Of a stretch of 64,000 bases of DNA, positions 1 through 64,000 are shown piece after piece; the stretch's first letter is position 1, and the number at the start of each line of letters is the position of its first letter. This stretch comes from Pseudomonas taiwanensis DSM 21245 (GTDB taxonomy: Bacteria > Pseudomonadota > Gammaproteobacteria > Pseudomonadales > Pseudomonadaceae). The notes below the pieces were generated by a model. The model did no database searches and had not been told where the DNA came from. It worked only from the letters and a program-made list of their open reading frames with translations. Position numbers and translations under genes: made by a program. Location of the stretch: contig NZ_AUEC01000029.1 in the NCBI RefSeq assembly GCF_000425785.1, positions 1-64,000 of the forward strand, in the 5' to 3' direction.

Positions 1-240
1 TGCGGCCCAGGAGGGGCCGTTCAGCGCGGTCCTCCCGGAGCAAGGCCGGAGTGAGGGAACCCCGGAGCGCAGCGTAGGGGCCGGATGATAGGAGCCAGAC
101 TTTTTTGGTTACTTTTGGGGCGTCTGCCAAAAAGTGACCCGCTGTAAGAGCGGAAAGGTGATTGAGCGTCACCTTGGCAAATGGAAGTGCTCACGCATCC
201 AGAAACCAAAACTTCAAAGCACAGATTTAAGGGCGGCATT
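1..240. repeat. probable dispersed non-coding repeat of Pseudomonas genomes
   Basis: No convincing coding frame is present. The segment has alternating GC-rich inverted pieces, a T-rich stretch near 100-120 and a complementary AAAAAGTGACC-like stretch near 129-140. I remember this style of sequence recurring between genes in fluorescent pseudomonads, where it often gives spurious ORF calls. Copy number cannot be judged from one copy in this window. Confidence 0.4.
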
Positions 241-535
241 CAACTAACGTGATCACTCACCTTTTCGCCCCACTCCTATATATCCGCCCCCTACAGGATC
301 ACCTCGCCAATGTCTTGCTCCCGAAAACCCAAGCTCGACCTAATGACCCAATTGGCGATACCTGAACGACCGCGTACCCCCGAAGCAAAAGCAACACACA
401 ACGAGCACGACTGACTTTTCGAGAATTTTACCCACCGCCATTGGTCGCCACCCCCCCGGATAGATTAAAGTATCACCCCCTGCCCCAGGCACCCGCTCAC
501 AGCGCGCCCGGGCCCAATCCCAGGAACCGTCGCCG
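241..535. other. leader region of the bat operon, no gene seen
   Basis: This stretch upstream of the MoxR gene contains no supported ORF. A weak sigma70-like pair (TTGGTC near 441 and TAAAGT near 466, spacing about 19) could serve the operon but is far from consensus. There is no recognisable operator or terminator. Confidence 0.35.
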
Positions 536-1495
<960 letters not shown>

Positions 1496-1499
1496 CCCC

Positions 1500-2444
1500 A
1501 TGCCCACCACTCAGCTGGCCGAGCCCGGCATCCGCATTGGCCTAGCCGAGCTGATCGACATGCGCCACCGAGTACGCGAGATCCAGCTGTTCTCGCGCCC
1601 CGGCCAGCGCAGCCCACTGGTCGGCCTGCACCACTCCAAACTGCGTGGGCGCGGGGTGGACTTCGACCAGGTGCGCGTGTACCAGGCCGGCGACGACGTG
1701 CGCAACATCGACTGGCGCGTCACCGCACGCACGCAGGAGCCACACACCAAACTCTTCCATGAAGAACGCGAACGGCCAATCTTCATCCTCGTCGAACAAA
1801 GCCAGCGGCTGTTCTTCGGCTCGGGGCTGATGTTCAAATCGGTCTTGGCCGCCCAGGCCGCGGCGTTGTTCGGCTGGGCCGCGTTGGGCCATAACGACCG
1901 CATCGGTGGGCTGGTGTTCGGTGACAACGAACACCACGAAGTCAAACCCCGACGCAGCAAGCAAAGCCTGCTGCAACTGCTCAACCGTCTGGCCAAGGTC
2001 AACCAGTCCCTGCACACCGAAGCCGTGCCCCAGGCCGACAACCTCGGCCTTGCCCTGCGCCGGGCCCGCGAGGTGCTGCGTCCCGGTAGCCTAGCCATCG
2101 TCATCTGCGACGAACGCTCGCTGACCGACCAGGCCGAACAGCACCTGGCCATGCTTTCGCGCCATTGCGACCTGCTGCTGCTTCCAGTGTCCGATCCGCT
2201 CGACCACGCCCTGCCCGCCGCCGGGCTCCTGCGCTTCGCCCAGCGCAGCGCGCAGCTGGAACTCGACACCCTCGACGCCAACCTGCGCCAGGCCTACCGA
2301 CAGCAAGCCGAAGCCCGAGTCGAGCGTTGGGAGCTCATGACGCAAAAATTGCGCGTCCTGATGATGCCGCTGAGCACTCAGAGCGAAATGATCGAACAGT
2401 TGCGCGAGTACCTGAATGCTCAGCGCCCTGGGAGCGGCAAATGA
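1500..2444 (+). CDS. DUF58 domain protein of the bat operon
   Basis: A 314-residue cytoplasmic protein with the DUF58 signature around YQAGDDVRNIDWRVTART, followed by a degenerate VWA-like segment (FILVEQSQRLFFGSG) in place of a clean DxSxS metal site. DUF58 proteins almost always sit directly after a MoxR ATPase, as here, and are thought to work with it. The stop overlaps the next start as ATGA, which indicates translational coupling. Molecular function is not established for the family. Confidence 0.88.
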   Translation: MPTTQLAEPGIRIGLAELIDMRHRVREIQLFSRPGQRSPLVGLHHSKLRGRGVDFDQVRVYQAGDDVRNIDWRVTARTQEPHTKLFHEERERPIFILVEQSQRLFFGSGLMFKSVLAAQAAALFGWAALGHNDRIGGLVFGDNEHHEVKPRRSKQSLLQLLNRLAKVNQSLHTEAVPQADNLGLALRRAREVLRPGSLAIVICDERSLTDQAEQHLAMLSRHCDLLLLPVSDPLDHALPAAGLLRFAQRSAQLELDTLDANLRQAYRQQAEARVERWELMTQKLRVLMMPLSTQSEMIEQLREYLNAQRPGSGK

Positions 2445-2935
2445 ACCCGTTGGACCAACTGCAGCCTTTGATCGCGCCGCAGGCGATCGGCGTGTGGCCG
2501 CCCGCGCCAGGCTGGTGGTTGTTGCTCGCGATACTGCCGCTGCTCGCGTGGGCCATTTGGCGCCTGCGCCGCTGGCGCCCCGGCAAGCGTCCCATCGTGC
2601 GCGCCGAACAACCACTCGACCCGGTGCGTGTCGAGGCCCTGGCCGAACTGGCTCGCCTGCCGCGCCCCTACGACGGCGCCCCCGCAGGTGCCTGGCTGCA
2701 ACAGATCAATGCCCTGCTCAAACGTTTGTGCCGCAACCACTACCCCGGCGCCAATAGCCATACCCTCAACGGGCGCCAATGGCTGGCTTTCCTCGACAAC
2801 CGCTGCCCAGCCGCAGGCCTTACCCGCTGGATGGTGCTAGTCGAAGGCGCCTACAAACCCGAGTGCAAGCTCGACGACAAAGCCATCGCCGGGCTCAGCC
2901 AGGCGGTCGAAACCTGGATCCGCAAGCATGTTTGA
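2441..2935 (+). CDS. DUF4381 single-span membrane protein
   Basis: A 164-residue protein. The start at 2441 overlaps the DUF58 stop; a longer upstream reading frame exists but would run deep into the DUF58 gene. There is one membrane span (residues about 20-36), then a basic RRWRPGKR stop-transfer and a cytoplasmic helical domain containing NALLKRLCRNHYP. This matches DUF4381 proteins found between DUF58 and VWA genes in proteobacterial bat clusters. Its stop overlaps the next start. Function unknown; probably a membrane partner in the MoxR-VWA complex. Confidence 0.8.
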   Translation: MNPLDQLQPLIAPQAIGVWPPAPGWWLLLAILPLLAWAIWRLRRWRPGKRPIVRAEQPLDPVRVEALAELARLPRPYDGAPAGAWLQQINALLKRLCRNHYPGANSHTLNGRQWLAFLDNRCPAAGLTRWMVLVEGAYKPECKLDDKAIAGLSQAVETWIRKHV

Positions 2936-4004
2936 GCTGGCCTGGCCGTGGATCTTCACGCTGCTGCCGTTGCCGTGGTTGGCGCGTCTGCTGCTGCCCG
3001 CCGCCGACAGCGGCGAGCCGGTGCTGAAGGTGGGCTTTCTCGATGAACTGGAAGGACTGGCCGGGCGCCGGGCGCGCCTGAACCTGCCAACCTGGCGGCA
3101 ACAGGCGCCCTATGTCGTGATCTGGCTCCTGCTACTGTTCGCCGCCGCGCGCCCACAATGGCTTGGCGACCCGGTGCCGGTGGCGGCCAGTGGTCGTGAC
3201 CTGCTGGTCGCCGTGGATGTCTCCGGCTCCATGGACTTCCCCGACATGCAATGGAAGGACGAGGACATCAGCCGCCTGGACCTGGTCAAGGCACTGCTTG
3301 GCGACTTCCTTCAGGACCGCGAGGGTGACCGGGTCGGCTTGATCCTGTTCGGCAGCCAGGCCTACCTGCAGGCCCCCCTCACCTTCGATCGGCGCACGGT
3401 GCGTACTTTCCTCGACGAAGCGCAAATCGGCATCGCCGGCAAGAACACAGCCATCGGCGACGCCATTGGCCTGGCGGTCAAGCGCCTGCGCGAGCGTCCG
3501 GCGCAGAGCCGGGTCCTGGTGCTGATCACCGACGGTGCCAACAACGGCGGGCAGATCCACCCATTGACCGCGGCACGCTTGGCAGCCCAGGAGGGCGTAC
3601 GCATCTACACCATCGGTATCGGCGCGAACCCCGAGGCCAGCGGAACCCCTGGCCTGCTCGGCCTGAACCCGAGCCTGGACCTGGACGAGGCCTCGCTGAA
3701 GGAGATTGCCGAGATCACTCACGGCACCTACTTCCGTGCCCACGACGGCGCCGAACTGGACGCCATCGGCGACACCCTCGATCAACTGGAGCCCGTGGCC
3801 CAGCAACCGACCCAGGCACGCACGGCCAAAGACTTGTACGCCTGGCCGCTGGCCCTTGCGTTGTTGCTGAGCGTACTGCTGGTGGTTGCCGTGCAATGGC
3901 CGGACAACCGACTGCAGCGCCTGCTGCGCAAGCCTCGGTTCCTGCAGCCTCACCCGGAATGGCGCCAACGCCTGAAGCGCCTGCGCCTGAGGAGACGGCG
4001 ATGA
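2928..4004 (+). CDS. BatA-like VWA-domain membrane protein
   Basis: A 358-residue protein with N-terminal membrane segments (about 4-24 and 61-74), a von Willebrand A domain and a C-terminal span (about 303-325) followed by a very basic tail. The metal-ion-dependent adhesion site is intact: D97-V-S-G-S101, a threonine in the FDRRTVRTF region, and D in LITDGANNGG. The VWA domain should face the periplasm or membrane surface. It overlaps the preceding gene by 8 bp and the next by ATGA. It is the only clearly metal-competent VWA protein of the operon. Confidence 0.88.
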   Translation: MFELAWPWIFTLLPLPWLARLLLPAADSGEPVLKVGFLDELEGLAGRRARLNLPTWRQQAPYVVIWLLLLFAAARPQWLGDPVPVAASGRDLLVAVDVSGSMDFPDMQWKDEDISRLDLVKALLGDFLQDREGDRVGLILFGSQAYLQAPLTFDRRTVRTFLDEAQIGIAGKNTAIGDAIGLAVKRLRERPAQSRVLVLITDGANNGGQIHPLTAARLAAQEGVRIYTIGIGANPEASGTPGLLGLNPSLDLDEASLKEIAEITHGTYFRAHDGAELDAIGDTLDQLEPVAQQPTQARTAKDLYAWPLALALLLSVLLVVAVQWPDNRLQRLLRKPRFLQPHPEWRQRLKRLRLRRRR

Positions 4005-5716
4005 TCGACCTTTGGCCACAATGGCTGCGCCCCCTCTGGCTGCTGGTACTGCCGCTACTCGGCTGGCTGATCTTCAAACTGTGGCACCGACGCAAACGCG
4101 CCGGGCGCTGGCAGATGATCTTGCCGCCCGCTTTCCATCCAGTGCTGCTAGGGGGCGGCACTGGCAGCACCAGCAAACTGCCATGGGTGGCCTTGGGGCT
4201 GGCCTGGTTCCTGGTGGTGCTGGCCTTGCTCGGGCCCAGCTGGCAGCGCGTGGAAGAAACCCGCCAGCGCCCCGCCGACCCATTGGTGATCCTGCTCGAA
4301 CTGACTCCGCAGATGCTTGCCGAAGACAGCCCGCCCAACCGCCTGGAACACGCCCGGCGCAAAGTGCTCGACCTGCTCGAACACCGTCGCGACAGCCAGA
4401 CCGCCCTCGTCGTCTACGCCGGCAGCGCGCACACGCTGGTCCCGCTATCCGACGACCTGGGCACGACACGCAACCTGCTCGAAGCCATCGACCCGTCGAT
4501 CATGCCGCAGGCAGGCCAGCGTGCCGACCTGGCCGTACAAAAAGGCCTGTCGCTGCTGGCTCAAAGTGGCCTGGGCCAGGGTCGGCTGTTGCTGATTGGC
4601 TCGGCGCTTAGCGAACAGGAACGCCAGGGCATCATTCATGCCTTGGGCCGTCAGGGGCCGAGCCTGCTGATGCTGGGCATCGGCAGCAGTCAAGGCGCAC
4701 CGGTGCGCCAGGCCAATGGCGAGTTCCTCAAGGACGATCAGGGCGGCATCCTGCTGCCGCGCCTGGACAGCGCCAGCCTCAAGGCCTTCATCAGCAGTAC
4801 CGGCGGGCGCTATCGCCACGCCCGCATCGACGATCTGGACCTGCGTGGCCTGGGCTTGTTCGACAACCCCCGCGCCCTGCGCAACGACGGTCAAAGCGTG
4901 CAACTGGACAGTTGGGCCGACCAGGGTTACTGGCTGTTGCTCCCACTGTTGCTGTTGGCAGCCTGTGCCGGCCGGCGCGGCTGGCTGTTCTGCCTGCCAC
5001 TGCTGCTGGCCGTGCCGCAGCCCAGCCAGGCCTTCGAGTTCAACGACCTGTGGCTGCGCCCCGACCAGCAAGGTCAACGCCTGCTCGAACAAAACCGCCC
5101 GGCCGAGGCCGCGCATCACTTCCAGGACCCACAGTGGCGTGGCATGGCGCTCTACCAGGCCGGCGACTTCGCGGGCGCCGCCCAGGCCTTCGCACAGAGC
5201 AACACTGCCGCGGCCCACTACAATCGAGGCAATGCCCTGGCCCGTAGCGGCGAGCTGGAAGCTGCCCTGGATGCCTACGAGCAGGCCCTGGAGCGACAGC
5301 CCGACCTCAAGGCGGCGCTGGACAACCAGGCGCTGGTCCAGCAACTGCTGCTGCAACGCGAAGCCAAGGGCGAGGAACCACAAGCCGACAACGATGCCCA
5401 AGGCACTCCCGGCAGCGACACCGAGGGCAACAGTAGCTCGGCCAGCAACCCGGCCCAGGGCACACCCGGCAACAGCGAACAGGCCGCCGAGGCACCCGGC
5501 GAGAGTAGTCAGAACGGTCAGACACCGCCCAGCACCCAGGGCGGTGACGACGACAGCGTTACCCAGGCGCCGCAACGCCCGGTGTCGACCAGCCTTGACG
5601 CAGAGCAACGCCAGGCCCTGGAACAATGGCTGCGAGAGATCCCCGACAACCCGGCGGAACTGCTGCGGCGCAAATTCTGGTATGAACAGCAATTGCATCA
5701 GGAAAATCCACGATGA
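4001..5716 (+). CDS. BatB/BatC-type fusion: VWA domain plus TPR
   Basis: A 571-residue protein. I chose the start at 4001, overlapping the stop of the BatA-like gene; longer reading would enter that gene. There are two N-terminal spans (about 11-26, 62-78), a VWA domain, two further hydrophobic segments (about 305-345), then TPR units (RPAEAAHHFQ, HYNRGNALARSGELEAALDA) and a low-complexity Gly/Ser/Gln/Asp tail. The MIDAS is degenerate: DxSxS reads E100-L-T-P-Q104 and the TDG motif reads IGSA, so metal-dependent binding is unlikely. The gene combines what other bacteria encode as separate BatB and BatC. Confidence 0.82.
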   Translation: MIDLWPQWLRPLWLLVLPLLGWLIFKLWHRRKRAGRWQMILPPAFHPVLLGGGTGSTSKLPWVALGLAWFLVVLALLGPSWQRVEETRQRPADPLVILLELTPQMLAEDSPPNRLEHARRKVLDLLEHRRDSQTALVVYAGSAHTLVPLSDDLGTTRNLLEAIDPSIMPQAGQRADLAVQKGLSLLAQSGLGQGRLLLIGSALSEQERQGIIHALGRQGPSLLMLGIGSSQGAPVRQANGEFLKDDQGGILLPRLDSASLKAFISSTGGRYRHARIDDLDLRGLGLFDNPRALRNDGQSVQLDSWADQGYWLLLPLLLLAACAGRRGWLFCLPLLLAVPQPSQAFEFNDLWLRPDQQGQRLLEQNRPAEAAHHFQDPQWRGMALYQAGDFAGAAQAFAQSNTAAAHYNRGNALARSGELEAALDAYEQALERQPDLKAALDNQALVQQLLLQREAKGEEPQADNDAQGTPGSDTEGNSSSASNPAQGTPGNSEQAAEAPGESSQNGQTPPSTQGGDDDSVTQAPQRPVSTSLDAEQRQALEQWLREIPDNPAELLRRKFWYEQQLHQENPR

Positions 5717-7338
5717 GTCGCTTCGGCGTCTTTCTCCTTTGTCTGCTGTGGGCCCTGGTGGCCCAGGCCCAACCCAGCCTGCAGGCCAGCGTCGACCGCA
5801 CTCGCCTGGAAGCCGGCGAAACCCTGGAACTGACCCTTGAAAGCCAGGATGTGACCCAGTTCGGCAAGCCTGACCTGCGTGCGCTGGAGGGCGATTTCGA
5901 AGTGCGTGGCACGCGCCAGTTGAACAGCCTGCACACCCTCGACGGCGAAACCCGTGCCAGCACCCGCTGGATCATCACACTGCTGCCACGCCGCAGCGGC
6001 AGCCTGGTCATCCCCGAACTGCAACTGGGCCAATCACGTAGCCAGACCATCGAGCTTCAGGTGGTGCAGGCCGACGCCAGCCGGACGGACAGCGCGGCCC
6101 AGGTATTCGTCGAAGCCAGCCTCGACAGCAGCGATGTCTACGTCCAGGCGCAGGCCGTGCTGACCGTGCGCATCTATCACTCGGTATCGCTGTACGACGA
6201 CAGCAGCTTGAGCCCCCTGCAACTGGAGAGCGCCAAGGTCGAGCAACTGGGTGAGTCGCGCACCTACGAGAAGGACATCAACGGCATTCGTCATGGCGTG
6301 ATCGAAACCCGTTACGCTCTGTACCCGCAGCAAAGCGGCACCGTGGACATTCCACCGCTGACCTTCACCGCCACCGCCGCCGACAATGGCCAGCAACCGG
6401 CTGGTAGCGCACGGGTCGGCCGCCAGCTGCAGGTCAGCTCGCTGCCGCTGCGCCTGAACGTGCGCCCGATTCCCACCGCCTGGCCTGCCGATACGCCTTG
6501 GCTGCCCGCCCGCAGCCTGAGCCTGGAAGAACACTGGAACCCTGACCCTGCGCAACAGAAGGTGCAGATCGGCGACTCGCTGACCCGCAACATCACCCTA
6601 CGCGCCGAGGGCCTCTCAAGCACTCAGTTGCCGCCACTGCCAGCCACTGAAATCACCGGCTTGCGTCGCTATCCCGACCAACCGTTGCTGCGTAATGAAA
6701 TCAACGAACGTGGCATGACCGCCAACCGCGAGGAACGCGAGGCACTGGTCCCAATCCACAGCGGCCAGCTGGCACTGCCGGCGCTGGAGGTCACTTGGTG
6801 GAACACCCGCGAAGACCATCTAGAGCACTCAAGCCTACCCGCTCGCAACCTCGATGTGCAGGACAACCCGGCACTGAGCGCCGAAACACCGGTGGGCGAC
6901 ACCCGCAGCGGCAGCACGCTGCTCTGGCCCTGGCAGCTGGCCACCTTGATACTGGCCCTCACCACGGTACTGGGCTTCGCCCTCTGGTGGCGGGCACGCT
7001 CCCAACCAGCGGTGTTGCGTGCGGCGCAGAATGGTCCGAGCCCCCGCACCTTGATGGACGACATCAAGCGAGCCTGCCAGGCCAACGACCCGCAGGCCAC
7101 GCGCCAGGCGCTCGATGCCTGGGCACGCCAGCAACCGGAAACCCTGGCCGACATGGCCGCTCGGTTCGTGCCCTTGTCCGATGCACTGGACAGCCTGAAC
7201 GGGGCTCTCTACAGCGAAAGCGGACAGTATTGGCATGGCGATGAATTGTGGCGCGCCATCGGCACCATTCCGCCGGCCGAACAGGTGTTGCCACCCGCTG
7301 GAGAGACAGGAAGCCTGCCGCCACTGTATCCCAAGTGA
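5713..7338 (+). CDS. BatD-like protein
   Basis: A 541-residue exported protein: signal peptide ending near AQA-QP (residue about 20), several beta-rich Ig-like modules typical of BatD, and a C-terminal span around residues 404-424 followed by a short cytoplasmic domain. BatD (oxygen tolerance protein) closes bat operons. Its ATG overlaps the TPR-fusion stop by 4 bp, so all six genes are likely one transcript. A strong 28-bp palindrome follows 40 bp after the stop. Confidence 0.85.
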   Translation: MSRFGVFLLCLLWALVAQAQPSLQASVDRTRLEAGETLELTLESQDVTQFGKPDLRALEGDFEVRGTRQLNSLHTLDGETRASTRWIITLLPRRSGSLVIPELQLGQSRSQTIELQVVQADASRTDSAAQVFVEASLDSSDVYVQAQAVLTVRIYHSVSLYDDSSLSPLQLESAKVEQLGESRTYEKDINGIRHGVIETRYALYPQQSGTVDIPPLTFTATAADNGQQPAGSARVGRQLQVSSLPLRLNVRPIPTAWPADTPWLPARSLSLEEHWNPDPAQQKVQIGDSLTRNITLRAEGLSSTQLPPLPATEITGLRRYPDQPLLRNEINERGMTANREEREALVPIHSGQLALPALEVTWWNTREDHLEHSSLPARNLDVQDNPALSAETPVGDTRSGSTLLWPWQLATLILALTTVLGFALWWRARSQPAVLRAAQNGPSPRTLMDDIKRACQANDPQATRQALDAWARQQPETLADMAARFVPLSDALDSLNGALYSESGQYWHGDELWRAIGTIPPAEQVLPPAGETGSLPPLYPK

Positions 7339-7377
7339 GGGGCTGGGGTGCCTGCCTTCAGTGCGCGGCGTCCTGGA

Positions 7378-7405
7378 GATCGAGCGCCGCGCGCGGGGCT
7401 CGATC
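7378..7405. repeat. 28-bp palindrome between bat operon and sbcD
   Basis: Arms GATCGAGC (7378-7385) and GCTCGATC (7398-7405) are perfectly complementary and enclose CCGCGCGCGG, itself a palindrome; only one G-G mismatch interrupts the stem. No T run follows, so it is not a classical intrinsic terminator, though it may still stop or stabilise the bat transcript. Confidence 0.75.
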
Positions 7406-7507
7406 CAACCGACACGGAACACCGCACGACAAACACCACGCCCCCCTGCTTGGGTTACCATACCGCCCTTTCCCTCGCTTGCCCGACTCGACACCAACAG
7501 GTCATCC

Positions 7508-8746
7508 ATGCGTCTGTTTCACACCTCCGACTGGCACCTGGGCCAAAGCCTGCACGGCCAGGAACGCGACTTCGAACACGCCTGCTTCCTCGACTGGCTG
7601 CTGGGCCAACTACGGCTGCGCCAACCCGATGCGCTGCTGATCGCTGGCGATATCTTCGACACGGTCAACCCACCGGTCAAAGCCCAGGAGCGCCTTTACG
7701 ACTTCATCGTCCAGGCCCATGAACAGCTGCCGAAGCTGGACATCGTGATGATCGCCGGCAACCACGATTCCGGCTCGCGGATCGAACTGCCCGCCGCGCT
7801 GATGCGGCGCCTGCGCACCCATCCCCTGGGCCGCGTGCACTGGCTCGACGAAGGCCAGTTGGATGCCGAGCGCCTGCTCATTCCGCTCACCAACGCCCGC
7901 GGCAAGGTCTGCGCTTGGTGCCTGGCCCTGCCCTTCCTGCGTCCGGCGGAAGTCACTGGCCCGCAGCTGGGTGACGATTACCTGCAAGGTATCCACCAGG
8001 TACACCAGCAACTGATCGGCGCAGCGCAGCAAAAACGCAAGAAAGACCAGGCGCTGATTGCCATCAGCCATGCACACATGGCCGGCGGCTCAGTCTCGGA
8101 AGACTCCGAGCGGAGCCTGATCATCGGTAATGCCGAAGCCTTGCCGGCCAAGCTCTTCGACAAAGCCATCAGCTACGTCGCCCTGGGCCACCTGCACAAG
8201 CCGCAGAAGGTCAACCGCGAGAACCGCATCCGCTACAGCGGCTCGCCGATCCCGCTGTCGTTCGCCGAGATCAACTACCCCCACCAGGTACTGGAGGTGG
8301 AGCTGGAAGGCACCGAGCTGATCAGCGTCGAAGCGCGCCCGGTGCCGCGCGCCGTGGCACTGCAGCGCCTGGGCCCCGCGCCGCTGGGTGAAGTGCTCCA
8401 GCAGCTCGCCGACTTGCCGATGATCGACTTGCTCGAAGACCCCAACCGCCAGCCCTGGCTGGAAGTGCGCGTACGCCTGGACGAACCGCAGCCCGACCTG
8501 CGCCAGCAAATCGAGCAGGCCCTGCATGGCAAGGCCGTGCGCCTGGTGCGCATCAGCGCCGAATACGCCGGCCGTGGCGAACAGCAGGACGATGACCAGG
8601 CCTTCGTGGAACTGGCGCAGATGACGCCGCAAGACCTGTTCAGCCGCGCCTGGGAGCAGGCCTACGGCAGCCCGGTGGACGAGCAGGCCCTGTCCGACTT
8701 CGCCCTGTTGCTGCAGGACGTACAGCTCGAAGAGGAACTGCCATGA
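7508..8746 (+). CDS. sbcD: exonuclease SbcD, Mre11-type nuclease subunit
   Basis: A 412-residue nuclease subunit of SbcCD. I chose the start MRLFHTSDWHLGQ at 7508 because it places the first phosphoesterase motif at the N-terminus as in the family; the frame stays open upstream without homology. Metal-binding motifs are DWHLG, GDIFD, GNHD and GHLHKPQ. The SbcCD complex opens DNA hairpins and trims double-strand ends in an ATP-dependent way. The stop overlaps the sbcC start (ATGA), so the two subunits are coupled. Confidence 0.96.
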   Translation: MRLFHTSDWHLGQSLHGQERDFEHACFLDWLLGQLRLRQPDALLIAGDIFDTVNPPVKAQERLYDFIVQAHEQLPKLDIVMIAGNHDSGSRIELPAALMRRLRTHPLGRVHWLDEGQLDAERLLIPLTNARGKVCAWCLALPFLRPAEVTGPQLGDDYLQGIHQVHQQLIGAAQQKRKKDQALIAISHAHMAGGSVSEDSERSLIIGNAEALPAKLFDKAISYVALGHLHKPQKVNRENRIRYSGSPIPLSFAEINYPHQVLEVELEGTELISVEARPVPRAVALQRLGPAPLGEVLQQLADLPMIDLLEDPNRQPWLEVRVRLDEPQPDLRQQIEQALHGKAVRLVRISAEYAGRGEQQDDDQAFVELAQMTPQDLFSRAWEQAYGSPVDEQALSDFALLLQDVQLEEELP

Positions 8747-11700
8747 AAATTCTCGCCATTCGCCTCAAGAACCTGGCGTCCCTGGCCGGTCCGATCGACA
8801 TCGACTTCACCGCCGAGCCGCTGGCCAGCGCCGGCCTGTTCGCCATCACTGGCCCTACTGGCGCCGGCAAGAGCACCTTGCTGGACGCGCTATGCCTGGC
8901 CCTGTTCGGCAGCGTGCCACGGCTCGAAGACATCGGCCGTGAAGCCAAGGTGCCAGACGCCGAAGGCGAAATCCCCACCTCAGACCCGCGCAACCTGTTG
9001 CGCCGCGGCACGGGTAGCGGCTTTGCCGAAGTCGACTTCCTGGGCATCGATGGCCACCGCTACCGGGCGCGCTGGGAAGCGAACCGCGCCCGCGACAAGG
9101 CCAACGGCAAGCTGCAGAACAGCCGCCAGAGCCTGTACGACCTGGACAGCGAACAACTCCTGGGCAGCGGCAAGAACGAGTACAAGCAACTGATCGAAGC
9201 ACGCCTGGGCTTGAACTTCGAACAGTTCACCCGCGCAGTGATGTTGGCCCAGAGTGAGTTCGGCGCCTTCCTCAAGGCCGACGACAAAGAACGCAGCGAG
9301 CTGCTGGAAAAGCTCACCAACACCGCCATCTACACCCGCCTTGGCCAACGCGCGTTCAGCAAGGCGCGGGAAACCAGCGAAGCCCACAGTGCCTTGAAAG
9401 ACCGCGCCAGCCATTTGCTGCCCATGGCCAGCGAAGCCCGTGCCGAGCTTGACCAACGCCTGGAGCAGGCCCAGCAGCAGTTCAAGGCCGACCAGGCCCG
9501 CGAACGACAACTGGAGCAACAACGGGCCTGGCTTGTCGAACAACAGCAGCTGCAGGCCCAGCACAACGAGGCTGCGCAGGCGCTCAAGGATGCAGCACTG
9601 GCGTGGGAGCAGCTGTCCGGACAACGCGTCGACCTGCAGCGCCTGGAACGCCTGGCGCCGCAGCGCCACCAGTTCCATCGCCAGCAGACGCTGCAGGCGG
9701 CACTGGCACCGCTGGCCACCACCCTCAGCGAGCAGCAGCGCCAGCACAACGATCTGAACACCCGCTGCACCGAACTTGAGCAGGCGCTGGAAACTTCACG
9801 TCAGGCGTTGAGCCAAGCCCAAGGCAATCAGAGCGAAAACGCCCCACGCCTGCGCCAGGCTTTCGCCGAGCAGGACACCCTCGCCCGTCTGGCGCAAGAG
9901 CTGGGCAAGCTGCGCGAAACGCGCCAGCAGGCCGACCTGGCCGCCGGCGCGTTGCAGCAACAGGTGCAGCAACTCGATGAGCAGCAGCAACGAAGCCAGG
10001 AGCAACTGGCACGGATCGACGCCGCCCTGGCAGAGAGCGCTTCGCTGCACACGCTGAGCAACGCCTGGCAGGCCTACCGCCCGCAACTGCAACAGCTGCT
10101 GCAGATCGGCAACCGCCTCAGCCAAGGCCGCGAGGAGCTGCCTGGCTTGCAAGCCCAGGCCAGCCAGGCCAATGCCCAGCTGCAAGCACAGCGCGACGCC
10201 TTCGAGGTGCTGTTCCGCGAGGCTGGCGCAGAACCCCAGGCGCTGGCCGAGCAGCTCGACCTGCTGGGCGGCATGCTGCAGGAAAACCGTAAGCAGCAAC
10301 GCGCCGTGGAAGAATTGTCGCGCCTGCACACCCGCGAGCAAGAGCTGCAGCAAGGCATCGCTTCGCTGCGCGAGCGTCAGCAACAGGCCCTGCAACAACG
10401 CCAGCAACTGATCGGCGAAGGCACCGCCGCCAAGACCGAGCTGGAAAACGCCGAACAAGCCTTGACCCTGACCCGCCAGTTGCTCGAACGGCAGCGCCTG
10501 GCACGCAACACCAGCGTCGAGGAGCTGCGTGGCCAACTGCGTGATGGCGAACCTTGCCCGGTGTGTGGCAGTGCCGAGCACCCGTTCCATCAGCCCGAAG
10601 CATTGCTGCATAGCCTCGGCCGACACGATCAGGCCGAGGAAGCGGCGGCAGTCGCATTGGTCGAACAGCTCAATGCCCGCCTGATCGAGCTGCGCACCCA
10701 GGTCGGTGTGGTCAACGGCCAGATCAAGGAATACCAGCATCAGCACGGGCAGTTGAGCGAACAATTGCAGCCGTTGGCCGAACAACTGGCCGCTCATGCC
10801 CTGTGGGCGGCGCTCAGCGCCCATGACCCAGCGGCCCGTGGTGCCTGGCTGGATGGCCAGCTGCGTCGCCTGGAGCAGGAGATCAGCCGGGACGAGAGTC
10901 GTCAGGCCACCCTGCTCGCGGTACAGAAAGAAGCCGCTCGCCTCAATCAGCAACTGCAAGCCGCCGGCGAAGCACAGCAGCAGGCACAGCAGCGCCTGGA
11001 CCAGCAACACCAGGCGCTGGATGCGGATCAACAGCGCCTGGAGCACGCCCTGGCGGACTTCGCCAGCCTACTGCCAGCCGACATTCTCCAAGCCCTGCGC
11101 GACGAACCGGCGCATGCCTTCCTCAGCCTCGACCAGCAGATTGCCCAGCGCCTGCAGCAGCTGGAGCACCAAAAGGACGAGCAGCAGGAACAGCAGCAGC
11201 GGCTGCAGCAACTGGAACGGTTGCGTGACCAGCAGCAGACTCGTGTGCAACGCCAGCAAGAGCTGCAACAGCAAATCGATGGCCTGGCCGAGCAGATGGA
11301 CAAGGCTCGCGCCGCACTGACTGAGCTGTTGGGGGTGCACCCAAGCGCCGAAGCCTGGCAACAGTCTCTTGAGCAGCAACTGGAGCAGGCCCGCGCGCTC
11401 GAAGCCCAGACCGCGCAGCATCTGCAGGATGCACGCACGCAAGCCTTGCAGTTGGCAGGCGAACTGAAGGCCAACGAGGCCCGCCGCCAGGCACTCGAAC
11501 AAGAGCATCAGCAATTGCGGGGCGAGATCGCCCAGTGGCGCGCCGAGCACCCTGAACTGGACGATGCAGGTCTCGACCGCCTGCTGGCGCTGGATGATGC
11601 GCAGGTGATCGAGCTTCGCCAGCAACTGCAAGGTGCGGAAAAGGCCATCGAACAGGGCCGCGTGGTACTTCAGGAACGCGAGCAACGCCTGCAGCAGCAC

Positions 11701-12387
11701 TCGGCGCACACCACGGTCGATGCATCAGCCGAAGAGCTGGACCAGGCCCTGGCCCAACTTCGCGAGCATCAGACCAGCTTTGAACAACAATGCGCCGAAC
11801 TGCGCGCCCAGCAAGCCGATGATCAACGTCGCCAGCAGGCACACCAGGCACTGGCCGGCGAAATCGAGCAGGCCTACCAGCAATGGCAGCGCTGGGCGCG
11901 GCTCAATGCGTTGATAGGTTCGGCATCGGGTGACGTGTTCCGCAAGATCGCCCAGGGCTACAACCTCGACCTGCTGCTGCACCATGCCAACGCGCAACTG
12001 CGCCAACTGGCGCGCCGCTACCGCCTCAAGCGCGGCGGCAGTGCACTGGGCCTGCTGGTGATGGACACCGAGATGGGTGACGAGCTGCGTTCAGTGCACT
12101 CGTTGTCCGGTGGCGAAACCTTCCTGGTGTCGCTGGCCCTTGCACTTGGGCTGGCGTCGATGGCGTCGAGCACACTGCGCATCGAGTCGCTGTTCATCGA
12201 CGAAGGCTTTGGCAGCCTGGACCCCGAGTCGCTGCAACTGGCCATGGATGCCCTCGATGGCTTGCAGGCCCAAGGGCGCAAAGTGGCGGTGATCTCGCAC
12301 GTACAAGAGATGCATGAGCGCATTCCGGTGCAGATCCAGGTGCGTCGCCAGGGCAACGGCCTGAGCGATGTCGAGGTGTGCGGGTGA
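8743..12387 (+). CDS. sbcC: exonuclease SbcC, Rad50-type SMC ATPase
   Basis: A 1214-residue SMC-like ATPase. Walker A GPTGAGKS is at residues 37-44. Long Gln/Leu-rich coiled coils follow, interrupted by the zinc hook CPVC (C605, C608), and the C-terminal lobe carries the ABC signature LSGGE and Walker B SLFIDEGFG. Length is slightly above E. coli SbcC. It forms the ATP-driven clamp that holds SbcD on DNA ends. A GST-like gene starts inside its last codons, suggesting co-transcription. Confidence 0.96.
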   Translation: MKILAIRLKNLASLAGPIDIDFTAEPLASAGLFAITGPTGAGKSTLLDALCLALFGSVPRLEDIGREAKVPDAEGEIPTSDPRNLLRRGTGSGFAEVDFLGIDGHRYRARWEANRARDKANGKLQNSRQSLYDLDSEQLLGSGKNEYKQLIEARLGLNFEQFTRAVMLAQSEFGAFLKADDKERSELLEKLTNTAIYTRLGQRAFSKARETSEAHSALKDRASHLLPMASEARAELDQRLEQAQQQFKADQARERQLEQQRAWLVEQQQLQAQHNEAAQALKDAALAWEQLSGQRVDLQRLERLAPQRHQFHRQQTLQAALAPLATTLSEQQRQHNDLNTRCTELEQALETSRQALSQAQGNQSENAPRLRQAFAEQDTLARLAQELGKLRETRQQADLAAGALQQQVQQLDEQQQRSQEQLARIDAALAESASLHTLSNAWQAYRPQLQQLLQIGNRLSQGREELPGLQAQASQANAQLQAQRDAFEVLFREAGAEPQALAEQLDLLGGMLQENRKQQRAVEELSRLHTREQELQQGIASLRERQQQALQQRQQLIGEGTAAKTELENAEQALTLTRQLLERQRLARNTSVEELRGQLRDGEPCPVCGSAEHPFHQPEALLHSLGRHDQAEEAAAVALVEQLNARLIELRTQVGVVNGQIKEYQHQHGQLSEQLQPLAEQLAAHALWAALSAHDPAARGAWLDGQLRRLEQEISRDESRQATLLAVQKEAARLNQQLQAAGEAQQQAQQRLDQQHQALDADQQRLEHALADFASLLPADILQALRDEPAHAFLSLDQQIAQRLQQLEHQKDEQQEQQQRLQQLERLRDQQQTRVQRQQELQQQIDGLAEQMDKARAALTELLGVHPSAEAWQQSLEQQLEQARALEAQTAQHLQDARTQALQLAGELKANEARRQALEQEHQQLRGEIAQWRAEHPELDDAGLDRLLALDDAQVIELRQQLQGAEKAIEQGRVVLQEREQRLQQHSAHTTVDASAEELDQALAQLREHQTSFEQQCAELRAQQADDQRRQQAHQALAGEIEQAYQQWQRWARLNALIGSASGDVFRKIAQGYNLDLLLHHANAQLRQLARRYRLKRGGSALGLLVMDTEMGDELRSVHSLSGGETFLVSLALALGLASMASSTLRIESLFIDEGFGSLDPESLQLAMDALDGLQAQGRKVAVISHVQEMHERIPVQIQVRRQGNGLSDVEVCG

Positions 12388-12977
12388 TTCTCTACTCGTT
12401 CCGACGCTGCCCCTGGGCCATGCGCGCGCGTTTGGCCCTGCGCTACGCCGGCTGCGACGTACAGGTCTGTGAAGTGGCGATGAAGGACAAGCCGGCCGAG
12501 CTGCTGGCCCTGTCGCCCAAAGGCACGGTCCCGGTGCTCGATACGGGTAGTGCAGTGCTGGAGGAAAGCCTGGACATCATGCGCTGGGCGTTGCAACAGC
12601 ATGACCCACAGGATTGGCAACTGCGGGGCGACCCCGCGGCAGCCCGGCAGGCCGAAGGGCTGATCGAGCGCAACGACCGAGAATTCAAGGCGCAGGTCAA
12701 TCTATACAAGTACGCCGAGCGTCACCCGCAGCACTCGCGCCAGCATTACCGCCAGCAAGCCGAACCTTGGCTGGCGGAGCTTGAACAGTTGCTGCAAGCA
12801 CGCCCCTACCTGCTCGCCGACCATCCCAGCCTGGCCGATGCCGCATTACTACCCTTGATGCGCCAGTTTGCCGGGGTCGAACCTCAGTGGTTCGCCGAGG
12901 CGGCTTATCCGCGAGTGCGGAGCTGGCTAGAGGGGTGGCTGGCATCGGACCTGTTCAAGGCGGTGATGGCCCGTTGA
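12378..12977 (+). CDS. glutathione S-transferase-like protein
   Basis: A 199-residue protein with a thioredoxin-fold N-terminal domain and an all-helical C-terminal domain. The N-terminus has RRCPWAMRARLAL, with a single Cys (CPxA) in the position used by glutaredoxin-2/omega-type GSTs, then SPKGTVPVL with the cis-proline and EES for glutathione binding. The start is GTG at 12378 or GTG at 12384, both overlapping sbcC. Substrate unknown. The REP pair immediately downstream probably ends the unit. Confidence 0.82.
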   Translation: MRVILYSFRRCPWAMRARLALRYAGCDVQVCEVAMKDKPAELLALSPKGTVPVLDTGSAVLEESLDIMRWALQQHDPQDWQLRGDPAAARQAEGLIERNDREFKAQVNLYKYAERHPQHSRQHYRQQAEPWLAELEQLLQARPYLLADHPSLADAALLPLMRQFAGVEPQWFAEAAYPRVRSWLEGWLASDLFKAVMAR

Positions 12978-12986
12978 GCTTATTGG

Positions 12987-13059
12987 CCCTATCGCCGGCA
13001 AGCCGGCTCCTACAGATACGGCGGGGGCCCCAGTAGAAGCAGGCTTGCCGGCGATAGGG
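12987..13059. repeat. REP doublet, inverted pair
   Basis: Two inverted copies of the CGCCGGCAAGCCGGC-type repetitive extragenic palindrome, about 27 bp each (12987-13013 and 13033-13059), lie between convergent genes. The same family recurs at 14801-14852. Such doublets often end transcripts and stabilise 3' ends. Confidence 0.85.
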
Positions 13060-13072
13060 TCAATGCAGATGC

Positions 13073-13252
13073 TCAATGGGCATGCTTACCACTCAGTGCC
13101 GCATGAAAATGCGCACTTTGGCGCAGGTACTGCTCGGTATAGCTGTGGGTGGCCGACGCCTTGGCGCGGCTGTCGGCATGGGCATGCGCCGGCAGTACCA
13201 CGGAGGCGGAAATGGCGGATGCGGCAATGACCGGGAAGAGATTGAAGTTCAT
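13073..13252 (-). CDS. small exported histidine-rich protein
   Basis: A 59-residue protein. I start at MNFNLFPVIAASA (13252) because this gives a signal peptide with cleavage after AHA; upstream codons encode a basic non-signal stretch. The mature part (about 37 residues) contains several histidines, including a C-terminal HAH. No known family is recognised. It could bind metal in the periplasm, which is inference from composition only. Its 3' end abuts the REP doublet. Confidence 0.6.
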   Translation of the reverse strand: MNFNLFPVIAASAISASVVLPAHAHADSRAKASATHSYTEQYLRQSAHFHAALSGKHAH

Positions 13253-13375
13253 CTGGGCTGACCTCGACTGCGGTGGTTTGACGTTGGCCCGTTTGGGCCT
13301 TGGGTCAAACTTACGCCGCTGAAGCCGCCTGCAGAAATTCATTGCGGCAGTAGCGAATATCACGCCGGTTGATAG

Positions 13376-14506
13376 TTACTCGACAAACTTCAGGTCCGAA
13401 GGCGCATCCTGTGGCAGTTTTTGCAAGGTCTCGCCGATCATCCCGCTACGTGGGTCGCGGCGCATCACCACGATCTGATTGCTCTTCTGATTGGCCACCA
13501 GCACGAAGTTGTCGCTTGGATCCAGAGCGAATTCACGGGGGTGGTCGCCTTCGACCGAGCGCCGTTGCAAGAACCTCAACTGGCCGTCGTCCTTGGCCAC
13601 GCTGAACGCCACGATCTCGTTGGCCGCGCCTCGGTTGCTCACGTACAGAAAGCGCCCGTCGGCCGACAGATGCAACCCACCGGCCGCTTTCGCCTCGGGC
13701 TCCTGGCGCTCGGTCAGCGGCAAGCGCTGTCGCTCCAGCAGCGCACCATCCTGCACATCGAACATGACCACTTCTGCGCTCATTTCCAGCGTCAGGTAGG
13801 CATGACGTCCCTTGGCATCGAACAGCAGATGTCTAGGCCCGCTACCCGGCGGCAACGCCACCGAGGCGGGAATCGCCGGGCTCAGCGGATGCGTCGGGCT
13901 GGCACCGTCGTAGCGATAGATGAACACCTTGTCGGCGCCCAGGTCGCAGGCGTACAGGTGCCGCCCATCCGGCGACAGTACCAGTGCATGTACATGCGCA
14001 CCGGCCTGGCGTTCGGGATTGACGCCACTGGCTTTGTGCCTGGCCTGCTGCACCACTGGCTTGAGCTTGCCGTCCTTGGCGACGGGCACCACCACCAGGC
14101 TGCCGCCTGGATCGGCTGCGACCGCGTAGTTGGCGACGAACAGGTAACGCTGGTCATGGCTGAGGCTGGCGTGGGTGGGTTCATCACCCTGCGTCGGCAC
14201 CTGGTTTAAAGGCTTGATCACACCCTTGCTGCTGAGACTGAAGCTGCTGACGGTGCCTTGCGCGGTTTCGTTGACCGCGAACAACTGCCGGTGATCGGCC
14301 GACAGCACCAGCCACGAAGGACTTACGCTATCGACCACCTGCAAGGGAGTGGGGTCGATGTGACCGCGCTTGCTGTCGAAGTGATAACGGTAGATGCCTT
14401 GGCTGACGCCATCGGTATAGCTGCCCACCAACAAGGTCTCGGCGTGGGCGTCGATCAGAACGCTCATGCAACTAGCGACCAGTAGGCTCTTCCAGGTCCG
14501 ATTCAT
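13376..14506 (-). CDS. exported beta-propeller lactonase family protein
   Basis: About 376 residues, related to 6-phosphogluconolactonase-type seven-bladed propellers (Lactonase superfamily). I prefer the start MNRTWKSLLVA at 14506, which gives a signal peptide ending near DAHA-ET; earlier ATGs at 14518 and 14536 are possible. Repeated blade motifs such as PSWLVLSADHRQLFAVNE, HALVLSPDGRHLYACD and LHLSADGRFLYVSNRG are clear. The export signal argues against a role in the cytoplasmic pentose pathway. The start region overlaps the 3' end of the next gene upstream. Confidence 0.82.
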   Translation of the reverse strand: MNRTWKSLLVASCMSVLIDAHAETLLVGSYTDGVSQGIYRYHFDSKRGHIDPTPLQVVDSVSPSWLVLSADHRQLFAVNETAQGTVSSFSLSSKGVIKPLNQVPTQGDEPTHASLSHDQRYLFVANYAVAADPGGSLVVVPVAKDGKLKPVVQQARHKASGVNPERQAGAHVHALVLSPDGRHLYACDLGADKVFIYRYDGASPTHPLSPAIPASVALPPGSGPRHLLFDAKGRHAYLTLEMSAEVVMFDVQDGALLERQRLPLTERQEPEAKAAGGLHLSADGRFLYVSNRGAANEIVAFSVAKDDGQLRFLQRRSVEGDHPREFALDPSDNFVLVANQKSNQIVVMRRDPRSGMIGETLQKLPQDAPSDLKFVE

Positions 14507-14774
14507 CTTCGTCTTCATCCGAGGCACGAAAGGCACTCATACAGACTAGACGATGCTCGCCCTGGGCATCGTTGAGCTGCCACTGATCGCCTGAGCCCAC
14601 AGCGGCGGCGACCTGTTCGGTGGTGAAACTCCAGCGGCGCATCTGACGGCCGTCCATGCACTCGACGGTGAGGCCAGTGGCGTCGAAGGTGAAATCGAAG
14701 GCGTGCAGACCGTCGATCAGGAGCATGTCGCAAGACTGGAGAGCGTTGGCGAGGGAAGACATGGGGGTACCCAT
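14472..14774 (-). CDS. small DUF5629-like protein
   Basis: A 100-residue acidic cytoplasmic protein beginning MGTPMSSLANALQ; the second Met at residue 5 is an alternative start. It resembles the pseudomonad family I know as DUF5629: an N-terminal helix, then a beta-rich core with SFTTEQV and a charged tail rich in Asp and Glu. The 3' end overlaps the lactonase start region, so the two are probably co-transcribed. Function unknown. Confidence 0.65.
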   Translation of the reverse strand: MGTPMSSLANALQSCDMLLIDGLHAFDFTFDATGLTVECMDGRQMRRWSFTTEQVAAAVGSGDQWQLNDAQGEHRLVCMSAFRASDEDEDESDLEEPTGR

Positions 14775-14800
14775 TGGAAATGAGGCGGCATTATAGCCTT

Positions 14801-14852
14801 ATCGCCGGCAAGCCGGTTCCTACCCCCGGGTAGGAACCGGCTTGCCGGCGAT
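14801..14852. repeat. REP palindrome, 23-bp perfect arms
   Basis: Arms at 14801-14823 and 14830-14852 are exact reverse complements with a six-base loop. The element belongs to the same REP family as 12987-13059. It lies between the small DUF5629-like gene and the end of the RND gene, both on the minus strand, and can act as a terminator for the RND unit. Confidence 0.88.
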
Positions 14853-14867
14853 CAAGACCCACGGCTG

Positions 14868-17267
14868 TCAATGGGCGAAGATCGACCCACCCTCCTTGCC
14901 CGCCAGCTTCTGCGGCTTGATCAAGAACCGCGCCAGCGCCGGCAGCAGCCACAGCGCACCGAACATGTTCCACAGCAGCATGAAGGTCAGCATCAGCCCC
15001 ATGTCAGCCTGGAACTTGATCGCCGAGAAGATCCAGGTGCATACCCCGATGGCCAGGCACAACCCGGTGAACAACACCGCCTTGCCAGTAGAACGCAGGG
15101 TCTGGTAGTAGGCCTCCTGCAACGGCATGCCTGCGCGCAGGAAGCTCTCCAGGCGGCTGTAGATGTAGATGCCGTAGTCAACGCCAATACCCACCCCCAG
15201 GGCCACCACCGGCAAGGTGGCGACCTTCACGCCGATGCCCATGAACGCCATCAGCGCGTTACCCAGCACCGAAGTCAGCACCAGTGGCAGCACGATGCAC
15301 AGGGTGGCGGCAAAGGAACGGAAGGTGATCATGCACATCACCGCCACGCAGATGTACACCAGGATCAGAATGGTCAGCTCGGCGGACTTGATGACCTCGT
15401 TGGTGGCCGCCTCGATACCGGCGTTACCGGCCGCGAGCAGGAACTGCAGCCCCTCTTTGTTGTGGCTGTCGGCAAAGGCCTTGGCCGCAGCAGTCGCCCG
15501 CTCCAGGGTTTCGGCCTTGTGGTCGTTCAGGAACACCAGCACCGGCGCCAGCGAACAATCGGCGTTGTACAGGCCATCGGCGCGGGCGATGGAGTTGTTG
15601 AGGATGTCCGGGTTGCGCGACAGGGTTTCCCATTTCAGGCTGCCCTCGTTCATGCCCTTGATCACTTGCTTGGACACCGTCACCAAAGAGATCGCCGACT
15701 GCACGCCAGGGGTGTTCTCCATGGTCCACATCAACTCGTCGATCGGCGCCATGGTCGAGTGGATCGAGCAGCTCTCGGACGGCGTCTTGACCATGATCAC
15801 CAACACATCAGAGCTGGTGGAGTAGTTGCTGATGATGAAATTGTTGTCCTGGTTGTAGCGCGAGTCCGGGCGCAATTCCGGCGCACCCTGGTCAAGGTCG
15901 CCGATCTTCAGGTTCTGGCTGTACCAGAGCCCGCCAGCGAACATCACCAGAGCAAGGGCGATCGACACCGGCGCCACCTTGGCACTGGCGAAGTTGGACA
16001 ACAGGCGCCAGAACGGATGCTCACGGGTGGCGTCCTTCTTGCTGCGCTCGATGGCCTTCTTGCTGATGCCCACATAGGAAATCGCCACCGGCAGCAGGAT
16101 CAGGTTGGTGAATACGATCACCGCGACACCGATGGAGGCGCCAATGGCCAGTTCGCGGATAACGCCGATGTCGATGATCAACAAGGTGATGAAGCCCACC
16201 GCGTCGGCGAGAATGGCGATCATGCCCGGCAGGAACAGCTGGCGGAAAGTACGCCGCGCGGCAGTCAGGGCATTGTCGGCGTCGCTGGACTGCAGCGCGA
16301 TGCCGTTGATCTTCTGCACGCCATGGGAAATACCGATGGCGAAGATCAGGAACGGCACCAGCATGGAGTAAGGGTCCAGGCCAAAGCCGACCGCGTGCAT
16401 CAGCCCTAGCTGCCATACCACCGCCACCAGGGTGGTGATGAGCACGGCGATGGTGCTGCGGATGCACCAGGTGAACCAGTACAACAGGGCCCAGGTGATG
16501 AGCAGCGCCACACCGAAGAACATCGCCACCATCACCAGGCCGTCGATCAGGTCGCCGACTTTCTTGGCGAAGCCCACGATGTGAATCTTCACGTTGGGAT
16601 TCTGGGCCTGGAACTTGTCGCGGATCTTCTCTTCCAGCTGGTGGGAGAATTGCTGGTAGTCAAGCTTGATGAGCTTACCCTGGTCCTGTGGGTCCGGGTA
16701 ACGCTCGAGCAACGGCACATCGATGATGCTGGACTTGAAGTTGTTGCCCACCAGGCGACCGACCTGGCCCGACTTGAGCACGTTGTCGCGCAGCGCGTCG
16801 AGGCTCTCGGCCGAGCCGTTGTAGGTGTTGGGTATCACCTCACCACCGGAGAAACCTTCCTCGGTGACTTCGGTCCAGCGCACGCTGGGGCTCCACAGCG
16901 ACTTGAGGCCTGCGCGATCGACACCGGGAATGTAGAACACCTCGTCATGGATCTGACGCAGGGTCTCCATGTAGTCCTTGTCGAAGATGTCGCCATTGAC
17001 TGCTTCGACCGAGATGCGCACCGTATTGCCGAGGTTCGCCAGGTCGTTGCGGTGCTCCATCATCTGCTCGATGAACGGATGCTGCAGTGGGATCATTTTC
17101 TCGAAGCTGGTGGACGGGCGGATCTGCGTGGCCTGCCAGAACAGGAAAATGCTCACCAGCAGGCACAAAGCGATGACCACCGGGCGGTTGTTGAAGATCA
17201 GGCGTTCCAGCAACGTGGCCTTGTCCTGGTGGTGAGGATGCATGGTAATGCTCTCGCGACTGGTCAT
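14868..17267 (-). CDS. RND/MMPL-family transporter
   Basis: A 799-residue inner-membrane protein with about 12 predicted spans in two halves: one span near residue 35, a large periplasmic loop, five spans, and then the repeat. Motifs such as GISHGVQKINGIA and GVGIGVDYGIYIYS match the sterol-sensing/MMPL branch of RND permeases, which move lipids or hydrophobic compounds. It is translationally coupled (ATGA) to the upstream YCF48-like gene, a pairing I recall in other pseudomonads. No periplasmic adaptor or outer-membrane channel is nearby. Substrate unknown. Confidence 0.85.
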   Translation of the reverse strand: MTSRESITMHPHHQDKATLLERLIFNNRPVVIALCLLVSIFLFWQATQIRPSTSFEKMIPLQHPFIEQMMEHRNDLANLGNTVRISVEAVNGDIFDKDYMETLRQIHDEVFYIPGVDRAGLKSLWSPSVRWTEVTEEGFSGGEVIPNTYNGSAESLDALRDNVLKSGQVGRLVGNNFKSSIIDVPLLERYPDPQDQGKLIKLDYQQFSHQLEEKIRDKFQAQNPNVKIHIVGFAKKVGDLIDGLVMVAMFFGVALLITWALLYWFTWCIRSTIAVLITTLVAVVWQLGLMHAVGFGLDPYSMLVPFLIFAIGISHGVQKINGIALQSSDADNALTAARRTFRQLFLPGMIAILADAVGFITLLIIDIGVIRELAIGASIGVAVIVFTNLILLPVAISYVGISKKAIERSKKDATREHPFWRLLSNFASAKVAPVSIALALVMFAGGLWYSQNLKIGDLDQGAPELRPDSRYNQDNNFIISNYSTSSDVLVIMVKTPSESCSIHSTMAPIDELMWTMENTPGVQSAISLVTVSKQVIKGMNEGSLKWETLSRNPDILNNSIARADGLYNADCSLAPVLVFLNDHKAETLERATAAAKAFADSHNKEGLQFLLAAGNAGIEAATNEVIKSAELTILILVYICVAVMCMITFRSFAATLCIVLPLVLTSVLGNALMAFMGIGVKVATLPVVALGVGIGVDYGIYIYSRLESFLRAGMPLQEAYYQTLRSTGKAVLFTGLCLAIGVCTWIFSAIKFQADMGLMLTFMLLWNMFGALWLLPALARFLIKPQKLAGKEGGSIFAH

Positions 17268-18304
17268 GGACGCACCTCCCCGGTAGTTTGCTCGCCACCT
17301 TCGGCTGTGGCCAGGTGCACACCGCCCTGCCCCACCAGCAACAAGCCTCCGTTGGCCAGGCCACTGACTCCGGCCAAGGCGATGCGGTCGGCGCGGTTAT
17401 AGACGCTGAAGGTCTGGCCGTCATCGTGGCTGCGCAGCACGCTGCCACCATTGCCGACCAGCACCAGGGTGCCGTCATCGAGAAGCGTAGCGCTTGCCAG
17501 GCCGAATTCGAGCGTGCCACGTGTGGCCTTGAGTTCGATCGGCTGCCAGGTGTCGCCGAAATCGGTGGAGCGGAACAGGTTGCCGCGCAGGCCATAGGCG
17601 AGCAGCGTGCGAGGCTGGGAGGTGCCGATCACACCGAACAGCGACCCTTCGTAAGGCCCCTCGACCTTCGACCAGGTCTGGCCGTTGTCACCCGAGCGGA
17701 ACATGCAGCCCTGCTCGCCGACGATGAACAGGCCCGCATCCTTGACCTGGGCAATACCGTTGAGATGCAGTTGATCGGGGTTGTCGAGGCGCTCGGCCAC
17801 ATCTTGCCAATGCTGGCCGCCATCGGTGGTTTCCAGCAACGCGCCATAGGCACCGACAGCAAATCCATGCTGGGCATCGAGGAAGCTGACATCGAGCAGC
17901 GGCGACTCGCGGGACAGGTCTTCGAACTGTTTGCTCCAGGTCGCGCCACCGTCGTTGCTGGCGAGGATCTGGGCATCGTGACCGACCGCCCAGCCGCGTT
18001 TGTCATCGAGAAAGAAGACAGCGGTCAGCAACTGCCGGGTGGGCACGCGTGCCTGGGTCCAGGCCTTGCCCTGGTCGTCGGAGAACAGGATATGGCCACG
18101 ATCCCCCACCACCACCAGCCGTTTTCCGGCATGGGCAGCGTCGATCAACAGGCTCTGGCTGGCCTTGGCCGACTCGGTGGAATACTCCTGGGCGGCGGCC
18201 GCTTGCGTGGTGTGCGCCCACATACCCAATGCCAGCGCCAGCATCGCACCGGTCGCCAACGGCCAGGCACCACGCCTGGCCTGCGTCAAAAACCGCTCCC
18301 TCAT
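17264..18304 (-). CDS. exported YCF48-like BNR/beta-propeller protein
   Basis: About 346 residues. The start MRERFLTQARRG at 18304 has a good ribosome site (AGGGGAC) and yields a signal peptide ending near TQA-AAA; the longer frame upstream lacks one. The mature protein is a propeller of BNR-like blades (DKRGWAVGHDAQILASNDGG, GATWSK, SGDNGQTWSK), resembling the photosystem II assembly factor YCF48/HCF136. In heterotrophs such proteins pair with RND/MMPL permeases, as here, and probably act as a periplasmic partner. Biochemistry is not known. Confidence 0.82.
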   Translation of the reverse strand: MRERFLTQARRGAWPLATGAMLALALGMWAHTTQAAAAQEYSTESAKASQSLLIDAAHAGKRLVVVGDRGHILFSDDQGKAWTQARVPTRQLLTAVFFLDDKRGWAVGHDAQILASNDGGATWSKQFEDLSRESPLLDVSFLDAQHGFAVGAYGALLETTDGGQHWQDVAERLDNPDQLHLNGIAQVKDAGLFIVGEQGCMFRSGDNGQTWSKVEGPYEGSLFGVIGTSQPRTLLAYGLRGNLFRSTDFGDTWQPIELKATRGTLEFGLASATLLDDGTLVLVGNGGSVLRSHDDGQTFSVYNRADRIALAGVSGLANGGLLLVGQGGVHLATAEGGEQTTGEVRP

Positions 18305-18461
18305 GACCGTCCCCTGTTGTGTTTTTCTTGGTGGGTCTGTGCCTTGCAGGTACTGCGAAAAGCCTGATCTAGAGGCCTGCAATAGCTTGGGGTCATGCTA
18401 TCGGGGAACGTCGCGGCAATACAACGGGCAGGACGTTATGTTTTGTTAACCGCCCCAAAAG

Positions 18462-18535
18462 CTTCGCGGGTAAACCCGCTCCTACCGTCATCCCACCGCA
18501 GTGGTGTACCTGTAAGAGCGGGTTTACCCGCGAAG
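18462..18535. repeat. second REP family, inverted pair
   Basis: Arms of 24 bp at 18462-18485 and 18512-18535, based on TTCGCGGGTAAACCCGC, match with one mismatch. This repeat differs in sequence from the CGCCGGCAAGCCGGC family elsewhere in the window. It lies just downstream of pepN and upstream of the YCF48-like gene. Confidence 0.85.
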
Positions 18536-18559
18536 AGGCGAGTTCAGCTTATCGGGCAC

Positions 18560-21217
18560 TCAGGCCAGGCTCTTGCTCACCACTTCATACACATCGCTGG
18601 ACAGCGCGCCCGAAGCGAGAATCCGCTCCAGCTCGCCCTTCATCAATGCCTGCCGCGCATCGTCGTACTTGCGCCAGCGGGTCAGCGGTGCCAACTGACG
18701 CGAAGCGATCTGCGGGTTCAGCGCATTCAGTTCGATCACCAGGTCAGCCAGGAAGCGGTACCCGGAACCGTCGGCCGCATGGAAGTTGACCAGGTTTTGC
18801 CCGGCGAACGCACCGATCAGCGCACGCACCTTGTTCGGGTTCTTCAACGTGAAGGCCGGGTGCTGCATCAGCGCCTTGACCCGCGCCAGGCCACCGGGCA
18901 ACGCACTGGCCGCCTGCACGCTGAACCACTGGTCCATGACCAACGGGTTGTCCTTGAAATGTTCGGCAAAGGCCTCCAGCGCCTTGGCCCGCTCGGCTTC
19001 GAACGAGGCGTTGACCAACACGGCCAGGGCGGTCAGGCGCTCGGTCATGTTGTCGCAGTGCTCGAACTGCTCAAGTGTCGCTTCCAGCACCTGCGGCTTG
19101 CCGGTCAGCATCAGGTAGGACAGCGCGATGTTCTGCAGGCTGCGACGGGCAAAGTGCTCGGCTTGCGCCACATAGGGGGTGTTGCGCGATACCTCGCGGT
19201 TGGCCTGGTAGCGGGCCCACAGCGCGTCGAACAGCTGCTCGGCGATTTGCTGGCGAGCGAACTCGCGAGCTGCGTGGATCGCATCGACATCGGCCACCTG
19301 GCTGATCTCGGTGAGGTAGGCCTCGCCCGGTAGCGACAGCATTTCGGCGACCATGGCTGCATCGAGCGATGCGTTGCCCAGCACGGTGCCCAGGGCGGTG
19401 ATCAGCCGCGGGTCGAGCTTCAGCGCTTCGCCGCGCTGATGCTGGCCGATCAGCTCCTGCAACACCTGCACCGACAGCTGCTGGCCCGCTTCCCAGCGGT
19501 TGAAGCCGTCGCTGTCATGCTGCATGAGGAACATCAGTTGGTCGCGGTCGTACGGGAAGCTCAGTTTCACCGGGGCGCTGAAACCGCGCAGCAGCGACGG
19601 CAGCGGCTTGGCCGCGATGCCCTGGAAGGTGAAGGTCTGTTCGGCTTCGGTCACCGACAGCACACGGGTGGTACCTGCTGCCGAGCCTTCACCGGCCAGC
19701 TGCAGTGGCAGGTCGTTGCCTGCAGCATCGAGCAGCCCCAGTTCGACCGGGATCACGAACGGCAGCTTCTCGACCTTGTCCGGGGTCGCCGGGCAGCTCT
19801 GGCGGAACGTCAGGCTGTAGGTCTGCGCCGTCGCGTCATAAGACTCGCTAACCTCCAGGCGCGGCGTGCCGGCCTGGCTGTACCAACGCTTGAACTGGGT
19901 GAAATCGACACCGTTGGCGTCTTCCATGGCCTTGATGAAGTCATCGGTGGTCACCGCCTGGCCATCGTGGCGTTCGAAGTACAGGTCGCTGCCCTTGCGG
20001 AAGCCCTCGGCGCCCAGCAGGGTACGGACCATGCGCACCACCTCGGCGCCCTTCTCGTAGACGGTCAGGGTGTAGAAGTTGGAGATCTCGATGAAGCTGT
20101 CCGGGCGCACCGGGTGGGCCATGGGGCCGGCATCTTCGGCGAACTGGTGGGTGCGCAGGTAGGCGACGTCCTCGATGCGCTTGACCGTGCGCGAGTTCAT
20201 GTCGGCACTGAATTCGGCATCGCGGAACACCGTGAAGCCTTCCTTGAGCGACAGCTGGAACCAGTCGCGGCAGGTCACGCGGTTGCCCGACCAGTTGTGG
20301 AAATACTCGTGGGCAACCACGCCTTCGACGCGCTGGTGGGCGGCGTCGGTGGCGGTTTCGGCACGGGCCAGCACACAACTGGAGTTGAAGATGTTCAGGC
20401 CCTTGTTTTCCATGGCGCCCATGTTGAAGTCGTTGACCGCGACGATCATGAAGATATCCAGGTCGTATTCACGGCCGTAGACCTGTTCGTCCCAACGCAT
20501 GGAGTTCTTGAGGCTGACCATCGCGTGGTCGCACTTGTCGATGTTCTCGGGCTCGACGTAAATGCGCAGGGTCACGTCGCGACCGGACTGGCGGGTGAAG
20601 CTGTCCTCGACACACCACAGGTCTCCGGCCACCAGGGCGAACAGGTAGGCCGGCTTCTTGAACGGGTCTTCCCAGGTCGCCCAGTGCCGGCCATCCTCGG
20701 CCGGGCCGCTGCCGACCGGGTTGCCGTTGGACAGCAGCACCGGGTAGCGATGCTGCTCGGCGATCACCGTGGTGGTGAAGGTGCTCATCACGTCCGGGCG
20801 GTCGAGGTAATAGGTGATCTTGCGGAAACCTTCTGCCTCGCACTGGGTGCAGAACATCTTGCCGGACTTGTAAAGGCCTTCGAGGGCTGTGTTGGATTCC
20901 GGGTGGATCTTCACGCTGGTATCGAGGGTGAAGCGCTCGCCTTCAGGCTGCACGGTCAGGCTGTCGCCATCGAGCTGGTAGTCGCCCGCCTGTAACTCCT
21001 GATCGTCCAGCGACGCACGCAACAGTTCCAGTTGCTGGCCATCGAGCACCAGCGGCGGCAGACCGGCGCCACGCTCGGGGTTGCGGCGCATGACCAGTTG
21101 CGCATGGACCAGCGTGTGGTCCTCGAACAGCTCGAAGGTCAGGTGCGTCTCGTCGATCAGGTACTCAGGGGCCTGATAATCCTTGAGGTAGATCACTTGC
21201 GGTTGTTCGGTGCGCAT
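18560..21217 (-). CDS. pepN: aminopeptidase N
   Basis: An 885-residue M1 zinc metallopeptidase of the E. coli PepN type, a broad cytoplasmic aminopeptidase. Visible are the substrate-binding GAMEN motif (FNMGAMENKG), the zinc site HEYFH beginning at H303 with the third ligand in LKEGFTVFRD, and the long helical C-terminal domain. Length and start (MRTEQPQVIYLKDY) are as expected. It follows the DUF2797 and YeaC-like genes on the same strand with a 12-bp gap, so a shared transcript is likely. Confidence 0.96.
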   Translation of the reverse strand: MRTEQPQVIYLKDYQAPEYLIDETHLTFELFEDHTLVHAQLVMRRNPERGAGLPPLVLDGQQLELLRASLDDQELQAGDYQLDGDSLTVQPEGERFTLDTSVKIHPESNTALEGLYKSGKMFCTQCEAEGFRKITYYLDRPDVMSTFTTTVIAEQHRYPVLLSNGNPVGSGPAEDGRHWATWEDPFKKPAYLFALVAGDLWCVEDSFTRQSGRDVTLRIYVEPENIDKCDHAMVSLKNSMRWDEQVYGREYDLDIFMIVAVNDFNMGAMENKGLNIFNSSCVLARAETATDAAHQRVEGVVAHEYFHNWSGNRVTCRDWFQLSLKEGFTVFRDAEFSADMNSRTVKRIEDVAYLRTHQFAEDAGPMAHPVRPDSFIEISNFYTLTVYEKGAEVVRMVRTLLGAEGFRKGSDLYFERHDGQAVTTDDFIKAMEDANGVDFTQFKRWYSQAGTPRLEVSESYDATAQTYSLTFRQSCPATPDKVEKLPFVIPVELGLLDAAGNDLPLQLAGEGSAAGTTRVLSVTEAEQTFTFQGIAAKPLPSLLRGFSAPVKLSFPYDRDQLMFLMQHDSDGFNRWEAGQQLSVQVLQELIGQHQRGEALKLDPRLITALGTVLGNASLDAAMVAEMLSLPGEAYLTEISQVADVDAIHAAREFARQQIAEQLFDALWARYQANREVSRNTPYVAQAEHFARRSLQNIALSYLMLTGKPQVLEATLEQFEHCDNMTERLTALAVLVNASFEAERAKALEAFAEHFKDNPLVMDQWFSVQAASALPGGLARVKALMQHPAFTLKNPNKVRALIGAFAGQNLVNFHAADGSGYRFLADLVIELNALNPQIASRQLAPLTRWRKYDDARQALMKGELERILASGALSSDVYEVVSKSLA

Positions 21218-21229
21218 GGTGACGATCCT

Positions 21230-22060
21230 TTACTGAAGCACGGCCAGTTGGTAGGCCGTGTACTTGCGAATGTTGATCACGCCGGTGTCAAAAATCAGGT
21301 ACTGGCCCTTGATGCCCAGCAGCGTGCCTTCCACCACCGGGTCCTTGTCGAGGTTGAAGCTGACGATCTTTTTCGGGTAAGCCTCCACCGGGTAACGCAT
21401 CTCGACCACCTCGGCATCCGCCAACGGCTGGATGGCCTGCAAGCCGAAACGCTCCTGCAAACTGCGGATACCGTCGGCGCAGGCGTCGAAGATCTGCTCG
21501 CGGATGGCCATGAGGTCGAGCACCTCGGCGTCGCCCTTTAGCAGCGTGCGCCAATTGGTGCGGTCCGGTACCTGGCTGCGCAGCACATCTTCGACCAGAC
21601 CCGATTGCTGACGGGTGGCCACGCGCATGATCGGCAGCGCCTGGCTAGCCCCCTGGTCGAGCCAGCGGGTGGGCAGTTGAGTGGCGCGGGTGATGCCGAC
21701 CTTGATACCCGACGAATTGGCCAGGTACACCACGTGGTCAGTCATGCAGAACTGCTCGCCCCAGGCGGGTTCGCGGCAAGTGCCTGCGTCGTAGTGGCAT
21801 TTCTCCGGGGCCATGATGCACACGTCGCACTGGGCCAGCTTGGTCATGCACGGGTAGCAGTAGCCCTGGCTGAAGCTGGTCTTGGTGCGTTTGCCACAGT
21901 GGGTGCAATGAATGGCGCCAAGGTATTCCAGGCGGATCGACTGCCCGATCAGCGGGTTCACCGGCACCTGCGTGTCATCCAGGCGGAAGCTGTACTGGAC
22001 GACCGGCGCTTCCAGGCGTACCGCCATCTTGCTCAGAGAGCCACGAGCGAGTTCGATCAA
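21230..22060 (-). CDS. DUF2797 zinc-finger-like protein
   Basis: A 276-residue cytoplasmic protein matching the DUF2797 family. It has Cys clusters CTHC, CYPC, CDVC and a further CHYDAGTC, suggesting bound zinc, then a region VGITRATQLPTRWLDQGA resembling a GIY-YIG-like fold start. The start read here is TTG at 22060, overlapping the YeaC-like stop (translational coupling); ATG at 22027 is the alternative and would remove 11 residues. Function unknown. Confidence 0.78.
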   Translation of the reverse strand: MIELARGSLSKMAVRLEAPVVQYSFRLDDTQVPVNPLIGQSIRLEYLGAIHCTHCGKRTKTSFSQGYCYPCMTKLAQCDVCIMAPEKCHYDAGTCREPAWGEQFCMTDHVVYLANSSGIKVGITRATQLPTRWLDQGASQALPIMRVATRQQSGLVEDVLRSQVPDRTNWRTLLKGDAEVLDLMAIREQIFDACADGIRSLQERFGLQAIQPLADAEVVEMRYPVEAYPKKIVSFNLDKDPVVEGTLLGIKGQYLIFDTGVINIRKYTAYQLAVLQ

Positions 22061-22317
22061 TGTACCGAGTCCGACTTGAACAGAATGTTAGGGATTGGCG
22101 CAGATTTCGACGAGCACTCTTGCGGGCCCATGTAGCCGGTGCGCTGCTCCTCGGGGAGGTTCTTCATCTCCCAGGCGATCACGGCCTGTAGCGACAGCTC
22201 TTTCTGCTCGGGGGTGAGTTTGCGGCCATCGGACCATTTGCCGATTTCCACGGCCGTTTTCAGGCTTGCATAGATTTCAGGGGTAATGTTTTCGATCATT
22301 TGCGCGAAAGTGGACAT
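22057..22317 (-). CDS. DUF1315 (YeaC-like) protein
   Basis: An 86-residue cytoplasmic protein of the DUF1315/YeaC family, recognised from MIENITPEIYASLKTAVEIGKW and LSLQAVIAWEMKNLPEEQRTGYM. Length is typical. It is the first gene of a probable YeaC-DUF2797-pepN unit. The 156-bp region upstream (22318-22473) has several short inverted repeats, including a 7-bp stem around 22344-22359 and 9-bp arms at 22370-22378/22418-22426. Function unknown. Confidence 0.82.
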   Translation of the reverse strand: MSTFAQMIENITPEIYASLKTAVEIGKWSDGRKLTPEQKELSLQAVIAWEMKNLPEEQRTGYMGPQECSSKSAPIPNILFKSDSVH

Positions 22318-22473
22318 AGCGTCTCCTGGGGTTTGGACGAAAATCGCCGAACGGCGATCAGGCGAGGCAAAAACAGGCGAGGAAGCGGAGTTTACTGTTT
22401 GTAAATACGCTATCCGAGCCTGTTTTCAACGCAGCATGATGGTCGGGCAGGCACTTCTCGTACAAAGCCGTAA

Positions 22474-23361
22474 TCAAACCGACAGTTTACGCCGGGCAAG
22501 GGCCCCACCCAAGAGGCCCGTCAAGCATCCGATGAGCAACCCGCCGACATGGGCGGCGTTGGCGATCTGACCAAACCCGAGCTGGCCGACCACGCCGGTC
22601 AGGCAGATGACCAGCCAGATCAGCATCATCACCAGTACCCCCTTGGGCAGGCTGAACAGCGGGTTCGGCGCGAGCCATTGGTACAACCAGATGTGCCCCA
22701 GCAACCCGTACAGCACGCCGGACAAGCCGCCGAACAGGCTCGGCCCGCTCGCGAAATGCTGGGCCAGGTTGGACACCAGGCTGAATAACAGGGTCAGGCC
22801 GAGCAGCATCCATGGACCCTGGCGCAGTTCGATGCGTTTGCCCAGCTCCCAGTACCATAGGCCATTCATCGCCAGGTGCAGCACGCCAAAGTGCAACAGC
22901 ATGGGCGAGACCAGCCGCCACCATTGCCCATCGCCCAGGCTTTGCGCCAAGGGGGTGAAGTACAGGTATTCGCCCTGGACGCGGAAGTCCAGAAAGGTGA
23001 ACCAACCTATGGTGGTGAAGTTCTCGCCCAAGCCAGTGAGGCCAGCGACCACCAGGCACAGGAACAGGATGAAGGCGGTGACCTTGCAGGCACGGGCTTG
23101 TTCGGCCAGGGACGGTGGTGCTGGAGCATTCACCGGCATACTGGCTTCCACAGGGGGTTGCGCAAGCGGTACGTCGGCGTTGCCGTCCGGGAAGCGCTGA
23201 TAAAGCTGGAGGACGTCGGCGGCCATTGTCTCTGGCGCCCACAGCACCTGGGCTTCGCCCTCCACGATCACACGGTGCGGCACCTGCAGGCGCTGCAGCA
23301 GCTGGACGAAGCCGCTGAGGTCGACCGTCAGCGGCAGGCGTATCACTTCAACGACGTTCAT
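22474..23361 (-). CDS. rhomboid-family intramembrane protease
   Basis: A 295-residue protein with an N-terminal cytoplasmic domain of about 95 residues and a six-span rhomboid core similar to GlpG. The catalytic serine is in GGLSGVLYG and the histidine in NAAHVGG; WYWELGKRIE corresponds to the L1/TM2 region. Rhomboids cleave membrane proteins within or near a transmembrane segment. It overlaps the stop of the phosphatase gene (ATGA) and likely shares the nadK transcript. Substrates unknown. Confidence 0.9.
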   Translation of the reverse strand: MNVVEVIRLPLTVDLSGFVQLLQRLQVPHRVIVEGEAQVLWAPETMAADVLQLYQRFPDGNADVPLAQPPVEASMPVNAPAPPSLAEQARACKVTAFILFLCLVVAGLTGLGENFTTIGWFTFLDFRVQGEYLYFTPLAQSLGDGQWWRLVSPMLLHFGVLHLAMNGLWYWELGKRIELRQGPWMLLGLTLLFSLVSNLAQHFASGPSLFGGLSGVLYGLLGHIWLYQWLAPNPLFSLPKGVLVMMLIWLVICLTGVVGQLGFGQIANAAHVGGLLIGCLTGLLGGALARRKLSV

Positions 23362-24329
23362 TGGTTGGCCTGCGGTCGGTCGACATCGACCCAGACGAAC
23401 TTGTGCGGGTCGATACGGGTTTCGTCATCCAGCCGGTAGGCCACCAGTTTGCCGTACAGCACCGCGCTGTAGTCCAGGCAGGCCAAGTTGTCGCGAATCG
23501 GCGCCGGTCGGCCACTACGCCAGTAATGGCCAACGAACAGCATGGGCTCGTCCTCGGCATAGCGCAGCAAAGCATTTTTCTCGGTGTGGCTGAGCGGTGT
23601 CCTGGCCACTTCCTCCGGCAAGGCATCGGGCTGGAACACGATGTCGCCGTAGGTCTGCGGGTCTTCCTCCCAGAACTTGGTGCGGAAAAAGGCTCGGGTC
23701 AGGCCATCGCCACCGGTCAGGGTCAGGCCGTCCGGCAGGCGCATGTCGGTGCCGCGCAACAGGCGATTGCACACGGTGGCGGCAAAGCTGCCGGACACCG
23801 CCGATGCCTGGATGAAATGCTCGTCGATGCGCCCTTGCGGATATTGCTGGCGTAACGGTTCGATCAGACGGGCGTCCCAGCAGGCGTGCACCAGGCGGAA
23901 ACGCCCGGCATCGACGAACAGCGGCAGCTCATGGAACCACTGCAGGAAGTCGTGCCAGTCGCCTGGATGATGGGCGAACTGAGTCAGGGTCTCGTCGATC
24001 AGGCGGGCATGCCGGGGTGTATGTTCGCGCACGTAGGCCTTGCCACTGCCCGGCAGTGCCGGGGTCACCCAGCCCAGGGCGTTGTATTCATGGTTACCCA
24101 TGATGCAGAACGCCTGGCCGGCTTCGACCATGTCGTGGACGATGTGCAGCGCCTCGCGAATGCGCGGCCCGCGATCGACGATGTCACCCAGGAACAACGC
24201 CTGGCGCCGAGGGTGGCGCCAGACACCGCCGACCCGTTTGTAGCCGAGGGCGTCGAGCAGCCGTTCGAGGGTCAGTGCACAGCCGTGCACGTCGCCGATG
24301 ATGTCGAAACTTCGCGCCGGATCGAGCAT
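23358..24329 (-). CDS. PPP-type metallophosphoesterase
   Basis: A 323-residue calcineurin-like phosphoesterase with the PPP hallmarks DVHG (GDVHGC), GDIVDRGP and GNHEYNALG near the N-terminus and a further histidine in FVGHYW. This resembles ApaH/PrpE-like protein or nucleotide phosphatases; the substrate cannot be told from sequence. The start overlaps the nadK stop as TGATG and the stop overlaps the rhomboid start, so the three genes are tightly coupled. Confidence 0.88.
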   Translation of the reverse strand: MLDPARSFDIIGDVHGCALTLERLLDALGYKRVGGVWRHPRRQALFLGDIVDRGPRIREALHIVHDMVEAGQAFCIMGNHEYNALGWVTPALPGSGKAYVREHTPRHARLIDETLTQFAHHPGDWHDFLQWFHELPLFVDAGRFRLVHACWDARLIEPLRQQYPQGRIDEHFIQASAVSGSFAATVCNRLLRGTDMRLPDGLTLTGGDGLTRAFFRTKFWEEDPQTYGDIVFQPDALPEEVARTPLSHTEKNALLRYAEDEPMLFVGHYWRSGRPAPIRDNLACLDYSAVLYGKLVAYRLDDETRIDPHKFVWVDVDRPQANQ

Positions 24330-25219
24330 CAGTCGTCCCTACCTCCCAGGCGGCTGCCCCAGCCGAGCTTGGTGCGGCAGACCTCGTAGTAGTTGTGGTC
24401 CAGCGGATGGATCAGGCGCAGCTTCTGTGGCTTCTTGCTCACCGTGATGGTGTCGCCAGGGGCGCAGGTGAAGTGGTTCTGGCCATCACAGGAAACCTGC
24501 GGGTAGATCTGCAGGTCCTTGGACACGACGATTTTCAGCTCGCTGTTGCCGTCCACCACGATCGGCCGCCCAGACAGGGTATGCGGGTACATCGGTACGA
24601 TCACGATGGCGTCGAGTTTGGGGTGCATGATCGGGCCGCCAGCGGACAGCGCATAGGCGGTGGAGCCGGTGGGCGTGGCGACGATCAGGCCGTCGGCTTT
24701 CTGGCTGCAGACGAACTGGCCGTCGATGTAGATCTCGAACTCGATCATCCGCGTCGACTTGCCAGGGTGCAGCACCACGTCGTTGAGCGCATCGCCCTGT
24801 CCGATGGCCTCGTTATGGCGGCGCACCTCGGCCTGCAGCAGGAAGCGGTTTTCCACCAGGTAATGGCCGTCGAGCACCTCGGCGACTTTCACTTCCAGCT
24901 CGTCCGGGCGGATATCGGTCAGAAAGCCCAGGTTACCCCGGTTGATGCCCAGCACCGGAATATTGTGACGGGCCAAGGCGCGGGCGGCGCCCAGCAGACT
25001 GCCGTCGCCCCCTACCACGATGACCAGGTCACAGACCTCGCCTAGCAATTTGCGGGTGGAGGTTTGCAGGCCATGGCCGGGCAGGACTTCGGCGATGGTG
25101 TCCTCGAGGATCACGTGCAGGTGGCGCTCGAGGAGGAATTTTTTCAGTCGGCGAATGGTGTCGAGCACCTGCGAGCTGCCAAGGCGTCCGATGATACCGA
25201 TATTGCGAAATTGCTCCAT
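24329..25219 (-). CDS. nadK: NAD kinase
   Basis: A 296-residue ATP-NAD kinase that makes NADP+. The phosphate-donor motif GGDGSLLGAAR and the substrate motif (NRGNLGFLTD, then TPTGSTAYALSAGGPI) are present, with DGQ later in the C-terminal domain. Length and start (MEQFRNIGIIGR) are normal. It is the first gene of the nadK-phosphatase-rhomboid unit and divergent from the DUF1853 gene, with an 88-bp shared promoter region. Confidence 0.97.
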   Translation of the reverse strand: MEQFRNIGIIGRLGSSQVLDTIRRLKKFLLERHLHVILEDTIAEVLPGHGLQTSTRKLLGEVCDLVIVVGGDGSLLGAARALARHNIPVLGINRGNLGFLTDIRPDELEVKVAEVLDGHYLVENRFLLQAEVRRHNEAIGQGDALNDVVLHPGKSTRMIEFEIYIDGQFVCSQKADGLIVATPTGSTAYALSAGGPIMHPKLDAIVIVPMYPHTLSGRPIVVDGNSELKIVVSKDLQIYPQVSCDGQNHFTCAPGDTITVSKKPQKLRLIHPLDHNYYEVCRTKLGWGSRLGGRDD

Positions 25220-25307
25220 GGGGCTCCTGCGAGGCTCTGCGGCGGGTGACTATGCCGGGATTATGGGCGAAACGACCGGGCAGCGGCAAACCGGCTATGC
25301 TCGCAGG

Positions 25308-26240
25308 ATGATGCCTTTTGCCGATCTGCACGACCTGCCCCGCCAACTTCGCCGCCCAGCGGTTCGCGACCTGGCATGGGTACTGCTGTCGCCGCCGCTG
25401 CTCAGTGCCCCGCCCTGCCCCCAGCGCCATCCGCTGACGGGCAGTGCCTGGGCGGACGATCCACAAGGCCTGGCGCTGTGGCTACGGTCGCTGGATGCCG
25501 ACGACCAGCCGCTGCGCGCCTGGCTGGTACAGCTGACCAGCCAGCGTTTGGGCTTGTACTACGAAAGTCTCTGGCAGTTTGCCCTGCGCCACGCCCCTGG
25601 CGTCGAGTTGCTGGCCGGCAACCTGGCGATTCGCCAAGGCGGTAGAACGCTGGGCGAATTGGATATCCTCCTGCGCGATCGCGAGGGCGTGCATCATCTG
25701 GAACTGGCGATAAAGCTGTACCTCGGCCCCCAGCAGACTGACGGCCACGACCCGGCCGATTGGCTGGGCCCCGGCTGCCACGACCGACTAGGCAGCAAAC
25801 TGGCCCATGTCGTGGGTCACCAGTTGCCCATGTCGCGCAGTGCACAGGCACGTGACAGGCTGGCCGATCTGGGTGTCGATGAGATCAATGCGCACTTGTG
25901 GATGAGCGGCTACCTGTTCTACCCCTGTCCCGGCCAGACCGACTCACCGTCGCCGAGCAATCCGCAACATTTGCGTGGGCACTGGTCGCACCGCAAGGAT
26001 TGGTCACCGCCACCACAGCAGTGCTGGCAGCCTTTGCCGCGCCACGCGTGGCTGGCACCGGCTCGCTTCCAGGCCGAGGACCTGCTGGTGCGTGCTGGCA
26101 TCGGCGAATGGTTGCAGGCACTGGACGAGCATGCCCCTGCACAATTGCTGGTCCGCCTGGAGGAGCAGGCGGACGGGGCGTGGGAAGAGGCAGAGCGGCT
26201 GTTCCTGGTCGCTGACGACTGGCCGCACCTGCCCCTTTGA
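25308..26240 (+). CDS. DUF1853 protein
   Basis: A 310-residue cytoplasmic protein. I start at MMPFADLHDLPRQLRR (25308/25311); the frame runs upstream without homology into the nadK promoter region. It matches DUF1853: an N-terminal LRRPAVRDLAWVLLSPPLL, a central GELDILLRD with HLELAIKLYL resembling an endonuclease-like D-ExK core, and a C-terminal helical part. The nuclease-like motif is my reading, not established function. Divergent from nadK. Confidence 0.8.
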   Translation: MMPFADLHDLPRQLRRPAVRDLAWVLLSPPLLSAPPCPQRHPLTGSAWADDPQGLALWLRSLDADDQPLRAWLVQLTSQRLGLYYESLWQFALRHAPGVELLAGNLAIRQGGRTLGELDILLRDREGVHHLELAIKLYLGPQQTDGHDPADWLGPGCHDRLGSKLAHVVGHQLPMSRSAQARDRLADLGVDEINAHLWMSGYLFYPCPGQTDSPSPSNPQHLRGHWSHRKDWSPPPQQCWQPLPRHAWLAPARFQAEDLLVRAGIGEWLQALDEHAPAQLLVRLEEQADGAWEEAERLFLVADDWPHLPL

Positions 26241-26252
26241 GAACGCCGTGCC

Positions 26253-27860
26253 TCAGGAGGCGTCGGCTACCGGTTCAGCCTTGGGGCAGTGGGCTTGGGC
26301 ATCGGTCGGCCAGAGCACCTTGCCCTTGCCATCGACTACCTGCTCGGCACCGCACGGTAAGCGGTTGGTGTCGAACACCACCGTGCCATCGAGGCGATAC
26401 ATGGCCCGCAAGGTGCTGACCGCATCGTCGTTGTACCCTTCGACGCGATAACCAAAGATCACTCCGCGGTCCATGTCGACTTTGATGGCCTGCCATTTGG
26501 CCGGCACCAACAACTTGCCGTCCAGGTCGTAGAGGGCGCGATTGGCGTCGGTGGACTCACCCTCGGCGGCAAGCACGTGCTGCTTGTCGGCGGTCAGCGA
26601 GAGCCTGACGAACTGCTCCGGCTTGATCAACACCGTGCCTTTGGCATCCATCATCCCCACAGTGCGCACCTGATCGGGCATCCCCCAGACCTTGACGGTC
26701 TTGCGCGGCGATTGCAGCTCGGAATAGGCGAAACGCTCAGGCGCCAGCACACCGACCTCAGCATAAGTGGGCTCGATCAACACGGTGCCTTTATCCAGGT
26801 CGACGGTGCCAAAGGTGGCCAGGAAACTGTTCTGCATCACGCCAATATGGCTGAAGCCCGGACGATGACCGATCATGCCGGTGCCGGTACCCGCATCACC
26901 AATGGAGTCGTACTTCGGCTCGATCAGCCACTTGCCGTCATGGCCGATCATCCCCGCCTTGCCCCTTCCCGCCTCGGTACGCGGCTGTTGCACCATCGCA
27001 CCGGTCTTGCCGAACGCTTCGCAGGTTTCATACCGAGGCTCGATGACCGTCTTGCCTTGGTAATCCATATAGCCGCACATCCCGTCGTAGGTGGCCTTGA
27101 AGGCCACCAATCCAGCCCCTGGGTTACCCAGCCAGAACTTGCCGAAAGGCACCACCAGGTTACCCGCGGCATCGGCCAGACCCGAGCCTTCGGCACCTTC
27201 GCGCTTGACCACCAGGTGGCCGTCGCCGACGACGACGATGTCATCGAAGTCGAGCTTGCGCAGCGTGCGAGTATCCAGGTTATAGCCCCAGCTTTCGCCT
27301 TCGCGCTTGGCGAGCACCCAGTTACCTTTCATGGCGCCACGCACGTACATCGAATCGAACACCGGGTCACTGACCTTCTCGCCCTTGACCGTGAGAATGC
27401 CGCGCAGTTCGTTCACTTCATAAACGATGAAGTCATTCTCGCCGCCGACATATACGGTGTCGAAGAGCGCCGGCTGGACTTCCTTGCCCTGCTCGTCCAT
27501 CACACCGACCTTGCCATCACGGACAAAGCCGAACAAGCCAGGGGTCAGGGTATACAGCTCATCGGTGATATCGGCTTTGATCACCTGCTTGCCATCACGG
27601 CGGGCCAGGCTCCAGTGATCACCATCGCCAAAAATGAAGGAATTGCTGAAAGGTACGGTGTAGAGGCCCGAATAAGTGTTATCGGGGCCCACCAGCAAAC
27701 TGCCAGTCTGGTCAATGACCGCGCATTGGTCGTTGACGCACAGGGGGATGGTCAGGTTGGCAAGCGGTTTGGTTTCGGGGGTTTGCTGGCAACCGCCCAG
27801 CATGAGAGTGGATAAAGCACAAAGCAGCGCCGCCTTCGAAGCGGCTGTGAAAGGTTTCAT
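26253..27860 (-). CDS. WG-repeat lipoprotein
   Basis: A 535-residue lipoprotein: signal peptide with lipobox LGGC (Cys at residue 24), then many WG/KWG-type beta repeats (GVMDEQGKEVQPALFD, GYMDYQGKTVIEPRYE, GMIGHDGKWLIEPKYD). The WG-repeat fold is a beta-structure of uncertain role at the cell surface or periplasm. The stop is 12 bp from the DUF1853 stop (convergent). The Shine-Dalgarno sits in the loop of a 6-bp hairpin just before the start, which may allow translational control. Confidence 0.85.
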   Translation of the reverse strand: MKPFTAASKAALLCALSTLMLGGCQQTPETKPLANLTIPLCVNDQCAVIDQTGSLLVGPDNTYSGLYTVPFSNSFIFGDGDHWSLARRDGKQVIKADITDELYTLTPGLFGFVRDGKVGVMDEQGKEVQPALFDTVYVGGENDFIVYEVNELRGILTVKGEKVSDPVFDSMYVRGAMKGNWVLAKREGESWGYNLDTRTLRKLDFDDIVVVGDGHLVVKREGAEGSGLADAAGNLVVPFGKFWLGNPGAGLVAFKATYDGMCGYMDYQGKTVIEPRYETCEAFGKTGAMVQQPRTEAGRGKAGMIGHDGKWLIEPKYDSIGDAGTGTGMIGHRPGFSHIGVMQNSFLATFGTVDLDKGTVLIEPTYAEVGVLAPERFAYSELQSPRKTVKVWGMPDQVRTVGMMDAKGTVLIKPEQFVRLSLTADKQHVLAAEGESTDANRALYDLDGKLLVPAKWQAIKVDMDRGVIFGYRVEGYNDDAVSTLRAMYRLDGTVVFDTNRLPCGAEQVVDGKGKVLWPTDAQAHCPKAEPVADAS

Positions 27861-27861
27861 T

Positions 27862-27880
27862 TACACAGAGTCCTTGTGTA
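27862..27880 (-). promoter_or_regulatory. hairpin presenting the ribosome site, possible RsmA/RsmE target
   Basis: On the minus strand TACACA and TGTGTA form a perfect 6-bp stem with the seven-base loop AGGACTC. The loop contains the Shine-Dalgarno for the WG-repeat lipoprotein, and the ACAAGGA core matches the conserved centre of CsrA/RsmA sites (ACARGGA). Binding is inferred, not shown. Confidence 0.5.
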
Positions 27881-28057
27881 GAAAATCGTATAACTTGCTT
27901 CCTTGAGCTAACAGCAAATAGCTATTCGCCATCGCTCAGCGGATTGTATCGACGAAGTTTCACAGATCTAAAGCAAAAAAAAGATTCCCGTACCAGTTAC
28001 AGTTAGGAACGAGCGCCGCCAAGAGCGTTCTTTTCGACCTGATGACGAGGACCGACC
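27881..28057. other. divergent promoter region, lipoprotein / cytochrome b561
   Basis: This 177-bp stretch lies between divergent genes and is AT-richer than its surroundings. A TATACG hexamer at 27888-27893 (minus strand) is a possible -10 for the lipoprotein. I see no palindromic operator. Confidence 0.35.
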
Positions 28058-28603
28058 ATGGCTTCATCCACCCCCGCGACTCATTACGCACGCCTGTCCA
28101 TCGCCCTGCATTGGCTGATGCTGGTGTTGCTCGCCGCTGTATACGCCTGCATCGAGTTGCGCGGCCTGTTCCCCAAGGACAGCGCCGAACGCAACTTGAT
28201 GAAAGACCTGCACTTCATGCTTGGCCTGACGGTATTCGTGCTGGTCTGGTTGCGCCTTGCCGTACGGGTGACTCGACCGACACCCCCCATCGTGCCCAAG
28301 CCACCTGCCTGGCAAACCGGCCTCGCGCACCTGATGCACCTGGCGCTGTATCTGTTGATGATCGGTTTGCCGCTGGCCGGGTGGTTGATTCTGAGCGCCG
28401 CCGACAAGCCGGTGCCGTTCTATGGCCTGGAACTGCCACACCTGATCGGTGCCGACCCGGATCAAGCCAAGTTCATCAAGGGCTGGCATGAGCGCGTGGG
28501 CAGCTGGGGCTACTGGCTGATCGGCCTGCACGCACTGGCCGGCCTGTACCACCACTATGTGCAGCGCGACAACACGCTGCTGCGCATGCTGCCCTACAAG
28601 TAA
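28058..28603 (+). CDS. cytochrome b561 family protein
   Basis: A 181-residue inner-membrane di-heme cytochrome b561 of the bacterial CybB type, with four spans. Candidate heme ligands are the histidines in LSIALHWLMLV, MKDLHFMLG and the C-terminal GLHALAGLYHHY. A GAGGA ribosome site precedes MASSTPATHYARL. Such proteins move electrons from the quinone pool and can quench superoxide; the partner here is not apparent. The 3' end overlaps the convergent PLP-enzyme gene by 10 bp. Confidence 0.92.
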   Translation: MASSTPATHYARLSIALHWLMLVLLAAVYACIELRGLFPKDSAERNLMKDLHFMLGLTVFVLVWLRLAVRVTRPTPPIVPKPPAWQTGLAHLMHLALYLLMIGLPLAGWLILSAADKPVPFYGLELPHLIGADPDQAKFIKGWHERVGSWGYWLIGLHALAGLYHHYVQRDNTLLRMLPYK

Positions 28604-29493
28604 CCGCGCCGCCCCTGCAGGCCACCGGTGTGCAGAAAGATCAGGCGGGTGCCGGGCTCGAACAGCCCGGCCTCAGCCTGGTCGCGCAAGGCCAGCAAGG
28701 CCTTGCCGGTGTAGACGGCTTCGAGCGGCACACCACTGTGTCGCTCGCACGCGTCGACGAACGCCAGCAGGTCCTCATCGAACTTGGCAAAACCGCCACG
28801 ACAGGCTTCGTGCAGCTGGTAACCGTCAGCGCCGACCAGTTCCCTGACCGTCTGCGGCACACCATGATCCCACGGCACTGCCAACGCGCCATGAACGGCG
28901 TGCCTACCCGCCTCGGCCAGTACCAGGCCCGCCAGCGTGGTCCCGGTTCCTGCCGCCAACCACCAGGCATCGTACGCTGACCACCCCAGCGCTCCCAGTT
29001 GCGCCTGTGCCTGCTCGACGATCGCTGCACAACCCTCGGCGCCCGCCAACCCGCCACCGCCTTCGGGAATGCAGTGCCATCCCGGGTAGCGAGCCTGCCA
29101 GGGCGCCCAGAAACCGGGCTCGTGGCGCGCACGGTAACCGTCGTATCCAAGCCAGTGCAGCTCCATGCCAAAGCCCTGCAAGTCCCGAACGGTTGGCGTG
29201 TCCTGGGCATGACCGCGCAGCAGCCCCACCGTGGCGAAACCAAAGCGTTTACCGGCAGCGGCCAGGGCGTGGAGGTGATTGGAATGGTTGCCGCCAAGGC
29301 TTATCAGGCCGGGCGCGCCCTTTTCATGTGCGCGTTGCAGGTGGTGGCGCAGCTTGAACCATTTGTTGCCGCTGATCAGCGGGTCGATCAGGTCCAGGCG
29401 CAGGATGGCGGCTTCGATCGCAGCGTTTTGCAGCCATGGCAGATGAAAAGTTTGCAAGAACGCGGAGGGTAGCTCTGAGAGGCACGGGGACAT
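28594..29493 (-). CDS. ACC deaminase/D-cysteine desulfhydrase family PLP enzyme
   Basis: About 299 residues, starting at MSPCLSELPSAFL (29493); the longer frame adds 22 residues without family character. The PLP lysine lies in SGNKWFKLRHHL, followed by SLGGNHSNHLHALA that binds the cofactor and substrate, and a later GTGTTLAGL phosphate loop. Members deaminate 1-aminocyclopropane-1-carboxylate or desulfhydrate D-cysteine; sequence reading alone does not separate them. It is monocistronic and convergent with cytochrome b561. Confidence 0.82.
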   Translation of the reverse strand: MSPCLSELPSAFLQTFHLPWLQNAAIEAAILRLDLIDPLISGNKWFKLRHHLQRAHEKGAPGLISLGGNHSNHLHALAAAGKRFGFATVGLLRGHAQDTPTVRDLQGFGMELHWLGYDGYRARHEPGFWAPWQARYPGWHCIPEGGGGLAGAEGCAAIVEQAQAQLGALGWSAYDAWWLAAGTGTTLAGLVLAEAGRHAVHGALAVPWDHGVPQTVRELVGADGYQLHEACRGGFAKFDEDLLAFVDACERHSGVPLEAVYTGKALLALRDQAEAGLFEPGTRLIFLHTGGLQGRRGYL

Positions 29494-29590
29494 GGCGAGA
29501 GACCTTGGTTGGTGCTGCAGTTTACCAGGCGAAGCAGCAGGGCCTGGGGCATGAGCCACCTTTCCACGAATAGATAACGAATCTTCCTAA

Positions 29591-30064
29591 GCGCCCCAGC
29601 CCCCCCTGCATACAGATAGAGATTCATTTTTTAACGTCGCTCGCCTGTCTCTTGAGGAAGGCGAGCCTCTCATATCCTCAGCGTTCGTTATCGCGCCTCC
29701 CGAAACCCTGGAAGCCGAGGATCTGGCTCAGCGCATCGATGTATTCACCCGATGGCTGGCCAATGTCAGTGAGGGTCACCTCTGCCTGCAACGGTTGCAC
29801 ACTTGCAGCGCCAAGTTATGGGTGGCCGGAAATGCAATGGCGCTGTCAGGGGCATTGGGCGATATCGTTACCCTGCTCACCACCACTCCTCGTGCGCCGC
29901 AATACGGGTAGAGCCTTGCCATAAACCTGCACACAACGATCTGCGGCTCGCTGCCCGACCTCACCGAGCAGGCGCTTTCCTACCTACCCACATTGCTCTC
30001 GCAACAACCGCTTATGCCTAGGTGCGATATGCACAACGTGACCGAAATTGCGACTTTCCCATAA
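29591..30064 (+). pseudogene. remnant of a protein-coding gene, not recognised
   Basis: A frame with protein-like composition runs from just after an in-frame TAA (29588-29590) without any early start codon. It reads through motifs such as LEAEDLAQRIDVFTRWLA and AMALSGALGDIVTLL, is broken by TAG at 29909-29911, and continues in the same frame through INLHTTICGSLPDLTEQALS to TAA at 30062-30064. Lack of a start plus an in-frame stop indicates a decayed 3' fragment. I cannot name the family. It fills the otherwise gene-free 29494-30165 stretch. Confidence 0.45.
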
Positions 30065-30165
30065 AGCGCTCGTTAGCACTGAGCCAGAAACCATGTCCGA
30101 ACCGATGGTGCCAGCCTTCAAGCCTAAAGGTCAGCACCACCGCAACTACTTGGACAGCGAGTGGC

Positions 30166-32226
<2,061 letters not shown>

Positions 32227-32270
32227 TCACGGAAATGCAGGCACCTCGCACGCTGGCGGGGCCTATCGTT

Positions 32271-32320
32271 TATCTGCTGCGACATTAAACAGCCGTTTGA
32301 ATGGGCTCAATGATCGGAAA
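32271..32320 (-). promoter_or_regulatory. fadH promoter with PsrA-like operator
   Basis: On the minus strand TTGAGC and TAATGT hexamers are spaced 17 bp. Inside the spacer and overlapping the -10 is CAAACGGCTGTTTA (32286-32299), which fits the PsrA motif (G/C)AAAC-N2-4-GTTT(G/C) except for the last base. PsrA represses beta-oxidation genes in P. aeruginosa and is released by long-chain fatty acids. The site lies about 85-100 bp before the fadH start. Confidence 0.55.
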
Positions 32321-32447
32321 TTACAACTTACTGATCAAAATGCGCAGCCGCTTCGCCACACGAAGCGTCAGGTCATTCAATGCAGTCCGACGTACCTTCA
32401 GGTTTTCCTTCGACGCGGTTCGAACGAACGCCGACGGTATTCAAGGC

Positions 32448-32792
32448 CTACGGTGACGTCAGGATGACCACGTAGTGACCTTGTGTCGGGGGCTCGCCGC
32501 GCTCATCGACCAGCCTGTAAGCCTGATCGACGGTAGGCCCTCGGTCGACCCGTAACGCCCGAACCGGCACCGCCAGATCGTCCACGCCCTGGATACCGAT
32601 GACGCTGTCACGAGCCAGCGCCGGACAGGCCTCCATTCGCCAGCCGCCAGTGCCGGCGGTGGTCGTGCACGACGGCTCGACGATGCTGCCGGTGAACTGC
32701 AGCATGCCCGAGACAACGACGGCGTCTGCCTGGGCCTGACCAACCAGGCCCAGGCACACTGCAACACTCAATGCGAATCGCTTGCTGCCCAT
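32448..32792 (-). CDS. small type 1 fimbrial-like protein
   Basis: About 114 residues starting at MGSKRFALSVAVCLG (32792; GGGAG ribosome site nine bases upstream, so I reject the GTG at 32801). A signal peptide ends near AQA-DAV. The segment LQFTGSIVEPSCTTT matches the N-terminal strand and first cysteine of chaperone-usher pilins, and a second Cys follows in MEACPAL. The domain is shorter than normal pilins and lacks the usual C-terminal Tyr strand. It is divergent from the chaperone-adhesin pair, so probably part of the fimbrial locus. Confidence 0.65.
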   Translation of the reverse strand: MGSKRFALSVAVCLGLVGQAQADAVVVSGMLQFTGSIVEPSCTTTAGTGGWRMEACPALARDSVIGIQGVDDLAVPVRALRVDRGPTVDQAYRLVDERGEPPTQGHYVVILTSP

Positions 32793-32891
32793 GATTTTCA
32801 CTCTCCCGATAACCCAATGTTGAGCCTATCGGATGAACGTCAGGCAGCCTGGCCGCGGGCGTGAGGTAGTTCACAAAACAAAGAAGCCAAT

Positions 32892-32935
32892 TTAAGAAAC
32901 GTCTCAAAGCCTGCGACCGCTGCGATGCCTAGGAT
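32892..32935 (+). promoter_or_regulatory. Rcs-box-like element and -10, chaperone/adhesin unit
   Basis: TTAAGAAACGTCTCAAAG at 32892-32909 is followed after 20 bp by TAGGAT (32930-32935). The same element and spacing occur before the kinase gene (34722) and the pilin gene (42807). The pattern TAAG-N5-TC-N2-A equals that of enterobacterial RcsAB boxes. There is no good -35, as expected for an activator-dependent promoter. Confidence 0.6.
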
Positions 32936-32980
32936 GGCTGAGACTCTCCCGACCCGCATCACCGGAGCCATTCCCTGACC

Positions 32981-33688
32981 ATGTCGCCGCGCTCGCTTCG
33001 TACCCTCTTGCTCCCAGCCATGGCGGCGATCGTCATGACGGGCCTGGCGTCCAATGCTTGGGCCCAACTCAAGATCGAAGGCACGCGCCTTGTCTACCTG
33101 GGAACGAACAAGGAAGCGAGCCTCAACGTCATCAATCGCAGCGACCTGGACACGGTCATGCAAAGTTGGGTCAGCGCACCCGACGAGCACGACGATGCCC
33201 CCTTCGCCATCGTCCAGCCATTGACGCTGATCCCCCCCAACGGTCAACAGACGCTGCGGATACTGTACGCAGGCAAGGGCCTACCCCAGGACCGGGAATC
33301 ACTGTTCTGGCTGAACATCCTCGAGATCCCGCGCAAGCCCGCGCAAACCGATACCCTGCAGTTCGCCATCCGCCAGCGCCTGAAGCTGTTCTATCGTCCC
33401 GCCGGCCTGCCAGGCTCGTCCAGCGAAGCGGCCACCGGCCTGCAATGGCGCAAGCGCGAGCCTCGTTCGATCGAAGTCAGCAATCCAAGTGCCTTCCATG
33501 TTTCGCTGATCGATCTCCAACTCGATAGCCTCGGGCAGTCATACCCGCTTACGGACTACCTCCTCCTGCGCCCAGGGGAATCGCTCACCCTCGAAGCGCC
33601 TTCGACACTGCCTGCACAGAGTCGTGTGGCATTCAGCGAGCTCACCGATATCGGCCTGCAGAAACGCCACCGCGTCGCGCTGCCGTGA
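32981..33688 (+). CDS. periplasmic fimbrial chaperone
   Basis: A 235-residue PapD-type chaperone: signal peptide ending at NAWA-QL, then two Ig-like domains. Family features are GTRLVYLGTNKEASLNVINRS in the G1-proximal strands, ILYAGKGLPQDRESLFWLNILEIP and RQRLKLFYRPAGLPG. It would hold subunits in the periplasm by donor-strand complementation. It lies 25 bp upstream of the adhesin gene and is likely dedicated to it, since the pilin has its own chaperone at 43570. Confidence 0.92.
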   Translation: MSPRSLRTLLLPAMAAIVMTGLASNAWAQLKIEGTRLVYLGTNKEASLNVINRSDLDTVMQSWVSAPDEHDDAPFAIVQPLTLIPPNGQQTLRILYAGKGLPQDRESLFWLNILEIPRKPAQTDTLQFAIRQRLKLFYRPAGLPGSSSEAATGLQWRKREPRSIEVSNPSAFHVSLIDLQLDSLGQSYPLTDYLLLRPGESLTLEAPSTLPAQSRVAFSELTDIGLQKRHRVALP

Positions 33689-33713
33689 ACACACCGTTAC
33701 AGGATAGCCCCCC

Positions 33714-34703
33714 ATGATCCCAATTCGAAAAGCCCTGCTGGGCCTGCTCTTCGTTGCAGCCAGCTGCCCGGCCACCAGCTATGCGCTGTCATGCAAGCTG
33801 GACCCCTCCAAGGCGTCGGTGTTCAAGGAGGCCCTGGGTACCGCGCTGGCGGTGCCGGCCGACGCGGCGGACGGCACGATCATCTGGGAATCTGCGCCAC
33901 ATTCAGTGCCGGTCATCTGCGCCGATGACTACGAAACAGGCGTACGGGAAGACGTCTATTTCTGGGTCAACCCTGCGAAAATCAGCATCGGCAAGGGCAT
34001 ACGGGTCGGGATTCGCTACGGATCCAAGACCATCACCCAGAGTTCGGGCGCGGTCAGCACCGGTTTCAACTCGTTCCACGGTTGCAACTGGGCGAACTGC
34101 ACGGGCTGGGACAAGGCCCGCTTCACCCTGACCTTCACCGTGTTCATCGAAAAATACGGTGAAACGCCGACCGATGGACAAGCCAGCGTCCTGAGTGAAT
34201 ATCGGGTGTTCCAGCTGGACGGCAAGGGCGGACTCAACCCCAAGCCTGACAGCAACCTCAACTATGTCGTCACCGGTATGAACAACGTGCGCTTCGTACC
34301 CTGTTCGCCCGAGCTGACCATCTTACCTTCGGTGGTCAATTTCCGCCGCGCCCTCGCCAGCTCGGCACAAATCGGCCAGGTCGCCAGCTCGGCCAATTTC
34401 AGCCTCGACCTGGTCAGAACCTGCAACACGCCGTACGCCGTCAGTGCTCGCTTCAGCCCGGTTGCCGGCAGCGCCAGTGTCATCGACAAACTGCTGGTGC
34501 CCGGCAATAACAGCTCTGTCGGCATCGCCCTGACCCAGCAGGACAACAACCAACCGGTGCCCTTCGATACCTGGTTCAAGCTGGCGGACCTCACTACACC
34601 GGGCTTGATCCGCAACGAGTTCCGTGCCGACCTGATTTGGCGCTCGGCCCCTGTCCCCGGTACGTTCGAGGCCATGGCGCTGGTGGACCTTTTCTACAAG
34701 TAA
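33714..34703 (+). CDS. two-domain fimbrial tip adhesin
   Basis: A 329-residue exported protein: signal peptide ending near SYA-LSC, an N-terminal domain of about 180 residues with Cys pairs (ICADDYE, GCNWANCTGW) suited to receptor binding, and a C-terminal pilin domain from about PCSPELTILPSVVNF with the paired Cys in LVRTCNTPY and a C-terminal aromatic strand (ALVDLFYK). This layout fits CupA4/FimH-like tip subunits. No close family name is certain. It is co-transcribed with the chaperone and must use the usher at 44409. Confidence 0.78.
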   Translation: MIPIRKALLGLLFVAASCPATSYALSCKLDPSKASVFKEALGTALAVPADAADGTIIWESAPHSVPVICADDYETGVREDVYFWVNPAKISIGKGIRVGIRYGSKTITQSSGAVSTGFNSFHGCNWANCTGWDKARFTLTFTVFIEKYGETPTDGQASVLSEYRVFQLDGKGGLNPKPDSNLNYVVTGMNNVRFVPCSPELTILPSVVNFRRALASSAQIGQVASSANFSLDLVRTCNTPYAVSARFSPVAGSASVIDKLLVPGNNSSVGIALTQQDNNQPVPFDTWFKLADLTTPGLIRNEFRADLIWRSAPVPGTFEAMALVDLFYK

Positions 34704-34721
34704 CACCGCGACCAGGCCCGT

Positions 34722-34765
34722 TTAAGGATCGTCTGATGTCTAGTTGCCAGCGGCGGGCCTAAATT
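34722..34765 (+). promoter_or_regulatory. Rcs-box-like element and -10, kinase operon
   Basis: TTAAGGATCGTCTGATGT (34722-34739) matches the pilin element at 16 of 18 positions. TAAATT (34760-34765) follows after 20 bp. A start of transcription seven bases later falls on the A of the kinase ATG at 34772, so the message may be leaderless; no convincing Shine-Dalgarno is seen. Confidence 0.6.
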
Positions 34766-34771
34766 TGCCGG

Positions 34772-37588
34772 ATGCGACTCAAAGCCTATCTGCAACAGAT
34801 CAACCCTCTACTCTCCGACCCCGAAGCAGCACGCCGGCTGCTTCGGCTGCTGGCGTTCGTACTCTCGGCCGGCATTCTCGGCGCGGCCTACAATTTCCTG
34901 TCCTTCACGTTCAACACCGACATTGCCCGGCGCCACGGCGCCATGAGCAGTGCGATCGCCGAGGCGCATACCTTTTTCACCAACCGTGAGGCACTGCTCG
35001 AAAGCCTGAGCCTCGCAACCGTGCGCCAGGCCGTTCCTGGCGTCCAAGCGGTGCCCCTGGCACCGGGCGAAGAGGTCCACCTGCAACTGGGCAACCAGCC
35101 GGGCAAGCGCTGGAGCCTGTGGCTGACACGACGCATGTGCGCCTATCTCAGGGCGCGCCATGTCAACCTGCTGTATGTCGGCGCAGATGCCCAAGCCCCC
35201 ATGCGCTGGCTGTACAACGTCGACTCGCAGGCGCCGGAGCCTTCACGCGCCCTGCTCGACCGACTCCGCGATGCAGGGCAACGGGTGAAGGCACCACGGG
35301 AACTGTGGCTGGCCGACCAGGGCGCGCAAAGCTCGCGCCTTTTCATCTTCCTGCGCCTGGACGAACGCGACGCGGACTCCGGCTGGCTGGGCCTGGAAAT
35401 CGACAGCCAGGCGGTGGCGCCATCGCTCAAGGATGCCAGCGCGGGGGAATTCATGATGTTCAACGCCGACGGGATGCTGGTGTTCACCAACAGTCAGGGC
35501 CCGGCATTGAACCGCTCGCTACCTAAGCCCGTGGGTCAGGACTTCTTCGGCTTTGTCGGCCAGGGGCTACTGCCGGAGTACCTGGTCATCAGCAAGCCGC
35601 TGATGTCCTCGGACTGGCAACTGGTATACGCGATCGGCCTGTCCGCGATCCTCGCCGGCGTGTGGCAGCAACTGCTCGGTGCCCTGCTGTTCTGCGTGCT
35701 CAGCATCACCTTGATAAGAGTCCTGATCCAGCGTTTCGACCAGCGCTTCTTCACCCCAACGGTCGAACGTATCCGCGAACTGGTCGAAAGCGAAATGTTC
35801 AGCCGTGATGTCATCGAAACAGCACCTGTGGCCCTGTGCGTGCTGCGACGCAGCGATGGACAGGTCGTGCTGGAAAATCACCTGGCCCAGCAGTGGTTGG
35901 GCCAAGGCCAGGCACGGGACGCGCGCAGCGCGCAATGGATAGAGAAAGTCTTCGAACCAGACGAAGGCCAGTACAGCGACTATTTCGAGAGCGCCGAAGG
36001 GCGTCACCTGTACCTGAGTTGTTCGCCAACCCGCTACAAGGGCGAGCAGGTTCTGTTGTGCGCATTCAGCGACATCAGCGCGCGCAAGCAGATCGAGGCC
36101 GCGCTGGAGGATGCCCGGCGCGCTGCCGACACGGCCAACGAAGCGAAAACCCAGTTCCTGGCGACCATGAGCCATGAGATCCGCACGCCGCTCTTCGGTG
36201 TGCTGGGCACCCTGGAGCTGCTGTCGCGTACTGCGCTGGACGCCCAGCAGCGCGACTACCTGCAAGCCATCGAAGGCTCCTCCTCGACCTTGCTGCAGTT
36301 GATCTGCGACGTCCTCGACGTGTCCAAGATCGAGGCAGGTCAACTGGCCCTCGAACTCAGCGAGTTCAGTGCGTTGGAGCTGGTCCGCGAGGTAATCCAG
36401 GGCTACAGCGCGGCGGCCAGGAGCAAGGGGCTGCTGCTCTACAGTTGTCTGGACCCGCGCCTGCCGGAACACCTGATCGGTGACGTCAACCGGATCCGCC
36501 AGATCCTCAACAACCTGCTGAGCAATGCGGTCAAGTTCACCGATTGCGGCCGCGTGGTGTTGCGGGTCCGGCTGCTCAACCGCGATGGCGAGCGCTCCTG
36601 CCTGTTGTGGCAAGTCTCGGACACGGGCAAGGGCATCGCCGAACAGGACCAGCCGTTCATCTTCGACCCTTTCTACCAGACCGAGGGCCATACCCAGGTC
36701 ATACCCGGCACAGGCCTTGGGCTGCCGATCTGCCAGCGGCTGACCCAATTGATGAATGGCCAACTGCGCCTGGTAAGCGAGTTGGGCCTTGGCAGCAGCT
36801 TCAGCCTGACCCTGCCTTTGGAAGTGGCGTCCGGCCGCAGCAATGCCCCGTTCAATCTTCTGGCAGAGCGCATTCACGTGGTATCGCCGGCGCGCGAACT
36901 GGCAGAAGCCATCGCTGGCTGGTTATGTCGCTGGGGGGCTCGTGCCCAGGTCGGTGCGCCGGGCTGCGCTCTGGCCGGCGAACTGCTGGTCGAACTGCAT
37001 CCAGGCAGCGTCGAGCGCTGCCTGGTCGGAGAATGGCCTGGCCCGCGGATCCTGGCCAGCGCCCAGGGATGCTGGGAAGCCCGCCACGAAGCCGGTCACT
37101 GGCAGGTCAACCTCAACGACCTGGGCGCCCTGCACCATGCCGTCGCCCAGGCCCAGGGCCTGCGCAGTGCCAGGCACGAAGCCGTACCCGACGTTCGCGC
37201 GCCGGAGCCGCTTGGGCTGCACGTGCTGGTTGCCGAGGACAATCTCATCAACCAGTTGATCCTTCGCGACCAGCTCGAGGAGCTCGGCTGCAGCGTGAGC
37301 TTGGCCAGCGATGGCGAGCAGGCCCTGCAAAGTTGGAAACGCGAGCACTTCGACCTGGTGCTGACCGACGTCAACATGCCCGGTATCAACGGCTACGAAC
37401 TGGCCCGAGCCCTGCGCGGTCTGGGCTGCGCCCAGCCCATCATCGGCGCCACCGCCAACGCACTGCGTGGCGAGGAAGAACTGTGCCTGGCCGCTGGCAT
37501 GGACCGCTGCCTGATCAAGCCTTTCAACCTGCAAGTGTTGTTCAACTGCCTGGCCCCGTATCGAGGTAGCCGCCATGAAGTCCTTTAA
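34772..37588 (+). CDS. hybrid sensor histidine kinase, PvrS/RocS1-like
   Basis: A 938-residue inner-membrane kinase: first span about residues 23-45, a periplasmic sensor of about 230 residues, second span about 288-315, a PAS-like linker, HisKA with phospho-accepting H468 (MSHEIRTPLFG), HATPase_c with N-box QILNNLLSNAVKF and G-boxes DTGKGIA and GTGLGLPIC, then a receiver domain with D866 (LTDVNMPG). There is no C-terminal Hpt, unlike the second kinase of the cluster. The next gene overlaps its end. Layout resembles PvrS of P. aeruginosa PA14. Confidence 0.9.
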   Translation: MRLKAYLQQINPLLSDPEAARRLLRLLAFVLSAGILGAAYNFLSFTFNTDIARRHGAMSSAIAEAHTFFTNREALLESLSLATVRQAVPGVQAVPLAPGEEVHLQLGNQPGKRWSLWLTRRMCAYLRARHVNLLYVGADAQAPMRWLYNVDSQAPEPSRALLDRLRDAGQRVKAPRELWLADQGAQSSRLFIFLRLDERDADSGWLGLEIDSQAVAPSLKDASAGEFMMFNADGMLVFTNSQGPALNRSLPKPVGQDFFGFVGQGLLPEYLVISKPLMSSDWQLVYAIGLSAILAGVWQQLLGALLFCVLSITLIRVLIQRFDQRFFTPTVERIRELVESEMFSRDVIETAPVALCVLRRSDGQVVLENHLAQQWLGQGQARDARSAQWIEKVFEPDEGQYSDYFESAEGRHLYLSCSPTRYKGEQVLLCAFSDISARKQIEAALEDARRAADTANEAKTQFLATMSHEIRTPLFGVLGTLELLSRTALDAQQRDYLQAIEGSSSTLLQLICDVLDVSKIEAGQLALELSEFSALELVREVIQGYSAAARSKGLLLYSCLDPRLPEHLIGDVNRIRQILNNLLSNAVKFTDCGRVVLRVRLLNRDGERSCLLWQVSDTGKGIAEQDQPFIFDPFYQTEGHTQVIPGTGLGLPICQRLTQLMNGQLRLVSELGLGSSFSLTLPLEVASGRSNAPFNLLAERIHVVSPARELAEAIAGWLCRWGARAQVGAPGCALAGELLVELHPGSVERCLVGEWPGPRILASAQGCWEARHEAGHWQVNLNDLGALHHAVAQAQGLRSARHEAVPDVRAPEPLGLHVLVAEDNLINQLILRDQLEELGCSVSLASDGEQALQSWKREHFDLVLTDVNMPGINGYELARALRGLGCAQPIIGATANALRGEEELCLAAGMDRCLIKPFNLQVLFNCLAPYRGSRHEVL

Positions 37589-38768
37589 CATCCTGATCGT
37601 CGAAGACCACCCTTTCCAGCACATGTACCTGCAACACCTGTTCAGCGAGCTTGGCACCTTCAACCTGGAGGCAGCCCGGGATGGCCAGGAAGCGCTGGAG
37701 CGCCTGCGACTGCGCGACTTCGACCTGGTCCTGACTGACCTGCTGATGCCTGGCATGGATGGCGTGCAGTTTATCCAGCACCTGGCTGGCCTTCGCCACA
37801 AACCCGGTCTGGCGATCATGAGCGCGGCCTCGCGGCGCATGCTCATGGCTGCAAGCCTGGTGGCCAAGAACCTTGGCGTGGACGTGCTTGGGCTGATTTC
37901 CAAGCCAGTCGAGCCGGCTGCGCTGCGCAGCCTGATCGACCAGTTGCAACTGCACCACCAGGCTCCGGCCCAGGCGGCCCCGACAGCCCTCGAGTTCGAT
38001 CGCCAGACACTGATAGATGCCTTGAACAACCGAGCCTTCCAGGCCTGGTTCCAGCCCAAGAAGTCTTTGCACAATGGCCGCATCGTCGCAGCCGAAGCGC
38101 TGGTGCGCTGGATGCATCCGGACCAAGGAGTCTTGTTGCCAAGCACCTTCCTACCGACGATCAAGGCCTTCGGCCTCGAGGAAAGGCTGCTGTGGGTGAT
38201 GCTCAAGCAAGCCATGGATGCCCAGGCACGGTGGCGTGACCGAGGCTATGACATCCCCGTCTCGATCAACCTGCCGACCCACCTGCTCAACAGCCATGAC
38301 CTGGCCGACCGCTTGCTGGAGTTCGTCCTGCACCACCAAGGCGTGCCCGGCAAGCTGTGCTTCGAGCTGATGGAATGTTCAGTTCCCGAAGAGCTGAGCA
38401 ATTTCTATGCAGGCGCCTGCCGCTTGCGCATGAAGGGGTTCGGCCTGTCCCAGGACGACTTCGGCAAAGGCTACAGCTCGTACCTGAGCCTGGTCTCGAC
38501 GCCGTTCACCGAGCTCAAGATCGACCGCGCCCTGGTGCAGCGCTGCGATGAAAGCGAGAGCCTGGCTTCGGCCCTGGCCAGCATCGTCGCCCTGGGGCGC
38601 AAGCTTGGGCTGACCGTGGTGGCAGAGGGTGTCGAAACGCCCCAGGAGCTCGAGATGCTACGCAAGGTAGACTGCAACCAGGTTCAGGGTTTCCTGATCT
38701 CCCATGCCGTCTCGGCTGAACAGTTCCAGCGCCTGCTGCACAGCGACGGTCCGCCGTCAGCCTACTGA
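37575..38768 (+). CDS. receiver-EAL c-di-GMP phosphodiesterase, PvrR/RocR-like
   Basis: A 397-residue response regulator: receiver domain with D55 (LTDLLMPGMDG) and an EAL domain (E174-A-L in AAEALVRW). Expected catalytic residues appear: N in INLPTHLL, E in FELMEC, DD in DDFGKGYSS, K in LKIDRAL, E in VVAEGVET and Q in VQGFL, so activity is expected. No GGDEF domain. The product should lower c-di-GMP and oppose fimbria-based attachment, as PvrR does. Its start overlaps the kinase gene by 14 bp. Confidence 0.93.
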   Translation: MKSFNILIVEDHPFQHMYLQHLFSELGTFNLEAARDGQEALERLRLRDFDLVLTDLLMPGMDGVQFIQHLAGLRHKPGLAIMSAASRRMLMAASLVAKNLGVDVLGLISKPVEPAALRSLIDQLQLHHQAPAQAAPTALEFDRQTLIDALNNRAFQAWFQPKKSLHNGRIVAAEALVRWMHPDQGVLLPSTFLPTIKAFGLEERLLWVMLKQAMDAQARWRDRGYDIPVSINLPTHLLNSHDLADRLLEFVLHHQGVPGKLCFELMECSVPEELSNFYAGACRLRMKGFGLSQDDFGKGYSSYLSLVSTPFTELKIDRALVQRCDESESLASALASIVALGRKLGLTVVAEGVETPQELEMLRKVDCNQVQGFLISHAVSAEQFQRLLHSDGPPSAY

Positions 38769-38793
38769 ACTGTTGTAACTCACGGCGCCGGCC

Positions 38794-38830
38794 GGGCATC
38801 AGAGGTAATATCCCTAGGGTACCGATGCCC
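38794..38830 (+). repeat. nested hairpin between EAL gene and second kinase
   Basis: Arms GGGCATC (38794-38800) and GATGCCC (38824-38830) pair perfectly and enclose GGTA/TACC and a CCCTAGGG palindrome. No T run follows, so it is not a terminator. It sits 23 bp before the second kinase start in an 84-bp gap and may tune translation or transcript stability. Confidence 0.6.
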
Positions 38831-38852
38831 CCAAGGTCTTCCGGATTCTTTC

Positions 38853-41800
38853 ATGAAACAATACAACGCCCTGCTGGAAAACCTGGCTCGCAGCTCCCTG
38901 CGACTGAACAAAGGCATGACCGTTCTGCTTGGCCTGGCGCTGCTGCTGGCCGGCTTCAGCCTCTGGTCCATCGAGCGCCTGGTCGACGAGCATAACGACA
39001 CGGTCAGCATCCATTTCGCCCGGCTGATGGAAAACATCCAGGAACAGGAAAGCTTCCTCGAGGCCCTCGTGCTACGCAGCGCCAGGGGCGAGTTGCTCGA
39101 CCACCCACGTGCGCTCGAACCGGTGCTGACACCACTGCCCGACCAAGGACCGGACATCTACAAAGGCCAGGCATTTCCATTTTCCCTGCCATTCAGCCTC
39201 AAGCTCGACTCGCACAGCCTCGCTGGCAACCAGGTGGCAAGCATCTTCAGCCAGGGTGCGAACCTGGCCAGCTTCTACAGCATGTTCTGGTCGGCCTCCC
39301 CCTACCGATCGCCCCAGGTGTTCCTGTTCTCGCCGGATGCCCATTACGACATCACGGTTCCCGCCGCCGGCCGCAGTCGGGGCAAGCCCCAGGACGTGGA
39401 CGAGCCTTTCATCGACGTGGTCAGGCAGGTCGCGGCGCGGCGCCCCCAAGGCCTGGACCAGGGCGCCGGAATCGTCTGGCGCAGCTATGTCGAACAGCCG
39501 GACCAGGACTCCCCACCGCGGGTACTGGCCTATGCCAGCATCGCCCTGCGCCCGACCGAGGCAAGCGGCCAACATTTGCAAGTGGCGTCGCTGGTCGACC
39601 TGGCACAGATCGACGACTTCGAACGCATCATGGCCTGGACCGTGTATGACCATTTCAACCTGATTGCTCCGTCCGGAGAGGTGCTGGTCGGCACGCCCAT
39701 GCCTCTTGAGGGGGTGCATGAAGGCCTCAACATCAAGCCCGAAGGCCTGGTTTTCCGCCTTCACGAGCAAGCCAACGGTGGCTGGAGCGCGGTCTACACC
39801 GTGACCTACCGGCACTTCTTCCGTTACGCGTTCTGGTCGCTGGCCAGCCTCGCCGCCACCTTCCTCGTCCTGGTCGGATTGGGCCGGGTGGCCATCCGCT
39901 GGTACCAGCGCCAGGTCATCCTGCCTGCGCGCGCAGCACACGAGACCATCGCCGAGAGCGAGGCCTTCAGCCGGGTGGTCATCGACACCGCGCCGACCGG
40001 CCTGTGCGTGGTTCGCAGCGCCGACAACGAGGTACTGCTGGAGAACCAGCGCGCGCAACAATGGCAAGGCACCCGCGAATTGGTCAGCACTCTCGCCCCG
40101 GCACTGGGCAGTACCCGCAGCGGCGAACACTACCTGCAGGTCGAGGGCCGCCATTTGCAGGTCGGCTTCGTGTCGACCCGTTACCATGGCGAAGACGTAC
40201 GCCTTTACGCATTCAACGACGTCACCCGCCACGTCGAGGACGCCCAGGCGCTGGAAGAGGCGCGCCGCGCCGCCGACGCCGCCAACACCGCCAAGACCCT
40301 CTTCCTGGCAACCATGAGCCACGAGATTCGCACGCCGCTGTACGGCGTGCTGGGCACCCTCGAGTTGCTCGGCCTGACCCACCTGGATGCCCGCCAGCAA
40401 GGCTACCTGCACACCATCCAACGTTCCTCGGCGACCCTGTTCCAACTGATCAGCGACGTGCTCGACGTGACGAAGATCGAATCCGGACAGATGGCCCTTG
40501 AGCCAGTCACGTTCTGCCCGCTGGACATGCTCGAAGATACCGTGCGCACCTACCGCGCCTTCGCCGAGCGCAAGGGACTGTTGCTCTACGCTTGCCACGA
40601 TGCCCGACTGCCAGCCCAGGTGGTCGGCGACCCGATACGCATCCGCCAGATCCTCAACAACTTGCTGAGCAACGCCATCAAGTTCACCGACACCGGCCGG
40701 GTGGTGCTGCGCACGCGCGTGCTGGCGCTCGACGACACCCAGGTCAGCCTCCAATGGCAGGTCGCCGATACCGGCATCGGCATTTCACAAGCGCAGCAGG
40801 CCAGGCTCTTCGAGCTTTTCTACCAAGTCGTCGACGCTTCCAGCGAGGGCGGTGCCGGTTTGGGTCTGCCGATCTGCGGCTGGTTGGCCGACATGATGGG
40901 CGGCCAGATCAAGGTCGTCAGCGAGCCGGGCCTGGGCAGCAGTTTTTCCCTGAAAGTAAGCCTGCCACTGGCCCCGGGTGAGTTGAGCGACTGCCCGCTG
41001 GTCGCGCCCGACCCGACCCCGGTGTACGTGCGCGCACCGATCCCGGAGCTTGCCCAGCACGGCGTCGACTGGCTGCAACGCCTGGGTATCAGCGCCACGT
41101 TGACGATTCCGCCCATGGAAAAAGACAATCACCAGGCCCTGCTGGTGGACCTGCTCGACTGTCCGGACGCCATCAACTGGCATGGCCAGCGTATCTGCGC
41201 CAGCAGCGACGGCCCGGTGCCCGCCAGTTTCAGCGACGGTAGCTGGCGGGTGGACCTGCACGACATACGTGCCATCGCCCAGGCCGTTGCCCGGATCCGC
41301 GAGGGCGGCGCACCCGAGGGCCAGGACACGGCGCGGCAGCAAAGCGCCGCCCTGCGCCTGCATATCCTGGTGGCCGAGGACAATCCGATCAACCAGGCGA
41401 TTCTCCAGGAGCAACTCGAAGCGCTGGGCTGCACAACGGTAGTGGCGGCCAACGGCGAACAAGCCATGCAACGTTGGCAGCCGGGCCTTTTCGACGTGGT
41501 CCTCACCGACGTGAACATGCCGTTGATGAATGGCTACGAACTGGCCAGGACCCTGCGCCAGCATGACGCAAGGCTACCGATCATCGGCGTCACTGCCAAT
41601 GCGCTGCGAGAGGAGGGCCAGCGCTGCATCGAGGTGGGAATGAATGCCTGGATGGTCAAGCCGCTGAGCCTGCAAACCTTGCGCAGCCATCTGGTCCGCC
41701 TGTGCCGGCCAACCCTGGCTGACAGCTCCAGCCGCGCACAAGCGCAAAGCTCCAGCGAGCGACCCGCACCGTCCACCATCGAGACCGTGCAACTGTCCGC

Positions 41801-42065
41801 CACGATGCGCGCACTGTTCGTCAGCACCATGCGCCAGGACATGCAACAGTTGCGCCTGGCGCTTGAGCAGCGTGACCACCAGCGCCTTGGCGAACGCCTG
41901 CACAGCATCGCCGGCGCCCTGGGCGCGGTACAGGCCAAGGCCCTGGCCGAACAGTGTTGCGCACTGGAGAACGCGCTGGTCGACTCGCCGATCGATGCGG
42001 CCCTGACCGAGAACCTGCGGGGGGTACTGGACAGGCTTTCTGCAATGCTAGATACCCTCGCATAG
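38853..42065 (+). CDS. hybrid sensor histidine kinase with Hpt, RcsC-like
   Basis: A 1070-residue kinase with the same layout as the upstream kinase: span about 23-39, large periplasmic sensor, span about 328-347, linker, HisKA (H490 in MSHEIRTPLYG), HATPase_c (QILNNLLSNAIKF, ADTGIGI, GLGLPIC), and receiver (D886). It also has a C-terminal Hpt domain with H1017 in RLHSIAGALG. It can therefore run a complete His-Asp-His relay to the LuxR-type regulator, and its Hpt may also serve the Hpt-less first kinase. The two kinases look like tandem paralogues with divergent sensors. Confidence 0.91.
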   Translation: MKQYNALLENLARSSLRLNKGMTVLLGLALLLAGFSLWSIERLVDEHNDTVSIHFARLMENIQEQESFLEALVLRSARGELLDHPRALEPVLTPLPDQGPDIYKGQAFPFSLPFSLKLDSHSLAGNQVASIFSQGANLASFYSMFWSASPYRSPQVFLFSPDAHYDITVPAAGRSRGKPQDVDEPFIDVVRQVAARRPQGLDQGAGIVWRSYVEQPDQDSPPRVLAYASIALRPTEASGQHLQVASLVDLAQIDDFERIMAWTVYDHFNLIAPSGEVLVGTPMPLEGVHEGLNIKPEGLVFRLHEQANGGWSAVYTVTYRHFFRYAFWSLASLAATFLVLVGLGRVAIRWYQRQVILPARAAHETIAESEAFSRVVIDTAPTGLCVVRSADNEVLLENQRAQQWQGTRELVSTLAPALGSTRSGEHYLQVEGRHLQVGFVSTRYHGEDVRLYAFNDVTRHVEDAQALEEARRAADAANTAKTLFLATMSHEIRTPLYGVLGTLELLGLTHLDARQQGYLHTIQRSSATLFQLISDVLDVTKIESGQMALEPVTFCPLDMLEDTVRTYRAFAERKGLLLYACHDARLPAQVVGDPIRIRQILNNLLSNAIKFTDTGRVVLRTRVLALDDTQVSLQWQVADTGIGISQAQQARLFELFYQVVDASSEGGAGLGLPICGWLADMMGGQIKVVSEPGLGSSFSLKVSLPLAPGELSDCPLVAPDPTPVYVRAPIPELAQHGVDWLQRLGISATLTIPPMEKDNHQALLVDLLDCPDAINWHGQRICASSDGPVPASFSDGSWRVDLHDIRAIAQAVARIREGGAPEGQDTARQQSAALRLHILVAEDNPINQAILQEQLEALGCTTVVAANGEQAMQRWQPGLFDVVLTDVNMPLMNGYELARTLRQHDARLPIIGVTANALREEGQRCIEVGMNAWMVKPLSLQTLRSHLVRLCRPTLADSSSRAQAQSSSERPAPSTIETVQLSATMRALFVSTMRQDMQQLRLALEQRDHQRLGERLHSIAGALGAVQAKALAEQCCALENALVDSPIDAALTENLRGVLDRLSAMLDTLA

Positions 42066-42134
42066 AATCAATTTCAGCGCTGACAACGCCTGCAAACAAC
42101 CCTCCCATCCGCACCGGCTAACGGATCGTCTTTT

Positions 42135-42782
42135 ATGGAAAAACTCAAGGTCATTATCGCCGACGATCATCCCATCGTGCTGCTCGGCGTCCGGGAACTG
42201 GTCGAGCGAGACCCACGCTTTGAAGTGGTCGGCGAGGCCGTCTGCTCGCAAGGGCTGATCGAACTGCTCGAACGCCACCCGGTGGACATGGTCATCTCCG
42301 ACTACAACATGCCGGCAGACTCCCCCTATGGTGACGGCCTCAAATTGATCGACTACCTCAAACGTCACTATCCCGCAGTCCGCATTCTCGTGCTGACCAT
42401 GATTTCCAACCCCCTGATCCTGACACGGCTGCAGGAACTGGGCGTCTACGGCGTCATCCAGAAGAACCAATTGCACGGTGAGATTGAAAAGGCGCTCAAT
42501 GCCCTCGCCCGCAACAGCACCTACCGGGCGCCGGAACCGGCAAGGCACTCGGTGCTCGCCTGCACCACCGCCATCGACCAACGGGTAGAAAACCTGTCCC
42601 CCAAGGAATTCGAAATACTGCGTCTTTTCGTTGCCGGCCAAAGTGTCAGCGAGATTGCCCGCAGTCAACACCGCAGCACCAAGACCATTAGTGCGCAGAA
42701 AGTTTCAGCGATGCGCAAACTTGAAGTAAACAGCGACCAGGAGTTATTGGAATACTGCTTGGCGAGTCATATCTTCAACTAA
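42135..42782 (+). CDS. LuxR-type response regulator, RcsB/RocA-like
   Basis: A 215-residue response regulator: receiver with D56 (VISDYNMP) and C-terminal LuxR HTH (LSPKEFEILRLFVAGQSVSEIA, then RSTKTISAQKVSAMRKL). The arrangement matches RcsB/RocA regulators that activate cup fimbriae. It ends the phosphorelay cluster and lies 117 bp before the pilin start. I infer that it binds the TTAAGNNNCGTCT elements at three promoters of this locus. A related sequence, ACGGATCGTCT, lies just before its own start (42121-42131), with altered half-site spacing. Confidence 0.91.
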   Translation: MEKLKVIIADDHPIVLLGVRELVERDPRFEVVGEAVCSQGLIELLERHPVDMVISDYNMPADSPYGDGLKLIDYLKRHYPAVRILVLTMISNPLILTRLQELGVYGVIQKNQLHGEIEKALNALARNSTYRAPEPARHSVLACTTAIDQRVENLSPKEFEILRLFVAGQSVSEIARSQHRSTKTISAQKVSAMRKLEVNSDQELLEYCLASHIFN

Positions 42783-42806
42783 TTAACGACTGTCATTGCC
42801 GGGCCA

Positions 42807-42850
42807 TTAAGATTCGTCTGATGTGCCAGGGAAACCACCTGACTTATCGT
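42807..42850 (+). promoter_or_regulatory. Rcs-box-like element and -10, pilin operon
   Basis: TTAAGATTCGTCTGATGT (42807-42824) is followed after 20 bp by TATCGT (42845-42850). The leader to the pilin start is about 43 bases. Element, spacing and lack of a -35 mirror the other two promoters of the locus. Confidence 0.6.
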
Positions 42851-42899
42851 GAGCGTGCATTAACTTGCAGCACTTACTCACTATCACGTGGACATTAAT

Positions 42900-43499
42900 A
42901 TGAAAAAATTTTCCCTGGCCGCACTGACCCTGTCGCTTATCACCGCTTCGGCCGGCGTCCTGGCCGCCGAGCCCACCGGACCGGTCAAGGGTGGCAGCGG
43001 CAAGATTTCCTTCACCGGCGTGATCAACAATGACGCCTGCTCGGTCGATGGCGCCAACGCCGACCGTATGATTGCCGTAGACATGGGCACCGTTTCGATC
43101 AAGGACATGGGCACCGCCGAAAACCCAACTTCGGGCCGCGTGACCGGCAAGGACTTCAACCTCAACGTCAACTGCAACGTCGGCACCAAGGTGGCGATGG
43201 TCTTCGATGCCAACAGCGGCGGCTCGGGCCTGGTGACTGGCAAGAAGGTCCTGGCCCTGACCAAGGGCACCGGCACCGCCGCCAACGTCGGCATCGCCCT
43301 GCTCGACCCCAACGGTAACCTGATCGACCTGAGCTCGGCCGCCACCGCCAAGATCCAGAGCGAAGTGCACGGCACGGGCGCCGAGGGCGGCGACGCTACC
43401 CTGAGCTTCTCCGCGGCCTACGTGACCACCGGCGCAGCGGGCACCGCCACTGCCGGTCGTGGTGACGCCACCCTGCCGTTCATCCTGCAGTACGAGTAA
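42900..43499 (+). CDS. major fimbrial subunit, type 1/CupD1-like pilin
   Basis: A 199-residue pilin. I start at MKKFSLAALTLSL (42900); a GTG four codons earlier overlaps the ribosome site. Signal peptide cleavage is near LAA-EP. The mature domain shows the pilin pattern: ISFTGVINNDACSV, second Cys in LNVNCNVG, and the C-terminal beta-zipper ending in QYE with the penultimate Tyr. It should polymerise by donor-strand exchange as the rod subunit. First gene of the pilin-chaperone-usher set. Confidence 0.93.
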   Translation: MKKFSLAALTLSLITASAGVLAAEPTGPVKGGSGKISFTGVINNDACSVDGANADRMIAVDMGTVSIKDMGTAENPTSGRVTGKDFNLNVNCNVGTKVAMVFDANSGGSGLVTGKKVLALTKGTGTAANVGIALLDPNGNLIDLSSAATAKIQSEVHGTGAEGGDATLSFSAAYVTTGAAGTATAGRGDATLPFILQYE

Positions 43500-43569
43500 T
43501 CACTTCGCAGCTGCTCCCTGGGCGAGGCTGATCAGCCTCGCCACTCCTTCGTCCCGCAAGGTATCCACC

Positions 43570-44322
43570 ATGTTGCGTCGTTCTATGTATCCCGTTCTCG
43601 GGTTGCTGGGCATGCTCGTTGCCGCCCAGGCAACCGCCAGCATCTCCCTGAGCGCCACCCGCGTCGTGTTCGACGGTGCTCACAAGGAAGCCAATGTCAT
43701 CGTGCGCAATGGCAACCAGGAAGTCCTGGTGCAATCCTGGGTAGACAGCGGCGACAGCGCCAAAGCGCCCGCGCCGTTCGCTGTGACACCACCGTTGGCC
43801 AGGGTAATGCCCAAGCAGGAACAACTGCTGCGTATTCTCTATGAAGGCCAAGGCCTGCCGACCGATCGCGAATCGGTGGTCTGGCTCAATGTCCAGGAAA
43901 TCCCGCAAGCCAGTACCAAGGCCAATACCTTGCAACTGGCGGTGCGTCAACGTATCAAAATTTTCTTTCGCCCGGCCGACCTGCCCGGTAATGCACTGCT
44001 GGCACCGGAGCAATTGGTCTGGCAACTGACCCAACGCGGCGGACACGCACAACTGACTGTAAACAACCCCAGCCTGTTCCATGTGTCCATGGCCGATATC
44101 GAACTTAAACGCGGAAAGCAAACTGTGCTCAGCGTCGACTCGACCATGATCGCCCCGCGTGCAAACAGGACATTCAGCTCGGCACTTTCCCAGGTGGAGG
44201 GCCCGTTGACGCTCACGTTCAAGAGCATCAACGACTATGGCGCCCAACATGAATATTCCGTGCAGTTGAACACTGCCCAGCCTGGTAGCGCAAAGCCTGC
44301 CGAACCCGCCATCGCCCTGTGA
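43570..44322 (+). CDS. periplasmic fimbrial chaperone
   Basis: A 250-residue PapD-like chaperone. I start at MLRRSMYPVLG (43570) because it gives a signal peptide ending near ATA-SI; the open frame upstream overlaps the pilin gene in another register. Family features: SLSATRVVFDGAHKEANVIV, LLRILYEGQGLPTDRESV and RQRIKIFFRPADLPGNAL. It resembles the chaperone at 32981 in layout but differs enough to suggest separate clients, here the pilin. Confidence 0.93.
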   Translation: MLRRSMYPVLGLLGMLVAAQATASISLSATRVVFDGAHKEANVIVRNGNQEVLVQSWVDSGDSAKAPAPFAVTPPLARVMPKQEQLLRILYEGQGLPTDRESVVWLNVQEIPQASTKANTLQLAVRQRIKIFFRPADLPGNALLAPEQLVWQLTQRGGHAQLTVNNPSLFHVSMADIELKRGKQTVLSVDSTMIAPRANRTFSSALSQVEGPLTLTFKSINDYGAQHEYSVQLNTAQPGSAKPAEPAIAL

Positions 44323-44408
44323 AACCGTAGCGCCCACACCTCACGCGTCTGGTCCCGTGCGGCCTCCCCGTGCCCAGCCCGTGCCGGGACATGAAATAGG
44401 TTCCTCGT

Positions 44409-46964
44409 ATGTCTCTGTCCATCGCCTCCCGCTCCGTAGTCGGCGCCGCTGCAGGCGTGCGCGCGCTCAATGGCGGCACGTTTCGTCCGGCCTGGAAGCT
44501 CAACGCCCTGTCACTGGTCATCTGCACCACGCTACCCGGCTTGGCAGCGGCGCAGGATGACCCGCACCTGCAAGGCTTCAACACCACCTTCCTGCAGGGC
44601 GCGCAATCGGCGGTCGACTTGCAACTGCTGCTGTCGGCCAACAGCGTGCTGCCGGGCAATTATCGGGTAGACCTCTACAGCAACGACGTGCTGGTGGGCC
44701 GGCGTGACATCGACTTCAACCGCAACCCCCAGACCGGGGTCGTGGAACCCTGCCTGACCCTGGAGCTGCTCGGACAGTTGGGCATCGACATGGACAAGCT
44801 CAAGGCCCAAGGTCGTCTGGTTGACGCCCAGGCGTGCTACGACCTGCCCACTCTGATCGACCAGGCCAGCTTGAGCTACGACTCCAATCACCTGCGCCTG
44901 TCCGCCAGCATTCCGCAGGTTGCGATGAAACGTGGCTTGCGCGGCTATGTCGACCCGCAGCTGTGGGATGCCGGGGTGTCCGCAGCGTTCGTAAACTATC
45001 AATTCAATACCAGCCGCAGCGCCGGCGATGCCCAGACCCGCATCAACAACAACCTGAGCCTGCGCAACGGTATCAACCTCGGCAGCTGGCGCTTGCGCAA
45101 CGAGTCGAACTTCAGCAGCGGTACCGGTCGGCCGGACACTTTCAAGAGCAACCGCAGCTATGTGCAACATGACGTGACGGCGCTCAAGGGCCAGTTCAGC
45201 GCAGGCGACATCTTCAGCGACACCGACCTGTTCGACAGCGTGCGCTACCGGGGCCTGAAACTGGCTTCGGACGAAGGCATGCGCGCCGATAGCGAGCGCG
45301 GCTACGCGCCGGTGGTCAGGGGTGTAGCCCAGACCAGTGCCAGGGTCGAGATTCGCCAGAACGACTACGTGCTCTATACTACCAACGTTCCGCCCGGCCC
45401 ATTCGAAATCAGCGACATCTACCCCAGCGGCTCCAATGGCGACCTGGAAGTCACCATCATCGAGGCCGACGGTCGCCGGCGGGTCAGCACGCAAGCATTC
45501 TCCAGCTTGCCGCTCATGGTCCGCGATGGCCAGGTCAAGTACAGCCTCTCCGCCGGACGCTACAACAGCAATACCGAGGGCCTGGCCAGGCCGCAGATGC
45601 TCAGCACGACGCTGGCCTACGGCCTGTCCAACACCTTGACTGGCGTCGTCGGCCTGCAAGCCACCGACAACTACAAGGCACTGGCCGTGGGCAGCGGTTT
45701 GAACACGCTGCTGGGCGCATTCTCGCTCGATGTCACCCACTCCTCGAGCAAGGCCCAGGGCCAGACCACCCAGGGCAACAGCTTGCGGGCGCTGTACGCC
45801 AAGACATTCACCGGCACCGACACCAACTTCACACTGGCCGCCTACCGCTACTCCACCGAGGGCTACCGCACCCTCGCCCAGCATGTCGAGGACATGAGCA
45901 CAGATTTGGTCAAACGCAGCGGCAACTCCAAGACCCGAACCGACCTGACCATCAACCAGAGTCTGGGCCGCAACCGCGCCTTCGGCAGCCTGTACCTGAC
46001 GGCCACCGACCAGCGCTACTGGAACCGAGGCGGCTCGCAGAGTCTGTCCGCAGGCTACAGCAACAACTGGGGCGAAGTTTCCTACAACATCGACGTCAGC
46101 CGCACCAAGGAACTGGGAACTTCAGGCCCTTCTGGGGAAGATACCCAGTTCAACGTATCGGTGTCGTTCCCGCTCGGCAGCCGCGCCCGTGCACCTCGGG
46201 CGTTCGTCACCACGAGCACGCAGAAAGGCAATGACACCACCCAGGCTGGCGTCAACGGTTATCTCTCGGAGACCAGCGACACCTTCTACTCGATCCAGGG
46301 CGGGCACAGCCGCACCAGCGGCAGCTCGGCATCGGCCAACCTCAATACCCGCACCTCGGTCGCCGACATCAGCCTGGGCTATAGCCAGGGACGCGGCTAC
46401 GACTCGCAGAACCTGAACATCGCCGGGGCCGTCGTCGCCCACCAAGGTGGCATCAACCTCGGCCAGACGCTGAGCGAAACCTTCGCACTGGCCGAAGTGC
46501 CCGGGGTGAAGGGTGCAAAGATCAGCAGCTACAGCGGTGTGGAAACCGGACGTAATGGCTACGCGGTGATCCCCAATGCCCAGCCCTACCGGGTCAACTG
46601 GATCAGCCTCGATACCCGCGATCTGGGGGGCGACATCGAGATCGACAACGCCACGCAGCAACTGGTGCCTCGACGCGGCGCCGTCGTGCTTGCCCGCTAC
46701 ACGGGCAAGAGCGGGCGTCGGGTACAGTTCGAGCTGTTCGACGAGCGTAACCAGTCGATTCCATTCGGCGCCTCGGTCGAAGATACCGAAGGCAGGCAAC
46801 TGGCGATTTCCGACCCAAGCGGCAAGGCATTGGTGCTGTTGGAGCAGGATCAGGGCAGCCTGACCATCAAGTGGAGCGACCGACAGTGTGTGGCGACGTA
46901 TCACCTGCCCGAACGGGACAAAGCGGTGAATTATGAACGCCAGCGCCTGGTGTGCCAGCCGTAG
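44409..46964 (+). CDS. outer-membrane fimbrial usher
   Basis: An 851-residue usher of the FimD/PapC family. It has a longish signal region ending near AAA-QDD, a periplasmic N-terminal domain (FNTTFLQG, then LPGNYRVDLYSNDVLVGRRDI), a 24-strand beta barrel with plug, and C-terminal domains ending with two conserved Cys (RQCVATYH, RLVCQP). It recruits chaperone-subunit complexes and secretes the fibre. It is the only usher in the locus, so it must serve both the pilin and the distant adhesin unit. No Rcs-box-like element precedes it. Confidence 0.95.
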   Translation: MSLSIASRSVVGAAAGVRALNGGTFRPAWKLNALSLVICTTLPGLAAAQDDPHLQGFNTTFLQGAQSAVDLQLLLSANSVLPGNYRVDLYSNDVLVGRRDIDFNRNPQTGVVEPCLTLELLGQLGIDMDKLKAQGRLVDAQACYDLPTLIDQASLSYDSNHLRLSASIPQVAMKRGLRGYVDPQLWDAGVSAAFVNYQFNTSRSAGDAQTRINNNLSLRNGINLGSWRLRNESNFSSGTGRPDTFKSNRSYVQHDVTALKGQFSAGDIFSDTDLFDSVRYRGLKLASDEGMRADSERGYAPVVRGVAQTSARVEIRQNDYVLYTTNVPPGPFEISDIYPSGSNGDLEVTIIEADGRRRVSTQAFSSLPLMVRDGQVKYSLSAGRYNSNTEGLARPQMLSTTLAYGLSNTLTGVVGLQATDNYKALAVGSGLNTLLGAFSLDVTHSSSKAQGQTTQGNSLRALYAKTFTGTDTNFTLAAYRYSTEGYRTLAQHVEDMSTDLVKRSGNSKTRTDLTINQSLGRNRAFGSLYLTATDQRYWNRGGSQSLSAGYSNNWGEVSYNIDVSRTKELGTSGPSGEDTQFNVSVSFPLGSRARAPRAFVTTSTQKGNDTTQAGVNGYLSETSDTFYSIQGGHSRTSGSSASANLNTRTSVADISLGYSQGRGYDSQNLNIAGAVVAHQGGINLGQTLSETFALAEVPGVKGAKISSYSGVETGRNGYAVIPNAQPYRVNWISLDTRDLGGDIEIDNATQQLVPRRGAVVLARYTGKSGRRVQFELFDERNQSIPFGASVEDTEGRQLAISDPSGKALVLLEQDQGSLTIKWSDRQCVATYHLPERDKAVNYERQRLVCQP

Positions 46965-47021
46965 CAGGCGACCCGGGCGCGCAAGCCATCGTTCGTGGCC
47001 CCCGGGGATGATCGGAAACGC

Positions 47022-47120
47022 GATGTAAAAAAATAGTGCGGCCAGGGCTGCCAAAGCCTATGAACAAGGCCGCACCACGCCTTGGCGTGAACTCATGGCG
47101 AGTTCTTTTTTCCTTGAAGG
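47022..47120 (-). ncRNA. possible small RNA with intrinsic terminator
   Basis: On the minus strand three hairpins follow one another: GAACTC/GAGTTC, CACGC/GCGTG, and GTGCGGCC/GGCCGCAC (47036-47075). The last is directly followed by TATTTTTTTA, a good intrinsic terminator. No minus-strand gene lies nearby, so the terminator is orphaned. An unpaired AAGGAAAAAAG stretch precedes the first hairpin. A promoter is not clear; the call rests on structure only. Confidence 0.35.
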
Positions 47121-47139
47121 CGGCGCACTCCTGTACAAT
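47110..47139 (+). promoter_or_regulatory. nhaA promoter
   Basis: TACAAT (47134-47139) is one base from the -10 consensus. A weak -35 (TTCCTT, 47110-47115) lies 18 bp upstream. The predicted start falls at about 47146-47147, exactly where the folded leader begins. Inverted arms GGCGCA/TGCGCC (47121-47126, 47138-47143) flank the -10. Confidence 0.5.
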
Positions 47140-47146
47140 GCGCCCT

Positions 47147-47224
47147 GGGTGCTAGCTGCATGAGGCAGTGACGCAGGTTAAATGGACACGCAGGTCGGGC
47201 CGCCTTGCGGGAGTTCTTGCGCCT
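47147..47224 (+). promoter_or_regulatory. structured nhaA leader, candidate ion-sensing riboswitch
   Basis: The leader folds as a junction closed by GGTGC (47148-47152) with GCGCC (47219-47223). It encloses CTGC/GCAG (47156-47168) and CCGC/GCGG (47200-47210), with a duplicated ACGCAGGT (47171-47178, 47188-47195) between them. The ribosome site GGGAG abuts the last hairpin and the closing stem ends one base before the ATG. This resembles the nhaA-associated RNA motifs later reported as Li+ sensors; I cannot check the consensus here. Confidence 0.55.
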
Positions 47225-48583
47225 ATGCAAAAAACCAAGCTAACCCGTGCCCAGCAACTGGCTGCCCATGCCTTCGCCAACCTCGAACGCTTCCTGCATA
47301 TCGAAGCTGTCAGTGGTGTGGTCCTGCTGGTCGCTGCCATCGCCGCCCTGATCTGGGCAAACTCCCCCGCTGCCGCCAGTTACGACGCACTCTGGCACAC
47401 GCCTATTTCCTTCGGGATCGGCTCGCTGGTGGTCTCGCAGTCGCTGCATTTCTGGATCAACGACGGCCTGATGACCATTTTCTTCCTGGTCGTCGGCATG
47501 GAGATTCGCCGTGAAATCCATGAAGGCGCCCTGTCCAGCCTGCGCCAGGCCACGCTGCCCATGGCCGCTGCCATCGGTGGTGTAGCGATCCCGGCACTGA
47601 TCTACCTGAGCTTCGGCCATGCGCCAGCCGAGCAACAAGGGTGGGCGGTACCCACCGCGACGGATATCGCCTTCGCCGTTGGCGTCCTGGCGCTGCTGGG
47701 CAAGTCGATTCCCGCGAATGTCCGCGTTTTCCTGCTGGCCCTGGCGATCATCGACGACATCATCGCCGTGCTGATCATCGCCTTCTTCTATTCCGGCGGC
47801 CTCGATTACAGCGGCCTCGCCTTGGCTGCGGTTGGCCTGCTGTTGGTGGTGGGGCTGCAGAAGATAGGCGTCGGGTCGGCATACGCCTATGTCATACCAG
47901 GCTTGATCACCTGGCTGGGCATCCTGATGACCGGTGCCCACCCGACCCTGGCCGGCGTCGTGCTCGGCTTGATGACCCCCGTTGCTGCAATGCCCATGCG
48001 TCAGCGCCCGCTGGAGGCGATCTCGCAATTCACCGGTGAACTGCTGGGCCGCGCGCAGACCCCGGAGCAGGATCCACATCAACTGATGGCCCCCCTCAAG
48101 CGTCTGCGCCTGGCACAACGCGAACTGGTCGCACCGGTGGTGCGCATGCAAGGTCACCTGCACCCCTGGGTGGCCTACGCCATCATGCCGCTGTTCGCCC
48201 TTGCCAATGCTGGCGTCAGTCTCTCGGGTGTCGACCTGTCCGCTCCAGGGCCTTACTGGGTGATGACTGCCGTAGCGGTCGCACTGGTACTCGGCAAGCC
48301 GCTGGGCATCGTCAGTGTCAGCTGGCTCATGGTCCGGTTGGGGTGGTGCGCATTGCCTGCCGGTGTGACCTGGGCAGGTATCACCTTGATCGGCTTGCTG
48401 GCGGGTATCGGCTTCACCATGTCGATCTTCATCGCCAACCTCGCCTACGCCGATCCAGCCGCCTTGGGTGCCGCCAAACTCGGGGTGTTGTCCGGTTCGG
48501 TCATCGCCGCCGTCATTGGCCTCACCTGGGGCTTCTGGAGCCTGCGCCGGGGTGCGGCCAGCACCAAGGTCGAAGCCGTCTGA
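47225..48583 (+). CDS. nhaA: Na+/H+ antiporter NhaA
   Basis: A 452-residue inner-membrane antiporter. I start at [17 protein letters not shown] (47225); the GTG-started longer frame would translate the structured leader. Eleven to twelve spans are seen; the essential Asp pair lies in [12 protein letters not shown] after [18 protein letters not shown]. It is longer than E. coli NhaA, mainly at the N-terminus and a hydrophilic loop (about 285-310). It exchanges Na+ or Li+ for protons at alkaline pH. Confidence 0.95.
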
Positions 48584-48606
48584 CGCTGGATTTTCTACCC
48601 CTCCAA

Positions 48607-48631
48607 CCTGCCGCCTCTGCCAGGCGGCAGG
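48607..48631 (+). terminator. hairpin downstream of nhaA
   Basis: CCTGCCGCC and GGCGGCAGG form a perfect 9-bp stem with a seven-base loop, 24 bp after the nhaA stop. A T-run is absent, so termination may be inefficient or Rho-assisted. Confidence 0.5.
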
Positions 48632-48773
48632 TCGAGCATCGACCCGGTTTCGATCGCCAGCCCTACCCTCAAGACCGCCGATCATTTAACCTTCCTGTCA
48701 ACTGCACGCTGCTGCAGCGAATGCTCTGCGTCACTGCACGACCATTTCGCCCCTCAACCAACAGTAAGGCTTC

Positions 48774-49892
48774 ATGCGAAAACTCCTGGCAAGCGCCCTG
48801 GCGCTGGTAATGATTGCCGCGCTAAGCGGCTACGGCTTCTGGACCTTGCAACGACCGGAAGGCCATTACCTCTCGGACCTGCGCATCGAGCTGGCGCTGA
48901 ACCATGGCGTACCGGGCGACAACGGCAACCTGCTGGGCGTGGAGCCCCTGCTCTACCCCAGCGACTACCAGAACCTGCAACGCCTGCACCGCAAGCTTTC
49001 GGCCTACCTGGAACAGGCGCGCGCCCAAGGCCTGGTAGGCCCCCGCACGGTGGTGGTGCTACCCGAACACATCGGCACCTGGCTGTGGGCACGGGGTGAG
49101 AAGAACGAGTTGTACCAAGTCACTCGCAGCCAGGAAGCCTTGCAATGGCTGGAACTGAGCAACCCGCTGCGCTATGCGATGGCGATGCTTAGCGCAAGCG
49201 GCGATGACCGCCGTACCGATGCACACCTGCGCATGAAAGCGCAGCAGATGGCCAGCGACTATCAGCTGCTGTTCGGCGGCCTGGCCCAGGAGTTCGGGGT
49301 GACGTTGGTCGCCGGCTCGATCGTGCTGCCGGCCCCGTATATCAAGGATGGAGTGTTGCACACCGGAAGTGGCCCACTGTTCAACAGCAGCGTCGTGTTC
49401 GCCGCCAATGGCTCGCCGCTGGGCCAGCCCCAGCGCCAGCAATTTCCCGACAGCGAGACGCGCCGTTACATTCACGATGGCCGCCAGCAACCCTTGCACG
49501 TGGTGCAGACACCCGCCGGACGCCTTGGCGTCCTGGTAGGCAGCGACAGCTGGTATCCCTCGAACCACCAGCAACTGGCACGACAATCGGTGCAGATCAT
49601 CGCCAACCCGGTATTCCTGAGCGGTAAAGGCAGCTGGGAGACGCCGTGGCGCGGCAATCGGCATCAGCAGGCCGCCGCGGCGCTGGCGTTGCAACGCGGT
49701 GAAGTCAGCGAACAAACCGCCTGGCAGCGCTTGACCCAAGCCGCAGACGCGAGCGTGAGCAGCATGAGCGTCTTCATGCGTGGTCAGTTCTGGGAACAAG
49801 GCAGCGATGGCCAGGGCTTTGCCCATCAGGCAGGAGCGCTGCTGGCCGGCCCGCCCAGCCAGGGCGCCCGCTTGCTGAACCTGTGGTTGTGA
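48774..49892 (+). CDS. membrane-anchored nitrilase-fold protein lacking the catalytic Cys
   Basis: A 372-residue protein with an N-terminal signal anchor (residues about 4-20) and a carbon-nitrogen hydrolase domain facing the periplasm. Of the Glu-Lys-Cys triad, Glu is kept (E98 in VLPEHIG). The Lys position reads Arg/Gln in GQPQRQQFPDSE, and the nucleophile loop reads LVGSDSWYP (residues 254-262), with Gly256 where Cys belongs. It is probably a non-catalytic member with a structural or ligand-binding role. The AraC-type regulator follows 4 bp later. Confidence 0.75.
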   Translation: MRKLLASALALVMIAALSGYGFWTLQRPEGHYLSDLRIELALNHGVPGDNGNLLGVEPLLYPSDYQNLQRLHRKLSAYLEQARAQGLVGPRTVVVLPEHIGTWLWARGEKNELYQVTRSQEALQWLELSNPLRYAMAMLSASGDDRRTDAHLRMKAQQMASDYQLLFGGLAQEFGVTLVAGSIVLPAPYIKDGVLHTGSGPLFNSSVVFAANGSPLGQPQRQQFPDSETRRYIHDGRQQPLHVVQTPAGRLGVLVGSDSWYPSNHQQLARQSVQIIANPVFLSGKGSWETPWRGNRHQQAAAALALQRGEVSEQTAWQRLTQAADASVSSMSVFMRGQFWEQGSDGQGFAHQAGALLAGPPSQGARLLNLWL

Positions 49893-49896
49893 AGCC

Positions 49897-50937
49897 ATGC
49901 CACGCCCCCGTGTGCGCCTGGGAGACCTGTCGGTAGGCTTCGTCCAACCATTGGCGCAGGCACTGCGCGAATTGGGCCATGATCCCGCGCCCTTGCTGCT
50001 GCGCTACGGACTGGACACCACGCGCCTGGGCGAAGCCAATGCGCGATTGTCGATCCCGCGTTACATGCATCTGGGCCATGCGGCCATCGAGCTGACCGGC
50101 GAGCCGGCACTAGGCCTGCACATGGGCCGTCTGAGCCACCTCTCGCACGCCGGGCTCGCGGGTGTCACGGCCGCGCAGGCACCCACCCTGGGTGAAGCTG
50201 CGCGCACCTTGCTGCGTTTCGAACCGCTGTATGCTGCCAATTACCGGGGCCATTCCCGTTTCCTGGAGGACCCGTACGGCGCCTGGCTGCGCTTCTATTC
50301 CATCAGCCCTTACAACGGTTACAACCGTTTCGTGGTCGATTCACTGCTGGCCGGCTGGCTGGCTCAACTTGCGGGGCTGGCTGGCGTCCCGCTGCAGGCC
50401 GAACGCCTGGAGATCGAGTTCGAGGCGCCTGACTACGCAGACCATTACCAGCCACTGTGCAGCACTGCCGTGCAGTTTGGCGCCAGCAGCAATCAACTGC
50501 GCCTGAACAAGGCCACGCTGGACCTTGTCAACCCGCACCATTGCCCGAGCACCTGGCACCACCTGCTGCAACTGTGCGAAGCGCAGATGCAGCAGCGCAC
50601 GCGAGTGCGCAGCCTGGGCGAACGCATCACTCACTTGCTGGGGCCCTTGCTCAACGGTGGCCGTGAACCCGACCTGGAAGAAGTAGCACTGCACCTACAA
50701 CTGCCCTGCTGGACCTTGCGCCGCAAGCTGGCGGAGGAAGGCACAGGGTTTCGCAGCCTGCTCAACGATACGAGGCGCGACCTGGCCGAGACCTATATCC
50801 GCGACACGGAACTGGCCTTCGGCGAGATTGCCTATTTGTTGGGATTTGCGTCAGCCGAAGCCTTCCAACGCGCGTTCAAGCGATGGACCGGCATGACGCC
50901 GGGAACGTTCCGGCGTAGCCAACGTCACGCGGGTTAA
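49897..50937 (+). CDS. AraC-family transcriptional regulator
   Basis: A 346-residue regulator: an N-terminal Arabinose_bd-type sensing domain (LSIPRYMHLGHAAIELTGEPALGL) and a C-terminal double HTH with the AraC signature (DTELAFGEIAYLLGFASAEAFQRAFKRWTGMTPGTFR). It is of the OruR/ArgR-like long class. The close spacing to the nitrilase-fold gene suggests one transcript and perhaps control of its own operon. Effector unknown. Its stop overlaps a short minus-strand ORF. Confidence 0.9.
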   Translation: MPRPRVRLGDLSVGFVQPLAQALRELGHDPAPLLLRYGLDTTRLGEANARLSIPRYMHLGHAAIELTGEPALGLHMGRLSHLSHAGLAGVTAAQAPTLGEAARTLLRFEPLYAANYRGHSRFLEDPYGAWLRFYSISPYNGYNRFVVDSLLAGWLAQLAGLAGVPLQAERLEIEFEAPDYADHYQPLCSTAVQFGASSNQLRLNKATLDLVNPHHCPSTWHHLLQLCEAQMQQRTRVRSLGERITHLLGPLLNGGREPDLEEVALHLQLPCWTLRRKLAEEGTGFRSLLNDTRRDLAETYIRDTELAFGEIAYLLGFASAEAFQRAFKRWTGMTPGTFRRSQRHAG

Positions 50938-51020
50938 AGCTCGGTGGCGTCGTCCGCCGGCTCTGGGGTGTCCAGTTCGTAAGCCTGGTACTCGAGTAGC
51001 TCTTCCTGATAATCATCCAT
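50934..51020 (-). CDS. 28-residue acidic small protein candidate
   Basis: A short ORF beginning ATG at 51020, preceded by GAGGA at about 10 bases, encodes a very acidic peptide (MDDYQEELLEYQAYELD and an Asp/Glu-rich tail) ending in TAA. It overlaps the 3' end of the regulator gene by 4 bp on the opposite strand. No family is recognised. Composition and ribosome site favour a real gene, but length makes this uncertain. Confidence 0.45.
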   Translation of the reverse strand: MDDYQEELLEYQAYELDTPEPADDATEL

Positions 51021-51137
51021 TGCCCTGCGTCCTCTTCATGCTTTCATTTTCGTTGGTCATGCCTTCAACCTAAGCAGGAAAGGTGAAGGAATGATGACAA
51101 CTCCCATGAAGGGTAAACGTAGCAGGTGTTCAGGAAG

Positions 51138-52022
51138 TTAGCGCTGCTCTTCTGTAACAGTGGGTGTGGCCGCAGACGTGGCTGTTTCGGTGGCGCTGGC
51201 AGCGTCCTGAGTCTGCGCCTGGATCGGCGCAGGTTCCGCGGGCGGCGCGACCGGCTGCGAGCCCTGACTGTCATCGACTACCGGGGTCGCCTGGACTTCA
51301 CTGGCAGGTGCAACGTTGGCAGAGGCTGGCGCCTGTGCAGCCAACGGCGCCGCAGCGGGAGCCTGAAGGGCGGCGGCGGGCGGCGGGGCAACCACTGGGG
51401 CGGCGGACGCCTGCTCCGGCAAGCCAAGGTCAGCTGCGGGCTTTTCTTCCTTGGGCGCCTCGACCTTCGCCTTCTGGGCTTTTTGGACCTTCTTCGGCTT
51501 TGGCAGGTAGCTCTCGACCAAGGCGAAGTAGCGATCATAGAACTGCGCTGCAGTCACCGTCTCACTGGCGACCTTGACCATCGAGTCGTCGCTCGAACCG
51601 ATCGGCATGGAAACCGAGCCCAGCACACCGACACCCAAGCTGGCGGAGGTATTGGACTTCTTCAGGCTGTAGCGGTCCTGCAGGGCGTTGGCGAACATGG
51701 TCGAACGCTGATCGTCACTCACATCGGGCGCACAGGTGATGTTGAAGCTGATCTGCAGGTGGTTTTCGCTGTTCTGCTGAAAACTCTTGTTGCCCGTGAC
51801 CTGATTGGCGCCACTGCTGGTGATAATGTAGCCCTGGCTGAGCAAGGCACGCCGTGCAGCCTCGCAGGAGCCGGCATCGCTCACCGGGAAACTGCGCGAG
51901 AAGGTTCCCGAGTCGTCGAAGTTCTCGTGTTCGTAGATAGCAGCTTTTTTCGAAGAGCAACCGGACACGCCCGCCAGCACTAGGGCCAGCCCGAGCGCAC
52001 CAAAGACGGATGATCTGGTCAT
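51138..52022 (-). CDS. DUF2242 family lipoprotein
   Basis: A 294-residue lipoprotein starting at MTRSSVFGALG (52022). The lipobox is VSGC (Cys at about residue 22). The conserved DUF2242 domain covers about residues 28-165 (NFDDSGTFSRSFPVSDAGSCEAARRAL, then NALQDRYSLKK). A Lys-rich hinge follows, then a tail of about 110 residues rich in Ala, Pro, Gln and Glu, likely disordered. The frame extends upstream through the tRNA region, but that reading is artefactual. Function unknown. Confidence 0.82.
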   Translation of the reverse strand: MTRSSVFGALGLALVLAGVSGCSSKKAAIYEHENFDDSGTFSRSFPVSDAGSCEAARRALLSQGYIITSSGANQVTGNKSFQQNSENHLQISFNITCAPDVSDDQRSTMFANALQDRYSLKKSNTSASLGVGVLGSVSMPIGSSDDSMVKVASETVTAAQFYDRYFALVESYLPKPKKVQKAQKAKVEAPKEEKPAADLGLPEQASAAPVVAPPPAAALQAPAAAPLAAQAPASANVAPASEVQATPVVDDSQGSQPVAPPAEPAPIQAQTQDAASATETATSAATPTVTEEQR

Positions 52023-52160
52023 TGCGAATTCCGGGTAAGTCGAGAAGGTGTCTATTGTGCAACACACTGGGCAGTGACTGAAACCGTTCATCGGTGAAGA
52101 GTGTGTCAGCTTCTTGTAAATTCGGCCGCAGGTGCAACGGAGCACTGCCAAAGCCAAAAA

Positions 52161-52190
52161 CAAAAAAAGCGACCCTGAGGTCGCTTTTCT
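52161..52190 (-). terminator. tRNA operon terminator
   Basis: GCGACC/GGTCGC with loop CTGA, flanked by an A-run on the left and T-run on the right; on the minus strand the hairpin is followed by seven T. It ends the tRNA transcript 38 bp after the last tRNA-Asp and may also work for the opposite strand. Confidence 0.85.
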
Positions 52191-52227
52191 TGTTGCTTCG
52201 AGGCGTTCAAGGACCTCGAGGCGAAGA

Positions 52228-52304
52228 TGGCGCAGCGGACGGGACTCGAACCCGCGACCCCCGGCGTGACAGGCCGGTATTCTAACCGACTGAACTACCG
52301 CTGC
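52228..52304 (-). tRNA. tRNA-Asp (GTC), copy 3
   Basis: A 77-nt tRNA with encoded CCA. Acceptor stem GCAGCGG pairs with CCGCTGC; anticodon GTC lies within CCTGTCACGCC; T-loop GGTTCGAGTCC. Identical in body to the two copies upstream. Last gene of the tRNA operon. Confidence 0.95.
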
Positions 52305-52440
52305 GTATCGCTTGGGCTTGCGCCCGGTAAAACCTGATCTACTCTGCTTGGTGCTTGGCACCCAGCGGTAGACACAAAAAAGCGACACGATGATCGCTTC
52401 CCTTGTTGCTTCGAGGCGTTCAAGGACCTCGAAACGAAGA

Positions 52441-52517
52441 TGGCGCAGCGGACGGGACTCGAACCCGCGACCCCCGGCGTGACAGGCCGGTATTCTAACC
52501 GACTGAACTACCGCTGC
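52441..52517 (-). tRNA. tRNA-Asp (GTC), copy 2
   Basis: Same 77-nt sequence as the copy at 52228, with encoded CCA. The spacer following it (on the minus strand) repeats part of the spacer after copy 3, including a decayed hairpin near 52381-52400, so the unit was copied together with its flank. Confidence 0.95.
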
Positions 52518-52616
52518 GTATCGTTCAGGCTTTCGCCTGATTGAAACTGGGATCAGCCTCAGGCATTTTCGCCTTTTGGCTTCAGACCGGTGCAAGGCAC
52601 CCATCTGTTGAAAAAG

Positions 52617-52693
52617 TGGCGCAGCGGACGGGACTCGAACCCGCGACCCCCGGCGTGACAGGCCGGTATTCTAACCGACTGAACTACCGCTGC
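52617..52693 (-). tRNA. tRNA-Asp (GTC), copy 1
   Basis: Same 77-nt tRNA-Asp with encoded CCA. It is the promoter-proximal Asp copy, downstream of tRNA-Val. Confidence 0.95.
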
Positions 52694-52773
52694 GCATAGT
52701 GGACTTGCGTCCTGTTCCTCTCTGGCGTTTCGCTTCTTTCAAAGCGGCCTGCACCAGGAACGATCTCAGGAAG

Positions 52774-52849
52774 TGGTGGGTGATGACGGGATCGAACCGC
52801 CGACCCTCTGCTTGTAAGGCAGATGCTCTCCCGGCTGAGCTAATCACCC
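52774..52849 (-). tRNA. tRNA-Val (TAC)
   Basis: A 76-nt tRNA with encoded CCA. Acceptor stem GGGTGAT pairs with ATCACCC; anticodon TAC is within CCTTACAAG; D-loop TTAGCTCAGCCGGGAGAGC. First gene of the four-tRNA transcript. Confidence 0.95.
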
Positions 52850-52890
52850 CCGCGATGTTGCTTGTTGCGTTTGCTTCGCTGAGGCCGCGA

Positions 52891-52919
52891 AATTTACGCA
52901 GGTGCCGAAGCTAAGTCAA
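52891..52919 (-). promoter_or_regulatory. tRNA operon promoter
   Basis: On the minus strand TTGACT (52914-52919) and TAAATT (52891-52896) are separated by exactly 17 bp, followed by a GC-rich discriminator (TCGCGGCC) typical of stringently controlled stable-RNA promoters. It sits about 40 bp before tRNA-Val. Confidence 0.8.
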
Positions 52920-53002
52920 TACCCCCATTGAATTTTTTTTCAAAAAGGGCAAAAAACAGTTTGCCGGTCCCTGGGGTTTTGCCTGCCTGTTGCGAGCCCA
53001 TC

Positions 53003-53022
53003 TTCGGCAAGCCGGCTCCTGC
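53003..53022. repeat. single REP-like half element
   Basis: One arm of the CGGCAAGCCGGCTCCT-type repeat seen as pairs at 12987 and 14801. No partner copy lies nearby. Confidence 0.5.
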
Positions 53023-53041
53023 AGTGATCCGCTAGAGAAAC

Positions 53042-53067
53042 AAAAAAGGGGACCTTTCGGTCCCCTT
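53042..53067 (-). terminator. terminator after the SDR gene
   Basis: GGGGACC/GGTCCCC stem with loop TTTC; on the minus strand it is followed by TTTTTT. It lies 18 bp after the SDR stop and ends the metZ-SDR transcript. Confidence 0.88.
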
Positions 53068-53084
53068 CCCTGTCGCAGTGCGGT

Positions 53085-53858
53085 TCAGGTGTAGATCATC
53101 TTGCGCGTCATGCCACCATCGACCACGAACTCCTGGCCGGTGACGAAACCCGCCTGGCGCGACAGCAGCCAGGCCACCATCGCCGCGACATCTTCCACGG
53201 TCCCTACCCTGCCCGCCGGATGCTGGGCATGGTCAGCCTCGGTCAACGGCTCGGCACGGCGCTGCGAAGGGTCTCGCGCATCGATCCAGCCAGGGCTTAC
53301 CGCGTTGACACGAATCTCCGGTCCCAGGCTCATGGCCAAAGCATGGGTCAAGGCCAGCAAACCGCCTTTACTGGCGGCATAGGCTTCGGTGTCTGGCTCC
53401 GATTGCCGCGCACGGGTCGAGGTCAGGTTGACGATGGCCCCTGCGTGCGCACGCAAATAGGGTGCGCAGTGCTTGGCCAGCAGCATCGGGCCATTGAGGT
53501 TGACCGCCAGTACCCGGTTCCACTGGGCCAGGCTCAGGCTTTCCAGCGTCTGATTGTGCGGATTGGCAATCGCCGCATTGCACACCAGGGCGTCCAAGCG
53601 GCCAAACTGACCCAGCACTTCGGACACCCCGGCACTCACCTGGGCCTCGTCGGCGACATCCATGGTGATGAACCAGGCGTTTTCCCCAAGTGCCTTGGCC
53701 ACCTTGGCCCCTCGCTTGCGGTCAAGGTCGGTCAGCACAACCTGCCAGCCTTCGCAAATCAACCAGGCGGCAATGCCCAGGCCGATACCGCGAGCGGCCC
53801 CGGTCACCAGGGCTACCCGGCCGTTATGGCCCGGCCCACCGCCTTTCCAGTCGATCAC
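53085..53858 (-). CDS. short-chain dehydrogenase/reductase
   Basis: A 257-residue SDR with the nucleotide motif [15 protein letters not shown] in VCNAAIAN, and the catalytic YAASK with upstream Ser/Thr (LTSTRARQ). The C-terminus has VDGGMTRKM. Substrate is not clear from sequence. Its start overlaps the metZ stop (ATGA), so it is co-translated with metZ, although no pathway link is obvious. Confidence 0.88.
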
Positions 53859-55066
53859 AGCGCCGCCAGACCACGCGCCAGATCGGCTTGCAGATCAGCC
53901 ACGTCTTCAAGGCCAACGGCAACCCGGATCAGGCTGTCGCGGATGCCCGCCGCTTCACGCTCCTGCGGCGTCAGACGACCGTGGGAGGTGGTGGCTGGGT
54001 GGGCGATGGTGGTTTTGCTGTCGCCCAGGTTGGTGGTGATCGAAATCATCCGGGTAGCGTCGATGACGCGCCAAGCGCCCTCTTTGCCGCCTTTGACCTC
54101 GAAACTGACCACTGCACCGAAGCCACTCATCTGGCGCTTGGCCAGCGCGTGCTGCGGGTGGCTCGGCAGCCCGGCGTAATGCACCTTTTCCACGCCATCC
54201 TGTTGCTCCAGCCATTCGGCCAGCTTCTGGGCACTCTCGCAGTGGGCGCGCATGCGCAACTTGAGCGTTTCCAGGCCTTTGGTGAATATCCAGGCGTTGA
54301 ACGGGCTGAGCGTCGGCCCGGCGGTGCGCAGGAAGCCCACCACCTCCTTCATCTGCTCGGCACGGCCAGCAACCACGCCGCCCATGCAACGGCCCTGGCC
54401 GTCGATGAACTTGGTGGCGGAGTGGAAGACGATGTCGGCACCCAGTTTCAGTGGCTGCTGCAACGCCGGCGTACTGAAGCAGTTGTCCACCACCAGCAAG
54501 GCACCGTGGGCATGGGCAATTTCGGCCAGGGCGCTGATGTCCACCAACTCGGCGAGAGGGTTGGACGGCGACTCGACGACCAGCAGCTTGGTGTTGGCCT
54601 TGAGGGCCTTCTCCCAACCGCCTAGGTCCGCCAGCGGCACGTAGTCCACCTGTACGCCAAATCGCTTGAGGTACTTTTCGAACAGGCTGATGGTCGAGCC
54701 GAATACGCTCTGCGAGACCAGCACGTGGTCGCCTGCACTGCACAGCGACATGACCACCGCCAGCAGCGCCGACATGCCCGTTGAAGTCGCCACGGCCTGC
54801 TCAGCGCCTTCCATGGCCGCCAGGCGCTCTTCGAACGCCCGCACCGTGGGGTTGGTATAGCGGGAATAGACGTTGCCCGGGGTTTCACCGGCAAAGCGCG
54901 CGGCTGCATCGGCAGCCGTGCGGAAGACATAGCTGGAGGTCAGGAACAGCGCTTCGCTGTGCTCGGCCTCCGGTGTACGACTCTGACCGGCGCGCACCGC
55001 CAGGGTGTCGAAACCGACACCCTCGAGGTCACTGTCCAGTCGTCCGGCATCCCATTGATCCGTCAT
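53855..55066 (-). CDS. metZ: O-succinylhomoserine sulfhydrylase
   Basis: A 403-residue PLP enzyme of the Cys/Met metabolism family that makes homocysteine from O-succinylhomoserine and sulfide in pseudomonads. The PLP lysine is in [23 protein letters not shown] and the phosphate-binding ATSTGMSAL are present. It lies 15 bp downstream of purF, an order I know from other Pseudomonas (purF-metZ). Confidence 0.93.
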
Positions 55067-55081
55067 GCCGTCGCTCCCAAA

Positions 55082-56587
55082 TCAGTTGTTGTAGAGGTCG
55101 ATGATCGCGCTGACTGCCTGATTCTTGACCTTGGCCGCATCGTTGCGGGCCTGTTCGATACGGTCCAGATAGGCTTCGTCGATGTCGCCGGTGACGTATT
55201 CACCGTCGAACACCGCGCAATCGAAGTGCTCGATCTTGATCTTGCCGCCACCGACCGATTCGATCAGGTCTGGCAGGTCCTGGTAGACCAGCCAGTCGGC
55301 GCCGATCAACTCGGCCACCTGCTCGGTGGTACGGTTGTGGGCGATCAGCTCGTGAGCGCTCGGCATGTCGATGCCGTAGACGTTGGGGTAACGCACCGCA
55401 GGGGCTGCGGAGCAGAAGTAGACGTTCTTGGCGCCAGCTTCGCGCGCCATCTGGATGATCTGTTTGCAGGTGGTGCCACGCACGATCGAATCGTCGACCA
55501 GCATGACGTTCTTGCCACGGAACTCCAGCTCGATGGCATTGAGCTTCTGACGGACCGATTTCTTGCGCGCAGCCTGGCCAGGCATGATGAAGGTACGGCC
55601 AATGTAACGGTTCTTGACGAAACCTTCGCGGAACTTGACGCCCAGGTGGTTGGCCAGCTCCAACGCCGCGGTGCGGCTGGTGTCCGGAATCGGGATGACC
55701 ACGTCGATGTCATGATCCGGGCGCTCGCGCTGGATCTTCTCGGCAAGTTTCTCGCCCATGCGCAGGCGCGCCTTGTACACCGAGACACCGTCCATGATCG
55801 AGTCGGGGCGGGCCAGGTAAACGTGCTCGAAGATGCACGGCTTGAGTTGCGGATTGGTGGCGCACTGCTTGGTGTACAGCTGGCCTTCCTCGGTGATGTA
55901 CACCGCCTCACCCGGCGCCAGGTCGCGGATCAGGGTGAAACCGAGCACGTCGAGGGCAACGCTTTCCGAAGCGATCATGTATTCCACGCCCTCGTCGGTA
56001 TGACGCTGGCCAAAGACCACCGGGCGAATACCGTTCGGGTCACGGAAGCCGACGATACCGTAACCGGTGATCATCGCCACCACCGCATAGCCACCCACGC
56101 AACGGCTGTGCACGTGGGAAACCGCAGCGAACACGTCCTCTTCGGTCGGCTGCAGCTTGCCGCGCACCGCCAGCTCATGGGCGAAGACGTTCAGCAGCAC
56201 TTCCGAGTCGGAGTTGGTGTTGACGTGACGCAGGTCGGACTCGTAGATCTCCTTGGCCAACTGCTCGACGTTGGTCAGGTTGCCGTTGTGTGCCAGGGTG
56301 ATGCCGTACGGCGAGTTGACGTAGAACGGCTGGGCCTCAGCCGAGGTCGAGCTGCCCGCGGTCGGGTAGCGCACGTGACCGATACCCATGTGGCCGATCA
56401 GGCGCTGCATGTGGCGCTGCTGGAAGACATCGCGCACCAGGCCATTATCCTTGCGCAGGAACAACCGGCCGTCATGGCTGGTCACGATACCGGCAGCGTC
56501 CTGGCCGCGGTGCTGGAGGACCGTTAGCGCGTCATACAGCGCCTGATTGACGTTCGACTTACCGACGATACCGACGATGCCACACAT
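55082..56587 (-). CDS. purF: amidophosphoribosyltransferase
   Basis: A 501-residue first enzyme of purine synthesis. The start is [10 protein letters not shown] at 56587, since the N-terminal Cys after Met removal is the glutaminase nucleophile; three extra codons upstream are not used. The PRPP motif [13 protein letters not shown] and the glutaminase residues ([16 protein letters not shown]) are present. It is preceded by cvpA in the same direction, as in E. coli. Confidence 0.97.
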
Positions 56588-56629
56588 GCGACGCAACCCC
56601 TACTTTGATGAAACTTGAGTGAATAGCAC

Positions 56630-57187
56630 TCAGGGCTTAGTGGGCCCGAGCAACTGTTCCTTGAACGGAAGATCAGCCGGTGCGCTGATCACACCACTGG
56701 ACATCCACTGACCGGTGAAACCCATGATCAGGTTTTTCGACCAGTCAGCGACCAATAGAAACTGTGGTATCAGGCGTGATTCCTGCCACCAGCTATCTTG
56801 TTGAACCGGCCCCAGGCTGAGCAGCCCGATGGCCACCACCACCAGCAAGGCCCCGCGCGCGGCGCCGAACGCCATGCCGAGGAAACGATCGGTGCCGGAC
56901 AACCCGGTCACGCGGATCAGCTCGCCAATGAGGAAGTTGATCATGGCCCCCACCAGCAAGGTGGCGACGAACAGAATGGCGCAGCCTGCAATCGTGCGCA
57001 TCGAGGGGGTCTGGATATAACTCTCAAGATACACCGAGAGCGACCCACCGAACATCCAGGCGACCGCCCCGGCAATGATCCAGATGAGCAGGGACAAGGC
57101 TTCCTTGACGAAGCCGCGCTTGAGACTGATCAGTGAGGAAATGGCGATGATCGCAATGATCGCCCAATCAACCCAGGTAAATGCCAC
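56630..57187 (-). CDS. cvpA: CvpA family membrane protein
   Basis: A 185-residue inner-membrane protein with four predicted spans, matching CvpA (colicin V production). The start codon is GTG (MAFTWVDWAIIAIIA). It is adjacent to purF with a 42-bp gap, the conserved cvpA-purF arrangement. CvpA is needed for colicin V production in E. coli and has envelope-stress roles; the mechanism is unknown. Confidence 0.92.
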   Translation of the reverse strand: MAFTWVDWAIIAIIAISSLISLKRGFVKEALSLLIWIIAGAVAWMFGGSLSVYLESYIQTPSMRTIAGCAILFVATLLVGAMINFLIGELIRVTGLSGTDRFLGMAFGAARGALLVVVAIGLLSLGPVQQDSWWQESRLIPQFLLVADWSKNLIMGFTGQWMSSGVISAPADLPFKEQLLGPTKP

Positions 57188-57278
57188 GGTGCTGCCTGCA
57201 GACGTTTGAGGCGGCGCATTTTACCAGAGCGGCGGGCTTGGGGTAAGCGGAATGTCAGGGTGATTCGCGATGCACTCA

Positions 57279-57312
57279 TTGCCGGCGATGGGCTGCAAGG
57301 CAGCCCCGGCAA
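57279..57312. repeat. REP-like hairpin upstream of cvpA
   Basis: TTGCCG and CGGCAA flank GGGCTGC/GCAGCCC with a three-base loop. This third palindrome type lies between the SPOR gene 3' end and the cvpA start and probably separates the two units. Confidence 0.65.
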
Positions 57313-57314
57313 AA

Positions 57315-57986
57315 TCAGCTGCGCTCCGGCTGGAAGCGCACCACAAAGCCTTTGAGGTTCTGCTGCCGATTGATCGTGTCACGCAGGCGCTCGGCCTCCG
57401 CACGCTCGATCATTGGCCCGACATACACCCGGTTCATGCCACCGGCCGAACGTATGTAGGCGTTGTAGCCCTGACTGCGCAGGGTTTTCTGCAAACTCTC
57501 GGCACCGGCGCGGTTGGACAGGCTGGCCAATTGGATCGACCAGCTCACCGGCAGGCCATTAACGTCGATCTTCGAGGGTGCCGAAGCGGCTGGTGCCGGG
57601 GCGGGAGAAGCCGCCGGTCGGGTTTCAGCCTTGGCAACCGGTGCAGCCGCAGGCGCCGGCACTGGCGTCTGTGCCTTGGTCTGGGCCTGGGTCTGCGGCG
57701 AAGGCGTGATCGGCTGGCTTGGGGTGGTGACCGGCGCAGTGGACTCATTGACCACCACCGGCGCTGGCTGAGGCTCTTCCGGCACAGGTTGCGGCTCCGG
57801 CACGGCAACCGGCTCGACCTGCACTTGCGGCAAGGTCGGCATGGCCGGCGCCTGCGGAGCCTCAACCTGGACCTGGCGCATTTCATCCTCGCGGGTGAAC
57901 AGCATCGGCAGGAAGATCACTGCCAATGCCACCAACACCAGCGCACCGACCATACGCTGTTTCATCCCTTTATCCAGCACAGCCAT
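57315..57986 (-). CDS. SPOR-domain protein, DedD-like
   Basis: A 223-residue protein with one N-terminal span (RMVGALVLVALAVIFLPMLF), a Pro/Gln/Ala-rich periplasmic linker and a C-terminal SPOR domain from about residue 145 (SWSIQLASLSNRAGAESLQ to RDTINRQQNLKGFVVRF). SPOR domains bind denuded peptidoglycan at the division septum. The start is 4 bp after the folC stop, matching the folC-dedD-cvpA-purF order of gamma-proteobacteria. Confidence 0.88.
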   Translation of the reverse strand: MAVLDKGMKQRMVGALVLVALAVIFLPMLFTREDEMRQVQVEAPQAPAMPTLPQVQVEPVAVPEPQPVPEEPQPAPVVVNESTAPVTTPSQPITPSPQTQAQTKAQTPVPAPAAAPVAKAETRPAASPAPAPAASAPSKIDVNGLPVSWSIQLASLSNRAGAESLQKTLRSQGYNAYIRSAGGMNRVYVGPMIERAEAERLRDTINRQQNLKGFVVRFQPERS

Positions 57987-57990
57987 CTAA

Positions 57991-59277
57991 TCAAGCCTCC
58001 GGGGCCTGCCGCTCCAGCCATTCCAGGGCCTCGGCGACACAGAAAAACGAACCGAACAGCAGAATCTGGTCATTCGACGTCACGTGCGCGCACTGCCCTT
58101 CCAGGGCATCGGCAACACTGGCGTAAGACTTCACCGTCGCGCCGAGGTTCGTCAAGGCTGCGAGCAACTCGGCGGCCGGACGACTGCGCGGGGTCGCCAG
58201 CGGCGTCACCGCCCAGTCATCGACCAAGCCCTGCAACGGCGCGACAACACCCGGCAGGTCCTTGTCGGCAAGCAGGCCAAACACCGCCAGACGACGTCCT
58301 TGCGGCGGGCGAGCCGCCAGACGTTGCGCCAGGTACTCGGCAGCGTGAGGGTTGTGCCCGACGTCCAGCAGCAACTCGACGCGCTTACCCTTCCAGATCA
58401 GCGAACGACGATCGAGACGCCCGGTGATGCGGGTGTCGAGCAACGCCTGGCGAAGCTGCCCGGCATCCCATGGCAACCCCATCAGCAGGTAAGCCTGCAA
58501 GGCCAAGGCGGCGTTTTCCATCGGCAAATCGAGCAATGGCAGATTGCGCAGCTCTACCTGTGCCCCATCGGCGGTGGTACCCCGCCAATGCCAGGCGTCA
58601 TCGGCGCTGGCCAGGTCGAAGTCGCGGCCACGCAGGAACATCGGCGCCGCCAGCTCGACGGCCTTGTCCAACAGCGGTTGCGGCGGGTCCAGATCACCAC
58701 ACAGCGCCGGTTTGCCAGCGCGGAAGATACCGGCCTTCTCAAACGCCACCTTTTCGCGGGTATCGCCCAGGTAGTCGACATGATCCACGCCGATGCTGGT
58801 CACCAACGCCAGATCGGCATCGACCACGTTCACGGTGTCCAGACGGCCACCGAGCCCCACTTCAAGCACGACGGCATCCAGTGCCGAGCGCTGGAACAAC
58901 CAGAACGCGGCCAGGGTACCCATCTCGAAATAGGTCAGGGAAATCTCGCCCCGCGCCGCCTCGACAGCGGCGAAGGCGTCGCACAGCTGCTCATCGCTGG
59001 CCTCATGGCCGTCGATCAGCACCCGTTCGTTGTAGCGCAGTAGGTGTGGCGAACTGTACACGCCCACCTTCAGCCCCTGGGCACGCAGCATCGACGCCAC
59101 GAAGGCGCAGGTCGAGCCCTTGCCATTGGTGCCAGTCACGGTCACCACGCGTGGCGCCAGCTTGCCCAGCGCCAGCCGGGCAAGCACCTTCTGCGAACGC
59201 TCCAGCCCCATGTCGATGGCCGTAGGGTGCAACTGTTCGAGGTAGGCGAGCCACTCGCCCAGGTTGCGCTCTGTCAT
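57991..59277 (-). CDS. folC: dihydrofolate/folylpolyglutamate synthase
   Basis: About 428 residues. The start ATG at 59277 overlaps the accD stop as TGATG; a GTG one codon earlier is possible. The ATP loop TGTNGKGSTCAF, SSPHLLRYNERVLID and the second-domain LLDVGHNPHAAEYLA are clear. The enzyme joins glutamate to dihydropteroate and folates in the cytoplasm. Confidence 0.96.
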   Translation of the reverse strand: MTERNLGEWLAYLEQLHPTAIDMGLERSQKVLARLALGKLAPRVVTVTGTNGKGSTCAFVASMLRAQGLKVGVYSSPHLLRYNERVLIDGHEASDEQLCDAFAAVEAARGEISLTYFEMGTLAAFWLFQRSALDAVVLEVGLGGRLDTVNVVDADLALVTSIGVDHVDYLGDTREKVAFEKAGIFRAGKPALCGDLDPPQPLLDKAVELAAPMFLRGRDFDLASADDAWHWRGTTADGAQVELRNLPLLDLPMENAALALQAYLLMGLPWDAGQLRQALLDTRITGRLDRRSLIWKGKRVELLLDVGHNPHAAEYLAQRLAARPPQGRRLAVFGLLADKDLPGVVAPLQGLVDDWAVTPLATPRSRPAAELLAALTNLGATVKSYASVADALEGQCAHVTSNDQILLFGSFFCVAEALEWLERQAPEA

Positions 59278-60170
59278 CACGCGACCGCAGCCGCCTCACG
59301 CGCCTGTGCTGGCGTTTCCTGGCCGGTCATCTGCGCCAGCAGACGAGCCAGGCGCGGACGCAGCTCGCCACGAGGGATGATCAGGTCGATAGCGCCGTGC
59401 TCCAGGAGGAACTCGCTGCGCTGGAAGCCTTCCGGCAGTTTTTCGCGCACGGTCTGCTCGATGACGCGCGGACCGGCGAAGCCGATCAGTGCCTTCGGCT
59501 CACCAACGATGACATCGCCGAGCATTGCCAGGCTGGCGGAAACACCCCCGTAGACCGGGTCGGTCAACACGGAAATGAACGGAATGCCTTCTTCACGCAA
59601 GCGCGCCAGCACAGCCGAGGTCTTGGCCATCTGCATCAGCGAGATCAGTGCCTCTTGCATGCGTGCACCGCCGGAGGCCGAGAAGCAGACCATCGGGCAA
59701 CGGTTTTCCAGGGCGTAGTTGGCCGCACGGACGAAACGCTCGCCGACGATGGCGCCCATCGAGCCACCCATGAAGGAGAATTCGAAGGCGCTGACCACGA
59801 TCGGCATGCCCATCAGGGTGCCGCTCATGGAAATCAGCGCATCCTTCTCGCCAGTCTGCTTCTGCGCGCCCGCCAGGCGGTCCTTGTACTTCTTGCCATC
59901 ACGGAACTTCAGGCGGTCGACCGGCTCCAGCTCGGCACCCAGTTCTGCGCGACCTTCCGGATCGAGGAAGATGTCGATGCGGGCGCGAGCGCCGATGCGC
60001 ATGTGGTGGTTGCACTTGGGGCAGACATCCAAGGTCTTTTCCAGCTCCGGACGATACAGCACGGCCTCGCAAGCCGGGCACTTGTGCCACAGGCCTTCAG
60101 GCACCGAGCTCTTCTTCACCTCGGAACGCATGATCGAAGGGATCAGTTTGTCGACTAACCAGTTGCTCAT
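59277..60170 (-). CDS. accD: acetyl-CoA carboxylase carboxyltransferase subunit beta
   Basis: A 297-residue beta subunit. The start [14 protein letters not shown] (60170) has GGAG nine bases upstream; the 13 extra codons upstream are unlikely. The N-terminal zinc ribbon is CPAC and CPKC separated by about 15 residues, and the crotonase fold with GGARMQEAL follows. It transfers CO2 from biotin to acetyl-CoA with AccA, starting fatty acid synthesis. Confidence 0.97.
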
Positions 60171-60390
60171 GCTTTCTTTCTCCAGTATCGGCGGGCAATG
60201 ACCGGCCAAGCCGGCCTTGCCTTGCCCTTGAGCTCACATTCTTCTATGAAACGATGACGGACCGGTCGCAGGCCTGGCTGCGCACCGCTCCACCTTCAAT
60301 TTGTCATTCGACCGCGGATGTTCCGGCGGTCGCCCCGCAGGGCTGCGATAGCTATGGACGATGGCGCTCGGCCTGCCGTCACATCCACCT
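60171..60390. other. accD upstream region, no gene seen
   Basis: This 220-bp gap between trpF and accD holds short GC-rich inverted repeats (for example GACCGGCCAAGCCGGCC near 60210) and no supported ORF. An accD promoter probably lies here; no clean -10/-35 pair is visible. Confidence 0.4.
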
Positions 60391-61011
60391 TCATGCCTGC
60401 TTGACCGCGCGCATGAAGGCTTCGATTTTCGCGGCATCCTTGATGCCTTTGGCCTGCTCTACCCCACCGCTGACATCCACCCCATAAGGCCGTACCTGGG
60501 CGATGGCCTGGCCGACGTTTTCCGCCGACAGACCGCCTGCCAGGATGATCGGTTTGCTGAGCCGGGCCGGCACCAGCGACCAGTCGAAGGCCTCGCCGGT
60601 ACCACCAGGGACGCCGGCCACGTAGGTGTCCAGCAAGATGCCGCGCGCCCCTGCGTAAAGCTGGCAGGCCGCCTCGAGATCATCCCCCGGGCGCACGCGC
60701 AGGGCCTTGATCCAGGGGCGATGGTAACCCTCGCAGTCGGCAGGTGTTTCATCGCCGTGGAACTGTAGCAGGTCCAGCGGCACCACCTCGAGAATCTCGT
60801 TCAGCTCGCAGCGCGAAACATTGACGAACAACCCGACCGTGGTCACGAAGGGTGGCAGTTCGGCAATGATGGCGCGCGCCTGGCGCACATCCACGGCACG
60901 CGGGCTCTTGGCATAGAAGACGAAGCCAATGGCATCGGCGCCAGCCTCGGCGGCCGCGAGTGCGTCTTCAATGCGGGTAATGCCGCATATCTTGCTGCGA
61001 ACGTTGCTCAT
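60391..61011 (-). CDS. trpF: phosphoribosylanthranilate isomerase
   Basis: A 206-residue TIM barrel of the tryptophan pathway. The catalytic Cys is in KICGITR near the start and the catalytic Asp in [26 protein letters not shown] binds the substrate phosphate. It lies between truA and accD, the usual pseudomonad order, away from the other trp genes. Confidence 0.96.
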
Positions 61012-61071
61012 GGACTGCGAACCCTGAGTGATCGGTTAAAGGCCAGATGGTAGCAAATGACTTTTCACCCG

Positions 61072-61926
61072 TCAGTCTGCCAAGGCCTCGTAGCCGGTCA
61101 AAAAGTGTGGACCGATGTAACGTTGCGGCAACGGGAACGCCTCCGGGTACTCGACCTGTACCAGATACAGCCCATAAGGGTGCGCCGTGACACCACCTTC
61201 GCGTCGATTGCGCCCCTCCAGCACCTCCCGCGCCCAGCTCACTGGCCGCTCGCCAGCGCCGATGGTCATCAGCACGCCAGCGATGTTACGCACCATGTGA
61301 TGCAGGAATGCCGTGGCGCGCACATCCAGCACGATCATCTGCCCATGGCGGGTCACCCGCAGATGATGGATGTGCTTGATGGGCGACTTGGCCTGGCACT
61401 GGCTGGCACGGAAGGCGCTGAAGTCGTGGGTGCCCAGCAGGCACTGGGCGGCCTCGGCCATGCGCTGCACATCCAGCGGGCGGTGGTTCCAGGTCACTTC
61501 CTCCGCCAGGTGCGCGGGGCGAATCGGGTCGTTGTAGATGACGTAGCGATAACGCCGGGCAGTGGCCTTGAAACGGGCATGGAAGTCCGCCGGCATTGGC
61601 CGTGCCCAGACCACGCTGATGTCATGGGGCAGGTTGAAGTTGGTGCCCAAGGTCCAGGCCCGCTCATCGCGCACGGCGCGGGTGTCGAAGTGAACGACCT
61701 GGCCGCAACCATGAACACCGGCGTCGGTACGCCCGGCGCAGACCACTGTGATCGGCTCGTCGGCGACCTTCGACAGTGCCTGTTCCAGCGCCTGCTGAAC
61801 ACTGGGCACGCCGCTGGCCTGACGCTGCCAGCCACGGTAACGCGAGCCCTTGTATTCCACCCCCAGGGCAATGCGGGTGAAGCCTTCGGCGGCCGATTCG
61901 GAGGCGGCGGTATCGATGATGTCCAA
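61072..61926 (-). CDS. truA: tRNA pseudouridine synthase A
   Basis: A 284-residue TruA that makes pseudouridine at positions 38-40 of tRNA anticodon stems. The catalytic Asp is in AGRTDAGVHG; GSRYRGWQRQ and VRNIAGVLM also match. The only start that keeps the N-terminus is TTG at 61926, with CAGG upstream; no in-frame ATG lies between it and the previous stop. A TATAAT hexamer on the minus strand lies about 36 bp upstream. Confidence 0.94.
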   Translation of the reverse strand: MDIIDTAASESAAEGFTRIALGVEYKGSRYRGWQRQASGVPSVQQALEQALSKVADEPITVVCAGRTDAGVHGCGQVVHFDTRAVRDERAWTLGTNFNLPHDISVVWARPMPADFHARFKATARRYRYVIYNDPIRPAHLAEEVTWNHRPLDVQRMAEAAQCLLGTHDFSAFRASQCQAKSPIKHIHHLRVTRHGQMIVLDVRATAFLHHMVRNIAGVLMTIGAGERPVSWAREVLEGRNRREGGVTAHPYGLYLVQVEYPEAFPLPQRYIGPHFLTGYEALAD

Positions 61927-61961
61927 GAACCTGAAACCTGTGGGTAGTACGATTGGCGGGG

Positions 61962-61967
61962 ATTATA
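61962..61967 (-). promoter_or_regulatory. truA -10 hexamer
   Basis: A perfect TATAAT on the minus strand about 36 bp before the truA TTG start. The -35 would fall within the neighbouring terminator stem and is not obvious. Confidence 0.45.
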
Positions 61968-61971
61968 ACGA

Positions 61972-61999
61972 CAACGGCAGCCGTGTTGGGCTGCCGTTG
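61972..61999 (-). terminator. fimV terminator hairpin
   Basis: CAACGGCAGCC and GGCTGCCGTTG form a perfect 11-bp stem with a six-base loop between the fimV stop and truA. Only a weak T-rich tail follows on the minus strand. Confidence 0.7.
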
Positions 62000-62077
62000 T
62001 GGGTTCACAGGAAGATGTTGCCTGGACCGTCCCTATCGCCTGCGAGCCGGGGCCTGAAGGAGCCTGCGCATGCGGAG

Positions 62078-64000
62078 TCACACCAGCCGGGACAGCATCT
62101 CCTCGGCTTCCTGACGCTGGGTATCGTCGCCATCCTTGACCACTTCGTCGAGGATGTCGCGGGCTCCCTGGTGATCACCCATGTCGATGTAAGCGCGCGC
62201 CAGGTCGAGCTTGGTGGCCACCTCATCGGCGCCTGAGAAGAAATCGAAGTCCAGGTCATCCAGTGGCGCAGGCTCCGCCGCTGCATCTTCGGCCGTGAAG
62301 TGCGGCTCGAGCGAGGGCGACTCCAGGTTCTGCGACAACTTGTCCAACTCTGCGTTGACGTCATCGAGCTCCGAGGCAAAGCGCTTTGCCGCCGGCGAGT
62401 CGTCGTTCAGCGACAGCGACAGGTCGAAGTCTTCAGGCAGCTCCAGCTCGGAGATCGGGTCGAACTCCGGCATGGCGTCGAACGCGGCGAGTTCTGCCGC
62501 GACATCCACGGGCGTTTCCTCGGCAGCCGGGACAGCCGGCTCGCCGACATCCAGGTCGAAATCGGCCAGATCGTCGACACTTTGCGGCTCGGCCGATGCC
62601 TGGGCCTGGGCCAGCAGCGCTTCGAAATCATCATCGGCATCGGTCTCGGCAGGCTGCGAAGCCACTTCCTGGACAACGTCGGCAGTGATCTCAGGCTCAG
62701 CTTCGACCACCGGATCGAGCAAGGAGGCTTCGTCGAGCATGGGTGGCTCGAGCGGATCCTCCAGCGGCAGGTCATCGCTCAGACTCAAATCGAAGTCACC
62801 GTCCGGATCCGGGATAGCCTGGGCCGGCTCTTGCGCGACGACTTCGACTTCAGGCTCTACCTGCGCTTGAGGCTCAGGTTCAGGCTCGACTGGAGACGCT
62901 TCGGCATCGGCAACAGGCTGCGACGCTTCTTCGACGACGCTGGAGGTCTCTGGCGAGTCTTGCAGCAGGTCCTGCACGTACTGCTCGTCAAGTTCGGCGG
63001 CCAGGGCGGCGGCCCCCAGCCCGGCAGCCATGCCCAGCATCGCCGGGTAGCGCTCCTTGAGAGCACCGACCTGAGCGGTGTTGGCCTCGTTAGCCTGCAG
63101 CTTGTGCTCCTGCTCGACGAATGCGCTGTGGTCGCCCTGACGTGCGTACACTTCCATCAGCTTCAGACGCAGATCGTCGTGTGCAGGCTCGGCAGCGATC
63201 GCGGCTTCCAGCAGGTCGGCGGCGCGGTTCAAGCGCCCCAGGCCAATGCACTGCTCGACTTCTGCCAGCAGGCTGGCATGCGGGTTCTGCTGGGCCTCGA
63301 CTACGACGGCAGCGGCTGGTTTTTCCGCAGCGGCGGCGGCAGCGGCGGATGCGGCCACCACGGCAGGCGCCAGCGTCACGCTGGGCGCCGAGACTTCCAG
63401 CTCATCGAAACTACTCGAAGGCAGGTCGAAGTCCTTGCCGCGCTCGCCCTCTTCGGCTAGCGCACGCGCCATGCGCAGGTGTTTCTCAGCTTCCTGCTGC
63501 GCCTTGCGCTTGCGCGCCAGAAGCAGCAGGAGCAGGAGCACTACCAGGAATGCCGAGCCTGCGATCAACCCCAGCAGCAGTGGGTTACCCATCACATCAT
63601 CCAGCACGCCCCGCTGAGCCCCCTGCGTGAGCGCCACTTCAGGCGCTGGCTCAGGCGCGGTGTCGACCGCCGCAGGCGCTGGCGCCACCACGGGCTGGCC
63701 CGGAGTCGCTTGCGGCGTTGCCGCAGGCTGTGCCGGCGCAGGCTCGCCCGGCAGAGACGCAGCAGGGGCCGCAGCATCGGCGGCATTCTGCGCTTCGAGG
63801 CGGGCCAACTGGTCATTCTTCAGCTGAATCAGTCGCTCAAGCTTGCCCAACTGACTCTGCAGGTCAGCCATGCGGCTCTTGAGCTCTTCGTTGTCCCGAC
63901 GGCTGGTGTCCAGGCTCTCCTGGGCCACGGCCAACTTGTCGCTGATGGCCTTGGCACTGCCAGCACCGGCCTGGCTACCCGGGCTGACCAGACGCAGGTT
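62078..64000 (-). CDS. fimV: FimV-like protein, C-terminal part (runs off window)
   Basis: At least 640 residues, open to the window edge; the N-terminal LysM and upstream parts lie beyond it. Visible are a coiled-coil segment (QSQLGKLERLIQLKNDQLARLEAQ), a Pro/Ala-rich linker, one span (LLLGLIAGSAFLVVLLLLLL), a TPR-like region, a long acidic Glu/Pro/Ala stretch and the conserved C-terminal domain (DLARAYIDMGDHQGARDIL). FimV is an inner-membrane/peptidoglycan hub for polar type IV pili and twitching. The truA-fimV order fits Pseudomonas. Confidence 0.9.
   Translation of the reverse strand, partial: NLRLVSPGSQAGAGSAKAISDKLAVAQESLDTSRRDNEELKSRMADLQSQLGKLERLIQLKNDQLARLEAQNAADAAAPAASLPGEPAPAQPAATPQATPGQPVVAPAPAAVDTAPEPAPEVALTQGAQRGVLDDVMGNPLLLGLIAGSAFLVVLLLLLLLARKRKAQQEAEKHLRMARALAEEGERGKDFDLPSSSFDELEVSAPSVTLAPAVVAASAAAAAAAEKPAAAVVVEAQQNPHASLLAEVEQCIGLGRLNRAADLLEAAIAAEPAHDDLRLKLMEVYARQGDHSAFVEQEHKLQANEANTAQVGALKERYPAMLGMAAGLGAAALAAELDEQYVQDLLQDSPETSSVVEEASQPVADAEASPVEPEPEPQAQVEPEVEVVAQEPAQAIPDPDGDFDLSLSDDLPLEDPLEPPMLDEASLLDPVVEAEPEITADVVQEVASQPAETDADDDFEALLAQAQASAEPQSVDDLADFDLDVGEPAVPAAEETPVDVAAELAAFDAMPEFDPISELELPEDFDLSLSLNDDSPAAKRFASELDDVNAELDKLSQNLESPSLEPHFTAEDAAAEPAPLDDLDFDFFSGADEVATKLDLARAYIDMGDHQGARDILDEVVKDGDDTQRQEAEEMLSRLV

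Follow-up and report, generated by a model that had tools for sequence, protein, structure and literature searches.

The question raised by this locus was whether the folded leader in front of nhaA in Pseudomonas taiwanensis is an ion-sensing riboswitch, and how such an RNA could govern access to the start codon. The window analyzed (the whole stretch of 64,000 nucleotides) contains on its forward strand an open reading frame of 452 amino acids (positions 47225 to 48583, start codon ATG at 47225) that was identified by profile search as the Na+(Li+)/H+ antiporter NhaA (TIGR00773, 400 bits against a cut-off of 254; PF06965, E = 5.5e-139). We assign a probability of roughly 0.85 to the reading of its leader as a translational ON riboswitch of the nhaA-I (Li+-I) class, with Li+ as the presumed ligand and a presumed ON direction for this copy, and with a six-base box beside the start codon as a hypothetical OFF-state clamp.

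A scan of the 64-kb window with 4227 Rfam families produced a match to the nhaA-I RNA (RF03057) at positions 47147 to 47209 of the forward strand, covering the full model (1 to 55 of 55) at 42.8 bits (gathering score, 37; E = 3.6e-5). The original motif paper is reportedly Weinberg 2017. As in the class, where the transporter is usually nhaA, the aptamer sits in the 5' leader of a cation transporter gene, with 15 nt between its end and the ATG, and the conserved GGGUGY, CAGGU, and P2 loop GGUCGGGCC are all present. Between 46900 and 47400, a permissive Rfam scan at E ≤ 1 found no family besides nhaA-I, including no match to the nhaA-II (Li+-II) model. A preliminary description of this DNA had proposed that the leader is of the Li+-responsive nhaA riboswitch kind, naming a covariance-model search and compensatory changes in relatives as checks. 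The proposal held on both, with an nhaA-I score above the gathering threshold and compensatory changes among homologues in each of P1 and P2 (see below). The class is Li+ responsive (White et al. 2022; PMC9646797), with other nhaA-I members assayed, one of them from Pseudomonas monteilii. Every class feature examined was found in the leader, which belongs by its sequence to the nhaA-I (Li+-I) class; the Li+ response is a property of the class.

At E ≤ 0.001, searches of the whole genome (5.4 Mb, 67 contigs) gave a single nhaA-I RNA and a single match to this NhaA, and the putative Li+-sensing switch thereby stands before the sole NhaA found in the genome. Upstream lies a fimbrial cluster (42888 to 46964), with pilin-like and chaperone-like genes recognized by eye and an usher recognized by profile match, followed by a terminator-like hairpin and then by the nhaA promoter. 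Terminator-like sites on both strands of 46950 to 47300 numbered 2, versus 0.6 expected; the only one on the forward strand is this hairpin with its T6 run (47089 to 47105), which sits between the usher gene and the nhaA unit and probably ends the fimbrial gene cluster. On the reverse strand, at 52231 to 52849, four tRNA genes were found, three of which have identical scores and sequences with a GTC anticodon and are, by our reading, tRNA-Asp genes.

Homologous leaders were collected from five overlapping genome samples. At E ≤ 0.001, nhaA-I RNAs were found in 95 of 398 Pseudomonas genomes (90 above the cut-off), 16 of 398 genomes of the phylum sample, 7 of 369 of the class sample, 68 of 299 of a Burkholderiaceae-type family, and 6 of 289 of another class. 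An NhaA-like gene followed in 122 of 189 parsed loci. Many of the remaining loci were followed, by eye, by a different antiporter-like protein; both of those examined belong to PF07399, a putative Na+/H+ antiporter family that is counted together with NhaA in PMC9646797. The genus set comprised 106 rows minus four loci that were under the cut-off and had no NhaA-like gene downstream (L117 to L120), leaving 102; L115 and L116 were kept though under the cut-off. The non-genus set comprised 83 loci minus six under the cut-off (L044, L045, L122, L271, L272, and L273), leaving 77, which were used for the permissive complementarity scan and for hexamer conservation; removal of L303 (mis-parsed start) and L308 (under the cut-off) left 75, and L043 and L121 were kept though under the cut-off.

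Three Pseudomonas loci (L064, L027, and L101) carry an nhaA-I RNA with no NhaA-like gene behind it: in L064 (477 to 1076) a serine resolvase (PF00239) follows the RNA, L027 resembles it by eye, and the gene in L101 is esterase-like by the same criterion. The box position described below no longer fully matches GGGUGC in these loci, and the RNAs look like orphaned riboswitches. In the closest relative (L102, genome G384; 94% identity over 270 amino acids), the nhaA frame is broken at most 27 codons after the ATG, beside a run of A, which is either a sequencing error or a real frameshift.

The transcript predicted for the window begins with the aptamer. A -10 element, TACAAT, lies at 47134 to 47139 on the forward strand and predicts a start at about 47146 to 47147; a generic promoter scan of 46950 to 47300 found no sigma-70-type promoter. 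A TANNNT element whose end lies 5 to 8 nt upstream of the aptamer occurs in 97 of the 102 Pseudomonas loci and in 67 of the 75 others, and this fixed distance probably places the start of the message on the first aptamer G or beside it. The spacing also supports the earlier placement of the transcript start at the first base of the folded region.

The aptamer consists of the conserved 5' strand GGGUGC (GGGTGC in DNA; 47147 to 47152), the P1 hairpin (47150 to 47175; UGC/GCA foot, internal loop, and GCUGC/GCAGU), and the P2 hairpin (47189 to 47209) with the conserved loop GGUCGGGCCGCC, all on the forward strand; U4-G5-C6 of the 5' strand form the foot of P1. Both hairpins were placed by model match and covariation. 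P1 could be read in 171 of 177 loci, its 3' foot not being located by rule in six, and its foot takes the form UGN/N'CA, in which U4-A and G5-C are nearly invariant. U4, G5, and N6 were paired in 170, 170, and 169 of the 171 loci, respectively, with the N6-N' pair occurring as C-G, U-G, U-A, G-C, or G-U (shuffles, mean of 139 and maximum of 150). All four outer pairs of P2 were present in 154 of 177 loci, in many pair types, where a bulge of one base was tolerated on either side. Since related species are not independent, the number of events is smaller than these counts suggest; P1 and P2 are backed by compensatory change among relatives.

Two inner hairpins, a duplicated sequence, and a Shine-Dalgarno sequence abutting the last hairpin had also been described, and all were recovered. 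The Shine-Dalgarno sequence GGAG (47210 to 47213, forward strand) directly follows P2, 11 nt before the ATG. The duplicated ACGCAGGT occurs at 47171 to 47178 and at 47188 to 47195. It was rejected as a functional repeat: the first copy is P1 foot and linker, the second is P2 and loop, and the second place reads CGCAGG in 32 of 100 Pseudomonas loci, about a third.

The same description had the junction closed by a GGUGC/GCGCC stem. The complementary strands exist as described, with GCGCC ending one base before the ATG, but the stem was not confirmed as the functional fold. GGGUGC (47147 to 47152) and GCGCCU (47219 to 47224) are complementary and are paired in the minimum-free-energy (MFE) structure predicted for the leader as far as the ATG region. 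That leader is no more stable than its shuffles (z = +1.25), of which 184 of 200 equaled or exceeded it, and single-sequence folding energy was dropped as evidence. Once at least 14 coding bases were added, other folds beat the stem. Compared with the aptamer fold, the box-paired fold was better by 3.7 kcal/mol in window RNA ending at the ATG and by 1.4 kcal/mol with 13 more bases past the ATG, and it was worse by 0.4 kcal/mol with 24 more bases, where a third fold wins; the predicted energies thus depend on the coding length included and show no clean switch. Since U4-G5-C6 belong to P1, the GGUGC/GCGCC stem and P1 partly exclude one another. The stem is absent from the Rfam aptamer model, and if formed it more likely belongs to the switching part than to the aptamer.

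The 3' strand of this stem falls within a six-base box that is a candidate expression platform. In the window the box reads GCGCCU (47219 to 47224, forward strand), directly before the start codon and complementary to GGGUGC at six of six positions with G-U pairs allowed. Outside Pseudomonas, a hexamer, RYGMCY, with 0.5 to 0.7 bits at four positions comes after P2 and a spacer of seven weakly conserved positions, none above 0.28 bits. Of the 102 Pseudomonas loci, 84 had the core YG[AC]CY starting 17 or 18 bases after the P2-loop CGGGCC, as did 41 of the 75 others; anchored on the ATG instead, the count in 67 of the non-Pseudomonas loci peaked at only 13. Outside Pseudomonas the spacing of the box is therefore fixed to P2 and not to the ATG, and the box follows the RNA fold, not the start codon. 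By pattern, the 102 Pseudomonas boxes comprise 40 that open with GTG and 7 that open with ATG (likely start codons), 50 that directly precede an ATG, and 5 of neither kind; a start codon inside the box makes coding constraint a confounder for box conservation in some Pseudomonas loci.

The complementarity of the box differed between lineages. Because the region is G/C rich, a permissive search for complements is weak: within 45 nt after P2, with G-U allowed, a six-mer complementary to GGGUGN was found in 93 of 100 Pseudomonas loci (40.5 expected) and, with no enrichment, in 42 of 77 non-Pseudomonas loci (38.2 expected). Counts at fixed offsets with control offsets were therefore used; two alternative offsets were allowed at each locus, to the advantage of the box, and the controls likewise used two adjacent offsets. 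In Pseudomonas, the box matched the 5' GGGUGY at six of six positions in 80 of 102 loci and at five or more in 94 of 102 (G-U allowed; controls, 3.0% and 22%), and it fully matched the P2-loop GGUCG in 3 of 102. In 53 non-Pseudomonas loci without an NhaA-like gene, GGUCG was fully matched in 27 (control, 6.0%), and GGGUGN was matched at six of six positions in 4 and at five or more in 29 (control, 27%). Neither target dominated in the 22 non-Pseudomonas NhaA loci (GGGUGN at six of six in 2 and at five or more in 10, control 24%; GGUCG in 4). Three Bradyrhizobium loci have boxes fully complementary to GGGUGC, two at offset 16 (L157 and L171) and one at offset 18 (L141), beyond the counted offsets. 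A pattern scan of contigs gave at least 119 stretches; among at least 118 parsed matches, 30 had an NhaA-like frame downstream by a criterion that misses PF07399 genes, and in 19 hand-picked from these, GGGUGN was matched at offset 16 or 17 at six of six positions in 4 and at five or more in 12. The rows of that scan from Actinobacteria and similar groups are probably chance matches. One genus locus, L112 (G181), whose genome has a second copy, is the only one of the 102 with GGGCAC in place of the 5' GGGUGY; its box, GUGACU, keeps five of six pairs.

Predicted structural ensembles were compared with those of shuffled sequences in 93 Pseudomonas and 70 other loci (odd-spacing loci and three genus loci without NhaA dropped, identical leaders counted once). 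The box was paired more in real leaders (0.70 versus 0.58 in Pseudomonas, 0.71 versus 0.55 elsewhere), which supports some predicted pairing of the box and leaves its partner unspecified. Pairing of the box with the 5' strand was not significantly above that in shuffles (0.22 versus 0.12, P = 0.72, in Pseudomonas; 0.20 versus 0.18, P = 0.74, in the others). With 50 nt after the P2 loop (100 Pseudomonas and 70 other loci; odd-spacing loci dropped, identical leaders counted once), it was about 0.02 in both real and shuffled Pseudomonas leaders and, elsewhere, 0.01 versus 0.03, below the shuffled value. Covariation between box and aptamer was sought in a table of N6 against the first box position (27 loci), which gave P = 0.20 and leaned away from pairing.

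Under the proposed mechanism, transcription would start at the first G of the aptamer, as the conserved -10 element suggests. At high cellular Li+, the aptamer (P1, P2, and the conserved G-rich joints) would be stabilized, as in the class; GGAG after P2 and the AUG would then be free, and NhaA would be made and would export Li+. At low Li+, the box beside the AUG may base-pair with conserved parts of the aptamer, in this leader most simply GGGUGC, which would dissolve the P1 foot and bury the start region, and Li+ binding would withdraw the aptamer bases from the box. Counting against such a clamp are the structural ensembles, which single out no partner, the 5'-strand pairing at or below its shuffled level with 50 nt after the P2 loop, the N6 table, the energies without a clean switch, and the change of partner from lineage to lineage. 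In PMC9646797, Li+ alone among the monovalent ions tested turned on a reporter from Azorhizobium caulinodans, and the P. monteilii aptamer bound Li+ with a KD of about 30 mM, Na+ having an effect only at about tenfold-higher concentration. The class is described there as Li+ activated, and most members are speculated to control ribosome access, without detail in the available text.

Three other readings of these data were weighed. The same aptamer could instead sense Na+, like the Na+-II variants of the nhaA-I motif, and would then serve salt rather than Li+ stress; we regard this as decidedly improbable. Variants of the motif respond to Na+, a single C-to-U change broadens the response to Li+, Na+, and NH4+, and NhaA transports both ions (PMC9646797); salt raised a gene named nhaA-II 7.4-fold in P. 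putida KT2440 (PMC11200750), which would bear on this reading if that gene carries such an RNA. However, the terminator-bearing variants are placed by the available text of PMC9646797 only in Deltaproteobacteria, before genes of unknown function, and neither feature of these Na+-II variants was found here: the window copy precedes nhaA, with no terminator-like site on the forward strand between aptamer and gene. It also comes from the same genus as the Li+-preferring P. monteilii aptamer and keeps the U in GGUCGGGCC, which may or may not be the specificity position. Improbable, too, is that the GGUGC/GCGCC stem closes the functional ligand-bound fold, in which case the start codon would become hidden upon binding instead of freed. 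In its favor are the MFE structure, which has this stem as long as the leader stops at the ATG, and the conserved spacing between P2 and the box. Against it, nearly every locus pairs U4, G5, and N6 with the P1 3' foot, N6 with compensatory change; moreover, the class activates expression, and the 73-nt P. monteilii aptamer, probably too short to include the box by our length estimate, still bound Li+ (PMC9646797).

A real clamp could also be aimed at the linker AGGU or the P2-loop GGUCG instead of the 5' GGGUGY, which for the window we consider fairly unlikely. The frequent GGUCG matches in non-Pseudomonas loci without an NhaA-like gene agree with it, as does linker pairing above that in shuffles in Pseudomonas (0.18 versus 0.07, P = 0.0024). 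Against this, GGUCG is rarely matched in Pseudomonas, where its predicted pairing falls below that in shuffles (0.07 versus 0.10), and outside Pseudomonas its pairing is not significantly raised (0.16 versus 0.07, P = 0.69); a C as the last box base (e.g., GCGCCC or TCGCCC) breaks the linker pair and keeps the pair to G1 of GGGUGY. The translational ON riboswitch, with the box as a candidate platform that captures aptamer bases at low Li+, is thus retained for the nhaA leader, and judging from complementarity the partner of the box appears to differ between lineages. More tentatively, and with the odds somewhat against it, Li+-I riboswitches may share a P2-anchored six-base box that captures aptamer bases without Li+: the 5' GGGUGY in Pseudomonas, where the box lies on or against the start codon and many species have a GUG start inside it, and the P2-loop GGUCG in many Burkholderiaceae-type loci. 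If so, a change of essentially one base in the box would have given a single switch class, in the course of evolution, two anti-aptamer targets. No description of the box appears in the available text of PMC9646797, the only primary study of the class found by literature search, and a conserved P2-anchored box with lineage-specific complementarity would give concrete form to the ribosome-binding-site speculation of White et al. 2022.

Among known systems, nhaA-II (Li+-II) RNAs have gene association and ligand in common with nhaA-I, but neither sequence nor architecture (PMC9646797). The Na+-I (DUF1646 motif) and Na+-II variants have a consensus similar to that of nhaA-I (PMC9646797), and in one Na+-I example terminator formation comes at the cost of P2 (PMC9337991), like the competition proposed for the window leader; the described examples act by transcription termination (PMC9646797 and PMC9337991), whereas the window has no terminator-like site between aptamer and nhaA. 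Compared with nhaA-I (Li+-I; RF03057) itself, the window RNA differs in a P1 whose short internal loop leaves three model pairs nonstandard and in a 3' box and a promoter-abutting 5' end that lie outside the Rfam model, but it shares P1, P2, GGGUGY, CAGGU, GGUCGGGCCGCC, and the position before nhaA, and the P. monteilii member comes from the same genus.
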